Assembly: GCF_001567585.1 (NCBI RefSeq)
Contig: NZ_LRQV01000018.1
Span: 1 to 64,000, forward strand
Reading direction: 5' to 3'
DNA: 64,000 nucleotides
Source: Micromonospora rosaria
GTDB lineage: Bacteria > Actinomycetota > Actinomycetes > Mycobacteriales > Micromonosporaceae
Position numbers and translations under genes: made by a program. The notes beneath the pieces are model-generated. The model had not been told where the DNA came from and ran no database searches. It worked only from the letters and a program-made list of their open reading frames with translations. This document shows, piece after piece, positions 1 to 64,000 of the stretch (the stretch's first letter is position 1; every line of letters starts with the position of its first letter).

Positions 1-2
1 CC

Positions 3-1277
3 GGGGCCGCCGTCGGCACCGACCTGTGGTCCGGGGCCACGACGGGCGGCGCGCGGCCCGGGGCCGCTACCGAGGGCGCGCTCGTCGTCGACGTCACCGG
101 CGACATCGTCGCGCCCGGGTTCGTCGACACCCACCGGCACGCCTGGCAGGGGCAGTTGCGCCGGATCACGCCGGACGTGGACGACCTCGGCGCCTACCTC
201 GGCACCACCCTGGCCGGGTACGCCCCCGCCTACACCCCCGAGGACATGTACGTCGGCACCCGGCTGGCCGCGCTCACCGCCCTCGACTGCGGCATCACCT
301 GCCTGCTCGACTTCTCGCACAACTCGCGCTCGGCGGCGCACTCCGACGGGGCCGTCCAGGCGTTGCTCGACACCGGAATCCGGGGCGTGCACGCGGCGAT
401 GGGGCCGCACTTCGGCGAGTGGGACCGGCAGTGGCCGGCCGACCTCGCCCGGCTGGTCGACCGGTACGGCGACCATCCGCTGCTGACGGTCCGGCTGGCC
501 GCGCTGGCCACCGACGAGATCGCCGGCCCGGACCTGGCGTACCGGCCGGAGCTGGCCCGGCTCGCCGGGGAGCTGGGGATCGGGGTCAGCGTCGACGCCG
601 TCTTCGGGGCCACGTCGTCGGCGGCGATCCTCGGCTGGGCCCGGGACAACCTGCTCGGACCCGACGTCACCCTGATCCACTGCACCGGGCTGACCGGTGC
701 GGCGTGGCGGGCGATGGCCGACACCGGCACCACGGTCTCCCTGGCCCCCACCTCGGAACCGCAGCTCGGGCTGGAGAACGCGGTGCCCGCCGTGGACGAG
801 GCCCTCGCGGTCGGCATCCGTCCCGGGCTGAGCATCGACGTGGAGGTGGCGCTGGCCAGCGACATGGTCACCCAGATGCGTGCGCTGTACGCCATCCAGC
901 GGATGCGGGCCGTCGAGGCCGGGTACGGCTCCGGCCCGGCGCGCCCCCGGCTGCGCGCCGCCGACGTGCTCGACTTCGCCACCCGGCAGGGGGCCCGGAC
1001 CAACGGGCTGGGCGACGTCACCGGGTCGCTGACCCCGGGCCGGCAGGCCGACCTGCTGGTGGTGGGGGCGGACGAGCTGAACACCATGCCGCTCAACGAC
1101 CCGGTCGGCACGCTCGTGCTGGGCAGCGACGCCCGCAACGTCACCGCCGTGTTCGTCGCCGGCCAGGTCCGCAAGTGGGACGGCCGGGTGCTGGACGTCG
1201 ACCTGGACCGGCTCCGCGCCGACGTCCACCGGTCCCGCGACCGGATCCTGCGCGCCGCCGCGCAACCGGCTGGCTGA
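3..1277 (+). CDS. Amidohydrolase family deaminase/hydrolase (5' partial)
   Basis: The reading frame is open from base 3, so the start lies outside the window. An early GFVDTHRHAWQG stretch (near base 120) is the metal-binding HxH signature of the amidohydrolase superfamily. It is followed by IHCTG (third His) and a SIDVE stretch that could hold the catalytic Asp. The C-terminus, GRQADLLVVG with NDPVGTLVLG, is the small beta-sandwich domain typical of the cytosine-deaminase/TrzA/SAH-deaminase group. By family it would hydrolyse a cyclic amidine or amide, often deaminating a heterocycle, in the cytosol. The substrate cannot be read from sequence. The SLAPTSEPQ segment replaces the HCP-type motif of classical Atz/Trz enzymes, so the specificity may differ. 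Confidence 0.85.
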   Translation, partial: GAAVGTDLWSGATTGGARPGAATEGALVVDVTGDIVAPGFVDTHRHAWQGQLRRITPDVDDLGAYLGTTLAGYAPAYTPEDMYVGTRLAALTALDCGITCLLDFSHNSRSAAHSDGAVQALLDTGIRGVHAAMGPHFGEWDRQWPADLARLVDRYGDHPLLTVRLAALATDEIAGPDLAYRPELARLAGELGIGVSVDAVFGATSSAAILGWARDNLLGPDVTLIHCTGLTGAAWRAMADTGTTVSLAPTSEPQLGLENAVPAVDEALAVGIRPGLSIDVEVALASDMVTQMRALYAIQRMRAVEAGYGSGPARPRLRAADVLDFATRQGARTNGLGDVTGSLTPGRQADLLVVGADELNTMPLNDPVGTLVLGSDARNVTAVFVAGQVRKWDGRVLDVDLDRLRADVHRSRDRILRAAAQPAG

Positions 1278-1425
1278 CGGCGACGGGGTCCGATGGTTGA
1301 CCGGCAGGAGCCGGCCGCCGGTCGTTGTACCAGGTGAAACCGGGTTCCACCCCCACCCGGGGCGGACCCGGTCTCCCATCCGGCGCCGCCGGTCGTGCCG
1401 ACCGGCCGGAAGAAGGGAGGCGGGG

Positions 1426-1695
1426 ATGGCCACACCCACCGTCACCGCCACGTTGCACAAGTCCAGGTACGTCTCCGGCGAACCGATGCTGCTGACCGTG
1501 GTCTACGGCCACCCGGACGGCCAACCGGTGACCGTCACCGTGGTGGTCACCGACGCCGCCGGCCGCAGCAGCGCGCCGGTGAGCGTCACCACCGGCTTCG
1601 AGCCGCTGACCGTCACCGTCACCGACGACTCCGGCCGGGTCTGGAGCCGGCTGTCCGACGACGGGGCCACCGCCGTCCACCAGGCGGTGGCCTGA
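1426..1695 (+). CDS. Small hypothetical protein, beta-rich (Ig-like)
   Basis: This encodes 89 residues. ATG 1426 is preceded by GGGAGG at 1415-1420, which favours it over the in-frame upstream codon at 1297. The protein is dominated by Thr/Val alternation (PVTVTVVVTDAAG) like an Ig-like or fibronectin-like beta sandwich. No catalytic motif is seen. Its stop codon overlaps the next start (TGATG at 1693-1697), so the two genes are probably translationally coupled. The Thr/Val-rich start of the next protein resembles this one, suggesting a shared beta-domain origin. The function is unknown; a surface or phage-tail-like accessory role is only a guess. Confidence 0.6.
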   Translation: MATPTVTATLHKSRYVSGEPMLLTVVYGHPDGQPVTVTVVVTDAAGRSSAPVSVTTGFEPLTVTVTDDSGRVWSRLSDDGATAVHQAVA

Positions 1696-2732
1696 TGCCC
1701 CGGGTCACCGTGGCGGTGCGCGACAGCGCCGGGCGGACCGCCACCGCCCACGTCGACTACGCCGTCCTCGCCCCGGTGCTCGGCGGCTACTACCTCTCCG
1801 GCAACGCCGACCCCACCGCCGACCTCGCGGGGAGCAACATCCGCTCGCTGACCCAGTACCGCAGCCTCGCCGACGGGTACGTCTTCCCCGGCTGGCAGAA
1901 GCCCTGGCTGGTCACGCTGGGCCGGCAGGGCGTCCGGCTCAACATGGTGCTGGAGCTGAAGCACTACGGCGCCCCGGACGCCGGGCCGCAGACCGTCACC
2001 GTGGACGGGGCCACCTACCCGGTGCCGGCCCCGAACATGACCATCCAGCAGCGGCCGGGCACCACCTGGCCGAGGGCGTACGGGTACGGTCAGGTCCTCG
2101 CCGGCCAGTGTGACGGCCTGCTGGCCCGCGCGCTGTCCCAGTACCGGACCCTGGGTTTCGGGGTGAACCTCCAACTCGCCTCGGAGCTGGACACCGACCA
2201 CGAGTTCGGCACGACGGAGGGCGGGGTCGGGTACACCTGGGCGCAGGCCGACGCCCGCGCGGTGAGCGCGATGCGCTACGTCGTGGACTGGTTCCGGGCC
2301 CGGCACCTGCCGGCCGGGACGACCTTCTCGCTCGGCGTCGGGGGCTGGGACCGCACCGCGTACCGGCGGCTGCACCCGGAGTCGCTGATGAGCCGGCTCG
2401 ACTTCCTCCAGTGGAACGCCTACGCCACCGACCCCGCGCACACCGCCCTGGCCCGGTTCCGCCGTACCAAGGACTGGGTGGTGGCCGACCTGGGGCCGGT
2501 GGCCCGGTCCCGGCCCGCCCTGATCGCCGAGTGGGGCGTCCGGGCGGCGGAGATTCCCGACCAGGCCGCCTGGATCGCCACCGTCCCGGCCGCCGTCGCC
2601 CAGCTCAACGCGGAGGGCGGCCCGCAGATCGTCCGGACCAACTACTTCAACTCCGGCTGGGGCACACTCACCCCGACGTCGACCGGCCTGGCCGCACTGC
2701 GCGCCGCCTACCTCCGCCCTCCGTACGCCTGA
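1695..2732 (+). CDS. TIM-barrel glycoside-hydrolase-like protein
   Basis: This encodes 345 residues starting at ATG 1695, one base overlapping the upstream stop. A short beta-rich N-terminus (about residues 1-30) is followed by a region that reads as a (beta/alpha)8 barrel: LNMVLELKHYG, FGVNLQLASELD, FSLGVGGWDR, MSRLDFLQWNAYA, then ALIAEWGVR. The Glu in IAEWG sits where the catalytic nucleophile of clan-A glycosidases usually sits, and the Glu of ASELD could be the acid/base. There is no signal peptide, so it is either cytosolic or exported by another route; similar proteins occur as phage-tail-associated cargo. The exact GH family is not assignable by eye. Confidence 0.7.
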   Translation: MPRVTVAVRDSAGRTATAHVDYAVLAPVLGGYYLSGNADPTADLAGSNIRSLTQYRSLADGYVFPGWQKPWLVTLGRQGVRLNMVLELKHYGAPDAGPQTVTVDGATYPVPAPNMTIQQRPGTTWPRAYGYGQVLAGQCDGLLARALSQYRTLGFGVNLQLASELDTDHEFGTTEGGVGYTWAQADARAVSAMRYVVDWFRARHLPAGTTFSLGVGGWDRTAYRRLHPESLMSRLDFLQWNAYATDPAHTALARFRRTKDWVVADLGPVARSRPALIAEWGVRAAEIPDQAAWIATVPAAVAQLNAEGGPQIVRTNYFNSGWGTLTPTSTGLAALRAAYLRPPYA

Positions 2733-2745
2733 CCCGCCCGCTGAG

Positions 2746-2830
2746 AAGGAAGGGCCCCTTATTAACAGCCCGAGGGTGAGAGGGGTGACCTTCTCTACCG
2801 TAGGCGTTAACAAGGGGCCCTTCCTTACAC
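2746..2830. repeat. GGAAGGGCCCC palindromic element, copy 1 (expanded centre)
   Basis: The left arm (2746-2766) and right arm (2806-2830) are inverted copies of an AAGGAAGGGCCCCTT-TTAAC sequence. The centre here is longer than in the other copies and carries a second GACCTTCTCTACCG half. It lies between the convergent glycosidase-like and amylase genes and could terminate both. The right edge GGTGTAAGG is duplicated (2826-2831 and about 2838-2844 on the minus strand) just before the amylase stop. Confidence 0.85.
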
Positions 2831-2844
2831 CTGAGCCTTACACC

Positions 2845-4725
2845 TCAGCGCCAGGTGCCGGTGATGGTGCCGCCGGCGGTGGAGACCCGGTTCGCGCCGT
2901 TCTCCCAGACGGTCTGGCCGTTGCCGATCTTCACGAGCTTCCACTCGAACGAGGTGCCGGCCGGCAGGTCCACCGTGCCGGTCCAGCTCGGGTAGGTGCT
3001 GGTGCCGGTGCTGAGCTTGACGCCGCTGCCCGGGTTCCAGTTGCCGAGCTGCGGGATCGAGCCGACCACGTAGACCTCCTGGCCCCAGGTGGTGGTGGCG
3101 GTCACCGTGAAGCGGGTGGCGCCGGCCGGGACGGTCGGGGTGGGGGTGGCCGTCGGGGTCGCCGTGGGGGTCGGCGTCGGCGTGGCGGTGGGGGTCGGCG
3201 TCGTGCCGTCGGTACGGGCGTTGACGTGCAGCGCCACGCCCCGGTCGGCGGGGATGCTGGTGGTGAAGCTGCCGCCGGTGACCGTGATCGTGCCGCCGGT
3301 GCAGGCCTTCGTGCCGGGGTTGAAGGTGCCCCGGGCGACGTTGCAGTACGTGCCGTTGGGCAGGTTGGTGCTGAACGACCGGCTCCACGCGCTGCCGGTG
3401 GCGTTGAAGGCCGCGTACCCCCGGTTGCCCCGGGCGAAGGCGAGCCGGCCGTTGCCGTCGGTGACCTGGTTGCTGATGCCGGTGCCGGCGACCGCGTTGC
3501 GGAAGCTGGGCATCCCGGCGACCTGCTCGTTGCGGTGCTCGCAGATCCACTCGGAGCTGGCGCAGTTGGTGGCGTTGGTGGTGCCGTTGCCGCTGCTCGG
3601 CGGCCCCTGCCCGTGCACCGACCCGAAGGCGTAGCTGGACATCAACTGCGGCCGGCCGTACGGGTGGGCCATCATGAACGAGTCGGCCAGGTAGTACCGG
3701 GCCCCGCTCTTGTAGGTCAGCGTGGGGTTCTCGCGCTGGGTGTCGTGGTTGTCGATGAACACGACCGCCTGGCTGGCGGTGAGCCCGCCGTAGTTCGGCA
3801 TGTTCCCGAGCTGGGCGATGTTGCCGTCGCGGAACGCCGAGGCGACCGAGCGCTGGTAGTCGAAGTTGGTCACCCCGCCGTACGGGGCGTAGGCGGTGTA
3901 GGGGATGGTGCCGTCGCCGTACACCTCGTGGAACAGGTCCGGCTTGCCGCCGAAGACCGGGACGTCCTTGAGCCGGCTGATGATGTCGGCCAGGTGCGAC
4001 TCCTGCACGTGCTTGGCCGCGTCCACCCGGAACCCGGCGACGCCGAGGTCGATCACCGAGTTCATGTACTTGGCGACCTTGCGGCGGACCTCCGGGTCGG
4101 CGGTGTTCAGGTCGGCCAGGGCGAGCAGTTCGCAGTCCTGCACCTCGGCCTTGTTGCCCCAGTTGCTGATGGTGCGGTAGCAGGGGCCGAAGTCGGCGTA
4201 CCGGTAGCTGTCCCCGGAGCCGTCGTTGAACAGGTTGGGGTACTCGTACTTGCTGTAGACGGTGCCCGCGCTGCCCGGACCGCTGCCCACCGAGCCGGTG
4301 CCGGTCATGTGGTTGAGCACCATGTCCACGTAGATCTTGACGCCCTGGTCCCGGCACCGCTGGACCATGTCGACGAACTCGGCCTTCGTGCCGCGCCGGG
4401 TCTGGTCCACCCGGTACGACACCGGCTGGTAGTCCTGCCACCACGGGTAGGTGGCGCCCTCCGCGGTGGGCAGCACCACGTGCTCCTGCGGCGGGGAGAC
4501 CTGCACGCCGCCCCAGCCGTTGGGGCCGAGGGTGGTCTCGCACTCCTGCGCCACCGAACTCCAGCGCCACTGGAACAGGTGCACGATCGAGTCGCCGTTG
4601 GCCTGGGTGGCGGCGGTCTGCGCGACGGCCGGCGGTCCGGCGGTGAGGGCGGTCAGGGTGGCCGCCACCATCGTGGCGGCCAGGGCGGCGGCCGGTACGG
4701 CGACCTTCGGTCGGGGAAGTCTCAT
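2845..4725 (-). CDS. Secreted GH13 alpha-amylase with C-terminal CBM20
   Basis: This encodes 626 residues. ATG 4725 follows GAGGAG at a proper distance and begins a Sec signal peptide (residues 1 to about 35, ending AVA-QT). The catalytic barrel shows all GH13 regions: VDMVLNH (133-139), GFRVDAAKH (231-239, nucleophile Asp235), FHEVYG (acid/base Glu267) and FIDNHD (323-328, transition-state Asp328). After a Thr-Pro linker (about 495-530) comes a CBM20 starch-binding domain containing WGQEVYVVGSIPQLGNW. By family it is an extracellular endo-alpha-1,4-glucanase for starch, closest to Streptomyces-type amylases. Putative operators lie upstream (4779-4904), and the divergent LLM gene shares the 246-bp intergenic region. 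Confidence 0.96.
   Translation of the reverse strand: MRLPRPKVAVPAAALAATMVAATLTALTAGPPAVAQTAATQANGDSIVHLFQWRWSSVAQECETTLGPNGWGGVQVSPPQEHVVLPTAEGATYPWWQDYQPVSYRVDQTRRGTKAEFVDMVQRCRDQGVKIYVDMVLNHMTGTGSVGSGPGSAGTVYSKYEYPNLFNDGSGDSYRYADFGPCYRTISNWGNKAEVQDCELLALADLNTADPEVRRKVAKYMNSVIDLGVAGFRVDAAKHVQESHLADIISRLKDVPVFGGKPDLFHEVYGDGTIPYTAYAPYGGVTNFDYQRSVASAFRDGNIAQLGNMPNYGGLTASQAVVFIDNHDTQRENPTLTYKSGARYYLADSFMMAHPYGRPQLMSSYAFGSVHGQGPPSSGNGTTNATNCASSEWICEHRNEQVAGMPSFRNAVAGTGISNQVTDGNGRLAFARGNRGYAAFNATGSAWSRSFSTNLPNGTYCNVARGTFNPGTKACTGGTITVTGGSFTTSIPADRGVALHVNARTDGTTPTPTATPTPTPTATPTATPTPTVPAGATRFTVTATTTWGQEVYVVGSIPQLGNWNPGSGVKLSTGTSTYPSWTGTVDLPAGTSFEWKLVKIGNGQTVWENGANRVSTAGGTITGTWR
3123..3213 (-). repeat. 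Thr-Pro/Thr-Ala linker microrepeat in the amylase gene
   Basis: Degenerate short units on the plus strand (GTCGGGGTGGGGGT-like) encode the PTPTATPTPTPT linker separating the catalytic region from CBM20. Such tracts can change length by slippage; the frame here is intact. Confidence 0.7.
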
Positions 4726-4778
4726 CCACACTCCTCGGGGGACGGAGGGATGCCGCGGACAGGCAACGGCAAGGTTTC

Positions 4779-4793
4779 CTGCAAGTTGCGCAA
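4779..4793. promoter_or_regulatory. Candidate maltose-regulator (LacI-type) operator, amylase-proximal
   Basis: CTGCAAG (4779-4785) runs directly into the perfect palindrome TTGCGCAA (4786-4793), and another AAGTTGCG follows. CTGCAAG-type sites upstream of actinomycete amylase genes are known targets of the MalR/Reg1 LacI-family repressor. Assignment here rests on motif similarity only. Confidence 0.5.
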
Positions 4794-4887
4794 GAAGTTG
4801 CGGGTTGCCGAGACCGTAACAGTGATGCGGGTGATTGTGAACTACGGATTTCCGAGTAACCGCCTGATGGCATCGCTGTTGCCAGGG

Positions 4888-4904
4888 CTGCAAGCTCCTG
4901 CAAG
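4888..4904. promoter_or_regulatory. Candidate maltose-regulator operator, direct repeat of CTGCAAG
   Basis: CTGCAAG occurs at 4888-4894 and again at 4898-4904, exactly 10 bp (one helical turn) apart, followed by ACTTTGCG. It lies upstream of the amylase and 68 bp before the LLM gene, so it could act on either promoter. Confidence 0.5.
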
Positions 4905-4959
4905 ACTTTGCGAATGCCGTCTTCCCGGGTGTCCGGAGGCGCGGTCGCGCGCGTCTCCC

Positions 4960-4965
4960 TATGCT
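4960..4965 (+). promoter_or_regulatory. -10 element TATGCT of a probably leaderless promoter
   Basis: TATGCT matches the actinobacterial TANNNT -10. It ends 6 nt before ATG 4972, which puts the expected transcription start at or next to the start codon. No Shine-Dalgarno sequence is present in those 6 nt. Confidence 0.55.
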
Positions 4966-4971
4966 CGGCTC

Positions 4972-5901
4972 ATGGAACTGCGGATCTTCACCGAGCCCCA
5001 GCAGGGCGCCAGCTACGACCAGTTGCTCGCCGTGGCCCGCTGCGCCGAGGACGCCGGGTACGGCGCGTTCTTCCGTTCCGACCACTACCTGAAGATGGGC
5101 TCCGTCAGCGGGGACCCCGGGCCCACCGACGCCTGGATCACCCTGGCCGGCCTGGCCCGCGACACCAGCCGCATCCGGCTCGGCACCCTGATGACCGCGG
5201 CCACCTTCCGGCTGCCCGGCCCGCTCGCCATCGCCGTCGCCCAGGTCGACGCGATGAGCGGCGGCCGGGTCGAGCTGGGCATCGGCACCGGCTGGTACGC
5301 CGAGGAGCACACCGCGTACGGGATCCCTTTTCCGCCCCTCGCGGAACGCTTCGACCGGCTGGAGGAGCAGCTCGCGGTCATCACCGGGCTCTGGACCACC
5401 CCCGCCGGGCAGACCTTCGACCACGCCGGCCGGTACTACCCGGTGACCGCCTCACCCGCGCTGCCCAAGCCGGTGCAGCGGCCCCGCCCGCCGATCCTGC
5501 TCGGCGGCATGGGCCCGAAGCGGACCCCGCGCCTGGCCGCCCGGTACGCCGACGAGTTCAACCTGCCCTTCGTCTCCGTCGAGGACACCGTCGCCCAGTT
5601 CGGCCGGGTCCGCGCCGCCTGCGCCGCGATCGGCCGCGACGCCAAGGAGCTGACCTGGTCCAACGCGCTGGTGGTCTGCTGTGGGCGGACCGAGGAGGAG
5701 ATCGCCCGGCGGGCCGCCGCCATCGGCCGGGAGCCGGCCGAACTGCGCGCCAACGGCCTCGCCGGCACCCCCGCCGAGATCGTCGAGCGGATCGGCCGGT
5801 ACGCCGAGGCCGGCAGCCAGCGGATCTACCTTCAGATCCTCGACCTGGCCGACCTGGACCACCTCGAACTCGTCGCCGCCGAGGTCCTGCCCCAGGTGTA
5901 A
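4972..5901 (+). CDS. LLM-class F420-dependent oxidoreductase
   Basis: This encodes 309 residues. The start at 4972 is supported by the leaderless -10 at 4960. The N-terminus MELRIFTEPQQG, the RSDHYL stretch (about residues 35-40), LGTLMTAATFR and GRVELGIGTGWYAEEH are hallmarks of luciferase-like monooxygenase-fold enzymes that use coenzyme F420. PRPPILLGGMGPKRT marks the later cofactor-binding segment. By family it transfers a hydride between F420H2 and an unknown organic substrate in the cytosol. The stop TAA (5899-5901) is part of a palindromic repeat element, so the last codon and stop are effectively supplied by that element. Confidence 0.92.
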   Translation: MELRIFTEPQQGASYDQLLAVARCAEDAGYGAFFRSDHYLKMGSVSGDPGPTDAWITLAGLARDTSRIRLGTLMTAATFRLPGPLAIAVAQVDAMSGGRVELGIGTGWYAEEHTAYGIPFPPLAERFDRLEEQLAVITGLWTTPAGQTFDHAGRYYPVTASPALPKPVQRPRPPILLGGMGPKRTPRLAARYADEFNLPFVSVEDTVAQFGRVRAACAAIGRDAKELTWSNALVVCCGRTEEEIARRAAAIGREPAELRANGLAGTPAEIVERIGRYAEAGSQRIYLQILDLADLDHLELVAAEVLPQV

Positions 5902-5952
5902 GGAAGGGCCCCCTGTTAACGCATTCTGTAGAGGAAGGGCCCCTTCCTAACC
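5895..5952. repeat. GGAAGGGCCCC palindromic element, copy 2
   Basis: Runs from GGTGTAAGGAAGGG to CCTTCCTAACC, with the conserved centre GTTAACGCATTCTGTAGAG. It supplies the TAA stop of the LLM gene on the plus strand and the TAG stop of the proline-rich gene on the minus strand. It sits in a convergent junction of only 45 bp and is probably a bidirectional terminator. Confidence 0.9.
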
Positions 5953-6189
5953 ACCCGGCCGGGCCGCCCCGGCGCGCGGCGGCGGGCCGGGTGGCCCCGG
6001 CGGGGGAGTGGGGGAGGGCGCGGGTACCGGCGCCGGAGGCGGTCCCGGCACGGGCGCGGGCTCGGTGTCGTCCCGGTACGCCGGCCCGGGTGGCGCGCTC
6101 GACGGCAGCGGGCCGATCCCGGTCGGGTCGATCTCCTCTTCGGACGGGTGGACGTCGCCCCGCAGGGTGGGGTCGCGGTAACTGCTCAT
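5947..6189 (-). CDS. Small proline-rich hypothetical protein
   Basis: This encodes 80 residues starting MSSYRDPTLRGD. The first half is acidic (HPSEEEIDPTG) and the second half is almost entirely Pro, Ala and Gly, so it is intrinsically disordered. A GGGGAA stretch precedes the ATG. Its stop codon falls inside repeat copy 2. It is transcribed divergently from the flavoprotein gene. I do not recognise the family. The coding call rests on start, RBS-like site and composition, and it could be a spurious frame in GC-rich DNA. Confidence 0.5.
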   Translation of the reverse strand: MSSYRDPTLRGDVHPSEEEIDPTGIGPLPSSAPPGPAYRDDTEPAPVPGPPPAPVPAPSPTPPPGPPGPPPRAGAARPGG

Positions 6190-6242
6190 CGTCGTACTGT
6201 TCCCCGTTCCCGCGCGGGCAACCGTGGCCGGCCGGCGGCCGG

Positions 6243-6248
6243 TATCGT
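6243..6248 (+). promoter_or_regulatory. -10 element TATCGT, probably leaderless
   Basis: TATCGT fits TANNNT and ends 7 nt before ATG 6256, with no separate ribosome-binding site. This supports 6256 over the upstream in-frame ATG at 6148. Confidence 0.5.
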
Positions 6249-6255
6249 CGCCGGG

Positions 6256-7563
6256 ATGGCGACGACTCCCCCGGAGCAGACCCCACCGGACGTCACCGCG
6301 GCGCAGGACGGCCGGTCCGACGGCGTACCGCGACGCAACTGGGCGGGCAACGTCCGCTACACCGCCCGGCGGTACCATCGCCCGACCTCGCTCGACGAGC
6401 TGCGCCGCCTGGTCGCCGGCAGCACCCGGCTGCGCGCGGTCGGCAGCGGACACTCGTTCAACACCCTCGGCGACACCGCCGGGGACCTGGTCACCCTGGC
6501 CGGCCTGCCGCCGACGCTCCGGCTGGACCCCGAGCGACGTACCGTCACCGTGGCCGCCGCGCTGCGCTACGGCGACGTGGCGACCAGCCTGCACGCGCAG
6601 GGGTACGCGCTGGCGAACCTCGCCTCGCTGCCGCACATCTCGGTCGCCGGGGCGGTCGCCACCGGTACCCACGGCTCCGGCCCGGCCAACGGCAACCTGG
6701 CCACCGCCGTGACCGGGCTGGAGCTGGTCACCGACGACGGGGACCTGCTGCGGATGGACCGGCACACCGGCGGCGACGAGTTCGCCGGCATGGTGGTCGG
6801 CCTCGGCGCGCTCGGCGTGGTCACCGAGGTCACCCTGGACGTGGTGCCCACCTTCGAGGTGCGCCAGTACGTCCACCACGACCTGCCCCGGGACGCGCTC
6901 GACGCGGCGCTGTCGGCGGCGTACAGCGTCAGCGCGTTCACCGACTGGCGCTCGCCGCGCTTCGGCCAGGTGTGGCGCAAGCAGCTCGCGGCGCAGCCGG
7001 CGCCCCCGCCGGACTGGCTGGGCACGACGGCGGCCGACGGCCCCCGGCATCCGGTGCCGGGGATGCCGGCGGAGAACTGCACGGCGCAGCTCGGCGAGCC
7101 GGGCCCGTGGCACGAGCGGCTGCCCCACTTCCGGCTCGGCTTCACCCCGAGCAACGGCGACGAACTCCAGTCGGAGTACCACCTGCCCCGCGCGGCGGCG
7201 GCCGGGGCGCTGGCCGCGCTGGACCCGGTCGCCGACCGGATCGCCGCCGTGCTCCAGGTCTGCGAGCTGCGGACGGTCGCGGCGGACGAGCTCTGGCTCA
7301 GCCCCAACCACGGCCGGGACAGCGTCGCGGTGCACTTCACCTGGATCGGTGACCCGGTCGCGGTGGCCCCGGTGGTGGCCGAGGTGGAACGCCGGCTCGC
7401 CCCGTTCGGGCCGCGCCCGCACTGGGGGAAGGTCTTCCGCCTTGATCCCGCCTCGATCGCCGCGACCTACCCGCGCTGGGGCGACTTCGCCGCCCTGCTG
7501 GCCCGGCTCGACCCCACCGGCACCTTCCGTACCGACCTCCTGGACCACCTCTTCCCCCGCTGA
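6256..7563 (+). CDS. FAD-linked alditol oxidase-like protein
   Basis: This encodes 435 residues. The N-terminal PCMH-type FAD domain contains RAVGSGHSFN, whose His is the residue covalently bound to FAD in Streptomyces alditol (xylitol/sorbitol) oxidase. ISVAGAVATGTHGSG is the second FAD-binding signature. The C-terminal half contains LQVCELRTVAADELWLSP and HFTW, matching the D-arabinono-lactone/alditol oxidase substrate domain. By family it oxidises the terminal hydroxyl of a polyol with O2, giving an aldose and H2O2. The length fits AldO (about 420 residues). The predicted protein lacks a signal peptide. Monocistronic, convergent with the protease gene. Confidence 0.88.
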   Translation: MATTPPEQTPPDVTAAQDGRSDGVPRRNWAGNVRYTARRYHRPTSLDELRRLVAGSTRLRAVGSGHSFNTLGDTAGDLVTLAGLPPTLRLDPERRTVTVAAALRYGDVATSLHAQGYALANLASLPHISVAGAVATGTHGSGPANGNLATAVTGLELVTDDGDLLRMDRHTGGDEFAGMVVGLGALGVVTEVTLDVVPTFEVRQYVHHDLPRDALDAALSAAYSVSAFTDWRSPRFGQVWRKQLAAQPAPPPDWLGTTAADGPRHPVPGMPAENCTAQLGEPGPWHERLPHFRLGFTPSNGDELQSEYHLPRAAAAGALAALDPVADRIAAVLQVCELRTVAADELWLSPNHGRDSVAVHFTWIGDPVAVAPVVAEVERRLAPFGPRPHWGKVFRLDPASIAATYPRWGDFAALLARLDPTGTFRTDLLDHLFPR

Positions 7564-7599
7564 GCCCGCCCGGTGGGGAGCAGGGGTGGTCGGCCGGGC

Positions 7600-8739
7600 T
7601 CAGCGGCCGGAGGTGGCCTGGTCGCGTAGCGTTCCGCGCTGCACCGCGCGGCTGATGTCGGTGGGCGAGACGATGCCGACCAACTGGTCACCGGTGACCA
7701 CCAGCGCCCGGCCGTCGGCGCACCTGCTCAGCCGGGGGAGCAGGTCGGTCAGCTCCTCCTCCGGCCGGGCCAGCACCAGGTCGTCGGCGCGGCAGGCCAC
7801 CTCGGCCAGCCGGGTCGTACCCCGCTGGTCGGGTGACACCCCGCGGACCCGGTCCAGGGTGACCAGGCCGACCGGCCGACCCTGCTCGACCAGCGGCAGC
7901 GCGGTGTGCCGGTACGCGAAGAGGTAGTGGTCGACGAAGTCCGCCACGGTCATCTCCCCGGAGGCGGTCTGCGGCTGCGCGGTCATCACGTCACCGACCC
8001 GTACCCCGCGCAGCGCGCTGCCCAGCCGGGCCTGCCGCTCCTCCAGGCCGGCCGCCCCGATCAGGAACCAGCCGATCAGCGCCAGCCAGAGCCCGCCGAC
8101 CCCGGCGCCCACCAGGAACCGCCAGAGCCCGAGGCCGATCAGCGCCACCCCGAGGACCCACCCGGCGCGGGCGGCCACCACCGAGCCCTTCGTCCGGTCC
8201 CCGGTCGCCTTCCACACCGCCGCCCGCAGCAGCCGCCCACCGTCGAGCGGGGCCGCCGGCAGGATGTTGAAGACCGCCAGCAGGACGTTGATCCCGGCGA
8301 GCCAGGAGAGCGCGCCGAGCAGCAGCCCCCGCTCCCCGGTGACCGCGACGGCCAGCGCGATGCCGCCGAAGAAGAGCCCGAGCAGCAGGCTGACCAGCGG
8401 CCCCACCCCGGCGATGCGCAGCTCGGCCCCCGGGTCCTTCGCCTCGCCGCGCAACTCGGCCACGCCACCGAAGAGCCAGAGCGTGATCCCCTCCACCTCC
8501 AGCCCGTTGCGCTTGGCCACCACGGCGTGGGACACCTCGTGGGCGAGCAGGCCGAGGAAGAACACCACCGCCGCGCTCAACCCGGCGAGCAGGTACGCCC
8601 AGCCGGGCCGGCCCGGGTACACCTGGGGGAACTGGCTGGCCGACAGGGCCCAGGCGATCAGCGCGAAGATGACCAGGACGCTCCAGTTGACCCCGACCGG
8701 TACGCCGGCGACCCGACCGATCCGGAAGCTCGCCCTCAT
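7600..8739 (-). CDS. Site-2 protease (M50) with CBS domain pair, Rip3-like
   Basis: This encodes 379 residues. Hydrophobic helices begin at about residues 15-35. The catalytic zinc motif LLAHEVSHAVVA (HExxH, about residues 65-76) lies in a membrane segment, and LDGGRLLRA supplies the third zinc ligand (Asp). After the membrane region, two CBS repeats follow (VGDVMTAQPQTASGEMTV and LVVTGDQLVGIVSPTDISRAV), an arrangement shared with the mycobacterial Rip3/Rv2625c group. It would cleave membrane-embedded substrates such as anti-sigma factors, possibly gated by a nucleotide bound to the CBS domains. It is convergent with the oxidase gene, with a 36-bp gap. Confidence 0.93.
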   Translation of the reverse strand: MRASFRIGRVAGVPVGVNWSVLVIFALIAWALSASQFPQVYPGRPGWAYLLAGLSAAVVFFLGLLAHEVSHAVVAKRNGLEVEGITLWLFGGVAELRGEAKDPGAELRIAGVGPLVSLLLGLFFGGIALAVAVTGERGLLLGALSWLAGINVLLAVFNILPAAPLDGGRLLRAAVWKATGDRTKGSVVAARAGWVLGVALIGLGLWRFLVGAGVGGLWLALIGWFLIGAAGLEERQARLGSALRGVRVGDVMTAQPQTASGEMTVADFVDHYLFAYRHTALPLVEQGRPVGLVTLDRVRGVSPDQRGTTRLAEVACRADDLVLARPEEELTDLLPRLSRCADGRALVVTGDQLVGIVSPTDISRAVQRGTLRDQATSGR

Positions 8740-8846
8740 GCCCCGCTGGTACCCGTTTCCGGCCCCGCCATGCTCGCGGGCGGGGTGTCGGCAGGATGCC
8801 CGCTCGGGCCGTGTCGAGCTGAGTCGTGTGCGTCATCAGTTCGACA

Positions 8847-8945
8847 GGCGTCGGCGGCTGCGTCGGTGGCGCACCGCAGGCTTCTCGGTGTGGTGCCCTG
8901 CGGCTCCTGTCGACCTGCACCCATGGACGGGGCAGGGCTCGGCGG
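8847..8945 (+). repeat. Imperfect inverted duplication, copy A
   Basis: About 99 bp that align at roughly three quarters identity with the reverse complement of 10018-10116. Shared stretches include ACCGCAGGCTT, TCGGTGT and GGGGCAGGGCTCGGC. Translated, both copies contain AHRRL-GV--GS-R--- and GAGLG. The pair flanks the LRR gene in opposite orientation. Confidence 0.75.
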
Positions 8946-8968
8946 GCGGACCACATGGGGGATCTCAG

Positions 8969-8974
8969 TACGCT
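8969..8974 (+). promoter_or_regulatory. -10 element TACGCT, probably leaderless
   Basis: TACGCT fits TANNNT and ends 6 nt before GTG 8981, with no Shine-Dalgarno sequence in between. It is the main support for the chosen start. Confidence 0.5.
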
Positions 8975-8980
8975 CGGCGC

Positions 8981-9781
8981 GTGGAACGCAAGCAGAGCAC
9001 GCCGCAGCTGTTTCCGAACCGGTTCGCGGATGCGGTCGGACCCGCCGGGGACGGGCCTGCTCGCGATCATTGCCGGTGCGTCGGCTATTCGGTGGCGACC
9101 CGGCCCGAGGTTGTCTCCTTCCACGGGGATCGGCAGGACACCGAGGCGGCGGGCTGGCAGCATCTGCTGGCGCTGATCGACGAGGCGGCGGCGGACGGCC
9201 GGCCGGTGTTCAGGCCGTTCGTGGAGCTGAGCGCCGCCGAGAGGCGGCAGATCGTCACGCTACCGCCGACGATCGCGAAGCTGACCGCCGTCACGCACCT
9301 GGTGCTCTACGGCACGAACCTGGTCCGCCTGCCGCCCGAGATCGGGGCCATGACGAGCCTTGAGAAGTTCGATCCCTACACGTCCCACCGACTGCACTGG
9401 TACCCGTACGAGCTGACCAGGTGCACGAAACTGGCCGACAGCAGGGTGAGCACCCGCGTTCTCTACGGCAACGTCAAGTTCCGGCCGCCGTTCCCGAGGC
9501 TGCGGCCGGTGACCGTCACCGGGGAGGCGGATCTCGGTACGCTCGATCCGGCCGAGTGGGGTGCCGACGCCGTGCGAACCTGCAGCGTCTGCGACGGGCC
9601 GGTCCGGGCCGAGCTTCGCCAGGTCTGGATCTCCCGCTGCGTCGGCACCGACGTCCTGCCGTTACTGGTCAACGCCTGCTCCGCAGCCTGCGTGGCGGCA
9701 CTACCCGAGCCGTACCCCGGGTACGTCCCGGCGCCGCACACCGGCGGCCCGAAGATCGTGCAGCCGTTCGACAGCGACTGA
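8981..9781 (+). CDS. Leucine-rich-repeat-containing hypothetical protein
   Basis: This encodes 266 residues from GTG 8981. The middle part, VTLPPTIAKLTAVTHLVLYGTNLVRLPPEIGAMTSLEKF spaced over two to three units (about residues 90-130), is a short LRR run. The C-terminal part has a Cys-rich CSVCDGPV segment and a later CSAACVAALP segment that could bind a metal. Similar proteins occur as scattered accessory genes in actinomycetes; their role is unknown, probably protein-protein contact. Base composition is visibly less GC-rich than the neighbours, and the gene sits between inverted duplicated segments. Both features suggest acquisition or local rearrangement. Confidence 0.8.
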   Translation: MERKQSTPQLFPNRFADAVGPAGDGPARDHCRCVGYSVATRPEVVSFHGDRQDTEAAGWQHLLALIDEAAADGRPVFRPFVELSAAERRQIVTLPPTIAKLTAVTHLVLYGTNLVRLPPEIGAMTSLEKFDPYTSHRLHWYPYELTRCTKLADSRVSTRVLYGNVKFRPPFPRLRPVTVTGEADLGTLDPAEWGADAVRTCSVCDGPVRAELRQVWISRCVGTDVLPLLVNACSAACVAALPEPYPGYVPAPHTGGPKIVQPFDSD

Positions 9782-10328
9782 CTCAGATGGCGGCTCGGTA
9801 AGTGACGATACGGTCGACGCAGCCGGTGAGTGGGGTGGCTGCGTCGTGAACGTGGCTGCGGGCCGTCGTCAGTTGCTTTTCAGGGTGAGGACGACCTCGG
9901 GTCGACCGCCGGCGAGGGGTTAATCCGACAGTGTGCGTGCACACCGCGCTCGACTGACGCCCGGGCCGGCCTCGCTGACGCCCACGTCGCACGTTCTCCG
10001 CTCTCACCGGCGTGCCGAGCCCTGCCCCTTCTATGAGGGCAGCTCGAAAGGAACCGTGGGGCAGTACACCGACAAGCCTGCGGTGTGCACCAACACGGCC
10101 GCCGATCCCGGGCCGCGTCCCGCCCTCACGACTGCCCCGCAACAACAAGGACGTAGTCCGCACCATCGCGCCCGAGACCACACAGAAGAAGGCTGTCGCC
10201 GGCCGGCCGGTGTAGGGGCCCGGGGCGGCGGGAGAGGCGGTGATGGCGCAGACGATTCAGCTCGACAGGGAGTAGCCGCGATACCTGGAGGGCGGACGAG
10301 GGCGCTGCCCGGGTGAGACGGACCCGGA
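9782..10328. other. Gene-free stretch containing inverted duplicate copy B
   Basis: 547 bp between the convergent LRR and L,D-transpeptidase genes. An open frame on the minus strand (9783-10181) has no RBS and no recognisable domain; part of it is the duplicated AHRRLVGV segment. I read the region as decayed sequence rather than a working gene. Confidence 0.5.
10018..10116 (-). repeat. Imperfect inverted duplication, copy B
   Basis: The reverse complement aligns with 8847-8945. Orientation is opposite to copy A, so the pair forms an imperfect inverted repeat about 1.2 kb apart around the LRR gene. Confidence 0.75.
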
Positions 10329-11228
10329 TCAGGCGGCGGAGAGGGTGTCGACGACGACCACGGGGCTGCCCGGCGGTACCTCGGCCAGGAGCAGGCGTTG
10401 GGCGCTGCGGGTCAGCCGGACGCAGCCGTTGGTGGTGCTGCGGCCCAGTTCGCCGTCGTGGTGCCAACTGTGGATGCCGATGTGCGCGCCGCGCAGGCTG
10501 GCCGGCACCGCGTCCAGGTCGTCGGGGATCGAGCCGAGGGCGTAGATGTCCACCCCGCCGTACACCGCCCCGGTGGGGGTGGTCCGGCCGAGGACGAAGG
10601 TACGCCCCAGCGGGGTCTCCTGGCCGCGCCGGCCGAGGCTGACCGGCCAGGACCGGCGGGCGACGCCGTCGCGGTACCAGGTCAGCCGGTGTGCCCGCCG
10701 TTCCACCACGATCTGGTCGCGCAGGTCGGTGGTGGTCCAGCCGCCCGCCGGCAGCCAGGCGAGCCGGCGGTTCGCCGAGGGCAGCAGCACCGCCACCCAG
10801 CCGGTCCGGCGCTGCGCGACCGGCAGGGTCAGCTCGACGCCCCGGATGGTCGGGTCGAGGAAGGCAAGCGGTCGCCCGCCGGGGGCGTCGTACGCGGCGA
10901 GCCGGCGGGTCGGGCGCAGCCCCTCGGTGAGCGGGGTGACCTCCATCGTGTCCGGGTCGGCCGGGAACCCGGCGGGGGCCGGGTCGTAGTCCACCACCGG
11001 CAGGTCGTCGGGGGCGGGCGCCGCCTCCGGTACGGCCTCGACGGCGTCGCCCGACGGGGGCGGCGCGGACGGTGACCGGGTGGACGGGACGGTCGTGGGT
11101 GGGGTGGTGACCGGCGGTGCCGTCCCCCGGGTCAGGGCCAGCCCGGCGAGCAGGGCGGCCACCACGAGCGCCGGTACCGCCAGCACGGTGCCGAGCCGCC
11201 CCGGTCTGCGGAATCCCAGGTACCTCAT
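10329..11228 (-). CDS. L,D-transpeptidase (YkuD) with N-terminal membrane anchor
   Basis: This encodes 299 residues. A basic start (MRYLGFRRPGR) precedes one hydrophobic helix (about residues 15-35), then a Thr/Pro/Ala-rich wall-spanning linker. The C-terminal YkuD domain carries HIGIHSWHHDG and STTNGCVRLT; the Cys of NGCVRL is the catalytic nucleophile and the His of IHSWHH its partner. By family it forms 3-3 cross-links in peptidoglycan or attaches proteins outside the membrane, and this family is inhibited by carbapenems. The DNA just upstream (11229-11260) is unusually AT-rich and probably holds the promoter. The Shine-Dalgarno is weak. Confidence 0.92.
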   Translation of the reverse strand: MRYLGFRRPGRLGTVLAVPALVVAALLAGLALTRGTAPPVTTPPTTVPSTRSPSAPPPSGDAVEAVPEAAPAPDDLPVVDYDPAPAGFPADPDTMEVTPLTEGLRPTRRLAAYDAPGGRPLAFLDPTIRGVELTLPVAQRRTGWVAVLLPSANRRLAWLPAGGWTTTDLRDQIVVERRAHRLTWYRDGVARRSWPVSLGRRGQETPLGRTFVLGRTTPTGAVYGGVDIYALGSIPDDLDAVPASLRGAHIGIHSWHHDGELGRSTTNGCVRLTRSAQRLLLAEVPPGSPVVVVDTLSAA

Positions 11229-11410
11229 GAATCTACTTAAAGCACACAAAACGCCGGGCCGGCGGGCGTACACGAGTTTCGGGGCGTACCGGTTCGACCG
11301 GCCGGCGGAAAAATTCCGGGGCCGGGGTGATCCGCTCGTGCCGCCCGGCCGTACTCGATGGGGGAGCAGGGTCGGCCGGCGGTGCGCCGCCGTTAGACGA
11401 TCGGGGAGCG

Positions 11411-12994
11411 ATGGCCCGGGCACAGCAGAAGCAGAAGGCCACGAGCGTCCGCACCATGAGCAGCAGCCGAGGGGGGAGGACGCGCTCGCCGATGACGATC
11501 GTGCTGCTGATCGGCTCGGCGCTCGCCCTCCTCTGGGCCGTCACGATGCTCACCAGCCTCGGGCAGGCGGTCTACGCGTACTCCTTCTTCTTCACCGACT
11601 ACTTCGCCGGGGTGGTGGCCCTGGTCGCGTTGAGCCTCACCGTGATGATGGGGCTGCTCGCCACCGACCGGCTGGTGTTGCAGATCCCGCACCGGGTGCT
11701 GTTGCAGTCCGCGCACCGGGCCACCGGCATCATCGGCGTGGCGGGTCTGGTCTTCCACGTCATCACCAAGATCGCCATCGGCCGGGCCGGGCCGACCGAC
11801 GTCCTCGTCCCGTTCGTCGGCGGTCGGGGCCTCTACGTCGGGCTCGGCACGGTGGCCTCCTTCATGATGGTCAGCGTGCTCTGGACCGGCCTCATCCGGG
11901 CCCGGTTCGCCGGTACCGGTCCGAAGTGGCTCTGGCGCGCCCTGCACTCGACGGCGTACGTGTCCTGGCCCTTCGCGCTGATCCACGGGCTCAACGCCGG
12001 CCGCCCGGCGGCCACCTGGGTCAACCTGAGCTACCTCGTCTGCGTGCTGCTGGTGGTGGTGGCGCTCTTCGTCCGGCTCTCCGTGACCCTCGGCAAGCGC
12101 AGCCGCGAGCAGAGCCAGGCCGCCGCGCTGAACAAGGCGATGGCCGGCAAGCCGGTCGACCAGGGCATCGGCCGGTCGCTGCTGGGCAACCTGACCGGCC
12201 GCCGGGGCGACAGCGCCGAGAAGGAGGAGAGCCGGTCGGGCCGGGGGCGCGGAACCCGGGCCAATGGCTGGGCCGAGACCACCACCGGCGGCTGGGCCAC
12301 CGCGCCCGGCGCGCGCCGTGGCGATCCGGACCGGTTCACGGTACCGGTGGTCCCCGAGCCCGGCACCCTGCGCGAACCCGTCCGCCCCGGCCGGCGGCGC
12401 GACGAGGAGCCGGCACGTCGGCGGCGGGACGAGGACGACCTCGCCCCGGCGGCCCGGCGCGACGACGAACGGCCCACCCGGCGACGCCGGGACGAGGCCG
12501 AGGTCGAGGTGACCTCCCGGCGGTCCCGGCCCCGGGTCGAGGCCCGGTCGCGCTACTCCGCCCCGCCGGCCACCGCCGATGGACCCGAGGAGCCGTGGGA
12601 CAGCCCCCGCCGCTGGGAGTCGGCCGACCCCGTCTCCGCCGCGCCCGTCGACCCGGTCTCCGCCGGCCCCCGCGAGCCGATCTCCAGTGCGCCGCGAAGC
12701 GACGGTGGCTCCCTCGCGCCGCGCAGCGGCGGGGGCGCCCTCGCACCGCGCAGCGGCGGTGGCCGGCACAGCGCCGAGGACGAGGTCCCGGACGAGGTCC
12801 CCGACTACTGGCGTCCGCCGGGCCGGTACGTCGCCGACGACCTGCCGGTCGACGACACCCCGACCCTGGTCGACCTCGCCTCCCGGCGGGCCCGCCGGGC
12901 CGCTGGTGACAACCGGTCGAAGGGCCGTCGACGGGCCACCGCCGACGCGGTGGACGGCGCGTACTGGGCCGGGCTGCGGGGTGAGGCGAAGTGA
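11411..12994 (+). CDS. Di-haem ferric-reductase-like membrane protein with disordered C-terminal tail
   Basis: This encodes 527 residues from ATG 11411, behind GGGGAG. About six transmembrane helices fill residues 30-235. Two His pairs, H-x13-H in AHRATGIIGVAGLVFH and H-x12-H in LHSTAYVSWPFALIH, match the spacing that binds two b haems in ferric-reductase/cytochrome-b561-like domains. Residues from about 250 onward form a long Arg/Asp/Glu/Pro-rich tail with repeated RRDE/RRRR blocks and no fold. The cytosolic NAD/FAD domain of true ferric reductases is absent. That role could be played by the NuoF-like protein encoded directly downstream, whose GTG overlaps this stop (GTGA at 12991). Confidence 0.85.
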   Translation: MARAQQKQKATSVRTMSSSRGGRTRSPMTIVLLIGSALALLWAVTMLTSLGQAVYAYSFFFTDYFAGVVALVALSLTVMMGLLATDRLVLQIPHRVLLQSAHRATGIIGVAGLVFHVITKIAIGRAGPTDVLVPFVGGRGLYVGLGTVASFMMVSVLWTGLIRARFAGTGPKWLWRALHSTAYVSWPFALIHGLNAGRPAATWVNLSYLVCVLLVVVALFVRLSVTLGKRSREQSQAAALNKAMAGKPVDQGIGRSLLGNLTGRRGDSAEKEESRSGRGRGTRANGWAETTTGGWATAPGARRGDPDRFTVPVVPEPGTLREPVRPGRRRDEEPARRRRDEDDLAPAARRDDERPTRRRRDEAEVEVTSRRSRPRVEARSRYSAPPATADGPEEPWDSPRRWESADPVSAAPVDPVSAGPREPISSAPRSDGGSLAPRSGGGALAPRSGGGRHSAEDEVPDEVPDYWRPPGRYVADDLPVDDTPTLVDLASRRARRAAGDNRSKGRRRATADAVDGAYWAGLRGEAK

Positions 12995-14460
12995 CGATGC
13001 GGACCACGGTGCCCCCGGTGGCGTGCGTCGGGGAACCCCGGCTGACCGCCGGGTTCGCCGAGTTCGGCCGGCTCGACCTGTACGCCCACGAGCAGGTGCA
13101 CGGCCCGATCGGCCCGATGGAGCCGGCGAACCTGCTGGGCCTGGCCGAGGCCATCCAGCTCAAGGGCAAGGGCGGGGCGGGATTCCCGCTCGCGAAGAAG
13201 CTGCGGGCTGTGCTGGAGTCCTGCGAACGGCAGGACCTCTCGCCCGTGGTGGTGGTCAACGCCACCGAGGGGGAGCCGGCGAGCTGGAAGGACAAGGTGC
13301 TGCTCACCCGGGCCCCGCACCTGATCCTCGACGGCGCGGCGCTGGCCGCGTACGCGTTGGACGCCGAGGAGATCGTCATCGGGGTGGCCGACGACGACAT
13401 CGGCCGGGAGTCGCTGACCCTGGCGCTGGAGGAGCGCCCGATGCCGGTCGACACCAGCATCGTCACCGTGCCGCACCGGTTCATCTCCGGCGAGGGCGGT
13501 GCCCTGGTCAACGGGATCAACGGGCTGCCGCACATCCCGCCCGGCACCAAGAAGCGCTCCAGCGACTCGGGCGTGAACGGGCTGCCCACCCTGCTCTCCA
13601 ACGCCGAGACGTACGCCCAACTCGCCGTCGCCGCCCGGCTCGGCCCGTACGAGTACGCCGCGCTCGGCACCGACGACGAACCGGGCACGGTGCTGCTCAC
13701 CGTCACCGGCGCGGCGGCCCGGCAGGCCGTGGTGGAGTGCGCGGCCGGCACCCCGCTGCGGGAGATCCTCGACCTGTGCGAGGTGCCGGAGGGGCCGGGC
13801 ATCCTGATGGGCGGCTACCACGGCAAGTGGATCACGTCGGCGGCGGCGGACATGGCGGAGGTGTCCCGCAAGGGACTCGCCGCCGTCGGCGGCACCCTGG
13901 GCGCCGGGATCATCGTCCCGCTCGGCAAGGACACCTGCCCGCTGGGCGAGGCGGCGCAGGTGGTCCGCTACCTGGCCGGCGAGTCGGCCGGCCAGTGCGG
14001 GCCGTGCAAGATGGGCCTGCCCGACCTGGCCCGCGCGGTCGACCTCGCCGTCTCCGGGAGCGCCCCGGTCGAGATCGTCCGGGCGGCGGCCGGCGACGTG
14101 AAGGGGCGCGGCGCGTGCAGCCACCCCGACGGTACGGCCCGCTTCGCCCTCTCCGCGATGGAGGTCTTCGCCGACGACCTGCGGCTGCACACCACCGGGG
14201 AGGGGTGCGGCCGGCGGGTCAAGGGCGTGATGGGGCTGCCCGGGGCACCCGACGGCAACCCCCAGAAGTTGACCCTGGACTGGTCCCGCTGCGACGGCCA
14301 CGGGCTCTGCGCACACGTCGTACCGGACTTCATCCGGCTCGACGCCAACGGTTACCCCGCCTTCCCGCCCACCCCGGTGCCGACCTGGCTGCGGGAGGGC
14401 GCCCAGAAGGCGGTCAAGGTCTGCCCGGAACTCGCGCTGCGGCTGGTCAAGGCCACGTAG
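12991..14460 (+). CDS. NuoF-like NADH:acceptor flavoprotein fused to a ferredoxin domain
   Basis: This encodes 489 residues. GKGGAGFPLAKKL (about 55-67) and VVNATEGEPASWKDK are the FMN/NADH-binding signatures of the 51-kDa (NuoF/HydB-type) family. AGQCGPCKMGLP plus GACSHPDG give Cys residues for one [4Fe-4S] cluster, although the usual C-x2-C-x2-C spacing is altered to CGPC plus a distant Cys. The last 65 residues (LDWSRCDGHGLCAHVVPDF ... KVCPELAL) look like a [3Fe-4S]/[4Fe-4S] ferredoxin. By family it oxidises NADH through FMN and passes electrons to FeS clusters in the cytosol. No NuoE or NuoG partner is nearby; the neighbours are a di-haem membrane protein and CcdA/TlpA. Confidence 0.85.
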   Translation: MTMRTTVPPVACVGEPRLTAGFAEFGRLDLYAHEQVHGPIGPMEPANLLGLAEAIQLKGKGGAGFPLAKKLRAVLESCERQDLSPVVVVNATEGEPASWKDKVLLTRAPHLILDGAALAAYALDAEEIVIGVADDDIGRESLTLALEERPMPVDTSIVTVPHRFISGEGGALVNGINGLPHIPPGTKKRSSDSGVNGLPTLLSNAETYAQLAVAARLGPYEYAALGTDDEPGTVLLTVTGAAARQAVVECAAGTPLREILDLCEVPEGPGILMGGYHGKWITSAAADMAEVSRKGLAAVGGTLGAGIIVPLGKDTCPLGEAAQVVRYLAGESAGQCGPCKMGLPDLARAVDLAVSGSAPVEIVRAAAGDVKGRGACSHPDGTARFALSAMEVFADDLRLHTTGEGCGRRVKGVMGLPGAPDGNPQKLTLDWSRCDGHGLCAHVVPDFIRLDANGYPAFPPTPVPTWLREGAQKAVKVCPELALRLVKAT

Positions 14461-14477
14461 CGGAGAGGAGCCCACGG

Positions 14478-15038
14478 ATGCGCACGCGAGCCGTCACCGC
14501 GGTCGTGCTGGCCGTCGCCCTGCTCGGCACGGCGTCCTGCGCCGACGGTGGGGCGTCGCCCCGGCCGGTCGGCGTGACCCAGTCCACCGGCGCCGAGCCG
14601 GCCCCCGCCGGGGCGTCGGCCAGCGCCGCGCCGGCCCCGGAGACGCTCCGGTTCACCGGGCGCACCCTGGACGGTACGCCGTTCTCCGCGGCCGGACTGG
14701 CCGGGCGTCCGGTGGTGCTCTGGTTCTGGGCCCCGTGGTGCGCCACCTGTGCCAGTCAGGCGTGGACGGTCGCCGAGGTGGCACCCGCCTACCGCGACAC
14801 GGTCCCGGTGATCGGCGTCGCCGGCCTCGGCGAGCGGCAGGCCATCCGGGACTTCGTCACCGAGTTCGAGTTGTCGCGGGTACCGACGCTGGACGACCGG
14901 GAGGGGGCGATCTGGCGGCGGTTCGAGGTGGTCGAGCAGAGCACCTTCGTCCTCATCGACCGGAACGGGCGGGTGATCTACCAGGGCTTCCTCGACGGGG
15001 AGGCGTTCACCCGGCGGCTCGCCCAACTCGCCGGCTGA
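14478..15038 (+). CDS. TlpA/ResA-like thioredoxin-fold lipoprotein
   Basis: This encodes 186 residues; ATG 14478 follows GAGAGGAG. The N-terminus is a lipoprotein signal with lipobox LGTASC (Cys22), then an Ala/Pro-rich linker, then a thioredoxin fold with FWAPWCATCASQ (WCxxC active site) and the cis-Pro loop SRVPTLDD. By family it is a membrane-tethered, extracytoplasmic thiol:disulfide oxidoreductase working with CcdA in reducing envelope proteins or in cytochrome c maturation. It is 18 bp behind the NuoF-like gene and 10 bp ahead of ccdA. Confidence 0.92.
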   Translation: MRTRAVTAVVLAVALLGTASCADGGASPRPVGVTQSTGAEPAPAGASASAAPAPETLRFTGRTLDGTPFSAAGLAGRPVVLWFWAPWCATCASQAWTVAEVAPAYRDTVPVIGVAGLGERQAIRDFVTEFELSRVPTLDDREGAIWRRFEVVEQSTFVLIDRNGRVIYQGFLDGEAFTRRLAQLAG

Positions 15039-15048
15039 GCGGCGCGGC

Positions 15049-15957
15049 GTGACCGCCCCGCTGCTGCTGTCGCTGACCGCCGGGATGCTCGGCGCGGTCA
15101 ACCCGTGCGGCTTCGCGCTGCTGCCGGCGTACCTGTCGTTGCTGGTGGCCGACCCGCATAGTCCGGGCGGTGGCGCGGGTTGCGGCTCCGCCGGGCGCGG
15201 CGCGGTCGGCCGCGCCCTGACCGCCGCCGCCGCGCTGACCACCGGGTACGTCCTGGTCTTCGGCGCGGTCGGCCTGGCGCTCGCGCCGCTGACCGGGTGG
15301 CTACGGCCCCGGCTGCCCTGGTTCACCGTCGGACTCGGCCTGCTCCTGGTCGGGCTGGGCTGCTGGTTGCTCGCCGGTCGCGGGCTGCCGGCCCCACTTG
15401 GGCTCACCCGGGCCCCGCGCCTGACCCGCTCCTGGCCGTCCATGGTGCTCTTCGGCATGGCCTCCGCGCTGGCCTCGCTGACCTGCGCGATCGCCCCGTT
15501 CCTGGCGATCGTGGTGACCAGCGTCCAGGCCGGTTCCGCGCTGCGCGGCCTGGCCCTCTTCGTCGCGTACGCGATCGGGATGGGCCTGGTCGTGGCGGTG
15601 ACCGCGCTCGCCGTCGCGATGCTCCGGGGTCACCTGGTGGCCCGGATCCGTGGCGCCGGCGCGGTGGTACCCCGGCTCAGCGGCGCGGTACTGCTCCTCG
15701 CCGGCGGCTACGTCGCCTGGTACGGCTGGTACGAGATCCGGCTCGCCGCCGGCCGGCGCGACGCGCTCGGCGACCCGGTGGTGGCCGTCGCCGCCCGCCT
15801 CCAGCGAGCCCTGGTCACCGGCCTCGACGCCGCCGGTCCGGTCGTCCTGGCGGCGCTGCTCGGGGCCCTCCTGGCGCTGGCCGCCCTGCGCCGGGCCAGG
15901 TCGGTGAGCGGGTCGAGGGGCCGCCCGGACGGTGCGGCGGACCGTCACGTCCGGTGA
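15049..15957 (+). CDS. CcdA-family transmembrane thiol:disulfide interchange protein
   Basis: This encodes 302 residues with about seven to eight hydrophobic helices. The two conserved Cys sit in VNPCGFALLPAY (helix 1) and ASLTCAIAPFLA (helix 4), the pair that carries reducing equivalents across the membrane in CcdA/DsbD-beta. GTG 15049 is chosen because the MTAPLLLSLTAG start is typical of the family; it lies 10 bp behind the TlpA-like gene. Normally CcdA is fed by cytosolic thioredoxin. Here the cluster suggests an extra NADH-driven input, which is inference. The transcript ends at a perfect hairpin at 16005-16040. Confidence 0.93.
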   Translation: MTAPLLLSLTAGMLGAVNPCGFALLPAYLSLLVADPHSPGGGAGCGSAGRGAVGRALTAAAALTTGYVLVFGAVGLALAPLTGWLRPRLPWFTVGLGLLLVGLGCWLLAGRGLPAPLGLTRAPRLTRSWPSMVLFGMASALASLTCAIAPFLAIVVTSVQAGSALRGLALFVAYAIGMGLVVAVTALAVAMLRGHLVARIRGAGAVVPRLSGAVLLLAGGYVAWYGWYEIRLAAGRRDALGDPVVAVAARLQRALVTGLDAAGPVVLAALLGALLALAALRRARSVSGSRGRPDGAADRHVR

Positions 15958-16004
15958 CGGGCCTGCCGGTCGACGGCACCACGTCCACCGGGGACACCGA
16001 CGAA

Positions 16005-16040
16005 CGCCGGGCCGCCACCGGGATCGGTGGCGGCCCGGCG
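16005..16040. terminator. Perfect 16-bp-stem hairpin, bidirectional terminator
   Basis: The arms 16005-16020 and 16025-16040 are exactly complementary, with loop GGAT. It lies between the convergent ccdA and seryl-tRNA synthetase genes. There is no T tract, as is common in actinomycetes. Confidence 0.8.
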
Positions 16041-16065
16041 GCGGGTGTCGGGGCGGGGCGGGCCG

Positions 16066-17349
16066 TCAGCGGGGGGTGAGGCGGTCGGTGCCGACCCGGT
16101 CGCGGAGCACCTCGGGCACCAGCACCGAGCCGTCGGGTTGCTGGAACTGCTCCAGGATCGCCGGGAAGAGGCGGCTGGTGGCCAGCGCCGACCCGTTGAG
16201 GGTGTGCACGAAGCGGGTCTGCTTGCCGCCCGGCTCCCGGTAGCGGATGGCGGCCCGGCGGGCCTGGTAGTCGCCGGCCCAGGAGACCGACGAGACCTCC
16301 TTGTACTTGCCGGTGCTCGGCATCCACACCTCGATGTCGAGGGTCTTCTTCATCGAGGCGCTGGCGTCGCCCGCCGCGAGCAGGCTGCGCCGGTAGTGCA
16401 GGCCGAGCGCCTCGACCAGGCCCTCCGCGTGCGCCAGCATCTCCTCCAGCGCCGCGTCGGCCTGCTCGGGCAGGGTGAACTGGAAGATCTCCACCTTGTT
16501 GAACTGGTGGCCCCGGACGGTGCCGCGCTCGTCGGAGTGCGACCCGGCCGACTCCCGCCGGTAACAGGGGGTGTACGCGAACGCCTTCAGCGGCAGCTTC
16601 GCGGTCTCCAGGATCTCGTCCTGGTACGCGCCGAGGATCGCCGTCTCCGAGGTGGGCAGCAGGAACTGCCCGCGCGGGGCGCTGTCGGCGTCGAGGTGGT
16701 ACACGTCGTCGTAGAACTTCGGGAACTGCCCGGCGGCGTACCCGGCCGAGTTGAGCAGCAGGTGCGGCGGCAGGAGGAACTCGTACCCGGCGGCGAGGTG
16801 CCGCTCGACGAACCAGGTGACCAGCGCCCACTCCAGCCGGGCCCCGGTGCCGGTGTAGATCCAGAAGCCGGAGCCGCCGAGCTTCACCCCCCGCTCGTAG
16901 TCGACCAGGCCCAACGCCCGGCTCAACTCGACGTGGTCGCGTACCTTCTCGATGGCCGGCGGCTCACCGAAGACCTTGACCACCCGGTTGGCCTCCTTGC
17001 CGCCGGGGACGACGTCCTCGGCCGGCAGGTTCGGCAGCTCGCTCATCCGGTCGCGCAGCCGGGACTGCACCTCGTCGAGCTGGGACTCCAGCTCGGCGAC
17101 CTGCTTGCGACCCGCCTCCGGCGCGGAGACCTCCGGCTCGGTGCCGGCCCGCTTCGCGGCGGCGTACGCCCGCGCCTCCGCCTTGCGGCGCTGCCGCTCG
17201 GCGTCGATCTCGGTGATCAGGCTCCGCCGCTCCCGGTCGAGCTGCCCGATCTCGTCCAGCGCCCGAGTGACCTCGGCCGGATCCAGCCGCTTGGCCAGCG
17301 CGGTCGCCACCGCCTCGCGATCCTTCCGGATCAACTCCATGTCGAGCAT
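16066..17349 (-). CDS. serS: Seryl-tRNA synthetase, atypical (possible second copy)
   Basis: This encodes 427 residues from ATG 17349 (MLDMELIRKD). The N-terminal long coiled-coil arm (about 30-110), class-II motif 2 (CYRRESAGSHSDERGTVRG, then HQFNKVEI) and motif 3 (TLNGSALATSRLFPAILE) define SerRS, which charges tRNA-Ser. Several positions differ from the housekeeping actinobacterial enzyme as I know it: motif 2 is usually CFRREAGSHGKDTRG, and the usual SxSNC..FQARR is here SSVSWAGDYQARR. It could be the only copy or a paralogue of the kind linked to self-resistance or specialised seryl donors. Monocistronic or co-transcribed with the MerR-clamp gene 151 bp upstream. Confidence 0.9.
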   Translation of the reverse strand: MLDMELIRKDREAVATALAKRLDPAEVTRALDEIGQLDRERRSLITEIDAERQRRKAEARAYAAAKRAGTEPEVSAPEAGRKQVAELESQLDEVQSRLRDRMSELPNLPAEDVVPGGKEANRVVKVFGEPPAIEKVRDHVELSRALGLVDYERGVKLGGSGFWIYTGTGARLEWALVTWFVERHLAAGYEFLLPPHLLLNSAGYAAGQFPKFYDDVYHLDADSAPRGQFLLPTSETAILGAYQDEILETAKLPLKAFAYTPCYRRESAGSHSDERGTVRGHQFNKVEIFQFTLPEQADAALEEMLAHAEGLVEALGLHYRRSLLAAGDASASMKKTLDIEVWMPSTGKYKEVSSVSWAGDYQARRAAIRYREPGGKQTRFVHTLNGSALATSRLFPAILEQFQQPDGSVLVPEVLRDRVGTDRLTPR

Positions 17350-17500
17350 GCTGCTCCGTACGCCTCCGTCCGGCCCGTCAGGTGGGAACCCCCGAATGCT
17401 ACCGTCGCCGCCGGCTCGCGCCGCTGGCGGTGGAGCGGTGCCCCCGTCCACCGGGTCTCCCGGCCGGGCCGGTCAGTGGCGGAACCGGCGCGGGCGGTGG

Positions 17501-18700
17501 TCAGAGGCGGATCGGCATGAGGACCGAGAAGACGTCCGGGTCGTCGGGGCGACGTATCGCCAGCGGGCCGATCGGCCCGTCCAGCTCCAGCACCAGTTGC
17601 CGGGCCCCGGCGGCGTCCAGCGCGTCGAGCAGGTACCCGCCGTTCACCCCGACCCGCAGCGGTCCCGGCCCGTCGGCGGCCGGCCCCTCCGGGGTCAGCT
17701 CCCCCGGGCCGAGCGGGCGTAACCCGTCCCGGTCGTGCAGCCCGAGCACGGTCACCCGGTGGGCCGTCCCCGCGTGCTCGCGCAGCACCGTGGGCGCGGT
17801 GCGCAGCGCCGCCCGCAGGGTGGGCACGTCCACCGGTACCCGTCGGACCGGGCGGTCGTCGACGGTCCGCCGCAGCAGCCGGCGGTAGTCGGGGAAGTCG
17901 TCCGCCGGCACCTCCGCGCGGACCCGCTGGCCGGCGACGGCGGCGGTGACCACCCCGGCGTCGAGGTCGACCGTGACGGTGCCGCCGGCGGAGCCCTCCC
18001 CGGGCGGCGTGCGGGCGTCTCCGGCCGACGGGCCGGCGTCTGCGCGCGGTGGGCCGGCCGCCCCGGCCGGCGGGCCGGTGAGCAGGCTGCGGAGGGCGTC
18101 GACGGCGGCGACCGGGACCGGGGCGCGGACCGCCGGGCCGGTCACCCGGGCCGGAGCACGGCCGAACGCCATCCGGTACCGGTCGGTGGCGACCAGCCGT
18201 ACCCCGTGGGGGTCGACGTCGAACAGCACCGCGCCGAGCATCGGCAGGTCGGGGTCCATCCCCACGGCGAAGCGGACCGCGTCCAGGGCGGCGGCCAGGT
18301 CGACCCGGCGCAGCACCAGCCGGGTGGCCGCCGGTGCCGGCGCCGGCTCCAGCAGGGACCGTACCCGGGAGAGTTCGTGGCGGGCGTCGGCCAGCCCGTC
18401 CTCCAGCCGGCGCAGGTGGGCGTCGAGCAGCCCGCGCACGGCGGCCGGCTCGTCCCGGTGCCGCAGCACGGCGGCGATCCCGGCCAGCGGCATCCCCACC
18501 CGGCGCAGGCCGGCCACCAGCCGGGCCGGCAGCACCTGCTCCTCGGTGTACCAGCGGTACCCGGTGACCGGGTCGACCAGGGCCGGCGGCAGGACCCCGG
18601 AGCGGTCGTAGAAGCGCAGGGCGCTGACGCTCAGGCCGCTGGTCCGGGCCAGTTCGCCGATGCTGCGCAGGTCGCCGTGCCCGGCCGGGGAGCTCTCCAC
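17501..18700 (-). CDS. MerR-family regulator fused to a DnaN-like sliding-clamp region
   Basis: This encodes 399 residues. A MerR winged-helix domain (about 11-80; LRSIGELARTSGLSVSALRF, GYRWY) and a dimerisation coiled coil (about 92-118) are followed by some 270 residues that resemble domains 2 and 3 of the DNA polymerase III beta clamp. The evidence is PMLGAVLFDVDPHGVRLVATDRYRMA split over one block, NGGYLLDALDA, and a C-terminal VLMPIRL like the MP-R-L end of DnaN that lines the partner-binding pocket. GTG 18700 is chosen because it lies 8 nt after a -10 with a 19-bp spacer and dyad (18709-18739), giving a leaderless, probably autoregulated start. In-frame alternatives are GTG 18718 and 18754. 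The ligand is unknown. Confidence 0.88.
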   Translation of the reverse strand: MESSPAGHGDLRSIGELARTSGLSVSALRFYDRSGVLPPALVDPVTGYRWYTEEQVLPARLVAGLRRVGMPLAGIAAVLRHRDEPAAVRGLLDAHLRRLEDGLADARHELSRVRSLLEPAPAPAATRLVLRRVDLAAALDAVRFAVGMDPDLPMLGAVLFDVDPHGVRLVATDRYRMAFGRAPARVTGPAVRAPVPVAAVDALRSLLTGPPAGAAGPPRADAGPSAGDARTPPGEGSAGGTVTVDLDAGVVTAAVAGQRVRAEVPADDFPDYRRLLRRTVDDRPVRRVPVDVPTLRAALRTAPTVLREHAGTAHRVTVLGLHDRDGLRPLGPGELTPEGPAADGPGPLRVGVNGGYLLDALDAAGARQLVLELDGPIGPLAIRRPDDPDVFSVLMPIRL

Positions 18701-18708
18701 GGCCAGGG

Positions 18709-18739
18709 ATCCTGCCACCTCGACCAGGTCGAGGGTCAA
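18709..18739 (-). promoter_or_regulatory. MerR-type promoter: TTGACC, 19-bp spacer with dyad, CAGGAT
   Basis: On the minus strand TTGACC (18739-18734) and CAGGAT (18714-18709) are 19 bp apart. The spacer is filled by the inverted repeat CCTCGACC-T-GGTCGAGG (18718-18734). An over-long 19-bp spacer with a central dyad is the classic MerR operator-promoter. The GTG start is 8 nt downstream. Confidence 0.7.
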
Positions 18740-18769
18740 CCCGTCGACCGGCACGCTCCGCCGCCGGGT

Positions 18770-18826
18770 GTTAGGAAGGGGCCCTTCCTCTACCGAAAGC
18801 GTTAACAGGGGGCCCTTCCTTACTCC
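18770..18826. repeat. GGAAGGGCCCC palindromic element, copy 3
   Basis: On the minus strand it reads GGAGTAAGGAAGGG ... GTTAACGCTTTCGGTAGAGG ... CCTTCCTAAC. It provides the TAA stop (18822-18820) of the upstream saccharopine-dehydrogenase-like gene and lies about 30 bp before the MerR-clamp promoter, insulating it from read-through. Confidence 0.9.
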
Positions 18827-19992
18827 AGGACGCGGAAGGTGAGGCCGGCGCGGGTGAGGCGGTGGAGCAGGGCGTCGCCCATCGCGGTGACCGGGGTGAC
18901 CTGGCCGGCGGTGGCCGGCAGGTCGTCGAGGGCGAGGCAGAGCGCCGACTCGGCGAGCATCTTCGCCGTCTCGTCGTACCCGGGGTCGCCGCCGGACACC
19001 TCGGTCACCACCCGGCGGCCACCGCCGGCGCCCACGAACCGGACCCGGAACCAGGACTTCGCCCGCTGCTCGGGGGTCGGCCCCTGCCCGGAGGCGAGCC
19101 GACCGAGCAGCCACCGCCGGGCGGGCGGTACCCGCACCAGGGCGGCCAGCCCGCCGAGGCCGGCCGCGCCGGCCAGCACGGTGGGCAGCCGTTTCACCGC
19201 GGCGAAGTGCCGGTAGCGGAAGTCCGGGCCGTACTCCGGGCGGGCCGCCGCCGAGCGGCGGACCACCTGCGGGTCGATCGTGGGCAGCGGCACCGCCCAG
19301 CCGCCGGTCTCCGCCGACCGGCCGACCGGCCCGGGTACCGCCCGGACCCGCCGGTCGGTGGGGCGGGGTTCGACCGCGCGCCGTTCCCGCGCCACCCGGC
19401 TCGCCTCCCCGGCGCGGGAAAAGGCGGTCAGCGCCGAGTGGTACGTGCCGGCGGAGAACCGCCCACCGGCCCGGACGTACCCGTCGACGGTGATCGGCAC
19501 GTCGGTCGGCAGGTGCCGGACGGTGAACCAGACCCCCAGGTCGTGCGGGACCGAGTCGAAGCCGCAGGCGTGCACCAGCCGGGCCCCGGTACGGACCGCC
19601 TCGGCGTGGTGGCGCAGGTACGTCAGGTCGACGAACTCCGGTTCCCCGGTGATGTCCAGGTAGTCCGTGCCGGCCCGGGCGCAGGCGGCGACCAGCGGGT
19701 CACCGTGCTGCACGTACGGGCCGACCGTGGTGGCGAGGACCCGGGTGCTCCCGGCGACGGTCCGCAGCGCCTCCTCGTCGGTCACGTCGGCGGTGAGCAG
19801 CGCCAGCCCGGCCAGCCGGGGCTCGACACCGACCAGCCGGTCCCGGACCCGGGCCAGCTTCTCCGGGTTGCGGCCGGCCAGTGCCCACCGCAGGTCGGCC
19901 GGGGCGTGCCGGGCGAGGTACTCGGCGGTGAGTCCCCCGGTGAACCCGGTCGCGCCGAACAGGACGAGGTCGTACGGTCGGTCGTCGCGCAT
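18820..19992 (-). CDS. Saccharopine dehydrogenase-like NAD(P)-binding protein
   Basis: This encodes 390 residues starting MRDDRPYDLVLFGATGFTG, a Rossmann GATGFTG nucleotide-binding loop. ALAGRNPEKL, TTVGPYVQHGDPLVAACA and YLDITGEPEF are the conserved blocks of the saccharopine-dehydrogenase/trans-acting enoyl-reductase family (the mycobacterial Rv2449c/Rv2953 type). HACGFDSVPHDLG is also typical. By family it is an NADPH-dependent reductase, in mycobacteria acting on lipid intermediates; the substrate here is unknown. Its stop codon is part of repeat copy 3. Confidence 0.9.
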   Translation of the reverse strand: MRDDRPYDLVLFGATGFTGGLTAEYLARHAPADLRWALAGRNPEKLARVRDRLVGVEPRLAGLALLTADVTDEEALRTVAGSTRVLATTVGPYVQHGDPLVAACARAGTDYLDITGEPEFVDLTYLRHHAEAVRTGARLVHACGFDSVPHDLGVWFTVRHLPTDVPITVDGYVRAGGRFSAGTYHSALTAFSRAGEASRVARERRAVEPRPTDRRVRAVPGPVGRSAETGGWAVPLPTIDPQVVRRSAAARPEYGPDFRYRHFAAVKRLPTVLAGAAGLGGLAALVRVPPARRWLLGRLASGQGPTPEQRAKSWFRVRFVGAGGGRRVVTEVSGGDPGYDETAKMLAESALCLALDDLPATAGQVTPVTAMGDALLHRLTRAGLTFRVLE

Positions 19993-20082
19993 CGACCCAC
20001 TCTGCCACCCACCCCGGATCCGTGCGCGGCGACGGCCGTCGGAGTCAGGCGGTCGTGAGCCGGGGCGTCGGGTCCGGTCCGG

Positions 20083-21267
20083 TCACCCGGCCCGCTCCTG
20101 CGGGCTGAAGACCACCCGGACGCAGCCGTCGGCCCGCTCCCGGAACAGGGCGTAGCCCCGGGGCCCCTCCTCCAGCGGCAGCCGGTGGGTGGCCAGGCGT
20201 TCGGCCCGGATCTCGTCGCGGGCCATCAGCTTGAGCAGCATCGGGATGTACCGCTGCCCGTGCTGGCGCGCGCCGCGCACGGTCAGCCCCTTGTGCAGCA
20301 CCGCGCCGAGCGGGAACGCGTCCACGAAGCCGGGGCCCGCGCCGAGCACCGCGACCGTGCCGCCCTTGCGGCAGGCGTGCACCGCCTCGCGGACCGCGAG
20401 GGAGCTACCGGTGGGTCGGGCCCCGCCGAGGAGCCGTTGCCCGAACCCGCGCGCCTCGGTGCCGCCGTCGCCCGCCCCGGCCGCCTCCACGCACACGTCC
20501 GGCCCCCGCCCGCCGGTACGTTCGCGCAGCTCGGCGGGGATGTCGGTGCGCCCGTAGTGCAGGGTCTCCACGCCGATGTCCCGCTCGGCCATCCGCAGCC
20601 GCTCGTCGTGCCGGTCGACCACGATCACCCGCTCCGCACCGCGCAGCAGCGCGGCCAGCGCGGTGAGCTGCCCGACCGCGCCCGCGCCCCAGACCGCCAC
20701 CACGTCACCGGGTCCCACCCCGCCGAGGTCCGCGCCGAGCCAGCCGGTCGGTGCCGCGTCCGAGGCGAAGACCGCCCGGTCGTCACTGACCGCGTCCGGC
20801 ACCGGGAACGCGCCGACGTCGGCGTACGGCACCCGGACGTACTCGGCGTGGCTGCCGGCGAAGCCGCCGGCCGACCGGGGGTGCCCGTAGCAGCCGCCGG
20901 CCGGCTCACCCCACGGCGGCTCGGCGACCATCGGCTCGGTGCTGCCGCCGTTGTCGCAACAGGAGTAGAGCCCGCGCCGGCAGTACCAGCACCGGCCGCA
21001 GGAGACCACGGAGCAGACCACCACCCGGTCGCCCACCCGGTGCCGGCGGACCTCCGGGCCCACCTCGACCACCTCGCCGAGGAACTCGTGGCCGAGCACG
21101 TCACCGACGCCCAGCCCCGCGTCGCCGGGCGACAGCAGCGGCAGGTCGGCCCCGCAGGTGGCGCTGCGGGAGACCCGGACGATGGCGTCCTGGGTGTTGC
21201 GCAGCCGGGGCTCCGGCACCTCGCGGACCGCCAGCCCGTCGCCGCCCACCCAGCACAACGCCCGCAT
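20083..21267 (-). CDS. Zinc-dependent alcohol dehydrogenase (formaldehyde-dehydrogenase-like MDR)
   Basis: This encodes 394 residues. ATG 21267 shares one base with the upstream stop and is preceded by GGAGG; GTG 21270 is a close alternative. CGADLPLL and GHEFLGEVVEVG hold the catalytic zinc ligands. The CGRCWYCRRGLYSCC run gives the four structural-zinc Cys. VWGAGAVGQLTALAA is the Rossmann loop and VIVVDRHDER the NAD-preferring acidic end. The insert of about 20 residues after CDNGG resembles the glutathione-independent formaldehyde dehydrogenase group. Cytosolic, substrate unknown; coupled to the SRPBCC-like gene and opposite a LAL regulator. Confidence 0.92.
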   Translation of the reverse strand: MRALCWVGGDGLAVREVPEPRLRNTQDAIVRVSRSATCGADLPLLSPGDAGLGVGDVLGHEFLGEVVEVGPEVRRHRVGDRVVVCSVVSCGRCWYCRRGLYSCCDNGGSTEPMVAEPPWGEPAGGCYGHPRSAGGFAGSHAEYVRVPYADVGAFPVPDAVSDDRAVFASDAAPTGWLGADLGGVGPGDVVAVWGAGAVGQLTALAALLRGAERVIVVDRHDERLRMAERDIGVETLHYGRTDIPAELRERTGGRGPDVCVEAAGAGDGGTEARGFGQRLLGGARPTGSSLAVREAVHACRKGGTVAVLGAGPGFVDAFPLGAVLHKGLTVRGARQHGQRYIPMLLKLMARDEIRAERLATHRLPLEEGPRGYALFRERADGCVRVVFSPQERAG

Positions 21268-21728
21268 CACGGCACCTCCGGGAGGAAGCCCCCGCCGTCC
21301 CCGGGCCGGTCCGGCGGTCCGACGTCCGCCCGCAGCACCTCACCGGTCTCGGCGAGCTGCTTCACCTGCCGCAACGCCCGGCGGACCAGCAGCGCGGGGT
21401 CGTCGCCGAGCAGATGCGCGGCCAGGCCGGGCAGGGGTGGGCCGTCGGCGCGCAGCCGGGCCGCCAGTTCGGTGCCGCGCGCCCCCGGCGCCGTCCCGAC
21501 CTGGACCTCCACCGCCCCGTCGAGCCGGCGCAGCGGCTCCGGCCAGAGCCCGCCCGGCAGGACCTCGGCGGGCGGGCGGTTCACCGTCACCACCTGCCAG
21601 CGGCCCGCCCCGGTCGCGGTGACCGACCGGCGGGAGTGCCGCCGGCCCGCGCCGACCAGGGCGCGTCCGGCCGCCACCCCGCTCGCCGCCACCACGATCA
21701 TGATCCCGGTACGGGTGTTGCGTCCCAT
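21267..21728 (-). CDS. Hypothetical protein, N-terminal membrane helix plus SRPBCC-like region
   Basis: This encodes 153 residues, with ATG 21728 after AGGAGGG. MGRNTRTGIMIVVAASGVAAG is one possible membrane segment (hydrophobic part about 9-22). The rest reads WQVVTVNRPPAEVLPGG, LWPEPLRRLDGAVEVQVG, GTELAARL, then VRRALRQVKQLAETGEV, a pattern seen in small cyclase/dehydrase-like (SRPBCC, START-fold) proteins that bind hydrophobic ligands. Here it is short and the assignment is tentative. Translationally coupled to the downstream ADH (TGATG), so the two probably act in one reaction or stress response. Confidence 0.75.
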   Translation of the reverse strand: MGRNTRTGIMIVVAASGVAAGRALVGAGRRHSRRSVTATGAGRWQVVTVNRPPAEVLPGGLWPEPLRRLDGAVEVQVGTAPGARGTELAARLRADGPPLPGLAAHLLGDDPALLVRRALRQVKQLAETGEVLRADVGPPDRPGDGGGFLPEVP

Positions 21729-21911
21729 CCGTCCCTCCTGCCCTCCGGTCGTCCCGGTCGCAGTGCCGGGCGAGACGGTCTCCGCCTCGCCCGGGTGCCC
21801 CCAGCATCGGCCGGACCCGGGTGAGGAGGGCTCCCCCCGAAGGGGTGAAGCCGGCCCCGGCGGGTATCCCGCCTGGCCGCACGGGCGACGCGGGTCCCTG
21901 GGGAGGGTCGG

Positions 21912-24803
21912 ATGCCGGAGGAGCAGCACAGCACACCGCCCCTGTTGGCGTCCCGGCTCACCCCGCCCCCACCGCCCGCGCCGCTGCTGGTGCGCCCGCG
22001 CCTGCTGGCCCGGCTGGACGAGGGGAGCACGGGCACGGTCACCCTGGTCTCGGCCCCGGCCGGCTTCGGCAAGACCACGCTGCTCGCCTCCTGGGCCCGC
22101 GCGGCCCCGGAGCCGGCCGGCCCCGGCTGGCTGTCGGTGGAGACCGGCGACACCGGGGACCGGTTCTGGGCGTACCTGACCCGCGTCCTGCACGCGGCCA
22201 CCGGGACCGCCACAGCGCCCGGCCCGGAGCCCGCCGGTGGGGCTTTCCTGCCGGACCCGGCCGGTGCGGTGCCCGGTCCGGTGCCGGCCGGGGGAGCGCC
22301 CCTGCCGGACTTGGCCGGCGCATCGTCCGGCCCGGTGCCGGCCGGTGGGGCGGGGCCCCCGGGGACCGCGCAGCTCGAAGCCCTGGCCGCGACGCTCGCC
22401 GCCGCCGAGGCTCCGGTCCTGCTGATCCTGGACGACCTGCACCGGATCACCGAGCCGGGTGCGCTGGCCGGGCTGGAGTTCCTGGTCCGGTACGCCGACG
22501 GCCGGTTGCGGCTGGTGATCGGGGCGCGCGGCGACCTGCCGGCGGCCCTGCACCGGCTGCGGCTGGCCGGGGAGCTGACCGAGATCGGCCCCGATCAGCT
22601 CGCCTTCACCGACGACGAGGTCGCCGACCTGCTCGTCGCGCACGGGGCGCACCTGCCGGCGTCGGCCGTGCCCCGGCTGCGGGACCGTACCGGCGGATGG
22701 CCGGCCGCGCTGCGCTTCGCCGCCCTGGCGGCACGCGGCCAGCCCGACCCGGCCCGCTGGGTGCGCCGGTTCGGCGGGGACCATCCCGACGTCGCCGGGT
22801 ACCTGCGGGCCGAACTGCTCGACGGGCTCGACCCCGCCGACCGGGACACCCTGCGCCGGTGCGCCGTCACGGCGGCGGTCCGGGCCGACCTGGCCGGCGC
22901 GTTGACCGACCGCCCCGACGCCGACCGGGTGCTGGCCGTCCTGGCCCGCGACGGCGGCTTCCTGCGTCACGACGACAGCAGCCCGCCCTGGTACCGCTGC
23001 CACCCGCTGCTGGCCGACCTGCTCCGCGCCGAACTGGCCGGGCTCGGCGACGACGCGGTCCGCGACCTGCACCGGCGGGCCGCCGGCTGGTACGCCGGGC
23101 ACGGACGCCCGGCCGACGCGCTGCGGCACGCGCTGGCGGCGGGGGAGTGGGACCGGGCCGCCGCGCTGCTCGCCACCGACTGGCCGGAGCTGATCCCCTA
23201 CGACCGGGACCTGCCGGCCACCCCGCCGCCGGCCGCCCCGCCGCCCGAGGCCCGGCACGGGTACCCGGACCTCGTGCTCGCCCTCGCGGTCGAGCGCGCC
23301 GCCGCCGCCGACGCGACCGCCGCCAGCGGGCACCTGCGGGCCGCCACCGAGCTGGCCCGGAGCCTGCCGCCGCCGCACCGGGCCCGGTACCTGCGGCTGG
23401 CCACCGTGCTGGAGCTGACCCTGGCCCGGCGGGCCGGCGACCACCGGGCGACCCGGGCCCTGGCCGACCGCCTGCTCGACGCCACCCCTCCCGGCGACGA
23501 CCCCACCCGTCCCGGAAGCGAACCCGACCTCTCCGCCCCCGCGTCGGCCACCACCACCGTCGACGTCGACGGGCGGGCCGTGGCCGGGACGGCGCGCGGG
23601 CTGGTCGACCTCGCCGACGGGGACCTGACGGGGGCGCTGGAGCACCTGCTCCCGGCGCTGGCGGCGGCCCGCGCGGGCGGGCGGGGGCGGACCGAACTGG
23701 TCTGCGCCAGCCGGGTCGCCCTGCTCCGCGCGGTCGGTGGTGACCTGGTGGCCGCCGAACACGCCGCCCGGGAGGTCCTCGCCATGCCGGCCTGTCAGGG
23801 CTGGGCCTGCCTGGAGGACTGCGCCCACGGGTACCTCGCCCTGGCCGTGGTGGCCCTGCACCGGGACCTGCCCGACGAGGTCGAGGCGAACCTGGCCCTC
23901 GCCGGACCGGCCGCCCACGAACCGGCGGTCGGCGCGATCGTCGCGCTGTGCCGGGTACCGCTGCTGCGCGACGCCGGGGAGTTCACCGCCGCGTACCGGG
24001 TGCTCACCGAGGCCCGGCAGCGGGTCGCCGCGCTGCCCGCCGCCCGCGAGCTGACCGACCGGCTGCTCGCCGCCGAGGCCGACCTGCTCGTCGCCCGGGG
24101 CGACCTGGCCGGGGCCCGGCACCTGCTGAGCGACCCGCCACCCGCCACCTCGTCCAGCGGCCCGGCCCCGCCCGGTCGGGTCGTCCCGGCCGGTGCGGCG
24201 GTTCCGACCGGCTCGGCGGGCGGGGCGGCGGAGCCGGCGGTCGCGTTGGCCCGGATGGAGGTGCTGGCGGGCGACCAGCGGGCCGCCGCCCGCGCGCTGC
24301 CCGCCTGGGACGGTCCGGACGCCGAGCGGCTGCCGCTGCCGGTACGCCTCGACGCCGGGCTGCTGGACGCCGTCCTGGCGCGGGCCGGCGGCGACGAGCG
24401 GCGGGCCGGCCGGCTGCTGGAACGGCTGCTCGACCTGGCCGCGCCGCAGGGGTACCGGCGGGTCTTCACCCAGGCCGTGCCCGGGGTGCGGGACCTGCTC
24501 GCCGGGCACCTGGACAGCGGCACGGCGCACTGGGCGACCGTCACCGACCTGCTCCAGGCGGTGGACGCGCCGGCCGGTCGGGCACCGGCGGAACCGGTGC
24601 CGGGGCTGGCCGAGCCGCTCACCGAACGGGAGCTGACCATCCTGCGGTACCTGCAGAGCATCCTGTCCAACGTGGAGATCGCCGGTGAGCTCTCCGTGTC
24701 GGTCAACACGGTCAAGACGCACGTCCGCAACATCTACCGCAAACTGGACGCGACCCGGCGTCGGGAGGCCGTCCGCCGGGCCCGCGACCTGCACCTGATC
24801 TGA
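21912..24803 (+). CDS. LAL-type LuxR-family regulator (MalT-like ATPase)
   Basis: This encodes 963 residues behind GGGAGGG. The N-terminal NTPase has Walker A APAGFGKTT (about 48-56) and Walker B VLLILDDLH (about 170-178). The middle is an alpha-helical TPR-like sensor region. The C-terminal 65 residues are the LuxR HTH (LTERELTILRYL, then NVEIAGELSVSVNTVKTHV). By family it is a large ATP-binding transcription activator that responds to an inducer. It is divergent from the SRPBCC-ADH pair across 183 bp, so those genes are the likeliest targets. A 54-bp tandem repeat inserts three Gly/Ala/Pro units between the Walker motifs. Confidence 0.93.
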   Translation: MPEEQHSTPPLLASRLTPPPPPAPLLVRPRLLARLDEGSTGTVTLVSAPAGFGKTTLLASWARAAPEPAGPGWLSVETGDTGDRFWAYLTRVLHAATGTATAPGPEPAGGAFLPDPAGAVPGPVPAGGAPLPDLAGASSGPVPAGGAGPPGTAQLEALAATLAAAEAPVLLILDDLHRITEPGALAGLEFLVRYADGRLRLVIGARGDLPAALHRLRLAGELTEIGPDQLAFTDDEVADLLVAHGAHLPASAVPRLRDRTGGWPAALRFAALAARGQPDPARWVRRFGGDHPDVAGYLRAELLDGLDPADRDTLRRCAVTAAVRADLAGALTDRPDADRVLAVLARDGGFLRHDDSSPPWYRCHPLLADLLRAELAGLGDDAVRDLHRRAAGWYAGHGRPADALRHALAAGEWDRAAALLATDWPELIPYDRDLPATPPPAAPPPEARHGYPDLVLALAVERAAAADATAASGHLRAATELARSLPPPHRARYLRLATVLELTLARRAGDHRATRALADRLLDATPPGDDPTRPGSEPDLSAPASATTTVDVDGRAVAGTARGLVDLADGDLTGALEHLLPALAAARAGGRGRTELVCASRVALLRAVGGDLVAAEHAAREVLAMPACQGWACLEDCAHGYLALAVVALHRDLPDEVEANLALAGPAAHEPAVGAIVALCRVPLLRDAGEFTAAYRVLTEARQRVAALPAARELTDRLLAAEADLLVARGDLAGARHLLSDPPPATSSSGPAPPGRVVPAGAAVPTGSAGGAAEPAVALARMEVLAGDQRAAARALPAWDGPDAERLPLPVRLDAGLLDAVLARAGGDERRAGRLLERLLDLAAPQGYRRVFTQAVPGVRDLLAGHLDSGTAHWATVTDLLQAVDAPAGRAPAEPVPGLAEPLTERELTILRYLQSILSNVEIAGELSVSVNTVKTHVRNIYRKLDATRRREAVRRARDLHLI
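22221..22364 (+). repeat. 54-bp in-frame tandem repeat within the LAL regulator
   Basis: Copies begin at 22221, 22275 and 22329 (the last shortened). Each encodes about 18 residues around GPVPAGGA-LPD-AGA. The period is a multiple of three, so copy-number change would keep the frame. It forms a flexible loop in the ATPase domain. Confidence 0.8.
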
Positions 24804-24860
24804 GCCACCCGGGCCGCCCCCGAGCCGCCCTGAGCGACCTGGGCCACCCGGGCCTCAGCG

Positions 24861-24917
24861 GTTAGGAAGGGGCCCCTTTACTACCGAATGCGTTAACAAG
24901 GGGCCCTTCCTTACACC
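24861..24917. repeat. GGAAGGGCCCC palindromic element, copy 4
   Basis: On the minus strand it runs from GGTGTAAGGAAGGG through GTTAACGCATTCGGTAGT to CCTTCCTAAC. It supplies the TAA stop of the DsbA-like gene and lies between it and the convergent LAL regulator. Confidence 0.9.
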
Positions 24918-25459
24918 TCGGCGGCGCGGTCGGCGGCGGTGAGCAGGTCGGGCAGGTCGTAGCCGCCGTCGTACGGGACGCCGTTGACGAACAGGGCCGG
25001 CACGGCGGAGACGCCGCTGCGGATCCCGCCGACGAAGTCCCGCCGGACCCGGTCGGCGTGGGCGTGCCCGGTGACCTCCGCGTCCACCTCGTCGACCGGC
25101 AGGCCGAGCTGCTCCACGCCGAGCGACAGGTGCACCGGGTCCAGTTGGTCCTGGTGCTCGAAGAGCCAGTCGTGCATCGGCCAGAACCGGTCCCGCCGGG
25201 CGGCGGCCTCGGCCACCTCGGCGGCGTGCTCGGCGTACGGGTGGATGTTGACGACCGGGAAGTGTCGGTACACCAGTCGGACCGTCTCACCGCGCTGCCC
25301 GAGCAGATCGGTGAGGTTGTGGTACGCCGCACCGCAGAACGGGCACTGGAAGTCGCCGTACTGGATCAGGGTGACCGGGGCGTCCTGCGGGCCCCGGACG
25401 TGGTCCTCGCCGGTGACCGGCGCACGCAGCCGGGGTTCGACCTGCAACGGTGTGGCCAT
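24911..25459 (-). CDS. DsbA-family thioredoxin-fold oxidoreductase
   Basis: This encodes 182 residues. DAPVTLIQYGDFQCPFCGAAYHN contains the CxxC active site CPFC at about residues 39-42, and SAVPALFVNG is the cis-Pro loop. The helical insert YRHFPVVNIHPYAEHAAEVAEAA is typical of DsbA/NhaA-linked thioredoxin-fold proteins. There is no signal peptide or lipobox, so it acts in the cytosol, unlike classical DsbA. Its stop is inside repeat copy 4. A 15-bp perfect inverted repeat lies just upstream (25473-25507). Confidence 0.9.
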   Translation of the reverse strand: MATPLQVEPRLRAPVTGEDHVRGPQDAPVTLIQYGDFQCPFCGAAYHNLTDLLGQRGETVRLVYRHFPVVNIHPYAEHAAEVAEAAARRDRFWPMHDWLFEHQDQLDPVHLSLGVEQLGLPVDEVDAEVTGHAHADRVRRDFVGGIRSGVSAVPALFVNGVPYDGGYDLPDLLTAADRAAEV

Positions 25460-25472
25460 GGGCGCAGCGTTC

Positions 25473-25507
25473 CCCGGAGCGGGTGAGGTCAGCTCACCCG
25501 CTCCGGG
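25473..25507. promoter_or_regulatory. Perfect 15-bp inverted repeat in a divergent promoter region
   Basis: The arms 25473-25487 and 25493-25507 are exactly complementary, with loop GTCAG. The site is 14 bp upstream of the DsbA-like start and 98 bp before the membrane-protein start, so it is placed for an operator or attenuator rather than a gene-end terminator. Confidence 0.55.
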
Positions 25508-25605
25508 TGGGCCGGCGGCCGGCGGTGGGACGGGAGTGACATCACCGCCTTCGATAGGTCATCATGGCCCGGCTACCGGTCGACGACAGTCGGTGACGAG
25601 GGTGG

Positions 25606-27543
25606 ATGATGGGTACCCAGCAGCAGGAACCGGTGGCGGACACGCCGGATACCTCCGTGTCCGCCACGACGTCGGCCGATGCCGCAGCCGACGCGACACC
25701 GGCCCCGGCCGACGCGGAACCGGCCCCGGCCGGCGCGAGGCCGGTTCCGGGCGAGGCGGCACCGGCCCCGGCGGATGCGCCGGCGGCCCCCGCCGGGGCG
25801 ACGTCGGCGCCGGTCGGGCGGCGGCCGGTGGGGTGGGCGGCCCGTGGGGGCGCCCTGGTCCGCCTCGTGCGGCACGAGTGGACCCTCGTGGTGCTCGGCA
25901 GTATCGCCTTGGCGGTGCTGCTGACCTGGCCCACCATGCGCCATCCGGCCACCACGATCCCGCAGGACACCGGTGATCCGACCCTGCAGGCCTGGCAGAT
26001 CGGCTGGGGCGGGCACGCCCTGCTGACCCAGCCGTGGCAGCTCTGGCACTCGAACACGTTCTTCCCCGAGCCGTACACCTACGCGTACTCGGACACGCTG
26101 CTCGGGTACGCCCTGTTCGGGATGGTCGGCTCCGGTCCGGAGGCCGCCGTCGTCCGGTACAACCTGCTCTACGTGCTGGTGCACGCGCTGGCCTTCGTCG
26201 GGGCGTACGCGCTGTCGCGGCAGTTGGGCGCGGGCCGGGCCGGGGCGGCGGTGGCCGGGGCGTCGTTCGCGTACGCGCCGTGGAAGCTGGCCCAGGCCGG
26301 GCACCTGCACGTGCTCAGCATGGGCGGGATCGCCCTCGCGCTGGCCATGCTGGCCCGGGGGCACGGCTGGTCGCTGCGGGACGGGTACCGGCCGGAGCGG
26401 GCCCGGCCGGGCTGGGCGGTGGCCGGGTGGCTGGTCGCCGCCTGGCAGGTCAGCCTCGGCTTCGGCATCGGCCTGCCGTTCGTGTACGCGCTGGCGCTGC
26501 TCTGCCTCGGCGCGGCGGCCGGCTACGGGCTGTCCCGGGTACGCCGAAAGACCTGGCCGGTGGTCCCGCGCCGGCTGCTCCTGGCCGACCTGGGGGGTGG
26601 CCTGGCGTTCGGCGCGGTGACCCTGCTGATGGCGGCGCCCTACTTCGAGGTGGTGGCGCGGCACCCGTCGGGCCGGCGCACCATCGAGCAGATCGCGATG
26701 TTCTCCCCGCCGCTGCGCGGGTTCCTCACCGCCCCGCCCGAGTCGTGGCTGTGGGGGGAGCGGCACGCGGTGGCCCGGGAGCAGTTGGGCTTCGCCGGGG
26801 AGATGACCCTGTTGCCCGGGGTGGTGCTGGTCGGGCTGGCCGCCGCCGGGCTGTTCCTCTCCGCCTGGCCGGTCCGGTACCGGCTGGCGCTGGCCGCCGG
26901 GGTGGTGGTGAGCGTGGCGCTGGCCTCGGGGACCACGCTCTTCGGCGACGGCAAGCCCGGGTACGTGACGTTGGTCGAGCACGCGCCCGGCTGGGACGGT
27001 ATCCGGACCCCGGGGCGGCTGGTGATCTGGACGACGCTGCTGCTCGGGGTCCTGGCCGCCGGGGCGCTGACGGTACGGGAGACCGATCCGCAGCCGGCCC
27101 CGTGGTGGCGGCGCCCGGCGCGGCTGGCGCTGCTCGTCCCGCTGCTGCTGGTGCTGGTCGAGGGGGTGAACCGGACCCCGCACGCCGAGGTGCCGGCGCA
27201 GCCGGCGGTGCTGCGCGGGCTGACCGGCCCGGCGCTGGTGCTGCCCAGCGAGGGCACCCGGGAGTACCACGTCATGCTCTGGTCGACCGACGGGTTCCCG
27301 CGCCTGGTCAACGGCGGGGCCTCGTTCGTCCCGCCCAGCCAGGACCGGCTCCGCGCGGCGAGCGTGTCGTTCCCGGACCCGGCCGCGGTGGCCGAGTTGC
27401 GGGCGGCGGGGGTGCGCACGGTGGTGGTGCTGCACGGGTACGTGGTCGGCACCCCGTGGCAGGACGTGGCGCAACGCCCGGTCACCGCGCCCGGCGTGCA
27501 CCGCGAGGATCACCCCGACGGGGTGGTGTACCACCTGGACTGA
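25606..27543 (+). CDS. Polytopic membrane protein, GT-C glycosyltransferase-like
   Basis: This encodes 645 residues. Residues 1-75 are an Ala/Pro-rich cytosolic tail; after that come about 11-12 transmembrane helices. The first outside loop after helix 1 contains PQDTGDPTLQAWQIGWGG, an Asp-rich motif in the position where GT-C enzymes bind metal and lipid-phosphate sugar. The C-terminal outside domain ends VVVLHGYVVG and VVYHLD. By analogy it would transfer a sugar from a polyprenyl-phosphate donor to an exported acceptor. No neighbouring glycan genes support this, so it remains a fold-level call. Confidence 0.7.
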   Translation: MMGTQQQEPVADTPDTSVSATTSADAAADATPAPADAEPAPAGARPVPGEAAPAPADAPAAPAGATSAPVGRRPVGWAARGGALVRLVRHEWTLVVLGSIALAVLLTWPTMRHPATTIPQDTGDPTLQAWQIGWGGHALLTQPWQLWHSNTFFPEPYTYAYSDTLLGYALFGMVGSGPEAAVVRYNLLYVLVHALAFVGAYALSRQLGAGRAGAAVAGASFAYAPWKLAQAGHLHVLSMGGIALALAMLARGHGWSLRDGYRPERARPGWAVAGWLVAAWQVSLGFGIGLPFVYALALLCLGAAAGYGLSRVRRKTWPVVPRRLLLADLGGGLAFGAVTLLMAAPYFEVVARHPSGRRTIEQIAMFSPPLRGFLTAPPESWLWGERHAVAREQLGFAGEMTLLPGVVLVGLAAAGLFLSAWPVRYRLALAAGVVVSVALASGTTLFGDGKPGYVTLVEHAPGWDGIRTPGRLVIWTTLLLGVLAAGALTVRETDPQPAPWWRRPARLALLVPLLLVLVEGVNRTPHAEVPAQPAVLRGLTGPALVLPSEGTREYHVMLWSTDGFPRLVNGGASFVPPSQDRLRAASVSFPDPAAVAELRAAGVRTVVVLHGYVVGTPWQDVAQRPVTAPGVHREDHPDGVVYHLD

Positions 27544-27577
27544 GCCCGTCCCGGTCCCGGGCCCGACCGGGGCGGGC
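27544..27577 (+). terminator. GC-rich hairpin behind the GT-C-like gene
   Basis: The arms 27544-27556 and 27565-27577 pair over 13 bases with one G-T wobble. It starts directly after the stop codon, with no T tract. Confidence 0.6.
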
Positions 27578-27597
27578 CCTCGGCTCCGTCGACTGTC

Positions 27598-27607
27598 GAA
27601 GCGCTTC
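27598..27607. promoter_or_regulatory. LacI-family operator core GAAGCGCTTC
   Basis: A perfect 10-bp palindrome with the AAGCGCTT core recognised by LacI-family sugar repressors. It lies about 195 bp before the xyloglucanase gene and suggests repression relieved by a plant-polysaccharide sugar. No LacI gene is in the window. Confidence 0.5.
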
Positions 27608-27801
27608 ACATGGCCTGAACTCATCGGTTAGGGTGATTTCCTTCCTCGGCAGCGGGAGCCAGCATGCCGGCGGGGATGCCAGGGCAGCCTCCCCGCACAC
27701 CGCACGACCCTCGATGTCGCTCCGGGCACGGTCGTTTGCCGACCGTCGGCGTCGCGTGCCGTCCCGTCCTCCCCCACGGGCACATCCGAGAGGAACCGCA
27801 G

Positions 27802-30261
27802 ATGCGGAGAAGTCTCGCCGGCGCGGTCGTATCCGCGCTGGCCGCGGCCACGGCGATCGTGGCCGTACAGCTCACCGTGGCTCCCGTCGCGCCGGCCGTC
27901 GCCGCCGCGTCGGAGCCGTACACCTGGAAGAACGTCCGGATCGACGGCGGTGGCTTCGTTCCCGGCATCGTCTTCAACCCCACCGAGAAGAACCTGATCT
28001 ACGCCCGCACCGACATCGGCGGGTTGTACCGCTGGGAGCAGGCCGCCCAGTCGTGGACGCCGCTGCTGGACTGGGTGGGCTACGACAAGTGGGGCTGGAA
28101 CGGCGTGCTGAGCGTCGCCACCGACCCGGTGCAGACCAGCCGCGTGTACGCCGCCGTCGGCATGTACACCAACGACTGGGACCCGAACAACGGGGCGATC
28201 CTGCGCTCCACCAACAAGGGCGCCACCTGGCAGGCCACCGAGCTGCCGTTCAAGGTCGGCGGCAACATGCCCGGCCGGGGCATGGGGGAGCGGCTCGCCG
28301 TGGACCCCAACCGCAACAGCACCGTCTACTTCGCCGCCGAGGGCGGCAACGGCCTGTGGCGCAGCACCGACTCCGGGGTGACCTGGGCGAAGGTGACGAA
28401 CTTCCCCAACGTCGGCAACTACGTCGCCGACCCGAACGACAGCAGCGGCTACCAGAGCCAGAACCAGGGCCTGACCTGGGTGAGCTTCGACAAGAGCACG
28501 GGTACGGCGGGGAACACCACGCAGACCATCTACGTCGGGGTGGCCGACAAGCAGAACCCGGTGTACCGCAGCACCAACGGCGGTACCACCTGGGAGCGGA
28601 TCCCCGGTCAGCCCACCGGGTACCTGGCGAAGAAGGGCGTCGTCGACCACGTCGGCGGTCACCTCTACATCGCCACCAGCGACACCGGCGGCCCGTACGA
28701 CGGGGCCAAGGGTGACGTGTGGAAGTTCACCCGCGCCACCGGCACCTGGACGCAGATCAGCCCGATGCCGTCCAGCAGCGCCGACACGTACTTCGGCTAC
28801 TCCGGCCTGACCATCGACCGGCAGAACCCGAACACGCTGATCGTGGCCACCCAGATCTCCTGGTGGCCGGACGCGATCTTCTGGCGGACCACCGACGGCG
28901 GCGCGACCTGGAGCCGGATCTGGGACTGGGGCAGCTACCCCGAGCGGGTCAAGAAGTACACGATGGACATCTCCTCGGTGCCGTGGCTGACCTTCGGGGC
29001 CAACCCGCAGCCGCCGGAGGAGACCCCGAAGCTGGGCTGGATGAACGAGTCGGTGGAGATCGACCCGCACGACTCCGACCGGTTCCTGTACGGCACCGGC
29101 GCGACCATCTACGGCAGCACCGACCTGACGAAGTGGGACACCGGTGGCCAGCTCACCATCACGCCGATGGTGAAGGGGCTGGAGGAGACCGCCGTGCTCG
29201 ACCTGGTCAGCCCCCCGTCCGGGGCGCCGCTGGTCAGCGCGCTCGGTGACATCGGCGGCTTCCGTCACGACAACCTCGACGCGGTGCCGGCGAAGATGTT
29301 CACCCAGCCGGTCTTCACCAGCAGCACCAGCCTGGACTACGCCGAGGCGAACCCGTCGGTGATGGTCCGGGCCGGCAACTTCACCGACGCCGACCGCCCC
29401 AACGACAGCCACGTCGCCTTCTCCACCGACGGCGGGTCGAACTGGTTCCAGGGCAGCGAGCCCTCGGGGATCAACAGCGGCGGTACGGTCGCCGCGGCGG
29501 CCGACGGCAGCCGGTTCGTCTGGGCCCCGGGGGACGCCGGCCAGCGGGTGGTCCACTCGGTCGGCTTCGGCACCTCGTGGACCGCGTCCACCGGGGTGCC
29601 GGCGAACGCGACCATCGAGTCCGACCGGGTCAACCCGAACACGTTCTACGCCTTCTCGGGCGGCACGCTCTACGTCAGCACCAACGGCGGGGCCAGCTTC
29701 ACCGCCTCGGCGGCGACCGGGCTGCCCACCACCGACGTCAAGTTCAAGGCGCTGCCCGGCCAGGAGGGTCACCTGTGGCTGGCCGGCCCGGGTGGGCTGT
29801 GGCGGTCCACCAACTCCGGGGCCAGCTTCACCAAGATCAGCACGGTCAGCCACGGGTACAACGTGGGCTTCGGCAAGGCGGCTCCGGGGCAGACGCACCC
29901 GGCGCTGTTCCTCTTCGGCACCGTGGACGGCCAGCACGGCGTCTACCGTTCGGACACCGTCGGGGCGAGCTGGGTGCGGATCAACGACGACCAGCACCAG
30001 TACGGCAACGCGGGCGAGGCGCTGACCGGCGACCCCCGGGTCTACGGCCGGGTCTACCTGGGCACCAACGGCCGGGGCATCCTGGTCGCCGACCGGCAGG
30101 GCGGCCCCACCACCCCGCCGACCACCCCCCCACGACCCCGCCCACCACGCCACCGACGACCCCGCCCACCACTCCGCCGACGACCCCACCGACCACGCCG
30201 CCCACCACTCCGCCGACGACCCCGCCGGTGGGCACCGGGTGTGCCGCCACCTACCGGGTGA
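27802..30261 (+). CDS. Secreted GH74 xyloglucanase, frameshifted in its linker
   Basis: ATG 27802 follows GAGAGGAA and starts a signal peptide (to about residue 36, AVAAAS). The mature protein is the seven-bladed GH74 propeller: ARTDIGGLYRW and ALGDIGGF carry the two catalytic Asp, and repeated STNGGTTW, TTDGGATW and STDSGVTW turns are BNR/sortilin-type. By family it cuts beta-1,4-glucan backbones of xyloglucan outside the cell. After the TTPPTTPP start of the linker, the frame runs into an Arg/Pro-rich tail and stops at 30259-30261. One extra C in the C7 tract (30125-30131) would restore the frame to a CBM2 ending at 30536, for a 911-residue enzyme. The catalytic part is intact. Confidence 0.9.
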   Translation: MRRSLAGAVVSALAAATAIVAVQLTVAPVAPAVAAASEPYTWKNVRIDGGGFVPGIVFNPTEKNLIYARTDIGGLYRWEQAAQSWTPLLDWVGYDKWGWNGVLSVATDPVQTSRVYAAVGMYTNDWDPNNGAILRSTNKGATWQATELPFKVGGNMPGRGMGERLAVDPNRNSTVYFAAEGGNGLWRSTDSGVTWAKVTNFPNVGNYVADPNDSSGYQSQNQGLTWVSFDKSTGTAGNTTQTIYVGVADKQNPVYRSTNGGTTWERIPGQPTGYLAKKGVVDHVGGHLYIATSDTGGPYDGAKGDVWKFTRATGTWTQISPMPSSSADTYFGYSGLTIDRQNPNTLIVATQISWWPDAIFWRTTDGGATWSRIWDWGSYPERVKKYTMDISSVPWLTFGANPQPPEETPKLGWMNESVEIDPHDSDRFLYGTGATIYGSTDLTKWDTGGQLTITPMVKGLEETAVLDLVSPPSGAPLVSALGDIGGFRHDNLDAVPAKMFTQPVFTSSTSLDYAEANPSVMVRAGNFTDADRPNDSHVAFSTDGGSNWFQGSEPSGINSGGTVAAAADGSRFVWAPGDAGQRVVHSVGFGTSWTASTGVPANATIESDRVNPNTFYAFSGGTLYVSTNGGASFTASAATGLPTTDVKFKALPGQEGHLWLAGPGGLWRSTNSGASFTKISTVSHGYNVGFGKAAPGQTHPALFLFGTVDGQHGVYRSDTVGASWVRINDDQHQYGNAGEALTGDPRVYGRVYLGTNGRGILVADRQGGPTTPPTTPPRPRPPRHRRPRPPLRRRPHRPRRPPLRRRPRRWAPGVPPPTG
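30105..30230 (+). repeat. Pro-Thr linker tandem repeat (12-bp units) with C7 tract
   Basis: Repeats of a 12-bp unit encoding TTPP run from about 30105 to 30230. The homopolymer C7 at 30125-30131 is the point where the frame changes. The repeats continue in the other frame, showing that the break is recent or artefactual. Confidence 0.85.
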
Positions 30262-30536
30262 CCGGCTCCTGGACCGGGGGTTTCCAGGGTGAGGTGGTGG
30301 TCCGCAACAGCGGCAGCACGCCCGTCGCCGGCTGGACGGTGACCTGGTCCTTCCCGAACGGGCAGCAGATCAACCAGCTCTGGGGTGGTACGCACACCCA
30401 GACCGGGGCCGCCGTCACGGTCCGCGACGCGGGCTGGAACGGCGCGCTCGGCGCCGGGGCGAGCACCACCGTCGGTTTCCTCGCGAGCTGGACCGGCAGC
30501 AACGGGGCACCCACCCCCACCTGCACCCCCCGCTAG
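30123..30536 (+). pseudogene. CBM2 cellulose-binding module, out of frame with GH74
   Basis: In the third plus frame the sequence reads on through TTPPTTPP into GTGCAATYRVTGSW, VVVRNSGSTPVAGW, NQLWGGTHTQ and TCTPR, a complete family-2 carbohydrate-binding module with the flanking Cys pair and exposed Trp residues. It has no start codon or RBS of its own. It is the missing C-terminus of the xyloglucanase, lost by a one-base shift or by a sequencing error. Confidence 0.85.
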
Positions 30537-30537
30537 C

Positions 30538-30595
30538 GTGCAAGGAGGGGCCCCTTGTTAACACACGTGTGTTAACAAGGGGCCCCTCCTTGCAC
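30538..30595. repeat. GGAAGGGCCCC-family element, copy 5: perfect 58-bp palindrome
   Basis: Every base of 30538-30566 pairs with 30567-30595. It contains GTGCAAGGAGGGG, GGGGCCCC, GTTAAC and a CACACGTGTG centre. It lies between the convergent xyloglucanase/CBM2 end and the P450 stop, 1 bp from the latter. This symmetric form shares its ends with copy 10. Confidence 0.95.
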
Positions 30596-30596
30596 C

Positions 30597-31781
30597 TCAG
30601 AGCTGGACGGGGAGGGTGAGCAGTCGCCAGGTTCCGGGGTCGGGGGCGCGGTGCGCGCCCGCCGGGGCGAGGGTCAGGTCGGGGCTGCGGCGCAGCAGCG
30701 CGGCGAGCGCCACCTCGGTCTGCACCCGGGCCAGCGCGGCGCCCAGGCAGAAGTGCGGCCCGTGGCCGTAGCCGAGGTGGGCGCTCCGGTCCGGTACCCG
30801 GGCCAGGTCCAGCCGGTCCGGGTCGGGGAAGACCTCGGGGTCGCGGTTGGCCGCGACGATCGCCACGGTGACCGGTTCCCCGGCCGGCACCGGTACGCCG
30901 GCGATCGTCACGTCCCCGGTGGCGAAGCGGGGGACGGTCAGCATCTGCGGTGGGCTCCACCGGGTCAGCTCCTCGACCGCCCGGGGCATCAGGTCGGGCT
31001 CCGCGCGCAGCGCGGCGAGCTGCTCCGGGTGCGCGAGCAGCGTCTCCACCGCGTTGGCGAGCAGGTTCGCCGGGGTCTGCCCGGCCAGCACCAGGTGCCA
31101 GACGAGGCTGACCAGTTCGGTCTCGGAGAGCCGGTCACCGTCGTCGTCGCGTACCCGGATCAGGTCGGTGACCAGGTCGTCGCCGGGCGCGTCGCGGCGC
31201 TGGGCGACCACCGACCGGGCGCTGTCGATGATCGCCGGCAGCGCCGCGACGAACGTCGGGCCGTCGCCGGCGGCCACCGCGGCGCCGAAGGCCCGCCACT
31301 GCGGCCGGTCCGCCTCCGGCACGCCGACCAGGTCGCAGATCACCGCCATCGGCAGCGGTCGGGCCAGGTGCTCGACCAGGTCGACGACGCCCTCGGTGGC
31401 CTGCCGGGCGGCCTGGTCGAGCAGGCCCGCCACCACCGCCTCGATCCGGGTCCGCCGGTCGGCGGCCCGCCGGGCGGTGAAGGCGGGCGCGACCAGCCGG
31501 CGCAGTCGCCCGTGTTCCGGCCCGTCGATCTCCATCGTGCGCAGGTACGGCCGGTACGCCTCGGGCACGCTCGGGCGGAGGTAGCTCTCGGCCCGCAGCT
31601 CGAACCGGGGATCGGTGAGCAGGGCTCGGGCGGGGGCGTGCCGGGTCACCGCCCACATCGCGCCGAAGCCCGGGGTGACCAGCCGGGCCACCGGGGACCG
31701 CTCCCGGGCCCGCCGGTACGCGGTGACCGGATCGCTCAGCACCGCCGGGTCGGTCAGCTCGATCTCGGGAACCTCCGCCAT
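30597..31781 (-). CDS. Cytochrome P450
   Basis: This encodes 394 residues; ATG 31781 follows GGAGGCGGC. The haem loop is GHGPHFCLGAALAR near residue 345, with the Cys thiolate ligand. The K-helix ExxR is in AVEELTRW. The I-helix reads LVLAGQTPANLL, so the usual acid-alcohol pair (AG-E/D-T) for O2 activation is replaced by Q-T-P. The size and sequence fit a soluble actinobacterial CYP needing ferredoxin and a reductase; none is nearby. The role is probably hydroxylation of a small molecule or detoxification. Divergent from a TetR regulator across about 100 bp with a clear operator. Confidence 0.93.
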   Translation of the reverse strand: MAEVPEIELTDPAVLSDPVTAYRRARERSPVARLVTPGFGAMWAVTRHAPARALLTDPRFELRAESYLRPSVPEAYRPYLRTMEIDGPEHGRLRRLVAPAFTARRAADRRTRIEAVVAGLLDQAARQATEGVVDLVEHLARPLPMAVICDLVGVPEADRPQWRAFGAAVAAGDGPTFVAALPAIIDSARSVVAQRRDAPGDDLVTDLIRVRDDDGDRLSETELVSLVWHLVLAGQTPANLLANAVETLLAHPEQLAALRAEPDLMPRAVEELTRWSPPQMLTVPRFATGDVTIAGVPVPAGEPVTVAIVAANRDPEVFPDPDRLDLARVPDRSAHLGYGHGPHFCLGAALARVQTEVALAALLRRSPDLTLAPAGAHRAPDPGTWRLLTLPVQL

Positions 31782-31807
31782 GCCGCCTCCATCTCGAATG
31801 AGCAAAA

Positions 31808-31826
31808 CAGATGATGCCATCATCTG
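31808..31826. promoter_or_regulatory. TetR-type operator between P450 and its regulator
   Basis: CAGATGAT-GCC-ATCATCTG is a perfect inverted repeat with 8-bp arms. A second palindrome, AAGATATCTT, follows at 31834-31843. The position between divergent P450 and TetR genes suits autorepression and P450 control. Confidence 0.7.
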
Positions 31827-31881
31827 GATGGCGAAGATATCTTGACTGCGGCGGAGGGGCAACACCGGAACAGGGGTGACG

Positions 31882-32958
31882 ATGGCGCGGCTCACCAGGG
31901 CGCAGCTCCAGCAGCGCAACCGGGCGCGGGTGCTGGCGGCGGCCCGGCAGGTCTTCACCGAGCAGGGCTTCCGCGACGCGCGGATCGACGACATCGCCGA
32001 GCGGGCCGAGCTGACCCGGGGCGCGGTCTACTCGAACTTCCCCGGCAAGCGGGCCCTGTACTTCGCGGTGCTCGCCGCCGACGCGCAGGAGGTGCCCGAG
32101 CCGCCCCGGCCGCCGGCCACCGCCACGGCCGGCGAGGTGCTCGCCGAGTTCGCCCGCGCCTGGCTGTCCCGGCTCCCGCTCGCCGTGGACGAGCAGGCCG
32201 ACGGGGCCCGGCTGGGCCGGGACCTGATGCCGGAGATCCTCGCCGACGAGGCCACCCGGGTGCCGTACGCGGAGCTGACGAGGCTGTCGGCCGTCCTGCT
32301 CGGGCTGGCGCTGGAACCGTTCGGCCGGCCCGGGGCGCGGGCGGCCCGTCGGGTCCGGACCGCCGAGACTGCGCTCACCCTGCTGCACGGCGCGGGGCAG
32401 GTGGCCGCCGCCGCACCCGGCTTCGGTGACCCCTTCGACGTGGTACGCGCCTGCGCGCACCTGGCGGATCTCGACCTCGACGACCGCTGGGCCCCGCCCC
32501 ACCTGCCGTACGTGCCGAGGGCCCGGCCGGCCGACGACCCCTGGCGCCCACCGGCCGCCACCGACCTGCTCCGGGAGGTGCCCGCGCGGCTGGACGCCGA
32601 CGGGGTGGTCACCGTCCTCGGGCTGCACCGGCTCGGCGCGGTGGAGGAGGCCGTCCGGGCGGCGCCGGCCGCCGTGGTCACCGCCGTCCTGGTCACCGGC
32701 CAGGCCGCGGAGCTGCTGCCCCTGGCCCGGCTCACCCTGGTCGAGCTGCGGACCTGCCTGCGCCGGTCGGTGCCGCCGGACGCCTGGCCCCGGGTCCGGG
32801 TGGTCTGCGACGAGTCCGGGGCGGTGGCCGCGGCGGCCGGCGTCCCGGCGGTGAGCGACGCCACCGAGGCCGCCGTCCGGGTACGGGGCGGGCGGATCGT
32901 CGCCCGCGCGGACGGGCACGGCGCCGCCCACGCCGCCGCCGTCCCCGCCACCGGCTAA
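31882..32958 (+). CDS. TetR-family regulator with an extended C-terminal domain
   Basis: This encodes 358 residues, against about 190-220 for the family. The HTH is at about 10-55 (RVLAAARQVFTEQGF, DARIDDIAERAELTRGAVY, SNFPGKRALY). The standard ligand domain runs to about 190. A further 160 residues follow (DGVVTVLGLHRLGAVEEA, VVTAVLVTGQ, RVVCDESGAVAAAAGVPAV), alternating beta and alpha in a way reminiscent of a thioredoxin or peroxiredoxin fold but without a CxxC. ATG 31882 has AGGGG 5 nt upstream; GTG 31876 is the alternative. It probably represses the divergent P450 and itself through 31808-31826. Confidence 0.88.
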   Translation: MARLTRAQLQQRNRARVLAAARQVFTEQGFRDARIDDIAERAELTRGAVYSNFPGKRALYFAVLAADAQEVPEPPRPPATATAGEVLAEFARAWLSRLPLAVDEQADGARLGRDLMPEILADEATRVPYAELTRLSAVLLGLALEPFGRPGARAARRVRTAETALTLLHGAGQVAAAAPGFGDPFDVVRACAHLADLDLDDRWAPPHLPYVPRARPADDPWRPPAATDLLREVPARLDADGVVTVLGLHRLGAVEEAVRAAPAAVVTAVLVTGQAAELLPLARLTLVELRTCLRRSVPPDAWPRVRVVCDESGAVAAAAGVPAVSDATEAAVRVRGGRIVARADGHGAAHAAAVPATG

Positions 32959-32971
32959 CCCACCCGACGCC

Positions 32972-33029
32972 GGTAAGGAAGGGCCCCCTGTTAACGCATT
33001 CGGTAGAGGAAGGGCCCCTTATTAACGCC
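32972..33029. repeat. GGAAGGGCCCC palindromic element, copy 6
   Basis: Reads GGTAAGGAAGGG, GTTAACGCATTCGGTAGAGG and CCTTATTAACGCC. It lies 14 bp behind the TetR gene, on the convergent side of the small membrane-protein gene. Confidence 0.9.
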
Positions 33030-33039
33030 ACGCGCGGCC

Positions 33040-33127
33040 CCCGTGCGGCGGTGCGGCGTGCGCGCCCGTGCCCCCCGTGCGGCGTGCGTGCCCGTGGGGC
33101 GGTGCGGCGTGCGGCGGTGCGGGGCGT
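33040..33127. repeat. Low-complexity GTGCGGCGTGC microrepeats
   Basis: A run of degenerate GTGCGGC and GTGCGTGCCCGTG units without coding potential. No function is visible. It is prone to slippage and to secondary structure. Confidence 0.7.
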
Positions 33128-33213
33128 GCCGGGGACGGGAGGGGCGGGAACGCCGAGCACGACTCTGGGGTCTTGCGGACCTGGCTGCTGGGTTTTCCCG
33201 CCGGGTATGACGT

Positions 33214-33245
33214 GGCCCCGACCGCTGACGGGCGCGGTCGGGGCC
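33214..33245 (-). terminator. 12-bp-stem hairpin behind the small membrane-protein gene
   Basis: The arms 33214-33225 and 33234-33245 are exactly complementary, with an 8-nt loop. It lies 22 bp past the minus-strand stop at 33267. Confidence 0.7.
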
Positions 33246-33266
33246 GGGTGGCGCAGGGTCGTCGGG

Positions 33267-33674
33267 TCAGTTGTCCAGGCCGACCGGGGAGTTCGGCCGG
33301 TCCACGTCGACGAACTCGATGTCGTCGGCGGGCCGGCCGTCCCGGGCCGCCGCCACCCGGGCCGCCGAGCTGGCGGCCCAGCCGATGGCGGCACCGGCCA
33401 GCGCCGCGCCGATCAGCAGCGCCCAGGGCAGCGCCGGCCGCCGGCCGGCGAGCGCGTCGAAGGCGCGCACGGCCCGCTGCCGGGCCTCGTCCGCGGCCGA
33501 TCCGACCAGGTCGGTGGCGTCGTCGGCCAGCCCGGAGCCGTTGCGGCGAGCCGACCGGGCGGCCTCCCGGACACTGTCCCCGGCGGTGTTCACGGCCGAG
33601 ACCAGGTGCTGCCAGGCCTCGTCCGCGATCCGCTCAGGCTTGCTGCGGCGCTCCAGCAGGTTGGTTCCGAACAT
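33267..33674 (-). CDS. Small single-helix membrane protein
   Basis: This encodes 135 residues with a strong GAGGAGG ribosome site before ATG 33674. Residues 1-70 are a charged helical stretch (RIADEAWQHLVSAVNTAG, VREAARSARRNG). One transmembrane helix, WALLIGAALAGAAIGWAAS, lies at about 85-103, followed by a short tail. The pattern resembles DUF3618/YtxH-like stress proteins, but no motif fixes the family. Function unknown. Confidence 0.8.
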   Translation of the reverse strand: MFGTNLLERRSKPERIADEAWQHLVSAVNTAGDSVREAARSARRNGSGLADDATDLVGSAADEARQRAVRAFDALAGRRPALPWALLIGAALAGAAIGWAASSAARVAAARDGRPADDIEFVDVDRPNSPVGLDN

Positions 33675-33833
33675 CGTGGTTACCTCCTCGGGTGCCGAAG
33701 CCGGGGCCACTTCGGATTACGGCGTCAGTCCGGCGGTCGTGGGTTCGCGTACCCCGCCAGTGCCCAGCCCGGCCGGCCGGCAAACCCGTCGTCGGCGCCG
33801 GGTCCGCACCGGCGGGCCGGGCGGTGGCCCGGC

Positions 33834-33983
33834 TCACCGGGTGGCGACCACCGCGATCCGGGCGCCCGCGAAGTCCTCGTCGTCGTCATCATCGTCGTCG
33901 TCCCCCGCGCCGCCGCCGATGGCGCAGGCCAGCATCAGGGCGAGCGCGGCGGCGGCCCCGGCCAGGGTGGCGAGTCTCCTCAT
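33834..33983 (-). CDS. Tiny lipoprotein-like peptide with an octa-aspartate run
   Basis: This encodes 49 residues: MRRLATLAGAAAALALMLAC, which is a signal with a lipobox-like LMLAC at Cys20, then GGGAG and eight Asp followed by EDF. GAGAGGAAG precedes the start. If lipidated, the mature part would be under 30 residues and strongly acidic, suited to cation binding at the membrane face. It is about 150 bp downstream of the previous small membrane gene, on the same strand's upstream side. Real but uncharacterised; could also be a short secreted peptide. Confidence 0.55.
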   Translation of the reverse strand: MRRLATLAGAAAALALMLACAIGGGAGDDDDDDDDEDFAGARIAVVATR

Positions 33984-34611
33984 GGTGGTCTTCCTCTCGG
34001 ACTCGGGTGGTGAGAACGGTCCGATGCTAGGCAGGTCGGTCAATCCGTCCCAGGCTGTCCCGTCGATCCACCCCGGCCGTCGGGGGGATCCACCCCGGGC
34101 GCGGCGTCGATCCCCTGGTCACCGGGCACCCGACGGTGCGGGGGTGCCGGCGCCCGGCGGCGAGATGACGGACACCTGTCGGCATCGGGACACCCGCCGG
34201 CCACGAACATTCACATCGGTCGGGTATGTTGTCGCGCGGCACGTACTGTGGGGTTTCACCCTCCGCGACCGCCTGCCCCGGGGGGTGCGTACCGCCCGGC
34301 CGGTGGGTCGTGGTCGGTGCGACGACGCGGGGGTCGGTGCGGCGCGGGGCCACGCCGGTGACGGTGGTGTGGGCGCTCGGTCGCGTCGACCGTTACTCTG
34401 GTTCGGCGACGCGTCGACCCGGGGTCGATCGTTGGACAAGAAGCCGATCAGTGGACAAGAAGACGAAAAGTGCGGACAAGGGCGGAATGCCGTGCCCGAT
34501 CCGCAAATTGCTCATCCCGAGGGGTGGCGACCGAGGCCGTGGGAGGAATACTCTCGGTCGCGGCCCGCGTACTGATGAGGCGCCCGACAACGGGCGAGTG
34601 GAGGTGCTCGC
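33984..34611. other. Long gene-free region upstream of the STAS gene
   Basis: 628 bp with no convincing coding frame on either strand. It holds three GGACAAG repeats (34434-34480) and GTCGACC boxes around 34386-34420. It probably contains the regulated promoter of the anti-sigma antagonist gene. Confidence 0.5.
34434..34480 (+). repeat. Three GGACAAG direct repeats at about 20-bp phasing
   Basis: GGACAAG starts at 34434, 34453 and 34474. The first two share TGGACAAGAAG. Spacings of 19 and 21 bp put them on one face of the helix, as for a cooperatively bound regulator, 130 bp before the STAS gene. Confidence 0.6.
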
Positions 34612-34974
34612 GTGAGCCTGTCGATCGTGAAGTCGGTTCTTTCCGGTGGTGTCATCGAGATCGCCCCTCGGGGTGAGATCGACGTGGACACCGCGTACGA
34701 GGTGCGCGAGGCGATCACGGAAGTGCTCGCCAAGGGCCGTCCCGCCCGTATCGAGCTCAACATGCGGCTCGTCACCTTCATCGACTCCGTCGGCATCAGC
34801 GCCATGGTCGCCGGCTTCCAGACCGCCGAGGTGAGCGGCGTCAAGCTCGTCGTCACCGAGCCGAGCCGGTTCGTGCACCGGCAACTCTGGGTCACCGGGC
34901 TGCTCGGCCTCTTCGGGGCTCCGGAGCCCTACTACGCCGGCACGCCCACCCCGGAGGTCCTGCCCGGCGCCTGA
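34612..34974 (+). CDS. STAS-domain anti-sigma factor antagonist
   Basis: This encodes 120 residues; GTG 34612 lies behind GGAGG. IEIAPRGEIDVDTAYEVREA and VTFIDSVGISAMVAGF are the SpoIIAA/BldG-type STAS signature; the Ser in DSVGIS is the position phosphorylated by the anti-sigma kinase. Unphosphorylated, such proteins bind the kinase and free a SigB/SigF-type sigma factor. The cognate kinase and sigma factor are not in the window. The C-terminus YYAGTPTPEVLPGA is an unusual extra tail. Upstream GGACAAG repeats suggest controlled expression. Confidence 0.92.
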   Translation: MSLSIVKSVLSGGVIEIAPRGEIDVDTAYEVREAITEVLAKGRPARIELNMRLVTFIDSVGISAMVAGFQTAEVSGVKLVVTEPSRFVHRQLWVTGLLGLFGAPEPYYAGTPTPEVLPGA

Positions 34975-35023
34975 GCGTCCGGCGCGACGGTGACCCGGGA
35001 CACCGGAGAACCGGCGCGGGCGT

Positions 35024-35830
35024 TCACAGGTCGACGTCGGTCACCTCGGTGACGGCACGGATCGCGGTGACCGAGGCGTACCCCTCGGCGAGCAGGGCCA
35101 GGTCGCTCCCGGGCTGCACGGCCTGCCCCGGCTCCTCCAGCGAGGTGCGGACGAAGCCGTGCCCGGCCTCCGCCACCGTCATCTGCACCTGCCCGAAGGC
35201 GGACAGCGCGCCCCGGCGTACCCCACGCAGCCGGTCGGGTGGCAGGTCCGGCACGTTGACGTTGAGCACGCTCTCCACCGGCGCGGCGGTCAGCCGGGGC
35301 AGCAGGTCCAGCGCCACCCGGGCGGCCGTCGCCCAGTGCCGGTCGGCGTCCCGGACCAGGGCGGCGGCGGCCACCGCGGCCCCGCCGCTGCCGGCGGTGG
35401 CGTCGGCGGCCGAGAGCACGTCGAGGGAGACGGCCAGGGCGCGGCAGCCGTTGGCGGCGGCGGTGAACGCCGCGCCGACTGTGCCGGAGTGCAGCACCGC
35501 GCGGCCCGCGTTCGCGCCCCGGTTGATCCCGGCGAGCACCAGGCCCGGCGCCGGCCCGAACGCGCCGTGCAGGGCGATCAGCGTGATGAAGCCGGGGGAG
35601 CCGCCGACCGCGAACGCCGGCACCCCGGGCAGGTCCGGCAGGCTCTGGTGGTGGACCACGACCTGGCCGTCCTCCTCGACGGCGGTCATCGCGGCGCTGC
35701 TGCCGCTCGCCTCCTCCCGGGGCGCGGCCACCACCACGTCCAGCCCCCGGTCCACCGCCGCGCGGGCCAGTTCGGCCAGGCCCGGGGCGGCGATGCCGTC
35801 GTCGTTGGTGACCAGTACCCGTAGCGTCAT
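35024..35830 (-). CDS. surE: 5'/3'-nucleotidase SurE
   Basis: This encodes 268 residues. MTLRVLVTNDDGI has the metal-binding DD; VAAPREEASGSSAAMT and GINRGANAGRAVLHSGTVGAA are the other SurE signatures. By family it is a divalent-metal-dependent phosphatase removing 5' or 3' phosphate from nucleoside monophosphates, and in some bacteria from short polyphosphate. It starts inside the stop of the PfkB kinase gene (ATGA, 35827-35830), so the two are coupled and may balance phosphorylation of one nucleoside or sugar. Confidence 0.93.
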   Translation of the reverse strand: MTLRVLVTNDDGIAAPGLAELARAAVDRGLDVVVAAPREEASGSSAAMTAVEEDGQVVVHHQSLPDLPGVPAFAVGGSPGFITLIALHGAFGPAPGLVLAGINRGANAGRAVLHSGTVGAAFTAAANGCRALAVSLDVLSAADATAGSGGAAVAAAALVRDADRHWATAARVALDLLPRLTAAPVESVLNVNVPDLPPDRLRGVRRGALSAFGQVQMTVAEAGHGFVRTSLEEPGQAVQPGSDLALLAEGYASVTAIRAVTEVTDVDL

Positions 35831-36804
35831 CGCTCGACCACCCGGTGGGCCAGGTCGTCCGGGGTGGTCCGCTCCTGCGGCCGGGAGCCGGCCGGGACGA
35901 GGCGGACCCGGTCCACCAGGCCGGTGATCGAGTCGAGCCGGCCGGTGCCCAGCCCGTGCCGGGTGACGTTCAACGCGCCGGCCGCCGCGCCGGTGCGGAT
36001 CGCGGTCCGGATGTCCCCGCCGACGGCCACCACCGCCGCCACCCCGGCGGTCATCGAGTCGCCCGCACCGCGCGGGTCGGCGGCCTGGAGGCGGGGCATC
36101 TCCACCTCGAACACCTCCCCGTCGACCAGGGCCAGCGCCGGCTCGTCGGCCCGGCTGACCAGCACCGTCTGGGCGCCGGCGTGGTGCAGGTCGTAGAGCA
36201 CGCCGGTCAGCTCCTCGGTACTGTCGTCGCGGGCCAGCCCGTCGCGGAGCAGCTCCTCATGGCTGATCTTGCAGAAGAAGACCCCGCTGTCCAGGACGGC
36301 GGTGAGGTGCTCCCCGGAGAGGTCGACCACCACCCGGCTGCCGTTGTCGCCCAGATCGGCGGCGAACCGCCGGTACACCTCCGGCGGCACGAGGGACGGC
36401 TGGTTGGGGCCGCTGAGCACGCTGACCGGGGCGCGCAGCCCCTCGCCGAGCGCCAGGTTGTACAGCTCGTCCAGCTCGTGGCGGGTGAGCGCGTGGCCGG
36501 GTACGTCGACGACCTCGTGCCGGACGCCGTCGCGGCGGTCGTGCACGTACCCGCCGTTGGTGGAGTGCCGGCGTACCGTGCGCAGGTCCACCCCCTCGCT
36601 GCTCAGCAGCGGCTCCAGCACCTGGCCGATCTCGCCGCCGATGCTGGCGCAGAGCACCACCGGCACGCCGAGGGAGGAGATCATCCGGGCCTGCCAGACC
36701 CCCTGCCCGCCGGGGTGCAGGTGCAGTTCCGGTTCGTCACCGGGCTGGTCGACGGTGACCGTCAGCAGCGGGGTCGGGGCGAAGACCATCACGTGCCCGT
36801 CCAT
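35827..36804 (-). CDS. PfkB-family carbohydrate kinase (1-phosphofructokinase-like)
   Basis: This encodes 325 residues. ATG 36804 is preceded by GAGAGG; GTG 36813 is an alternative. MVFAPTPLLTVTVDQ, HPGGQGVWQARMISSLG and the C-terminal DPRGAGDSMTAGVA (the anion-hole and catalytic Asp of PfkB kinases) define a ribokinase-fold sugar kinase closest to the FruK/LacC group. ATP-dependent phosphorylation of a sugar or sugar-phosphate in the cytosol is expected. It lacks a PTS or transporter neighbour. Its coupling to surE makes a nucleoside or ribose-phosphate substrate conceivable. Confidence 0.9.
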   Translation of the reverse strand: MDGHVMVFAPTPLLTVTVDQPGDEPELHLHPGGQGVWQARMISSLGVPVVLCASIGGEIGQVLEPLLSSEGVDLRTVRRHSTNGGYVHDRRDGVRHEVVDVPGHALTRHELDELYNLALGEGLRAPVSVLSGPNQPSLVPPEVYRRFAADLGDNGSRVVVDLSGEHLTAVLDSGVFFCKISHEELLRDGLARDDSTEELTGVLYDLHHAGAQTVLVSRADEPALALVDGEVFEVEMPRLQAADPRGAGDSMTAGVAAVVAVGGDIRTAIRTGAAAGALNVTRHGLGTGRLDSITGLVDRVRLVPAGSRPQERTTPDDLAHRVVER

Positions 36805-36891
36805 CGTGACCACCTCTCGTCCTCCACGCCGGGTCGCTCACCTGATAACCCCCGGTACGGCGTCGCGGGCACGGTCCGGCGCGGACGAAAA

Positions 36892-36926
36892 CGCCCGGTG
36901 CCCGCCGTGACGGCGGGCACCGGGCG
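36892..36926 (-). terminator. 16-bp-stem hairpin behind the cell-wall hydrolase gene
   Basis: The arms 36892-36907 and 36911-36926 are perfectly complementary, with loop TGA. It lies 12 bp past the minus-strand stop at 36939. Confidence 0.8.
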
Positions 36927-36938
36927 GTCGGCGTACGG

Positions 36939-38060
36939 TCAGTAGACCGACAGGTGCACGTGGTTGGTGTGGTCGCTGGACGGGTCACCCTTCGCCCCGC
37001 TGTACGCCTTCCAGCCGCTGCTGGGCAGCCAGATCTGCCGGTACCAGATCACGTACAGCACGGCGAGCCGGTCGGCGTTGCGGACGTAGTACGCCGCCAG
37101 GTTGTTGCCGTACGTCCGGTCCCCGCCGGTGGCGTCGCCGCCGAAGCCGTTCTTCTGCGCCGCGAAGTCGCAGGCCCGGCCCTTGGGGTGCTCACCGGAG
37201 CCCCCCGGCCGGTAGCAGGAGACGTACCGGGTGAAGCCGGCCGCCTTGGCCTGGTTGAGCGCGTGCAGCGTGCGGGGGGTGATGCAGCCGTTGGCCGGGG
37301 TCGGGTCGTTGACGCTGCACGACTCGCGCGGCCAGGAGCCGTCGGAGTTGCGCGGCGCGGCCTTGGCGGTCTTGGTGCTCGTCCCGCCCGGCCCGCTGGA
37401 CCCGCTGGACCCGGCGTTGCTGCGTTGCTGCGCCTGCTGCCGGCGACGCTCCTCCGCCTCGCGGGCATCCCGCGCGATGGACGCCTCCAGGGCCTGTTCG
37501 GCCTGCTCCTTGCGCTTGGCCATGGTCGCGACCTGCTTGCGCTGCTCGCGGACCTCGCCGTCGAGGGCGAGCTTGGTGCGGGCGGACGAGTCGCGGGTCT
37601 CGCGCAGCTTGCGCAGCTCCCGCTCCTCGCTGGCGGCGACCTGGTCGAGCGCGGCGGCGCGGTCCAGGAAGCCCTCGGGCGAGTTCGCGTTGAGCAGGGC
37701 GTTCGCCGCGCCGAGCCGGCCGGTGCGGTACGCCACCTGGGCGATCTCACCGACCTTGCCGGTGCGGACCGCCAGGTCGGCCTCCAGGGTCTTGAGCTGG
37801 CTGGTGAGGTCCTGCTGCCGCTTGGCCGACTTCTCCAGCTTGGCCTTCGCGTCGAGCCAACCCTTGCTGGCCGCTTCGAGCTGGTTGCGCAGGGCCGGGG
37901 TGCCGCCCTCGGGGTCGTCGTCCGGCGCGGCCAGCAGGCCGGCCCGGGTGGCGGCGGACGCCGGCGTGACCGGCGCGATGGCGGTGCCGACGGCGAGCGC
38001 GGTGACGAGCACGGCCGCCAGCCGGGCGGTGATACGTCGCGGTGATGCCACTACTGCCAA
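36939..38060 (-). CDS. Secreted coiled-coil cell-wall hydrolase-like protein (c-di-AMP controlled)
   Basis: This encodes 373 residues. TTG 38060 is chosen because GGAAGGA lies 6 nt upstream; GTG 38051 is an in-frame alternative. A signal peptide (to about 37, ASAATR) is followed by a long coiled coil (about 50-205, KAKLEKSAKRQQDLTSQLK and more), a Ser/Gly linker and a C-terminal domain with SCYRPGGSGEHPKGRACDFA and SSDHTNHVHLSVY. The HPKGxxxDF and HxxHVHLS residues resemble the metal site of VanY/ARB-07466-like peptidoglycan hydrolases. The architecture parallels RipA/CwlO-type hydrolases. The leader carries a c-di-AMP riboswitch. Confidence 0.9.
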   Translation of the reverse strand: MAVVASPRRITARLAAVLVTALAVGTAIAPVTPASAATRAGLLAAPDDDPEGGTPALRNQLEAASKGWLDAKAKLEKSAKRQQDLTSQLKTLEADLAVRTGKVGEIAQVAYRTGRLGAANALLNANSPEGFLDRAAALDQVAASEERELRKLRETRDSSARTKLALDGEVREQRKQVATMAKRKEQAEQALEASIARDAREAEERRRQQAQQRSNAGSSGSSGPGGTSTKTAKAAPRNSDGSWPRESCSVNDPTPANGCITPRTLHALNQAKAAGFTRYVSCYRPGGSGEHPKGRACDFAAQKNGFGGDATGGDRTYGNNLAAYYVRNADRLAVLYVIWYRQIWLPSSGWKAYSGAKGDPSSDHTNHVHLSVY

Positions 38061-38077
38061 GACATGTCCTTCCGTCA

Positions 38078-38191
38078 GCCGCCGACCGGGTTAGCTGACG
38101 GGTTCGGGACGGAAGATCCCTACCGCGCTGACGCGGATGCACCCCACGGACGTGGTTCCCCGGCTCGCCACCGTGGCGATTAGGCGACGGC
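38078..38191 (-). promoter_or_regulatory. c-di-AMP riboswitch (ydaO-yuaA leader)
   Basis: Read on the minus strand, the leader contains the conserved CGCCTAATCGCC, GAGCCGGGGAACCA, GGGGTGCATC, GGTAGGGATC and CCCGAACCCGTCAGCTAACC blocks of the ydaO aptamer. The closing helix P1 forms between 38185-38191 and 38078-38084. In actinobacteria this class controls cell-wall hydrolase genes. The hydrolase ribosome site (GGAAGGA, about 38067-38073) follows P1 immediately, so ligand-stabilised P1 could alter translation start or transcript elongation. Confidence 0.9.
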
Positions 38192-38318
38192 CACCGCAGG
38201 CGCCGGTGGGCGCCGCCTGGCGGAGGCCGGGACCGAGCCTACCGGTGCGGGTGTGACTACTGCAGTCACCGTGACCGCTGACGTCCGGAGGGACACCAGT
38301 TAACTCGGCATGAACCGG

Positions 38319-38324
38319 ACAATA
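38319..38324 (-). promoter_or_regulatory. -10 element TATTGT of the riboswitch transcript
   Basis: TATTGT on the minus strand lies about 130 nt before the aptamer, in an AT-richer patch. There is no clear -35. It is the best promoter candidate for the hydrolase leader. Confidence 0.4.
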
Positions 38325-38350
38325 CACGCCCAGATTTAAGGGTGCGCTAA

Positions 38351-39265
38351 TTACCAACCAACCGCCCCGCACGCCCCCGGTGACGCTCCGGGCTCGATCT
38401 GCAACGTGGCGTGCTCGATGTGGAAGTCCTCGCGCAGGGCCGTCCGGGCGGCGGCGAGGACCGTGCCGACCTCGGCGCCGGGGGTGGTGGTCAGGTGCGC
38501 CGAGGCGACCTCCATGCCCGAGGTGAGGGTCCACAGGTGCAGGTCGTGCACCTCGGCCACGCCGGGGACGGCGGAGAGTCGGTCGTGCACCTCGGTCACC
38601 TGGAGGTGCTCCGGGGCGGCCTGGACCAGGATCCGCAGCGCGGCGCGGGCCAGCCGCCAGGTCCGGGGGAGGATGAAGGCGCCGATGGCGACCGCCACCA
38701 GCGGGTCGGCCCACCACCAGCCGGTGACCATGATCACCAGCGCGGCGGCGATCACGCCGAGCGAGCCGAGCAGGTCGGCGAGGACCTCCAGGTACGCGCC
38801 GCGCAGGTTGATGCTCTCCTCGGCGCCCTTGCGCAGCAGCGCGAAGGCGACCACGTTGGCGAAGAGGCCGAGCAGCGCCACGACGAGCATCGGGCCGGTG
38901 AGCACCTCCGGTGGCTCGCCGAGCCGGCGGACCGCCTCGATCAGCACGTAGACCGCGACCCCGCTGAGCAGCAGCGCGTTGGCGAGGGCGGCGAGCACCT
39001 CCAGGCGGTAGAGGCCGAAGGTGCGCTGCGGGTCGGCGGTGGCCCGGCGGGTGGCGGTGATCGCGGCCAGCGCCAGCCCGATGCCGAGGACGTCGGTGAA
39101 CATGTGCCCGGCGTCGGAGAGCAGCGCCAGCGATCCGGTGCCGAAGGCGCCCACGGTCTGCACAACCGTGAAAGCGGCCAGGATGACCAGCGCGGCCCAG
39201 AGTCGCCCCCGGTGCCGGTGTGCGGCGTTCGCCACCGTGGCCTGGTGATCATGCCCTGCGCCCAC
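38351..39265 (-). CDS. Cation diffusion facilitator (CzcD-like) metal exporter
   Basis: This encodes 304 residues. GTG 39265 is placed 8 nt behind GGAGG; GTG 39271 is closer to the site than is usual. Six transmembrane helices (about 20-210) include LALLSDAGHMFTDVLG (helix 2) and EVLADLLGSLGV (helix 5), which carry the HxxxD and DxxxD-like metal site. The cytosolic C-terminal domain contains VHDLHLWTLTSG and HIEHATLQIE, with the regulatory His residues of the CDF family. It would export Zn2+, Cd2+ or Co2+ in exchange for protons. A His-poor N-terminus (GHDHQ) distinguishes it from longer ZnT types. A dyad at 39302-39325 may be its metal-regulator site. Confidence 0.93.
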   Translation of the reverse strand: MGAGHDHQATVANAAHRHRGRLWAALVILAAFTVVQTVGAFGTGSLALLSDAGHMFTDVLGIGLALAAITATRRATADPQRTFGLYRLEVLAALANALLLSGVAVYVLIEAVRRLGEPPEVLTGPMLVVALLGLFANVVAFALLRKGAEESINLRGAYLEVLADLLGSLGVIAAALVIMVTGWWWADPLVAVAIGAFILPRTWRLARAALRILVQAAPEHLQVTEVHDRLSAVPGVAEVHDLHLWTLTSGMEVASAHLTTTPGAEVGTVLAAARTALREDFHIEHATLQIEPGASPGACGAVGW

Positions 39266-39301
39266 GTCCACACCCTCCGCCTGTCGTCCGGACCCGGTCC
39301 A

Positions 39302-39325
39302 ACATATGCTCACATCGCTATGTGT
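39302..39325. promoter_or_regulatory. Candidate ArsR/SmtB-type operator upstream of the CDF gene
   Basis: ACATA-N12-TATGT (outer bases 39302-39323), with inner CACATCG and CTATGTGT similarity, is an AT-rich imperfect dyad 37 bp before the start. This spacing is typical for ArsR/SmtB metal sensors. No such regulator is encoded nearby. Confidence 0.45.
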
Positions 39326-39493
39326 GCAAGTAAACTGTCGGTATTCGGCCGGTGAGCGATGGGTGACAGGTCGGCCCGGGTGCGACACGGCGGATCAGAC
39401 CACCGGACCCGCCGGGCCGAGCCCGCCGGGACACGGCCGGTCAGCCCGCCGGTCACCCGGCGGGCCGGCGGGCTCGGACCGGCCGGTGGATGA

Positions 39494-39536
39494 GCCGTCG
39501 GCGGGCGGGTGGGTAGGTGGGCCGTCGGCGGGCGGG
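39494..39536. repeat. 16-bp direct repeat enclosing a G-quadruplex motif
   Basis: GCCGTCGGCGGGCGGG occurs at 39494-39509 and 39521-39536. Between and within them, four G3 tracts (39503-505, 507-509, 511-513, 519-521) meet the intramolecular G-quadruplex pattern with loops of 1, 1 and 5 nt. It lies about 50 bp past the helicase stop. The rest of 39266-39570 shows no gene. Confidence 0.6.
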
Positions 39537-39570
39537 CCGGCGGGTCGCGGGGCGGGCCGGGGCCGGTGGC

Positions 39571-41709
39571 TCAGCCGGTGATGTCGAGCGTGATCAGGCG
39601 CTGGGTGGCCCGGGAGAGCGCGACGTACAGGGTGCGGACGCCGGAGCCCGGATCGGCCCGGATCTCGCCCGGCGCGACCAGCACCACCCCGTCGTACTCC
39701 ATGCCCTTGGCCTGGAGGCTGGTCACCACCTGGAGCCGGGTCCCGCCCCGCTCGCCCAGCCAGCCGGCCACCTCGTCGCGGCGCGGCACCGGCGTGATCA
39801 CCCCGACCGTCCCCGGCACCTCGGCCAGCAGCGCCTCCGCCGCCGCGACGGTCGCCGCCGCCAGCTCCGCCGCCGGCACCACCTGGCGCACCGGCTCCAC
39901 CCCGGTGGAGCGCACGGCGGTGGGCAGGGGCAGGTCCGGGTCGACCCGGCGGATCTCCGCCGCCGCCACCGCGAAGATCTCCGCCGGGTTGCGGTAGTTG
40001 GTGGTCAACGTGAACCGGTGCTGCCTGCGCCGGCCCAACGCCTGGTCCCGGGCCCGGGACAGCTCCGCCTGGTCACCCGTCCAGGCCGTCTGGGCGGGGT
40101 CGCCGACCACCGTCCAGGACGCCAGCCGGCCCCGGCGGCCGATCATCCGCCACTGCATCGGCGAGACGTCCTGTGCCTCGTCGACCACCACGTGGGCGTA
40201 CTCCCGGTAGTCCTCCGGCCGTTGCCGGGCCGCCGCCCGGGCGGCGCGCTGCCGGTCGGCGTGGGTGCTCAGCTCGCGGACCCCACCGGCCAGCGTGTAC
40301 GGGTCCCGCGTGCGCCGGGCCGGCTGCACCGGCTTGCCCAGCAGCGCGTCCAGCTCGTCCAGCAGGGCGATGTCGGCGATGGTCAGGCCCTCGGTGTCCA
40401 GGGTGCGCCAGGCCGCGTCGAGCAGCCGGATCTCCGCGCGGGAGAAGATCCCACCCGCGTACCCGCGTAGCCGCTCCGGCCGGGCCAGCCAGCCGAGCAC
40501 GTGCCTCGGGTGCAGGCGGGGCCACCAGGCCTTGAGGAACTCCCGGAACTCCGGCCGCTCGGCGATCTCGTCCTCGAAGGCCCGCTGCTCCGGCAGTCGG
40601 CCGACGCGCAGCTTGCGGGCCTGCGCCCAGAGCGCGGCGAAGATCCCGTCGAACCCGGCCCGGCGCACCTCGTTGCGGCGGGCGCCCCGGGGCAGCGCCC
40701 GGTCCCGGATGGCGTCCAGCTCCGCCCGGGTCAACCGGAGCAGCTCGCCCCGGTAGAGCAGGCGCAGCTCGGTCGGGCCGTCCGGCACCGCGTCCCGGGC
40801 GGCCCGTTCCAGCACCCGGCGCATCCGCAGCGACCCCTTGACCGCCGCCACGTCCGGCGGGTCGGTCCGGGTCGAGGTCAGACCGGTGAAGAGCGTGCCC
40901 AGCGAGCGCAGGGTGGCGCTCTCCTCGCCCAGCGACGGCAGGACCGACGCGACGTACTCGACGAAGACCGAGGAGGGGCCGACCACCAGGATGCCGCCGC
41001 CGGCGTACCGGTTGCGGTCGGAGTAGAGCAGGTACGCGGCCCGGTGCAGGGCGACCGCCGTCTTGCCGGTGCCGGGGCCGCCGGACACGATGGTCACCCC
41101 GGAGCCGGGGGAGCGGATCGCCTCGTCCTGCTCGCGCTGGATGGTGGCGACGATGTCCCGCATCCCGCGCCCGGTCGCCTTCGACAGGCTGGCCAGCAGC
41201 GCGCCGTCGCCCACCACGGTCATCTCCGCCGGGGCGGCGGACGGGTCGAGCAGGTCGTCCTCGATCCGGGTGACCCGCTCGTCCGACGACTGGATCGTCC
41301 GCCGCCGGATCACGCCCAGCGGAGCCGCCGGGGTGGCCCGGTAGAACGGCTCGGCCGCCGGGGCCCGCCAGTCCACCACCAGCGTCTCGGCGTTCTCGTC
41401 GCGGACGCCGAGCCGCCCGACGTACAGCGTCTGGCCCTCGCGCAGGTCCAGCCGGCCGAAGACCAGCCCCTCGTGCTCGGCGTCGAGCAGGTGCCGGCGC
41501 TGCGCGGCGTGGAACACCATCGCGTCCCGTTCGACAAGCGCGCCGAAGGTGCCGACCCGGGCCAGCCGGTACCCGTCGCGCTCCGCGCGGGCCGCCGCCC
41601 GGCGCAGCTCGGCCAGCCGGGCGTACACCCGGTCAAGCTGCCGCTGCTCGACGGCGATCTCCCGGTCGAGGCTGGTGTGGTCGGTCAACGCAGCAAGCTC
41701 CCGTGGCAC
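39571..41709 (-). CDS. helD: HelD-family UvrD-like ATPase (RNA polymerase recycling)
   Basis: This encodes 712 residues from GTG 41709; TTG 41688 is an alternative with GGGAG upstream. An N-terminal coiled-coil arm (LDREIAVEQRQLDRVYARL) precedes a split superfamily-1 motor: Walker A SGGPGTGKTAVA (about 205-216), VVVDEAQDVSPMQW (motif II, about 510-523), VVGDPAQTAW (motif III) and LYVALSRATQRL (motif VI). Arm plus inserted domain plus SF1 motor is the plan of HelD, which releases RNA polymerase from DNA; some actinobacterial homologues (HelR) give rifamycin tolerance. A -10-like TAGTCT lies at 41766-41761. I find no rifamycin-associated element upstream. Confidence 0.92.
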   Translation of the reverse strand: MPRELAALTDHTSLDREIAVEQRQLDRVYARLAELRRAAARAERDGYRLARVGTFGALVERDAMVFHAAQRRHLLDAEHEGLVFGRLDLREGQTLYVGRLGVRDENAETLVVDWRAPAAEPFYRATPAAPLGVIRRRTIQSSDERVTRIEDDLLDPSAAPAEMTVVGDGALLASLSKATGRGMRDIVATIQREQDEAIRSPGSGVTIVSGGPGTGKTAVALHRAAYLLYSDRNRYAGGGILVVGPSSVFVEYVASVLPSLGEESATLRSLGTLFTGLTSTRTDPPDVAAVKGSLRMRRVLERAARDAVPDGPTELRLLYRGELLRLTRAELDAIRDRALPRGARRNEVRRAGFDGIFAALWAQARKLRVGRLPEQRAFEDEIAERPEFREFLKAWWPRLHPRHVLGWLARPERLRGYAGGIFSRAEIRLLDAAWRTLDTEGLTIADIALLDELDALLGKPVQPARRTRDPYTLAGGVRELSTHADRQRAARAAARQRPEDYREYAHVVVDEAQDVSPMQWRMIGRRGRLASWTVVGDPAQTAWTGDQAELSRARDQALGRRRQHRFTLTTNYRNPAEIFAVAAAEIRRVDPDLPLPTAVRSTGVEPVRQVVPAAELAAATVAAAEALLAEVPGTVGVITPVPRRDEVAGWLGERGGTRLQVVTSLQAKGMEYDGVVLVAPGEIRADPGSGVRTLYVALSRATQRLITLDITG

Positions 41710-42034
41710 GGCGGCCGGAGCCGCGGTGGGCGCGCCGGCGGTGTGCCGGGCGACCGGGTGAGACTACGGGCAGCGCCCCCGGCGCATGTCACGGCCTTGC
41801 CGGTCGGCGGCCCGGAACACCCGGGACATCGGTGGGTGGACGTCCTGCGGCCGAGCGGGACACCCGTCAGGAACACCTCCGCGGTGTGCCGCCCGCCGGG
41901 CCGGGGCCGTGCCCCCGTGGCCGGAAGCCGGGCGCGTCCCCGCCCCGGACGGGCACGACAGTACCGCCCGCCGGCGCGGCCGACGGGCGGTACTGGGGCG
42001 GTGCGGGTGAGGGCGGGGACGCCCCCGGGAGGGC
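41710..42034. other. Intergenic region between the helicase promoter and an upstream gene end
   Basis: 325 bp. It holds the putative helicase -10 (41761-41766, minus strand) and a terminator hairpin (41960-41994). No coding frame has an RBS or a recognisable product. Confidence 0.5.
41960..41994 (-). terminator. 11-bp-stem hairpin behind the 109-residue gene
   Basis: AGTACCGCCCG at 41960-41970 pairs with CGGGCGGTACT at 41984-41994, 40 bp past the minus-strand stop at 42035. Confidence 0.65.
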
Positions 42035-42364
42035 TCAGCCCTCGAAGACGCCGGCCTCGACGAGGCGCTTCTCGGTGTCGTCCCAGCCGTGGCCCGGGTG
42101 GGCGGCGGCGAGGGTGGCGATCTCGGCGCGGATCTTGGCGGCGTGGCCGGCGGTGGCCAGCGTGCGGATCTCCTCGACGAAGGCCTCGGAGTCGGTCCGC
42201 AGGTGCGCGGTCTTGCCGTTGGTCAGGTTCCGGACGTAGGCGTGCTTGCCGCCGTTGAGCGGGATGAGGTACTTGAACTCGCCCAGCACGCTGAGGGCGC
42301 CACCCTGGCCAGCCTGGCCGGCCCGGACGGACGCGCGCGCGGTCTTTGAGGTGTTGCTCGCCAC
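42035..42364 (-). CDS. Conserved small hypothetical protein
   Basis: This encodes 109 residues; GTG 42364 has AAGGAG 9 nt upstream. The N-terminus is basic and Ser/Ala-rich; the core FKYLIPLNGGKHAYVRNLTNG and AHLRTDSEAFVEEIRTLA suggests a small alpha/beta domain, ending GWDDTEKRLVEAGVFEG. No signal peptide, no membrane helix and no metal motif. I do not recognise the family. Divergent from the DUF3145 gene across 329 bp. Confidence 0.75.
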   Translation of the reverse strand: MASNTSKTARASVRAGQAGQGGALSVLGEFKYLIPLNGGKHAYVRNLTNGKTAHLRTDSEAFVEEIRTLATAGHAAKIRAEIATLAAAHPGHGWDDTEKRLVEAGVFEG

Positions 42365-42693
42365 GGAGGTGCTCCTTGTGAGACGTACGGGAGGACGGGA
42401 CGTCGTCCGGGGGCTACGGCGCGTGACGCCCGGGAGGAGCCCGGACCTCGACCCACCGAAGATGTGCGGCGGCATAAACCGCCGAGGAAACTCTACACGA
42501 CCGTGGACCCCGGACGGTCCCCACGGCCTGTCCCAAACGTGCGTAACCACCCCGTCGGGTGGGACTATTCCGGACCGCGAATTTTCCGATTCCCTGGCGC
42601 ACCATCCGTCACAGCAGTCATCATGTCTTCGCAGACCATTCGGTGGACGCGAGGTCGTAGGGGAAGACGCACCTCGCTCTCCGGGAGGTCACC
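42365..42693. other. Divergent promoter region, no gene seen
   Basis: 329 bp between the small hypothetical gene and the DUF3145 gene. AT-richer patches occur at about 42478-42495 and 42570-42592. No dyad longer than 6 bp and no aptamer-like motif were found. Confidence 0.45.
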
Positions 42694-43185
42694 GTGCCAA
42701 CGCGTGGCGTCGTATACGTCCACTCGACCCCGCTCGCCGTGTGCTCGCACGTCGAGTGGGCGATCGCGCGCGTCCTTGCCGCGCCGGTCAACCTGCAGTG
42801 GACAGCCCAGCCCGTCGACCCCGGCGCCCGGCGCGCCGAGTGCGGGTGGACCGGTCGCCCGGGGACGGGCGCCGAACTGGCTGCTGCCCTCCGGCAGTGG
42901 CCCATGATCCGTTTCGAGGTGACCGAGGAGCCGAGTCCGGGGGCCGACGGGGAGCGGTTCATGCACGTGCCCGGCCGGGGGCTGTTCCGGGCGACCGTCG
43001 GCGCCGCCGGGGACATCCAGCTCGGCGAGGACCGGCTGCGCAGCATCATGGCGACCGTCCGGGCCCCCGAGGGGCTGGCCCACGCCCTCGACAAGGCGCT
43101 CGGCACCGCCTGGGACGCCGAACTGGAGCCGTACCGGCACGCCGGGGACGGGGCCCCGGTGACCCTGCTCACCCGGGTCGGCTGA
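42694..43185 (+). CDS. DUF3145 family protein
   Basis: This encodes 163 residues; GTG 42694 follows GGGAGGTCACC. VVYVHSTPLAVCSHVEWAI at the N-terminus, FEVTEEPSPGADGERF and RSIMATVRAPEGL are the conserved blocks of DUF3145, a family I know only from actinobacteria. Predicted soluble and cytosolic. No catalytic residues are established for the family. It stands alone, with a weak CGCCCC/GGGGCG hairpin just after the stop. Confidence 0.88.
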   Translation: MPTRGVVYVHSTPLAVCSHVEWAIARVLAAPVNLQWTAQPVDPGARRAECGWTGRPGTGAELAAALRQWPMIRFEVTEEPSPGADGERFMHVPGRGLFRATVGAAGDIQLGEDRLRSIMATVRAPEGLAHALDKALGTAWDAELEPYRHAGDGAPVTLLTRVG

Positions 43186-43287
43186 GTCGCCCCGCCCGGT
43201 GGGGCGTTCCCCGTGCTCGCCGGGGTCGGCTCACCCGCGTCCCCGGTGCCGGGGGTGACTTGCCCCGATAAGGGATGAGCTGTTGGG

Positions 43288-45066
43288 ATGGGTGGCGTGT
43301 CGACCTCCCCGCGCCACGCCACCCCGCCGCCCGCCACCCGCCCCGCCCTGCCCCGCCGCCTCGGGGTCGCGTTCGTCGCCCTGACGCTGCTGCTCGCCAC
43401 GGGCTGCGCGGGGGAGCGGCACCGCCCTGCCGCCCCGTCACCGGAGCCGACCTCGTCGTCGGCGGCGGCGACCCCCACCCCGGACGCCGCCGCCGACCCG
43501 GCCGGCCGGGCCGCCGACCTGGTCGCCACGCTCGGTGACGAGGACCTGGTCGGGCAGGTGCTGATGGCGTACGCCTACGGCGACTCGGCGACCACGGTCT
43601 CCGCCGGCTCGGCGGCCGGCAACCGCGCGCTGGCCGGCGTCGACACCCCGGCCGAGATGATCGCCAAGTACCGGCTGGGCGGGCTGATCCTGGTCGGCTT
43701 CACCGCCGACGACCCCACCGCCGGCAACCAGGCCACCACCAACGTCGACAACCCGAAGCAGGTCCGCGAGCTGACCGACGGGCTGCGCGCGGCGGCGGGG
43801 AAGCTGCCGGCCGGCGCGGCGCCCTTCCTCATCGGCACCGACCAGGAGTACGGCGTGGTCACCCGGGTCACCCAGGGGGTGACCCTGCTGCCCAGCGCGC
43901 TGGCCGCCGGGGCCGCGAACGACCCGGCGCTGACCGAGGCCGCCTGGCGGGCCGCCGGCACCGAGCTGGCCGCGATGGGGATCAACCTGGACTTCGCCCC
44001 GGTCGCCGACGTGCTGGTCAGCCGCAGCACGGTGATCGGCTCGCGGTCCTTCGGGGCCGACCCGCAGCGGGCGGCGAAGCAGGTCGGCGCGGCCGTGCGG
44101 GGGTTGCAGTCGGCCGGGGTCGGGGCCACCGTCAAGCACTTCCCGGGCCACGGGCACAGCGCCGACGACTCGCACACGGAGCTGCCGGTGCTCGGGCAGA
44201 GCAAGGCGAAGCTGGCGAAGGAGGCCTGGCCGCCGTTCACCGCCGGCATCGACGCCGGTGCGCTCGCCGTGATGTCCGCCCACCTCGATGTCCGCTCGGT
44301 GGACCCGGGCACCGCCGCGACCTTCTCCCGCACGGTCCTCACCGACGTGCTCCGGGGCCAGCTCGGCTTCCAGGGCGTGGTGATCACCGACGGGATGAAC
44401 ATGGCGCCGGCCCAGAAGTGGTCGCCGGGGGAGGCGGCGGTCCGGGCGCTCACCGCCGGCAACGACCTCATCCTGATGCCGCCGAACGTCACCAAGGCGT
44501 ACGACGGGCTGCTGGCCGCGCTGCGCGACGGATCGCTGCCCCGGGACCGCCTGGTCGAGGCGGCCACCCGGGTGCTCACCATGAAGTTCCGGCTGGCCGA
44601 CCGCCCCACCCCGGCCCTCGACACGCTGAACGCCCCGGCGCACCGGCAGGCCGCCGAGAAGCTCGCCACCGCCGCGGTCACCGTGCTGCGCGGCCCGTGC
44701 GGCCCGGCACCCGTGCTCGGCCCGGTCACCGTCACCTCCTCCGGCGGCCGGGACGGCACCCGGCGGGTGCTCACCGAGGCGCTGACGGCGGCGGGGGTCG
44801 AGGTGGTGCCCCGGGGCGGCCGGGTGGTGCACCTGGTCGGGTACGGCGACGGGACCGCTGACCTGCGCTCCGGCGCGGCGGTCACGGTCGCCATGGACAC
44901 TCCGTACCTGCTGGCGCGGGCGACGTCCCCGGTGCTGTTGGCGACGTACTCGTCGAGCCGGGCGTCGATGACCGGGCTGGCCCGGGTGCTGGCCGGCAAG
45001 GCGGAGCCGACCGGACGGTCCCCGGTGAAGGTCGCCGGCCTGCCCGCCACCACCTGCGGCGACTGA
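43288..45066 (+). CDS. Lipoprotein GH3 beta-N-acetylhexosaminidase-like
   Basis: This encodes 592 residues. The N-terminus carries a lipoprotein signal with lipobox LLLATGC near residue 36, then a Ser/Ala/Pro linker. The GH3 barrel shows FLIGTDQEYGVVTR, INLDFAPVADV, ATVKHFPGHGHS (the NagZ-type KHFPGHG with catalytic His) and VVITDGMNM, whose Asp is the nucleophile. The DSHTELP loop holds the GH3-NagZ acid/base dyad. A C-terminal alpha/beta domain of about 130 residues follows. By family it removes terminal beta-GlcNAc from muropeptides or exogenous chitin fragments outside the cell. ATG 43288 chosen; GTG 43300 region is an alternative. Confidence 0.92.
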   Translation: MGGVSTSPRHATPPPATRPALPRRLGVAFVALTLLLATGCAGERHRPAAPSPEPTSSSAAATPTPDAAADPAGRAADLVATLGDEDLVGQVLMAYAYGDSATTVSAGSAAGNRALAGVDTPAEMIAKYRLGGLILVGFTADDPTAGNQATTNVDNPKQVRELTDGLRAAAGKLPAGAAPFLIGTDQEYGVVTRVTQGVTLLPSALAAGAANDPALTEAAWRAAGTELAAMGINLDFAPVADVLVSRSTVIGSRSFGADPQRAAKQVGAAVRGLQSAGVGATVKHFPGHGHSADDSHTELPVLGQSKAKLAKEAWPPFTAGIDAGALAVMSAHLDVRSVDPGTAATFSRTVLTDVLRGQLGFQGVVITDGMNMAPAQKWSPGEAAVRALTAGNDLILMPPNVTKAYDGLLAALRDGSLPRDRLVEAATRVLTMKFRLADRPTPALDTLNAPAHRQAAEKLATAAVTVLRGPCGPAPVLGPVTVTSSGGRDGTRRVLTEALTAAGVEVVPRGGRVVHLVGYGDGTADLRSGAAVTVAMDTPYLLARATSPVLLATYSSSRASMTGLARVLAGKAEPTGRSPVKVAGLPATTCGD

Positions 45067-45159
45067 CCGGCGCGGGGCCGGCGCGGGACCCGCCGCGACG
45101 CCGGGCCCGCTGGTAGCGTTCGGCTGTCCGCCAGCCAGCCGAACCGGGGGGCGAGCGCC

Positions 45160-46167
45160 GTGACCGGACCGGAGCCGACGCTCTCCGTGGTGATCCCGAT
45201 GTTCAACGAGGAGGGTGTGCTGCCGCTGCTCGCCCACCGGCTGCGGGCCACCCTGGACGGACTGGCCGAGCCGTACGAGGTGGTGGCGGTGGATGACGGC
45301 AGCACCGACGGCACTCCGGCCCGGCTGACCGGGCTGCGGGCGGACTGGCCCCAGGTACGGGTGTTGCGGCTGCGCCGCAACAGTGGACACCAGGCGGCCC
45401 TGCTCGCCGGGGTGTTCCGGGCCCGGGGGGCGTACGTGGTCAGCCTCGACGCCGACCTCCAGGACCCGCCCGAGGTGATCCCGGAGATGCTGCGCCGGGC
45501 CCGCGCCGAGCGGCTGGACGTGGTCTACGGCGTCCGCGCGGACCGCAGCCGGGACACCGTGTTCAAACGCTGGACCGCGACCGGCTACTACCGCCTGATG
45601 CGGCGGCTGGTCGGCAAGCAGGTGCCCGCCCAGGCCGGCGACTTCCGGCTGCTCAGCCGGGCCGTGGTGGCGGCGCTGCGGGACCTGCCCGAGCGGGCCC
45701 CGGTGCTCCGGCTGGTGGTGCCCTGGCTGGGCTTCCCCAGCGGAGAGGTCACCTACCAGCGGGCCGAACGCGCCGCCGGGCGGACCAAGTACCCGCTGTC
45801 CCGGATGGCCGGGCTGGCCGCCGAGAGCGTCACCAGCTTCTCCGCCGCGCCGCTGCGCGTCGCCACCTGGCTTGGGCTGGCCGGGGTGGCGGTCTGCGGG
45901 GTGCTGCTGGTGGTGGCGGTGGCCGCCTGGGCCGCCGGGGCCACGGTGACCGGCTGGCCCTCGCTCTACGTGGCGGTGCTCTTCCTCGGCGCGGTGCAAC
46001 TGCTCTGCCTGGGGCTGCTCGGGGAGTACGTGGCCCGGATCTACACCGCCGTGCAGGCCCGCCCCGCGTACCTGGTCGCCGGCGACACCGCCGACGAGCA
46101 GGCCGGCGACACCGTCGGTGACCGGGCCAGCGGCTCCCCGGTCGAGCTGGCCGACAGCCTGCGGTGA
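45160..46167 (+). CDS. GT2 glycosyltransferase, DPM1/GtrB-like, with two C-terminal TM helices
   Basis: This encodes 335 residues from GTG 45160. SVVIPMFNEEGVLP, VVAVDDGSTDGTP, SLDADLQDPPEVIPEM (the DxD region) and QAGDFRLLSR are the polyprenyl-phosphate glycosyltransferase signatures. Two hydrophobic helices (about 232-255 and 265-290) anchor it. By family it makes a polyprenyl-phosphate sugar from a nucleotide sugar on the cytosolic face. The next gene, a GT-C-like polytopic protein, starts inside its stop (GTGA), so the pair probably builds one exported sugar modification: donor by this enzyme, transfer by the partner. Confidence 0.92.
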   Translation: MTGPEPTLSVVIPMFNEEGVLPLLAHRLRATLDGLAEPYEVVAVDDGSTDGTPARLTGLRADWPQVRVLRLRRNSGHQAALLAGVFRARGAYVVSLDADLQDPPEVIPEMLRRARAERLDVVYGVRADRSRDTVFKRWTATGYYRLMRRLVGKQVPAQAGDFRLLSRAVVAALRDLPERAPVLRLVVPWLGFPSGEVTYQRAERAAGRTKYPLSRMAGLAAESVTSFSAAPLRVATWLGLAGVAVCGVLLVVAVAAWAAGATVTGWPSLYVAVLFLGAVQLLCLGLLGEYVARIYTAVQARPAYLVAGDTADEQAGDTVGDRASGSPVELADSLR

Positions 46168-48449
46168 CCGCGCTCGCCACCGGGGCCGCCCCCGGCCCGA
46201 CCACCGCCGCCCGGCCCCGGCCCGGCCCGGTCCGCTGGGCGCCGGCCCTCGTCGGGTACGCCGTGGTCGCCACCGCCCTGCTGGCCACCGGCACGCCGCC
46301 GGTGGCGCTGGCCCGGTGGACCGGGTACGCGCTGCTGGCCGTTCTCCTGCCCGGCACCCTCGTCTACCGGGCGCTGCGTCGCCGCCCGCACACCCTGGTC
46401 GAGGACCTGGCCATGGGGGCGGCGTTCGGGCTGGTGCTGGAACTGGCCGCCTGGGCGGTGACCGTCGGCCTCGGCGCGCCCGGCTGGCTGCGGCTCTGGC
46501 CGCTGGCCGTGGTGCTGCCCTTCGCGGCGGTACCCGGGCTGCGCCGGCACTGGCGGCCGACCGGGTACGCCCGGGTGCCGGCCGGCTGGGCCTGGTCGGT
46601 GACGGCGGTGCTGGCCGGGTTCACTCTCTATCTGGTCGAGTCGTTCCTGCGGGTCAACCCGGTGCTGCCCACCGAGGAGGGTCAGGCGCAGTACATCGAC
46701 CTGGCGTTCCAGCTCTCCATCGCCGGGGCGGCGACCCACCAGATGCCGCCGCAGGTGCCGCAGGTGGCCGGCGAGCCGCTGCACTACCACTGGTTCGGCT
46801 TCGCCCACCTCGCGGCGAGCAGCCTGGTCAGCGGCGTCGATTTGCCCACGGTCTTCTTCCGGCTGGCCGTACCGGCGCTCTGCGCGCTGGCCGTGGTGCT
46901 GGTCGCGGTGGTCGGCTGGCGGATCACCGGCCGGCCGTACGCCGGGGTGGCCGCCGCCGTGCTGATGTTCGCCGTCGGCGAGTTCGGCTACGAGAACGGC
47001 CTGCGGCAGCTCTTCGGCACCCAGGTCACCTTCATCGTCTGGGGCAGCCCGTCGATGACGTACAGCTGGGTGCTGCTGCTGCCGTTGCTCGCCGCCCTCG
47101 GGGAGGTCGTCGGCCGGGCCCGGGGGGTGACCGTCCCGCCGCTGGGGCGGGGGGCGTGGGCGCTCGCGGCGGGTTTCCTGGCCGCCTCGACCGGGGCGAA
47201 GGCCAGTTCGGTGCCGGTGGTGCTGGCCGCGCTCGGCCTGGTCGCGGTGGTGCTGACGGCGACCCGGCGGCGGCTGCCCCGGGCGGTGCTCGCCGCCGCC
47301 GGGCTGACCCTGGCCGCGCAGCTCTTCGCCACCGCTGTGCTCTTCGCCTTCGTCAGCCACGGGGTCACCGTCGAGCCCCTCGCCGGCCTGCGCGGGTACG
47401 TCGGCGACGGCGTCGACCGCCCGGCGGCGGTGACCGGGCTGCTCTGGCTGGTGGTCCTCGTCGCCTTCCTGCTCAACCTCCAGCTCCGGCTGGCCGGCGC
47501 GGTGGCGGTGCTGCGGTACCGCCGCTGGCGGCCGGAGCCGGTGCAGGTGTTCCTGCTCGGCGGGGCGCTCGCCGGGCCGGCGGTGTACCTGCTGGTCGCC
47601 CACCCGGGCAGCAGCAACCAGTACTTCCTGCGGGCCGGGTTCACCTTCGGGGTGATCCTCTCCGCCTGGGGCTGGGCGGAGGTGGTGGACCGGGCCGGGC
47701 TGGCGCGGCGCGGGCGGCTGCTGCTCGTCGGGGCGGCGGCCGGCTTCGCGGTGCTGCTCACCGCGTACCAGTGGCGGTTCCCGGCGAGCGGGCCGACCCA
47801 GGGGTACGGCGGGGTGCTGCCGCTGCTGGTCTGGGCGGCGGTGCTGACCCTGCTGGCGCTGCTGCTGGCGCTGGGCTGGCCGGCGCTGGTGGGCCGCTGG
47901 CCGGGGCTGGCCGGTCGGGGCGGGGCGGTGCTGCTCACCGGCGTCCTGGTGGCCGGCGCCCCCGGCCTGGTGCTGGACGCCGCCGCGGCCCGCACCTACC
48001 CCAACGGCGGGGCGTACGCGGTGGTGCCGATGCCGGCGTCACGGGTGGAGGCGGCCCGCTGGGTCCGGGCGCACAGCGCGCCCGGGGACGTGCTCGCCAC
48101 CAACGTGCACTGCTGGCGGGTGGTGGACGACCGGTGGTGCGACGCCCGCTCGTTCTGGCTCAGCGGGTACGCCGAACGGTCGGTGCTGGTGGAGGGGTGG
48201 GCGTTCGCGCCCCGGATGGTGGGCCGGCCCGGTGGCCCGTACGCGGCGTTCTGGGACCCCGACCGGCTGCGCGCCAACGACGCCGCGTTCACCGCGCCCA
48301 CCGAGGCGGGCCTGGCCGACCTGCGCGACCGGTACGGGGTGCGCTGGCTGGTGGTGGACCGCTCGGTGGAGCTGGAGTCGCCGGACCTGCCCGAGCTGGC
48401 CGACCTGCGGTACGACACCACCCGGATGGCCGTCTACCGGCTGCGCTGA
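46164..48449 (+). CDS. Large polytopic membrane protein, GT-C-like glycosyltransferase
   Basis: This encodes 761 residues with about 14 hydrophobic helices. The outside loop after about residue 165 contains PTEEGQAQYIDLAFQLSI and GEPLHYHWFGF, an acidic/His-rich motif in the position of the GT-C donor site. The C-terminal outside domain (about 610-761) includes HSAPGDVLATNVHCWRVVDD and RWLVVDRSVELESPDL, with paired Cys (HCW, RWCDAR). GTG 46164 overlaps the GT2 stop, implying coupled expression. The donor is probably the polyprenyl sugar made by the GT2 partner; the acceptor is unknown. Confidence 0.8.
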   Translation: MTALATGAAPGPTTAARPRPGPVRWAPALVGYAVVATALLATGTPPVALARWTGYALLAVLLPGTLVYRALRRRPHTLVEDLAMGAAFGLVLELAAWAVTVGLGAPGWLRLWPLAVVLPFAAVPGLRRHWRPTGYARVPAGWAWSVTAVLAGFTLYLVESFLRVNPVLPTEEGQAQYIDLAFQLSIAGAATHQMPPQVPQVAGEPLHYHWFGFAHLAASSLVSGVDLPTVFFRLAVPALCALAVVLVAVVGWRITGRPYAGVAAAVLMFAVGEFGYENGLRQLFGTQVTFIVWGSPSMTYSWVLLLPLLAALGEVVGRARGVTVPPLGRGAWALAAGFLAASTGAKASSVPVVLAALGLVAVVLTATRRRLPRAVLAAAGLTLAAQLFATAVLFAFVSHGVTVEPLAGLRGYVGDGVDRPAAVTGLLWLVVLVAFLLNLQLRLAGAVAVLRYRRWRPEPVQVFLLGGALAGPAVYLLVAHPGSSNQYFLRAGFTFGVILSAWGWAEVVDRAGLARRGRLLLVGAAAGFAVLLTAYQWRFPASGPTQGYGGVLPLLVWAAVLTLLALLLALGWPALVGRWPGLAGRGGAVLLTGVLVAGAPGLVLDAAAARTYPNGGAYAVVPMPASRVEAARWVRAHSAPGDVLATNVHCWRVVDDRWCDARSFWLSGYAERSVLVEGWAFAPRMVGRPGGPYAAFWDPDRLRANDAAFTAPTEAGLADLRDRYGVRWLVVDRSVELESPDLPELADLRYDTTRMAVYRLR

Positions 48450-48455
48450 ACCGCA

Positions 48456-48482
48456 GCCGCCCCCGCCGGCGGCGGGGGCGGC
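48456..48482. terminator. 12-bp-stem GC hairpin between convergent genes
   Basis: GCCGCCCCCGCC (48456-48467) pairs with GGCGGGGGCGGC (48471-48482), loop GGC. It lies 7 bp past the polytopic-protein stop and serves the convergent PIG-L gene as well. Confidence 0.75.
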
Positions 48483-48549
48483 GTGGACCGGCCGGGCGGG
48501 ACGGCGGCGGCTGGTCCCGTCCGCCACCACCGTCCCGCCCGGTGCCGGG

Positions 48550-51264
48550 TCAGCGGCGCACGATCACCTGCTGAGCCAGGGCGCCACTGCCGTTGCCGGC
48601 CTCGAAGGCGGCCAGCACCCGGGCCGGGTTGCCCCCGTCCACCGGGATCAGCACGTTGACCGGGCGGTCGGTGCGCAGGTCGACGCTGCGGCTGCCGCGC
48701 GAGGTGTCACCGTCCCAGGCGTACAGGTACGCGGTGCCGCGCCGGTCGGCGCTCACCGTCACCTCGATCCCGCCGCTGACCGTCCGGACCCCGGTCACGG
48801 TGAGGGCACCGGCGGGCAGCTTCCGGACCGCGGCCGGAGCCACCCCGTCCAGCGCCGACTGGGCGAGGGTCTGCGGGCTGTGCACGCTGCGCGCGGCGGT
48901 GTCCGGGAAGACCGGGGCGCTCGGCTCCCGCTGCGGCGGGGTGTACCCGGGCAGCGTGGCCAGGCCGTACCGGTACGGGTCGGCCCGGACGCCGGTGAAG
49001 GTCGACCAGCCGAGCCGGGACTGCGACGACAGGTCCTGCGTGTCGGAGTCGTAGACCAGCACGTTGAAGCCCATCCGCTGCGGGTCCACCGCGTCGGGCA
49101 GCACGTCGAACGGGATGCTCGCCTCGATGGTGTACCCGGTGTACGGCTCGCTGACCTTGCTGACCACCTGCATGCCGGGTGCGGTCTGCTCGCCCGGACC
49201 CTGCCGGTTGTCGGCGTCGCGCTGCCAGCACGGCGGGTTGCCGTTGGCCGGGTCGTCGGTGATCGGGAAGATGCCCGCCTTGAACACCGTCGAGGTGTCC
49301 GAGGAGTTCCCCTTCGGGTCGACGATGATCTCGATGCTGTCGGTCCGGCGCTGCCGCTTGCAGTCCTGCGGGACCACCTTGCGGCCGAGCACGTCGTCGG
49401 TGACCTCGACGAAGACCTTCAGCGCGTCCTGGGTCCAGGCGATGCGGCCCTTGGCCGAGGCGTCGGCGGGGGTGACCGCCTGCCCCTCCCAGATCCGGGA
49501 GAAGTCCAGCTCCTCGCCCGGGTACTCGCCCTCGCTCGCCACCCCGTCCACCGCGTGGTTGTGGCCGGCGTGCGGAATCTCGGTGGTCGGCACGATCTCC
49601 AGCGCGCCGGTCTCGACGGTGCTGCCGGTGCTGCTGGTGGTGGTGATGGTCAGGTCGTAGTCACCGTTGACGCCACCCTCGTTCGCGGTCGGCAGGGTGT
49701 CGTCGCTGTTGGTCACGGTGAAGGTGACCGCGCCGGTGGCGCCGGCCGCCAGGTCGGTGTAGCTCTTCGTGGCGGCGTCGGCGGTGAAGCCCTCCGGCAG
49801 GCCCAGGGTGACCGTGCCGCTCTGCGGGGTCGTGCCGTGGTTGCGCAGGTCGACGGTGACCTCCCGGCTGCCGCCGGAGCCGACGGTGAGCACCGGCTTG
49901 ATCAGGGTGTCGAGCTGGCCGTACCCGCCCTCGGCGGCCCAGGTGCGGAACAGCCCCACCTCGGGCAGCGCCTCCAGGGTGCCCCGCACGTCGGCGACCA
50001 CCCGGACCGCCTCGTCGGTGGTGCCGGTGCCCTGGCCCTTGGTGGTCAGGGTGGCGGTGAGCAGCTTCTGCACGCCGGTGTCGGCGCCCTCGGGCACGGT
50101 GACGCTGAAGACGGCCTTGCGGACCTTGCCGGCCGGGACGGACGCGCCGACGCCCGTGACGGTACGGACGGTCCAGCCGTCCGGGGCGCGCAGCGCGACC
50201 CGGGGCACCTCGATCGTCTGGTCGGCGGCCGACCGGACGTGGGCGGTCACCTCGATGGTCTGGCCGGGGGCGACGTCGAACCGGTCGGTGGTCAGGTACA
50301 GCTCGGTGCCCCGGCGCAGCCCGCCCTTGACCGACGGCAGGACCGAGCCGCGCAGGATCGCCTCCGGCGAGGTGTCCGTCGGGTCGTACGGGACCCGGCT
50401 GTCGACCAGGGTGTAGAAGTCGCAGCGCATGTTCGCCGGGTTGGTCGGGGCGGCGGCGGTGTTCGCCCAGCCCTGGGTGACGTAGTCCCGGCGGGCGTCG
50501 ACCTCGATCTCCGCCCAGGTCTTGCCGGACGCGCTCGGGGTGCCCTCCCAGATGCCGAAGACCTGGTCGGTGGGGACCGTCGGGCGGAAGCTCGTGGCGC
50601 AGCCCGGGCCGGTCGAGGAGGTGCCGGTGCCCCCGGTACGCAGGAACTTCGCCGGCCGGAACAGGCTCAGCCCCTCCTGGTGCAACTGCTCCGGGAAGGC
50701 CTTCGGGTCGGCGGCGGCGTGGAACGCCTCGGCGGCGAACCGGGCGGCCTGCTGGTGGTTGCCGTGGTTGCCCGGGGTGGGGGACGGGTTCATCGTCATG
50801 ATGATCTCGGGCCGGGTGGTCCGGATGATCCGCACGATCTGGGCCAGGGTCTCGTCGTGACCCCAGATCTGCTCGGACAGCGGCGCCGAGGCGGTGTACC
50901 AGAAGTCGACCCGGTCCAGGTTGTAGAGGTGCTCGACGCCGGCCCGGCCGATCGCGGTGCGCTCCTCGCGCTCGCGGATGATGCCCAGCGGCGGGCCCTC
51001 CTCCAGGCCGATGGCGTTGCCGCCGCCCTCGCCCCGGGTGATGGTGACGACGCCGGCCTTGACGCCGTGCTTCTCCTTCCACTGGCCGAGGGTGGCGAGG
51101 CTGGAGGCCTCGTCGTCGGGGTGGGCGCTGACGAAGAGCACGTCGAGGTCGACGGCGTCGCGGGGACGCTCGGCCTGGGCGGCCGGCGCGGCCAGGGCGG
51201 TGCCGGGGGTCGCGGCCAGGGTCAGGGCCAGGGCCACGGGTAGGAGGAATCTCGGTGTTCGCAT
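48550..51264 (-). CDS. Secreted PIG-L-family deacetylase with sugar-binding modules
   Basis: This encodes 904 residues; ATG 51264 follows GGAAGGA. A signal peptide (to about 26) is followed by the PIG-L/LmbE catalytic domain: SAHPDDE (46-52) binds zinc, and GNHGNHQQA gives the later His. The middle has NEW3/NPCBM-associated Ig-like segments (VTLGLPEGFTADAAT). Then comes a CBM9-like region (SEGEYPGEELDFSRIWEGQ, SIEIIVDPKG, and a Cys pair) and a final beta domain. By family it removes N-acetyl groups from an amino sugar; outside the cell, chitin-derived or cell-wall GlcNAc are plausible. A strong promoter lies about 180 nt upstream. Confidence 0.92.
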   Translation of the reverse strand: MRTPRFLLPVALALTLAATPGTALAAPAAQAERPRDAVDLDVLFVSAHPDDEASSLATLGQWKEKHGVKAGVVTITRGEGGGNAIGLEEGPPLGIIREREERTAIGRAGVEHLYNLDRVDFWYTASAPLSEQIWGHDETLAQIVRIIRTTRPEIIMTMNPSPTPGNHGNHQQAARFAAEAFHAAADPKAFPEQLHQEGLSLFRPAKFLRTGGTGTSSTGPGCATSFRPTVPTDQVFGIWEGTPSASGKTWAEIEVDARRDYVTQGWANTAAAPTNPANMRCDFYTLVDSRVPYDPTDTSPEAILRGSVLPSVKGGLRRGTELYLTTDRFDVAPGQTIEVTAHVRSAADQTIEVPRVALRAPDGWTVRTVTGVGASVPAGKVRKAVFSVTVPEGADTGVQKLLTATLTTKGQGTGTTDEAVRVVADVRGTLEALPEVGLFRTWAAEGGYGQLDTLIKPVLTVGSGGSREVTVDLRNHGTTPQSGTVTLGLPEGFTADAATKSYTDLAAGATGAVTFTVTNSDDTLPTANEGGVNGDYDLTITTTSSTGSTVETGALEIVPTTEIPHAGHNHAVDGVASEGEYPGEELDFSRIWEGQAVTPADASAKGRIAWTQDALKVFVEVTDDVLGRKVVPQDCKRQRRTDSIEIIVDPKGNSSDTSTVFKAGIFPITDDPANGNPPCWQRDADNRQGPGEQTAPGMQVVSKVSEPYTGYTIEASIPFDVLPDAVDPQRMGFNVLVYDSDTQDLSSQSRLGWSTFTGVRADPYRYGLATLPGYTPPQREPSAPVFPDTAARSVHSPQTLAQSALDGVAPAAVRKLPAGALTVTGVRTVSGGIEVTVSADRRGTAYLYAWDGDTSRGSRSVDLRTDRPVNVLIPVDGGNPARVLAAFEAGNGSGALAQQVIVRR

Positions 51265-51447
51265 GCAGATCCTTCCGGGTGCGAGGTCCGATCAGCGTCC
51301 ACGGTGGACGGTCGCGGCAGGGCGCGAGCCGCCGTGGTGGGGTGGTCGGATCGCTGACGGGACCGGCCGGGCGCACCGCGTGGGAGCGCCCGGCCGGGTA
51401 CGCAGCGGTACGGGAGTCCGTACACACTGGAAGGCCTTCGCCCGGTG

Positions 51448-51477
51448 ACGCTAGGGATGATCAAGGCCGCTCGTCAA
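51448..51477 (-). promoter_or_regulatory. Promoter TTGACG-N18-TAGCGT for the PIG-L gene
   Basis: On the minus strand TTGACG is at 51477-51472 and TAGCGT at 51453-51448, with an 18-bp spacer, a good match to a vegetative sigma factor. The implied 5' leader is about 175 nt, long for this window. Confidence 0.65.
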
Positions 51478-51491
51478 TGCTCTTTTCCGTT

Positions 51492-51512
51492 TTTCTTCAT
51501 TCGCAGAAGAAA
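51492..51512. promoter_or_regulatory. AT-rich dyad TTTCTTC-N7-GAAGAAA
   Basis: A perfect 7-bp inverted repeat in an AT island just upstream of the PIG-L -35 and about 150 bp before the divergent ROK gene. It is unusual in this GC-rich DNA and is a plausible operator for either gene. Confidence 0.45.
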
Positions 51513-51630
51513 TAAATCCCGGCCGGATCGGTGGGTTGACCCTCCCGCCCTCCGGGGCTGGGGCTCGGCCTCCCTCGATGTTTCCGCTGCTCAGTGCCGT
51601 GCTGGCGAAGATCCGAGACCCATTCGTTAC

Positions 51631-51659
51631 TTGACTCGATAGTTCGTTCGCCGTAGGAA
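51631..51659 (+). promoter_or_regulatory. Promoter TTGACT-N17-TAGGAA for the ROK-ABC cluster
   Basis: TTGACT (51631-51636) and TAGGAA (51654-51659) have a 17-bp spacer and end 6 nt before GTG 51666. TTCGTT and GTTCG half-sites overlap it. The same GGAAGGA could instead act as ribosome site of a longer transcript. Confidence 0.5.
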
Positions 51660-51665
51660 GGAAGT

Positions 51666-52829
51666 GTGACTGACGTGGTGATGCCACCAACGAGCCCGGT
51701 GAGCCGGGAGCGGTCGAAGGAGATCAAGCGCCTCTCGGTGATCTCCACCGCCCGCCAGGTGCGGGTGCTCTCCCGCGCCGAGCTGACCGAGCTCACCGGG
51801 CTGAGCCCCGCCACGCTCACCCCCCTCGTGCGGGAGCTGATCGCCGAGGGGTACCTGATCGAACGCGGCCCCGGCACCTCCCGCGCCGGCCGGCCCCGCG
51901 CCATGCTGGAGTTCAACCCCCGCGCCGAACTGGTCGCCGCCGTCTCGCTGGAGCCGGCCCGGATCAGTTGCGAGATCGCCGACAGCGACGGGACGGTCGT
52001 CGCGCACCGGACCATCCGTCTCGCCGGGGACATCGTCGACACCATCTGCCGCTCCGTACCCGAACTGGCCGGCGACGGCCTGCCGGCGCTGCGCGGGGTC
52101 GCCATCGCGGCGCCCGGCGTCTCCTCCGGCGGCGCGGTCCGCCTGGCCCCCTCGGTGGGGCTGGTGGAGGGGCGGCCGATAGGGGAGTCGGTCCAGCGGC
52201 ACCTCGGGGTGCCGGTGGTGGTGGACAACGACGTGAACCTGATGGCCGCCGGCGAGCACGCCGCCGGGGCCGGCAGCGACGTCGCCGACCTGCTCCTGCT
52301 GCACGTCGCCGACGGCATCGGCGCCGGGCTGGTCCTCGACGGCCAGGTGCGCCGGGGCTCCGGCGGGGCCGCCGGGGAGGTCGGTTTCCTGCCGTTGGAC
52401 CCGGCCGACCGGGGGCACGACGGGATCGGCCCGTTCGAGGCCCGCTGGTCGGAGAACGCCGTCGCCGAGCGGGTCGTCGCGCTGGCCCCCGGGCGGCGGC
52501 CGGACGCGCCGGTGGCCGCCCTGGTCGAGCTGGCCCGCACCGACGGGCGGGCGGCGGCGTACCTCGACGAGGTGCTGGCCGCCTGGTCCCGGCTGATCGT
52601 CTCCTGCGTCTGCGTGATCGACCCCGGCCGGGTCCTGCTCAGCGGGGCCGCCGCCGACCTCGACGACGCCGCCGTCGACCGCCTCCAGACCCTGGTCACC
52701 GCGACCGCGCCGGCCGCCACCGAGGTCCGCCGGGCGGTGCTCGGCGACCGGGCGGTGCTGCACGGCGCGGTCAGCTACGCCCTGGCCGCGGCGGCGGCCG
52801 GCCTGCCCGCCCTGCTGCCCAGCCCCTGA
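51666..52829 (+). CDS. ROK-family transcriptional regulator
   Basis: This encodes 387 residues from GTG 51666. An N-terminal winged HTH (about 18-75: RQVRVLSRAELTELTGLSPATLTPLVREL) precedes the actin-like ROK domain with GVAIAAPGVSSGGAV, VDNDVNLMAAGEH and DGIGAGLVLDG. The zinc motif (CxCGxxGC) that follows the GH-x-P block in most ROK proteins is missing; here the sequence is GEVGFLPLDPADRGHDG. It is first in a plus-strand run with an ABC importer and hydrolases, so it probably senses their sugar-like substrate. As in NagC/XylR-type proteins it likely represses the cluster. Confidence 0.93.
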   Translation: MTDVVMPPTSPVSRERSKEIKRLSVISTARQVRVLSRAELTELTGLSPATLTPLVRELIAEGYLIERGPGTSRAGRPRAMLEFNPRAELVAAVSLEPARISCEIADSDGTVVAHRTIRLAGDIVDTICRSVPELAGDGLPALRGVAIAAPGVSSGGAVRLAPSVGLVEGRPIGESVQRHLGVPVVVDNDVNLMAAGEHAAGAGSDVADLLLLHVADGIGAGLVLDGQVRRGSGGAAGEVGFLPLDPADRGHDGIGPFEARWSENAVAERVVALAPGRRPDAPVAALVELARTDGRAAAYLDEVLAAWSRLIVSCVCVIDPGRVLLSGAAADLDDAAVDRLQTLVTATAPAATEVRRAVLGDRAVLHGAVSYALAAAAAGLPALLPSP

Positions 52830-52877
52830 GTCTTTCCCAGCCCCTGAACGACCCCTTTCCCCTCGGAGGTACCACCC

Positions 52878-53933
52878 ATGAGACGTCGGATTCTCCTCGC
52901 CGGAGCCCTCGCCACCGTGCTCGCCGCCGGCACCGCCTGCGGCACGGGCGACTCGGACGACGCGGCCAGCGGCAACGGCGGCGGCGCCGAGCAGATCACC
53001 ATCTACACCGCGCGCGACAAGAAGGTCGCCGACTTCGTCGTGGAGAAGTTCACCGCGAAGTACCCCGAGTACCAGGGCAAGGTCGAGATCCTCAACATCG
53101 GCGCCCAGGAGATCCTGGAGCGGGTCCGGGCCGAGAAGGCCAACCCGCAGGCCGACGTCTGGTGGGGCGGCACCCAGCAGGGCCTGGCCTCCGGCGCGGC
53201 CGAGGACCTGCTGGAGCCGTGGCAGCCGTCCTTCGCCGAGAAGATGGACGCGCAGTACAAGGACCCCGAGGGTCGCTGGTTCGGGGAGATCCTGCTCCCC
53301 GAGGTGATCATGTACAACAACAAGGCGCTCACCCCGGAGCAGGCGCCGAAGGACTGGGACGACCTGCTCGACCCGCAGTGGAAAGACAAGATCATCATCC
53401 GGGACGTGGCCGCGTCCGGCACCATGCGGTCGATCTACGCCTCGATGATCCAGCGCCTGTCGCCCGACGGCAGCAACCCGCAGCCCGGGTACGACTGGCT
53501 GAAGCGGCTCGACGCCAACACCGGCTCGTACGCGGCCAACCCGGCCGACCTGTACCTGAAGCTCTCCCGGGAGCAGGGCGTGCTCAGCGCCTGGAACCTC
53601 CAGGACGTGCTGCTGCAGGCCAACCAGTCGAACATGCCGTTCGGCTTCGTGATGCCGGCCTCCGGCGCCCCGGTGCTGGTCGACGGCCTCGCCGCGGTCA
53701 AGGGCGGCAACAGCGAGGGCGCGCAGAAGTTCATCGAGTTCCTCTTCGACGACACGCTCCGCGCCGACCTGGCCAAGGACTACTACCAGATCCCGGCCGT
53801 GGAGATCGCCGACCAGCCCGAGTGGCTGGCCCAGCTCGACCTCAAGCCGATGAACGTCGACTGGGACGTCATCGCCAAGAACGAGACCGAGTGGATCAAC
53901 CACTGGAACAGCCAGATCAAGAACAAGGGCTGA
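52878..53933 (+). CDS. ABC-transporter substrate-binding lipoprotein (iron/AEP-type)
   Basis: This encodes 351 residues; ATG 52878 follows GGAGG. The lipobox is AAGTAC at Cys21. ITIYTARDKKVADFVVEKF, NPQADVWWGG and ILLPEVIMYNNKA are typical of the Fe3+/2-aminoethylphosphonate/thiamine class of binding proteins, not of the sugar class. It would capture the substrate outside the membrane for the ATPase and fused permease downstream. Despite the iron-type fold, the neighbouring enzymes are amide- and C-N-bond-cleaving, so an organic or chelated substrate is likelier than free iron. Confidence 0.92.
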   Translation: MRRRILLAGALATVLAAGTACGTGDSDDAASGNGGGAEQITIYTARDKKVADFVVEKFTAKYPEYQGKVEILNIGAQEILERVRAEKANPQADVWWGGTQQGLASGAAEDLLEPWQPSFAEKMDAQYKDPEGRWFGEILLPEVIMYNNKALTPEQAPKDWDDLLDPQWKDKIIIRDVAASGTMRSIYASMIQRLSPDGSNPQPGYDWLKRLDANTGSYAANPADLYLKLSREQGVLSAWNLQDVLLQANQSNMPFGFVMPASGAPVLVDGLAAVKGGNSEGAQKFIEFLFDDTLRADLAKDYYQIPAVEIADQPEWLAQLDLKPMNVDWDVIAKNETEWINHWNSQIKNKG

Positions 53934-54000
53934 CCGGAGCGACGCCGGGTGCGGGGCCGACCGCCGCGCACCCGGCGTCATCCGACGGCCTGACCACGTG

Positions 54001-54050
54001 AGAAGGGGCACCTTCTCGACCGGAGGCGTTAAGAAGGTGCCCTTCCTTCC
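54001..54050. repeat. GGAAGGGCCCC palindromic element, copy 7 (diverged)
   Basis: AGAAGGGGCACCTTCT and AGAAGGTGCCCTTCCTTCC flank CGACCGGAGGCGTTA. The core is GGGGCACC instead of GGGGCCCC, with compensating changes on both arms. It sits between the binding-protein and ATPase genes of one operon, where it could cut read-through and raise binding-protein mRNA relative to the rest. Confidence 0.8.
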
Positions 54051-54080
54051 AGTCGCCGGCAGCACACGAAGGAGGACATC

Positions 54081-55154
54081 ATGATCGATGTCACGCTGGA
54101 GTCGGTGAGCAAGCGGTTCGCCCGCGCCGGCGACACCGCGGCCGTCGACGACGTCGACATCACCATCGCCGCTGGTGAGTTCTTCACCCTGCTCGGCCCG
54201 AGCGGCTGCGGCAAGACCACCACCCTGCGCATGGTCGCCGGGTTCTACTTCCCCACGTCGGGGCGGATCAGGTTCGGCGCGGAGGACGTCACCCGGCGCC
54301 CGCCGAACAAGCGCGACACCGGCATGGTGTTTCAGAACTACGCCCTCTTCCCGCACATGAGCGTCGCGCAGAACGTCGCGTACGGCCTGAAGATCCGCAA
54401 GGTGGGCCGGGCCGACGCGCGGCGGCGGGTCGAGGAGGCGCTCGGCCAGGTGCACCTCGCCGGGTACGGCGGGCGGCGCATCGACCAGCTCTCCGGCGGC
54501 CAGCAGCAGCGGGTGGCGCTGGCCCGCGCCCTGGTCATCCGGCCCCGTACCCTGCTGCTCGACGAGCCGCTGTCGAACCTCGACGCCAAGCTGCGCGAGG
54601 AGACCCGCACGGAGATCCGGCGGATCCAGAAGGAGAGCGGCACGACCGCCATCTACGTCACCCACGACCAGGCCGAGGCGATGGCGATGTCCGACCGGAT
54701 CGCGGTGATGGAGTCCGGCCGGGTGCAGCAGATCGGCGCCCCCCGGGAGATCTACCACCGGCCGGCGACCGCCTTCGTGGCCCGCTTCATCGGCCGCAGC
54801 AACGTGCTCTCCCTGCCGGTGACCGGCGGCACCGACGACAGCGTGACCGTCGGGCTGCCCGACGGCGGCGAGACCGTGGTCGCCGCCCCGGTCGGGCACG
54901 GCCTGCGCGCCGGGGAGACCGCGCTGGTGTCGGTCCGCCCCGAGCACATCGGCCTCACCTCGACCACCGAGCCGGGGGCGCTGCCCGGCCGGGTGACCGA
55001 GCTGGAGTTCACCGGCATGGCCACCAACCTGATCGTGGACGTGGCCGGCGAGTCGGTGCAGGTGGCCGCGATCGACGTACCGGCCGGGCTGGCCGTCGGC
55101 GACCAGGTCGGGCTGCGGCTGACCCGGGAGCGGATGTGGGTGGTGCGACCGTGA
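54081..55154 (+). CDS. ABC-transporter ATP-binding protein
   Basis: This encodes 357 residues with GAAGGAGG before ATG 54081. Walker A GPSGCGKTT (about 38-46), the Q-loop VFQNYALFPHM, the signature LSGGQQQRVALARAL, Walker B LLLDEPLSN and the switch His THDQAEA are all intact. The C-terminal 110 residues (RSNVLSLPV, VSVRPEHIGL, EFTGMATNL) are the TOBE regulatory domain of the PotA/FbpC/CysA class. It energises import with the fused permease, whose GTG overlaps this stop. Confidence 0.96.
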   Translation: MIDVTLESVSKRFARAGDTAAVDDVDITIAAGEFFTLLGPSGCGKTTTLRMVAGFYFPTSGRIRFGAEDVTRRPPNKRDTGMVFQNYALFPHMSVAQNVAYGLKIRKVGRADARRRVEEALGQVHLAGYGGRRIDQLSGGQQQRVALARALVIRPRTLLLDEPLSNLDAKLREETRTEIRRIQKESGTTAIYVTHDQAEAMAMSDRIAVMESGRVQQIGAPREIYHRPATAFVARFIGRSNVLSLPVTGGTDDSVTVGLPDGGETVVAAPVGHGLRAGETALVSVRPEHIGLTSTTEPGALPGRVTELEFTGMATNLIVDVAGESVQVAAIDVPAGLAVGDQVGLRLTRERMWVVRP

Positions 55155-56938
55155 CAGCCGCCCCGACCGCCGCCACCGTCCCCCCGGTCACCGGGGAACC
55201 GACCCCCTCCGGGCGGGACCGCCGGCCCCGCCTCGCCGACCGGCTCTCCGGGGGCGCCAGCTCGCGCTGGTTCCCGTACGTGCTGGTCTTCCCGCTGGCG
55301 TTGATCCTCTTCGGGTACGTCGTCCAGCCCATGTTCGCCACCTTCGCCGAGAGCGTCGGGGTGGACGGGGTGGCCAACTACACCGAGTTCCTCAGTGGCG
55401 AGGGGGTGGCCCGCTCCTCGCTGCTCACCTCCCTGCTCATCTCGGCGGCCAGCGTGCTGCTCTGCGGCATCGTCGGCGTGGCGATGGCGTTCCTGCTCAA
55501 GCGCTTCCAGTTCCCCGGCCGCCGGCTGATCGAGGCGATCATCCTGGTGCCGGCGGCGCTGCCCCCGCTGATCGGGGCGATCTCGTTCCAGCTCCTCTAC
55601 AGCGAGACCGGCATCCTGCCGCGCGGCCTCCAGCAGCTCTTCGGCACCGAGAACCCGGTGCTGCCGTTCACCGGCATCGCCGGGGTGCTGGTGGTGCACA
55701 CCTTCACCATGTACCCGTTCTTCTACCTGGCCGCCTCCGCCGCCCTGGCGGGGATGGACCCCTCGGTGGAGGAGGCCGCCTACAACCTCGGCGCGGGCCG
55801 GGTACGGGTCTGGCGCACGGTGCTGCTGCCGATGCTCACCCCGGCGCTGGTCTCGGCGTCCCTGCTGGTCTTCATGACCTCGCTGGCGTCGTACACCGCC
55901 CCGCTGCTGTTCGGGGTGGACCGCACGATGACCATGCAGATCTACATCAACCGCACCAACGGCGACCTGCCGATGGCCTCCGCCTACGCCTCGGTGCTGG
56001 CGGTGGTGTCGATCCTGTTCCTGCTCGGCATGCGCTGGTACGAGGGGCGGCGCAGCTACCGCTCGCAGTCCAAGGGTGTCGCCGCGCACCGGCGGGAGAT
56101 CACCAACCCGTTCGGCAAGTGGGCCGCGCTGGCCGCCTCGATCCTGGCCACCGTGGTGCTGCTCGCCCCGGTGGGCACCATCGCCCTGGTCGCGTTCAGC
56201 GCGGACGGCTCGTGGACCACCGAGGTGATCCCGTCGGCGTACACCTGGCAGAACTTCGTCACGATCTTCTCTGACCCGAAGGCGTTCCAGCCGATCCTCA
56301 ACTCGTTGCAGATGAGCCTGCTGGCGACCGTCGGCTGCGTGGTGGTCGGCGTGCTGATCGCCTACGCGGTGCGCCGGCTGGACTTCCGGGGCCGGGCGCT
56401 GCTGGACGTGGCGGTCATGCTGGCCTGGGCGCTGCCCGGCACGGTGGTGGCGATCAACCTGATCTCGGCGTTCAGCACCGGCAACGCGTTCAGCTTCGGG
56501 CAGGTGCTGATCGGCACCTTCTGGATCATGCCGCTGGCGTACTTCGTGCGGTTCCTGCCGCTGGTGTTCCGCTCCAGCTCGGCGACGCTGGCCCAGATCG
56601 ACCCGTCGCTGGAGGAGGCGGCCCGCAACCTCGGCGCCTCCTGGTGGCGGGCGTTCGGCACGGTCACCCTGCGGCTGATGCTGCCCGGCGTGGCGGCCGG
56701 CGCGCTGCTCGCCTTCGTCAACGGGGTCGGCGAGTTCGTCGCCTCGGTGCTGATCTACACCTCGCAGACCGCGCCGATCTCCGTCGAGATCAACAACCGG
56801 ATGTACTCGTTCGAGATCGGCACCGCCGCCGCGTACGGCATGCTCCAGGTGGTGCTGATCTTCGTGGTGATGGTGATCTCCGGCCGGCTCCAGAACGGCC
56901 GGTCGGCGTCCCGGGAAGCGGCGAGGTGGTCGGCGTGA
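55151..56938 (+). CDS. Fused two-domain ABC permease (FbpB-type)
   Basis: This encodes 595 residues; GTG 55151 lies in GTGA with the ATPase stop. Twelve hydrophobic helices fall into two halves, each with an EAA coupling motif: EEAAYNLGAGRVRVWRTVLLP (about residue 215) and EEAARNLGASWWRAFGTVTL (about 500). One polypeptide carrying both membrane domains is the SfuB/FbpB iron-permease plan and matches the iron-type binding protein. No second permease gene is needed. The next gene overlaps its stop, indicating one operon. Confidence 0.94.
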   Translation: MTAAPTAATVPPVTGEPTPSGRDRRPRLADRLSGGASSRWFPYVLVFPLALILFGYVVQPMFATFAESVGVDGVANYTEFLSGEGVARSSLLTSLLISAASVLLCGIVGVAMAFLLKRFQFPGRRLIEAIILVPAALPPLIGAISFQLLYSETGILPRGLQQLFGTENPVLPFTGIAGVLVVHTFTMYPFFYLAASAALAGMDPSVEEAAYNLGAGRVRVWRTVLLPMLTPALVSASLLVFMTSLASYTAPLLFGVDRTMTMQIYINRTNGDLPMASAYASVLAVVSILFLLGMRWYEGRRSYRSQSKGVAAHRREITNPFGKWAALAASILATVVLLAPVGTIALVAFSADGSWTTEVIPSAYTWQNFVTIFSDPKAFQPILNSLQMSLLATVGCVVVGVLIAYAVRRLDFRGRALLDVAVMLAWALPGTVVAINLISAFSTGNAFSFGQVLIGTFWIMPLAYFVRFLPLVFRSSSATLAQIDPSLEEAARNLGASWWRAFGTVTLRLMLPGVAAGALLAFVNGVGEFVASVLIYTSQTAPISVEINNRMYSFEIGTAAAYGMLQVVLIFVVMVISGRLQNGRSASREAARWSA

Positions 56939-57777
56939 CCGCCACCTGGCCGCAGGCCGGCGGACTGCTGCCCGTCACCCGGGTACCCGGGGGCGAACTG
57001 GCGGAGGTCGCCGCGCGGGCGGACTTCGCGGTGCTGCCCGTCGGGGCGGTCGAGTGGCACGGCCCGCACCTGCCGCTCGGCACCGACCTGATCCTCGCCG
57101 AGGGCTTCGCCGCCGAGAGCGGGCGCAGCCCCGGCGGCCCGCGCGGGGTGCTCTTCCCCGCCGTGCCGTACGCGGCCTGCCCCGGGCAGACCCGGCCCTG
57201 GCCCGGCACCGTGGCGATCCGCCCGGAGATCGCCGTCGGCTACCTCGCCGACGTGATCGAGGGGATCGTCGCCGCCGGGTTCGGCCGGCTGCTGATCGTC
57301 AACGGCCACGACGCCAACATGTCCACCGTCCGGGCCGCCATGGAGTGGGTCTCCGGCCGCCGGCAGGCCAGCCTGCTGCTGGTCAACTGGTTCCAGCTGG
57401 TCACCCCGACGGAGACCGGCGAGATCTACGGCGAGCTGCCCTCGCGCGGCCACGGCGGGGCGTACGAGACCTCCGGGGTGCTCGGGTTCGACCCCGACGC
57501 GGTACGCCTCGACGCGGTCACCGACCTGCCGCCGAAGCCGAAGCTGCCGGTGGCCCACCCGTACGTGCTGGTGGAGTCCCGGCCCGACCCGTGGCAGGGC
57601 TGGTCCGGGCACATCTCCCTGGCCAGCGTGCCGGCCGGGGACCGGGTCCGGCAGGTCGCCGGGGCCCGGCTGCGGGAGATCGTCGCCGCCTGGGTGGCCG
57701 CCCCGCCGCCCGCCCCGCCGACCGCCGACCCGCTGCCCGAGCCGGGGGCCACCCCGGGCGCGGAGGTGCCGTCGTGA
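56935..57777 (+). CDS. Creatininase-family amidohydrolase
   Basis: This encodes 280 residues from GTG 56935 (GTGA overlap). VLPVGAVEWHGPHLPLGTD gives metal ligands Glu, His and Asp; LLIVNGHDANM and GHGGAYETSG give the remaining His and Glu ligands of the creatininase fold. Family members open cyclic amides or hydrolyse formamides (creatinine, MftE peptide cleavage, ArfB formamide). In this operon it probably processes the imported compound. The Pro-rich C-terminus is a short disordered tail. Confidence 0.92.
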   Translation: MTATWPQAGGLLPVTRVPGGELAEVAARADFAVLPVGAVEWHGPHLPLGTDLILAEGFAAESGRSPGGPRGVLFPAVPYAACPGQTRPWPGTVAIRPEIAVGYLADVIEGIVAAGFGRLLIVNGHDANMSTVRAAMEWVSGRRQASLLLVNWFQLVTPTETGEIYGELPSRGHGGAYETSGVLGFDPDAVRLDAVTDLPPKPKLPVAHPYVLVESRPDPWQGWSGHISLASVPAGDRVRQVAGARLREIVAAWVAAPPPAPPTADPLPEPGATPGAEVPS

Positions 57778-58727
57778 CCGTCGACCGGGGACTGGAGATC
57801 GTCGACTTCCACCTGCACTTCCGCATCGGCGCGGACGAGACGATCCACGCCTGCGAGGAGGCCGCCGGGATGCACCCGGGCGGGGCGCACGAACGGGCCG
57901 TCCGCTCCGCCGCCTCCGCCCCGTACGCCACCGCGTGGCGGCAGGCGTGGGGCTTCCCCGACCCGGAACCGCCCGCGCCGGACTGGCGGGACGAGGCCGA
58001 CCGGTGGGCGGAGGAGCTGCGCCGGGTCGGCGTGCGCAAGGCGGTCTTCGTCACCGGAGGCGGCAACGACGCCGTCGCCGACGTGGTCGACCGGCACCCG
58101 GACCTGCTGCTCGGCTTCGCCCACCACGACCCGTACGCCCCCGGGGCCGCCGCCGAGCTGGACCGGGCGGTGACCGAACGGGGACTGCGCGGGCTGAAGC
58201 TCTTCGCCCCGCTGCTGCGTGGACCCCTCGACGGCGAGGACCTCGATTCGCTCTGGGGCGCCGCCCAGCGCCTGGGCGTGCCGGTGCTGATCCACATCGG
58301 GCACTACGGCAGTGCCGGTGGCCTCACCGTCGGCCGGTACGGCGGCCCGGACGAGCTGGTCCGGATGGCCCGCCGGTTCCCGGAGCTGACCGTGGTGGTG
58401 CCGCACTTCGGCGTGCAGCACGTGCAGGACCTGCTCTTCGCCGCCTGGGGCTGCCCGAACATCCACGTCGACACCTCCGGCTCCAACCAGTGGGTGCGCT
58501 GGATGCCGTACCGGCTGACGCTGGAGGACCTCTTCCGGCGCTGCTACGAGACCATCGGCCCGCACCGGATCGTGTTCGGCAGCGACTCGTCCTGGTTCCC
58601 GCGCGGGTACGTCACCCGCTACCTCGACGACCAGCTACGGATCTGCCGGGAGCTGGGCCTGCCCGACGACCACCTGCGCGCGATCTTCGCCGGGAACGCC
58701 GAACGACTGCTCGGCCTGAGCGACTGA
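57774..58727 (+). CDS. Amidohydrolase-2 family metal-dependent hydrolase/decarboxylase
   Basis: This encodes 317 residues from GTG 57774 (GTGA overlap with the creatininase-like gene). VDFHLHF near the N-terminus is the HxH metal site; GLKLFAPLLRG, LIHIGHYGS, VVPHFGVQHV and VFGSDSSWF (last Asp) complete the amidohydrolase-2/TIM-barrel pattern of lactonases and ACMSD-type decarboxylases. A cytosolic hydrolase of a ring amide, lactone or carboxylate is expected. The insert with HACEEAAGMHPGG after strand 1 is unusual. Confidence 0.9.
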   Translation: MTVDRGLEIVDFHLHFRIGADETIHACEEAAGMHPGGAHERAVRSAASAPYATAWRQAWGFPDPEPPAPDWRDEADRWAEELRRVGVRKAVFVTGGGNDAVADVVDRHPDLLLGFAHHDPYAPGAAAELDRAVTERGLRGLKLFAPLLRGPLDGEDLDSLWGAAQRLGVPVLIHIGHYGSAGGLTVGRYGGPDELVRMARRFPELTVVVPHFGVQHVQDLLFAAWGCPNIHVDTSGSNQWVRWMPYRLTLEDLFRRCYETIGPHRIVFGSDSSWFPRGYVTRYLDDQLRICRELGLPDDHLRAIFAGNAERLLGLSD

Positions 58728-58737
58728 CCGGCCGACC

Positions 58738-58766
58738 GCCGGGGCGGCCACCGGTGCCGCCCCGGC
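58738..58766 (+). terminator. 11-bp-stem hairpin inside the catabolic cluster
   Basis: GCCGGGGCGGC (58738-58748) pairs with GCCGCCCCGGC (58756-58766). It follows the amidohydrolase stop by 11 bp and precedes the lyase gene, so it may lower expression of the last two genes. Confidence 0.6.
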
Positions 58767-58790
58767 CTGGAAGGAAGTAAGGATCTCCTG

Positions 58791-60245
58791 ATGAGCACAC
58801 CCGCGCTGACCACCTACCAGCGGCACCACCTGCGCCCCACCTACGACCACCACGTCGGGTACCTCTTCCCGGCGATGGTGCGGGCCAGCCAGGCGCACGT
58901 GGTGATGCTGACCGAGCAGGGCCTGGTCCCGGCCGAGCGGGGTGCCCGGCTGCTGCGGGGACTGGCCGAGCTGCGCGCCGACCCCGCCGCGCCGCCGGCC
59001 TTCGACGGCAGCTTCGAGGACACGTACTACCTGGTGGAGAAGCGGCTCGCGGCGGCCTGCGGGATCCCCACCGCCGAACTCGACGTGCAGATGGCCCGCA
59101 GCCGCAACGACCTCGACGCCGGGGTGTTCCGGATGCTGCTGCGCGACCAGGTGGCCGGGGTGCTCGACCGGGTGCTCGCCACCGGCGCGGTCGCCCTGGA
59201 CCGCGCCCACCGGTACGCCGACGTGGTGATCACCGGGTACACCCACCGGCGGCCCGCCCAGCCCACCACCATCGGGCACGCCCTCGGCGGGTACGCCGAG
59301 GCGCTCGCCGGGGAGGCGGTCGCCTACGCCGACCTGCTCGACCAGCTCAACGTCTCGCCGCTGGGCTCCTGCGCGTTCGCCGGCACCGACCTGGACATCG
59401 CCCCGGCCCGGGTGGCCGAACTGCTCGGCTTCCGCGCCGTGGTCACCAACTCGTACGAGGCGGTGGCCGGCGCGGACCACCTGGTCCGGGTGGGCACCCT
59501 CAACGCCCAGGCGCTGGCCACCGGGGCGCGGCTGGCCCGCACCCTGATGGACTGGCTGAGCTGGCGCTGGGTCACCACCCCCGGCGACTTCACCCAGGGC
59601 AGCAGCATCATGCCGCAGAAGCGCAACCCGGTGGTGCTGGAGCACCTGGTGTCGTACGCCGGGCAGGCCGCCGCCGACGCCGCCTCGGTGCTGAACAACG
59701 TCGGCGCGGCCTGGTGGGAGGACTCCAACAACGCCACCACCGACGTGCAGGTCCGGCTCTGGGAGAGCAACGACCGCAGCGACCGGTTCTTCGCCCTGCT
59801 CGGCGGCTTCCTCGCCGAGATCGAGCCGCTGGAGCCACCGTCGGCGGACGAGATCGTCGCCTCCGGCGCCACCACGACCGCCGCCGCCGACGCGCTCACC
59901 CGCCACGGCGTACCGTTCCGGGCCGCGCACTCGGTGGTGGGCCGGCTGGTCCGCGCCGGAGCCCCGGCGACCTGGACCGCCGCCACGGTCCGCGAGGCCG
60001 CCGAGGGGCTCACCGGCCCGCTCGCCGACGCCGCGGTCGACGACCTGATCGCCGCCGCCGTCCGCCCGGCCCTGGTGCTGGCGCGGGCCCAGGTCGACGG
60101 TCCCGGGACAGCCGCCGTCCGCGCCCAGGTCGACGTCCTGCGCGGCACCTTCGACACGGTGACCGGCCGGCTCGCCGCGCTGCGGGACCGGCTCGCCGCC
60201 GCCGACGCCGCCCTCGACCACACCGCCGGGACGATGGCCCGATGA
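58791..60245 (+). CDS. Argininosuccinate-lyase-superfamily C-N lyase
   Basis: This encodes 484 residues; AAGGAAG precedes ATG 58791. QGSSIMPQKRNPVVLEHL (about 267-284) is the superfamily signature loop with the catalytic Ser. DVQMARSRNDLDAG and TTIGHALGGYAEAL (in place of HTHLQxAQP) are the other substrate-binding segments. It differs from housekeeping ArgH in these, so fumarate release from a different N-succinyl compound is likely; known relatives include EDDS lyase. Its place beside an iron-type importer is compatible with a metal-chelate substrate, but this is inference. Confidence 0.88.
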   Translation: MSTPALTTYQRHHLRPTYDHHVGYLFPAMVRASQAHVVMLTEQGLVPAERGARLLRGLAELRADPAAPPAFDGSFEDTYYLVEKRLAAACGIPTAELDVQMARSRNDLDAGVFRMLLRDQVAGVLDRVLATGAVALDRAHRYADVVITGYTHRRPAQPTTIGHALGGYAEALAGEAVAYADLLDQLNVSPLGSCAFAGTDLDIAPARVAELLGFRAVVTNSYEAVAGADHLVRVGTLNAQALATGARLARTLMDWLSWRWVTTPGDFTQGSSIMPQKRNPVVLEHLVSYAGQAAADAASVLNNVGAAWWEDSNNATTDVQVRLWESNDRSDRFFALLGGFLAEIEPLEPPSADEIVASGATTTAAADALTRHGVPFRAAHSVVGRLVRAGAPATWTAATVREAAEGLTGPLADAAVDDLIAAAVRPALVLARAQVDGPGTAAVRAQVDVLRGTFDTVTGRLAALRDRLAAADAALDHTAGTMAR

Positions 60246-61162
60246 CCGGCGTCCAGGTGGCGGGGCGGTCGGCGGTCCAGGCCGGCACGCCGGGCGGGCT
60301 GCTGCTCGGCGTCGACTTTGGCGGCACCAAGATGGCCGTCGGGGTGGCCGACGGCCAGGGCCGGCTGCTGGCCCACGAGCGGGTGCCGACGCACGCCGAA
60401 CGCGGTGCGCCGCAGGCCCTGGAGCGGGCCCTGACCCTCGCCGCCGAGCTGGTCGCCGCGCACGGCGGCCGGCTGGCCGCCGCCGGCATCGCCTCGCCGG
60501 GGGTGGTCCGCCCCGACGGCATCGACCTCGCCCCGAACGTGCCCGGCTGGGAACGGTTGCGGCTGGCCGACGCGGTCCGGGAGCGGCTCGGCGTGGGTAC
60601 CGTCGCGGTGGACAACGACCTGAACGCCGCCGCCCTCGCCGAGCTGCGCCTCGGCGCGCTGCGCGACGCCGACCCCGGCCTGGTGGTCGGGATCGGCACC
60701 GGCGTCGCGGCGGCGGTGACGGTCGGCGGCCGGGTCGTCGCCGGGCACCGCGGCGCGGCCGGCGAGATCGGGTACGCGGTCACCGGCGCCCACTGGCCCG
60801 GGACCATGCTGGAGCTGGAGTTCTCCGGCCGGGCGCTGGACCGGCTCGCGGCCGAGCTGGGCGTACCCGGCGGGGCGGCCGGTCTCGCCGACCGGGCCGG
60901 CGACCCGGGCCGGTTCCGGGACGTGCTGCTGGCCCGGGTCGACGAACTGGCCCGGCACCTGGTCACCTGCTGCCTGCTGCTCGACCCGCAGCGGGTGGTG
61001 CTGGTCGGCGGGGTGGCCGGCAGCGACCTGATCCGGGGCCTGCTCGCCGACCGGCTCGCCGAGGTGCTGCCGCACCGCCCCGAACTGGTCCTGTCCGCCT
61101 TCCCCGACCAGGCCGCCCTGCTCGGCGCGGTCACCCTGGCCCGCGAGGCCGCCCTGGTGTAA
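60242..61162 (+). CDS. ROK-family sugar kinase
   Basis: This encodes 306 residues; ATG 60242 overlaps the lyase stop (ATGA). GVDFGGTKMAVGV is the ATP phosphate loop; GIASPGVVRPDGID, VDNDLNAAALAEL (catalytic Asp) and GIGTGVAAAVTVGG follow. As in the ROK regulator of this cluster, the CxCGxxGC zinc site is absent (GAAGEIGYAVTGAHWPG). It would phosphorylate a hexose or N-acyl-amino-sugar with ATP. The stop TAA (61160-61162) is provided by repeat copy 8. Confidence 0.92.
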   Translation: MTGVQVAGRSAVQAGTPGGLLLGVDFGGTKMAVGVADGQGRLLAHERVPTHAERGAPQALERALTLAAELVAAHGGRLAAAGIASPGVVRPDGIDLAPNVPGWERLRLADAVRERLGVGTVAVDNDLNAAALAELRLGALRDADPGLVVGIGTGVAAAVTVGGRVVAGHRGAAGEIGYAVTGAHWPGTMLELEFSGRALDRLAAELGVPGGAAGLADRAGDPGRFRDVLLARVDELARHLVTCCLLLDPQRVVLVGGVAGSDLIRGLLADRLAEVLPHRPELVLSAFPDQAALLGAVTLAREAALV

Positions 61163-61215
61163 GGAAGGGCCCCCTGTTAACGCTTTCGGTAGAGCAGGGG
61201 GCCCTTCTTAACACC
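61156..61215. repeat. GGAAGGGCCCC palindromic element, copy 8
   Basis: Reads GGTGTAAGGAAGGG, GTTAACGCTTTCGGTAGAG, then GGGGGCCCTTCTTAACACC. It supplies the TAA of the ROK kinase gene and separates it from the convergent lipoprotein gene. Confidence 0.9.
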
Positions 61216-61217
61216 CG

Positions 61218-61913
61218 TCAGCCGGCGGCGGCGAGGGTCCCGGTGGCCAGCCGGTACCCGGGCAGCACGTCCCCGGGCTCGGTGATCAGGCTGGTGTTGA
61301 CGCTCAGCAGGACGGTCCGGTCACCGGCCCGGACCGCCAGCGCCCACCCCCGCCTCGCCTCGTCGTCGACCAGCGTGTTCGTGATGGTCCAGGTCGCCTC
61401 GACCGCGTCGAGGGCCCCGGCCCGCACGTCCCGGTACTGCGCGTCGGCGACCGTCACCCCCGGCAGGCTGACGCCGTTCATCGTCTCCCCGGGCTGGTGG
61501 CCGGCGGCGACGAAGGCCTCCAGGGCCGGTCGGGGCGCCACGCCCGGCTTGTCGACCGTCCACACCTGGAAGAAACCCGGCACGGCCGGCCGGCCGTCGA
61601 CCTCACACTCGGCGACGGCCCCGCCCCGTCGGATCAGTTCCGCCAGCTCGGCCGCCAGCTCCCCCTGGGGTACCTCGATCCGCTTGGCCTTCATCTCCTC
61701 CGGTACCGAGAAGGTGACCGGCAGGTCGCAGCCGGAACCTCCGGCGCCGACCGTGGTACCCGCCGACCCCGGCTTGATCTCGTCGTGCCAGGGCGGCCCC
61801 TCGACCACCGGGGTGGCGCCGGCGGCGGAGGCCGGCGGATCGGCCGCCTCCGTGGCGCAGCCGGTGGTCAGGATCAGGGCGAGTGCGGCCAGTGCGGCCA
61901 CGCGTCGATACAT
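61218..61913 (-). CDS. Hypothetical lipoprotein
   Basis: This encodes 231 residues; GAGGACGTGAC precedes ATG 61913. The lipobox is ILTTGC (Cys19). The mature part has a Cys-containing block (GGSGCDLPVTFSVPEEMKA, AVAECEVDG) and later VEATWTITNTLVDDEA and ALAVRAGDRTVLLSVNTS, a two-layer beta-rich shape common in actinobacterial lipoproteins. The family is not recognised. It is exposed on the outer face of the membrane and its stop is 2 bp from repeat copy 8. Confidence 0.88.
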   Translation of the reverse strand: MYRRVAALAALALILTTGCATEAADPPASAAGATPVVEGPPWHDEIKPGSAGTTVGAGGSGCDLPVTFSVPEEMKAKRIEVPQGELAAELAELIRRGGAVAECEVDGRPAVPGFFQVWTVDKPGVAPRPALEAFVAAGHQPGETMNGVSLPGVTVADAQYRDVRAGALDAVEATWTITNTLVDDEARRGWALAVRAGDRTVLLSVNTSLITEPGDVLPGYRLATGTLAAAG

Positions 61914-61990
61914 GTCACGTCCTCGTGGATGGTTCCGTCGATGATTCGACGGCGCGAGGATGGTAGCCGGCGCGAGGACGTCAGCCCGCT

Positions 61991-62077
61991 GCGGCGATCA
62001 GCCCCGCCGTCCCCGCAGCGCGGCGATCAGTCACGCCGTCCGCGCAGGGCGGCGATCAGCCACTCCACGGCCGGGAC
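61991..62077. repeat. 29-bp tandem repeat overlapping the 3' end of the MerR gene
   Basis: GCGGCGATCAG begins units at 61991, 62020 and 62049. The third unit is coding (LIAALRGRR on the minus strand); the second contains the stop codon (62029-62027). Because 29 is not a multiple of three, unit gain or loss would change the C-terminus. Confidence 0.8.
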
Positions 62078-62926
62078 CATGGGCGGGAAGGCCGGCCGCC
62101 GGTGGAGCACGCCGACGAGTTCCCAGTACCGCTCCACCCGCCGGTCGGTGAAGACGGCCATCCGGTCGGCCAGCGCCACCCGCTCCCCGGCGGGCATCCC
62201 GGGGAAGAGCCGGTCGACGACCTCCCGGGCGGCGGGGGAGTCCGGCGCGATCCCGGCGGCGAGAGCCTCCCGCGCGGGGGTCACGTCCGGCAGCGGCTCC
62301 GGCGGGGTCTCCTGCTCCGCGCCAGCCACCGCCATCTCCCGGGTCCGGCGACGGAACTCCGGGTCCTGCACCAGCTCGGCCAGCTCCACCCAGGCGTCCA
62401 CCTCGGCGTCGGTGGGGTCCTCGGGCAGCTCGGCGGGCATCATCCGCATCGCCTGCGCGATGCCGGCGCCCGGCGAGTCGGTGGGCAGGTCGGCGAAGAC
62501 CTCCGCCACGAAGTCGTCGATGATCAGTTGCCGCTCCCGGGCGGAGAGGCGGGCCAGGTCGTTCACGAGTCTCAGCTCCTCGGTCGTGCCAGCACGTCGG
62601 GTGACCGACCGCAGCACCGCCCGGTGCAGCCGCAGCGCCCTGATCTCGGCGTCCAGGGCCCGCACATGCGCGGCGGCGATCTCCGCGACAGTGGCCTGAC
62701 GGTCCAGCACGGCCCGGGTCTGCGCCAGCCCCACCCCCAGCTCCCGCAGGGTACGCAGCAGCTCCAGGCGGGCCACGGCGGCACCGTCGTACAGCCGGTA
62801 CCCACCGGCCGAGCGGTCGGTCGGTTCGAGCAGCCCCTCGTCGGACCAGAACCGGATGGTACGGACGGTCAGCCCGGTACGGCGGGCGAGCTGTCCGATG
62901 GTGAACAGCTCGGTGCGGTCGTTCAC
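62027..62926 (-). CDS. MerR-family transcriptional regulator
   Basis: This encodes 299 residues. FTIGQLARRTGLTVRTIRFWSDEGLLEP is the MerR winged HTH in blocks of residues 7-35, with GGYRLYDGAAVARLELLRTL as the wing and connector. A coiled coil (about 75-110) and a 170-residue helical effector domain follow (VNDLARLSARERQLIIDDF). GTG 62926 is preferred over GTG 62935 because it lies 7 nt after a CAGGGT -10 with a 19-bp dyad-containing spacer, giving a leaderless autoregulated promoter. No drug pump is next to it, so the targets are unknown. Confidence 0.9.
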   Translation of the reverse strand: MNDRTELFTIGQLARRTGLTVRTIRFWSDEGLLEPTDRSAGGYRLYDGAAVARLELLRTLRELGVGLAQTRAVLDRQATVAEIAAAHVRALDAEIRALRLHRAVLRSVTRRAGTTEELRLVNDLARLSARERQLIIDDFVAEVFADLPTDSPGAGIAQAMRMMPAELPEDPTDAEVDAWVELAELVQDPEFRRRTREMAVAGAEQETPPEPLPDVTPAREALAAGIAPDSPAAREVVDRLFPGMPAGERVALADRMAVFTDRRVERYWELVGVLHRRPAFPPMVPAVEWLIAALRGRRD

Positions 62927-62933
62927 ACCCCTC

Positions 62934-62964
62934 ACCCTGGACCCTCCAGCGGCTGGAGACTCAA
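62934..62964 (-). promoter_or_regulatory. MerR-type promoter: TTGAGT, 19-bp spacer with dyad, CAGGGT
   Basis: On the minus strand TTGAGT (62964-62959) and CAGGGT (62939-62934) are 19 bp apart, and the spacer carries CTCCAGC-C-GCTGGAG (62944-62958). This CTCCAG-CTGGAG dyad in an over-long spacer is the known MerR/SoxR drug-responsive operator design. The GTG start follows 7 nt after the -10. Confidence 0.75.
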
Positions 62965-62993
62965 GTCCGTACCCGGTCGCCTGGGGGCCGGTG

Positions 62994-63704
62994 TCAGGTG
63001 GGGCGGTGGGCGCGCAGCATCAGCGACACCCCCGACAGCCCACGCACCGGCAGGTACCGCTCGGCCGCGACGACCGCCCGCAGCCCCAGGTTCACCACCG
63101 TGGGCACGCCGCCCAGGTCACTGCCGGTGGAGGTCCGCCGCCGCCAGGCCGCCACCGGGCGCAGCAGCACGTTCCAACTCCACAACTCGTCCACCACCAA
63201 CCCGGCCTTGGCCGTCACCGCCCGCAGCGACTCCCGGTCGTACCGGCGGACGTGCCCGACCGCCTCGTCGTGCGCCGACCAGAGCGCCATGTCGGCCGGT
63301 ACGGCGATCAGCGCCGTACCGCCCGGCCGCAGCGTCCGGCGGATCTCGGCGGCGGCCAGGTGGTCCTCGTCGACGTGCTCCAGGATGTCGAAGGCGACCA
63401 CCAGCCCCAGGCTCGCCGAGGGCAGCGGCAGGTGCCGGGCGTCGGCCCGGACCACGGCCAGCCCCCGCTCCCGGGCCACCTCGGCCCCCTCGGCGCTGTA
63501 CTCCAGCGCCACCGGCCGCCACCCGTGGTCACGCAGCACCCGCGTGTTGCCGCCGCCGGCCGCCCCGATGTCCAGCGCCCGCTCCGGTCGCGTACCGGTG
63601 GCGGCCAGCCGGCGCAGCGCCCGGCCCAGCAGCACCCGCCGTTCCCGGTACCACCAGTGGCTGTCCTCCAGGGCGGCGAGCTTGCGGATCTCGGTCGCTT
63701 CCAC
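62994..63704 (-). CDS. Class I SAM-dependent methyltransferase
   Basis: This encodes 236 residues from GTG 63704 with GAGGAG 6 nt upstream. ALDIGAAGGGNTRVL is motif I of the SAM-binding Rossmann fold, RADARHLPLPSASLGLVVAFDILEHVDE spans motifs II-III in two blocks, and LRPGGTALIAVPA is the later beta strand. WWYRERRVLLG near the N-terminus is common in methyltransferases of polysaccharide or glycolipid clusters. The substrate is unknown. Repeat copy 9 sits directly upstream, so the promoter must lie between or within the repeat and the start, or transcription comes through. Confidence 0.9.
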   Translation of the reverse strand: MEATEIRKLAALEDSHWWYRERRVLLGRALRRLAATGTRPERALDIGAAGGGNTRVLRDHGWRPVALEYSAEGAEVARERGLAVVRADARHLPLPSASLGLVVAFDILEHVDEDHLAAAEIRRTLRPGGTALIAVPADMALWSAHDEAVGHVRRYDRESLRAVTAKAGLVVDELWSWNVLLRPVAAWRRRTSTGSDLGGVPTVVNLGLRAVVAAERYLPVRGLSGVSLMLRAHRPT

Positions 63705-63716
63705 GACGTGCTCCTC

Positions 63717-63777
63717 GGTGTAAGGAAGGGCCCCCTGCAATCGCTTCCTGCATAGGAGGGGCCCCTTTTTAACATCC
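63717..63777. repeat. GGAAGGGCCCC palindromic element, copy 9 (diverged centre)
   Basis: Reads GGTGTAAGGAAGGG, then CCCCCTGCAATCGCTTCCTGCATAG, then GGAGGGGCCCCTTTTTAACATCC. The GTTAAC next to the centre is lost (GCAATC), but the arms remain. It lies 13 bp upstream of the methyltransferase start. Confidence 0.85.
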
Positions 63778-63830
63778 GAAGATGGCCGACAGGCGTCGGC
63801 ACGGCGGCGGTGCGTCTTCCGGTTGATCCA

Positions 63831-63888
63831 GTGCAAGGAAGGGCCCCCTGCTAACACCCGGGTGTTAACAAGGGGCCCTTCCTTGCAC
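63831..63888. repeat. GGAAGGGCCCC-family element, copy 10: near-perfect 58-bp palindrome
   Basis: 63831-63859 pairs with 63860-63888 at 27 of 29 positions. The ends GTGCAAGGA and TCCTTGCAC, the length and the CACC-CGGG centre make it the sister of copy 5. It lies 41 bp past the fabF stop and only 54 bp from copy 9. Confidence 0.95.
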
Positions 63889-63928
63889 CCGGCGCCGTCG
63901 GTTCCGGGGCGTCGGGTGTGGTGCGTGC

Positions 63929-64000
63929 TCAGGCCCGCGTGAAGACGAGCGCCACGTTGTGCCCGCCGAAACCGAACGCGTTGTTCAGCGCGGCGGGGAC
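63929..64000 (-). CDS. fabF: Beta-ketoacyl-ACP synthase II, C-terminal end (partial)
   Basis: Only the last 23 codons are inside the window: VPAALNNAFGFGGHNVALVF then TRA and stop (63931-63929). NAFGFGGHN-xx-LVF is the invariant C-terminus of FabF/KasA-type condensing enzymes, with Phe and Gly-rich loop residues near the active site. By family it elongates acyl-ACP with malonyl-ACP in fatty acid synthesis. Whether it belongs to primary metabolism or a polyketide cluster cannot be told from this end. Repeat copy 10 lies just beyond its stop. Confidence 0.9.
   Translation of the reverse strand, partial: VPAALNNAFGFGGHNVALVFTRA

Follow-up and report, generated by a model that had tools for sequence, protein, structure and literature searches.

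A MerR-type regulator with a sliding-clamp fragment as its effector module in Micromonospora and other actinobacteria: a possible sensor of clamp-directed antibiotics

MerR-type multidrug regulators of the BmrR/TipA scheme combine a MerR helix-turn-helix, a coiled coil and a ligand domain, which is GyrI-like or TipAS (background on MerR drug regulators: excerpt of PMC7762955). The β clamp of DNA polymerase III, DnaN, is a three-domain protein that closes into a ring, and its peptide pocket is the site occupied by griselimycin and mycoplanecin; producers of these antibiotics carry a second dnaN gene within the biosynthetic cluster, the self-resistance clamps griR and mypR (both points from the excerpted text of PMC10817943). 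The protein described here resembles each of these systems in part. With BmrR/TipA it has in common the order of helix-turn-helix, coiled coil and ligand domain, and operator positions suggest putative autoregulation and putative exporter targets; it differs in that the effector is a sliding-clamp fragment and in that dnaN is among its putative targets in Micromonospora. Its resemblance to DnaN lies in the fold, which is that of domains 2 and 3, and in a peptide/antibiotic pocket that is mostly kept, but it lacks domain 1, has changed residues at the ring and DNA-channel positions, is fused to MerR and is only 23% identical. Like griR and mypR it is a clamp-related protein that plausibly protects against DnaN-directed antibiotics, but it is a regulator, whereas those are second copies of dnaN. 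What is new is the clamp fragment as an effector domain; the MerR drug-regulator scheme itself is known. We found no description of a MerR-clamp fusion in the open-access literature, as judged mostly from titles and the beginnings of abstracts.

By computation we examined the domain architecture and predicted fold of this protein, the retention of the clamp pocket, the operator with the genes that follow its copies, and the co-occurrence of operator and regulator. The protein is encoded in a 64,000-nucleotide stretch of DNA from Micromonospora rosaria (the window; Table 1). A preliminary description of the window had proposed a MerR regulator fused to two sliding-clamp domains, in an interval that is exactly the open reading frame 18700..17501 on the minus strand, and this architecture was confirmed by Pfam searches, profile comparison, structure prediction and comparison with the PDB.

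Table 1. Features of the regulator gene, its product and its upstream element in the window.
Feature	Position in window	Strand	Remarks
MerR-clamp regulator, coding sequence	17501..18700	minus	399 aa, GTG start, stop included
MerR helix-turn-helix domain, residues 13-80	18461..18664	minus	Pfam MerR_1, E 2.7e-14
Long helix, residues 85-117	18350..18448	minus	AlphaFold model and DSSP
Clamp module (DnaN domains 2 and 3), residues 124-399	17504..18331	minus	Pfam, model, PDB and profile comparison
Pocket positions of the clamp module, including L155, T172, Y175, R176, M177, P270, L275, N353, Y356, M395, P396, I397, R398			
Operator/promoter element	18709..18739	minus	putative roles, from position

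The N-terminal part matches Pfam MerR_1 with 53.5 bits (cut-off 21.6), and Pfam MerR also scores above its cut-off. The remainder matches DNA_pol3_beta_2 (E 7e-7, 30 bits, cut-off 27) and, below the cut-off of 27, DNA_pol3_beta_3 (E 1.5e-4, 22 bits); the residue positions given by the Pfam search are shifted by 25 relative to the query numbering. The protein has six Pfam matches at E up to 1, none of them to a GyrI-like or TipAS model. The NCBIfam dnaN model matches with E 6.8e-12 and 45 bits, far from its equivalog cut-off of 137.65, so the protein, judged by its score, is a clamp relative and not DnaN. Profile-profile comparison of the regulator with 23 clamps (E. coli, DnaN of the same genome and 21 from a sample of the phylum) gave a probability of 99.9%, E 5e-35, over 234 columns, with 23% identity to E. 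coli. The genuine DnaN of the genome is encoded separately (G000:C54). Recent capture of the host dnaN was considered but, on pairwise identity, appears unlikely: the regulator matches the DnaN of its genome at 55 of 234 aligned positions, about as well as it does E. coli DnaN (23%).

The AlphaFold model (51-row alignment; pLDDT 86.9, pTM 0.73) consists of the MerR head, the long helix and two clamp domains, in which an insert at about 211-240 is modelled poorly; by analogy with MerR structures, the helix is presumably the dimerisation coiled coil of the MerR type. Comparison of a predicted structure with DnaN, the check that the preliminary description had named, shows the clamp fold: residues 124-399 superimpose on E. 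coli DnaN 124-366 with Z 25.3 and rmsd 2.3 over 228 residues, at 23% identity. In Foldseek the best matches are E. coli clamps (E 2e-15), and the PDB matches listed are filled by clamps, the query being the whole protein with the MerR part included; they include the griselimycin complexes 6ptv and 8ciy and the mycoplanecin complex 8ciz.

Relatives were sought in at least 596 matched contig stretches, 310 of which have a tblastn relative, a number that may include plain MerR proteins. Among the best 80 of these 310, all span both modules and all have the MerR motif, a DR[YHF]R[LM] motif and a C-terminal MP; 50 of the 80, together with the window protein, make up the 51-member alignment used below. 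Relatives with both modules come from Micromonospora, Asanoa, Actinoplanes and its relatives, Streptomyces, Kitasatospora, Actinacidiphila and Blastococcus, and the architecture is, going by these matches, widespread in actinobacteria. The genome samples were drawn automatically and are composed of related genomes. In an even sample of the class, 27/296 genomes have a match at E <= 1e-38, which split by score into a close group of 14 and a diverged group of 13; in the phylum sample, 26 matches outside the class cover the clamp part only and look like ordinary DnaN. In the family sample, 40/101 genomes have a relative. Eight of the 13 diverged members were aligned and are 29-31% identical to the window protein; their upstream element starts with TTGACCTTC in 8/8 and has GAAG on the far side in 6/8. 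They appear to form a second MerR-clamp subfamily with an operator type of its own (L259-L263, L296, L301, L302).

Eighteen residues of the DnaN pocket, taken from the partial text of PMC11139829, were mapped onto the regulator through the profile alignment to the 23 clamps. Thirteen of the 18 are identical to DnaN of the same genome, as compared with 42/216 positions elsewhere (Fisher p 6.5e-6); the family consensus equals the DnaN consensus at 12/18 pocket and 65/216 other positions; and mean conservation over the 51 members is 0.82 in the pocket and 0.62 outside it (p 4.6e-4). Of the 51 members, 50-51 retain T172, R176, M395 and P396, 49 retain N353 and 45 retain R398. The consistent departures from DnaN are R152, replaced by L in 49/51, and G/S174, replaced by R in 51/51. 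On these counts the peptide/antibiotic pocket is preferentially kept in the regulator. Lack of pocket conservation among orthologues, like lack of a clamp fold in a structure prediction, had been named in the preliminary description as a result that would refute its reading, and on both points the outcome favours that reading. In the eight aligned diverged members, subsite I of the pocket is largely kept and subsite II is changed.

The preliminary description had suggested that the clamp part either senses clamp-binding peptides or replication stress, or forms a regulator that encircles DNA. Sensing of clamp ligands gains indirect support from the retained pocket and from operators before exporters and, in Micromonospora, dnaN (see below). 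The second suggestion, that DNA is enclosed in a ring formed by the clamp halves, could draw on the clamp fold of domains 2 and 3, but clamp domain 1 is absent and with it the three-domain ring of DnaN, so a normal clamp ring cannot form. Moreover, the window protein has other residues at the positions of E. coli K198 (A), R205 (S), I272/L273 (T/V) and E304 (R), which we take to be DNA-facing or ring-closing in the E. coli clamp. Several of the 18 ring and DNA positions compared are uninformative, three being without a usable residue and D at Q149 and D at E298 (25/51 members) being as in DnaN; the L273 equivalent is still hydrophobic in many members. We consider a DNA-encircling regulator extremely improbable and have set it aside. 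The clamp module gives the impression of a scaffold that would no longer load on DNA but has preserved its ligand site.

Classic MerR-activated promoters have a spacer of 19-20 bp with a central dyad, and the MerR proteins that act on promoters of this kind are, as a rule, activators triggered by a ligand. The dyad noted in the preliminary description is real and lies within an element of this kind, TTGACC-CTCGACCTGGTCGAG-GTGG-CAGGAT (window 18739..18709, minus strand), made up of a -35-like TTGACC (18739..18734), the palindrome CTCGACCTGGTCGAG (18733..18719) and a -10-like CAGGAT (18714..18709); the 19-bp spacer holds the dyad CTCGACC-N-GGTCGAG. This element is found in 80/80 relatives, where its first base lies 37-39 nt ahead of the start codon used and 20-25 of 25 consensus bases agree, and in all of them the dyad is set within the 19-bp spacer of what would be the promoter. 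Shuffled upstream regions (20 each) reach at most 17/25, the consensus having been derived from these same genes. The constant distance supports the GTG start; CAGGAT ends 8 nt before this codon, and therefore the transcript is likely to be leaderless. The dyad is probably the operator to which the MerR-clamp regulator binds. At one locus (L232 position 1500, G125:C1:2067392) the operator can be read from either strand and forms a longer perfect palindrome, ending in TGGACC where TTGACC would be expected, and one of its directions leads to a TPR-type gene.

The immediate neighbours of the gene are what we take to be a seryl-tRNA-synthetase-like gene downstream (window 16066-17451, minus) and a saccharopine-dehydrogenase-like gene upstream (18820-19992, minus). 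A rough clustering of open reading frames, in which the regulator itself was recovered in only 52/80 loci, placed serS at 46/80 and the saccharopine-dehydrogenase-like gene at 38/80 loci, in each case in Micromonospora only. Since they are confined to these loci, the neighbours were taken as passive and were dropped as a clue to function.

Operator and regulator occur together. In the family sample the operator was found in 28/101 genomes, all of them among the 40 with a relative and none among the 61 without (p 8e-16); this and the other p-values given here overstate independence, because the genomes are related, and self-sites and shared ancestry inflate the association. A search of 61 Micromonospora genomes with the operator including the CA of the -10 element found 125 places in 59 genomes, and the reversed-pattern control found 0. 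The two Micromonospora genomes without any operator are G043, which has no relative, and G015, whose only relative is low-scoring and, from the score alone, probably a diverged member.

Sorted by the downstream gene, the 125 sites comprise 55 self-sites, 28 before MFS transporters (22 + 6), 17 before TPR-type genes (13 + 4), 13 before dnaN, 10 before YunG (PF24585) and two others. Sites were assigned by phmmer against representative proteins or else by gene coordinates; the YunG list was made by hand. All labels were upheld on re-sorting with a YunG reference added, although the scores at two of the YunG places are low (36 and 41 bits). The 'TPR-type' label is based on TPR_b, in which TPR_14 scores above its cut-off, and on similarity to TPR_a (27-68 bits), whose copy in the window's genome has no Pfam match of its own. 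Among the conserved targets of the dyad, which the preliminary description had proposed to find, would thus be the regulator itself, MFS, TPR-type and YunG genes and, in Micromonospora, dnaN. The MFS1 genes lie behind the operator at nearly the short distance of the regulator (match starts 37-59 nt). Two MFS representatives score above the Pfam cut-offs for MFS_1 and MFS_3, and match models of H+ antiporter, Tet(V), EntS and Mef, all below the cut-offs of the latter.

In the window's genome, perfect sites lie in the regulator's own promoter and before an MFS gene on contig 38, and a site with two mismatches precedes the TPR_a gene on contig 34. Matches with up to two mismatches were used there, because allowing three gave 34 matches against 23 for the reversed control, which is close to noise; another two-mismatch match, on contig 3, is inside an open frame and was dropped. 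Outside Micromonospora, the family sample contains 17 non-self places: MFS 7, TPR-type 8, YunG 1, other 1 and dnaN 0. In Streptomyces the operator occurs in 9/61 genomes, with one site each, all self. Separately, we observe that in several genera the operator stands before genes for both YunG and small TPR-type proteins (L229, L207, L157 and others).

Exporters and autoregulation are the mark of drug sensors; by operator position both would apply here, and the regulator may be of this type. It could be a general multidrug sensor, in which the clamp fold is reused as a greasy pocket for assorted toxins, in the manner of the GyrI-like domain in BmrR and without mimicry towards DnaN inhibitors. 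MFS transporters are indeed the largest non-self class (28/70), the diverged subfamily keeps subsite I without subsite II, and BmrR provides a precedent (PMC7762955, in excerpt). But the concentration of DnaN identity at the pocket would be unexpected for a generic pocket, as would dnaN as a target in Micromonospora, and we think this reading unlikely.

The dnaN site was studied by scanning the 600 bp after dnaA in 103 genomes for an element oriented towards dnaN in which 18 or more of 25 bases match. This threshold was chosen after a first look at 30 regions; 200 shuffles of each region gave maxima of 16-18, and once 20, and the reverse strand of regions without the site reached 12-17 of 25. 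Six of 61 Micromonospora genomes, near relatives of others, were left out (G002, G028, G029, G034, G054, G056). The site is present in 51/55 regulator-bearing Micromonospora examined, the four without it being G012, G013, G019 and G040; the copy in the genome of the window is degenerate (19/25). It is also present in one of three Micromonospora without a close regulator relative; this is G052, a fragmented assembly in which MFS and TPR sites are found as well and the regulator gene is not. Within the same 600 bp, no site was found in 45 genomes of other genera, made up of 32 regulator-bearing ones and 13 drawn from the 61 regulator-free genomes of the family. In G040 we also noted that the regulator gene matches in two frames (G040:C411:16814-17880), which may reflect either decay or a sequencing error.

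Control of dnaN as a general trait of the family is therefore not supported, and, given 51/55 in Micromonospora and 0/32 elsewhere, the link to dnaN looks like an addition made in Micromonospora to an older MFS/TPR regulon. This bears on the possibility that the pocket reads an endogenous signal, namely free clamp-binding peptides or the tails of polymerase, clamp-loader or repair partners, and thus gauges clamp occupancy or replication stress and adjusts dnaN. The kept pocket, including the equivalents of N353 and Y/F356, and the position of the operator towards dnaN are in line with such a role. Against it, the putative targets with the wider distribution encode MFS, TPR-type and YunG proteins and have no part in replication, and the dnaN site is missing from the 32 genomes of other genera. 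To our knowledge, cells in general possess clamp-binding peptides, yet relatives of the regulator were found in only 40/101 genomes of the family sample. We rate an endogenous sensor as improbable.

In the eight loci measured, the site is 688-714 bp before dnaN, with 10-17 DnaA-box-like sequences in between (one mismatch allowed, both strands). Such a position on the dnaA side of the box region is what one would expect if the regulator steered transcription through oriC, or the loading of DnaA, and so coupled initiation to the sensed state instead of raising dnaN. The site, however, has the same promoter grammar and the same orientation to the gene as the MFS sites, and it is seen in Micromonospora only, which makes origin control a very unlikely purpose.

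We are left, with about an even balance of belief and doubt, with a drug-type MerR activator that would sense ligands of the clamp pocket, plausibly similar to griselimycin or mycoplanecin, and turn on export and, in Micromonospora, dnaN; the DNA binding, activation, ligand and protective effect are what we infer from the retained pocket and the operators. A regulator dimer would sit on promoters with the over-long 19-bp spacer, its effector domain being a ring-incompetent piece of the clamp that keeps most of the peptide/antibiotic pocket. With a ligand bound there, the dimer would distort the DNA and thereby activate the regulator gene together with those for MFS exporters and for the small TPR-type and YunG proteins; in Micromonospora, transcription towards dnaN would be activated as well. 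The ligands are most likely to be natural products that attack DnaN through this very pocket, such as griselimycin, mycoplanecin and their kin, recognised by mimicry of their target. The cell would be protected by export, by extra clamp and by the regulator itself, which would serve as a pocket-bearing decoy. The more specific proposal, a dedicated antibiotic sensor that works by target mimicry and responds to clamp poisons by supplying exporters and a decoy pocket and, in Micromonospora, by making more clamp from a promoter that borders the origin, is made tentatively and with somewhat more doubt than belief. It is suggested by the kept clamp pocket together with operators before exporters and dnaN. 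In mycobacteria, resistance to griselimycin arises through amplification of the dnaN-ori region (excerpt of PMC5694481), and, as mentioned, griselimycin and mycoplanecin producers carry a second dnaN. Sensing of antibiotics is weakened by the departures at positions 152 and 174, by the restriction of the dnaN operator to Micromonospora and its lack in four regulator-bearing genomes of this genus, by its distance of about 690 bp from dnaN with DnaA-box-like sequences between and its degeneracy in the window's genome, by the exclusively self-directed sites of Streptomyces and by the below-cut-off matches of the MFS proteins to efflux models.

If this interpretation is true, the binding pocket of a replication protein has been converted into the sensor of a transcription regulator acting on the clamp gene, and MFS, TPR-type, YunG and dnaN genes, otherwise unlinked, are joined in one regulon. 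The regulator would also be a ready-made living sensor and discovery reporter for antibiotics directed at the clamp, which are being studied as agents against tuberculosis. Should target mimicry in particular hold, the wide spread of the family would mean that natural products directed at the clamp are common and that most of them are still to be discovered.
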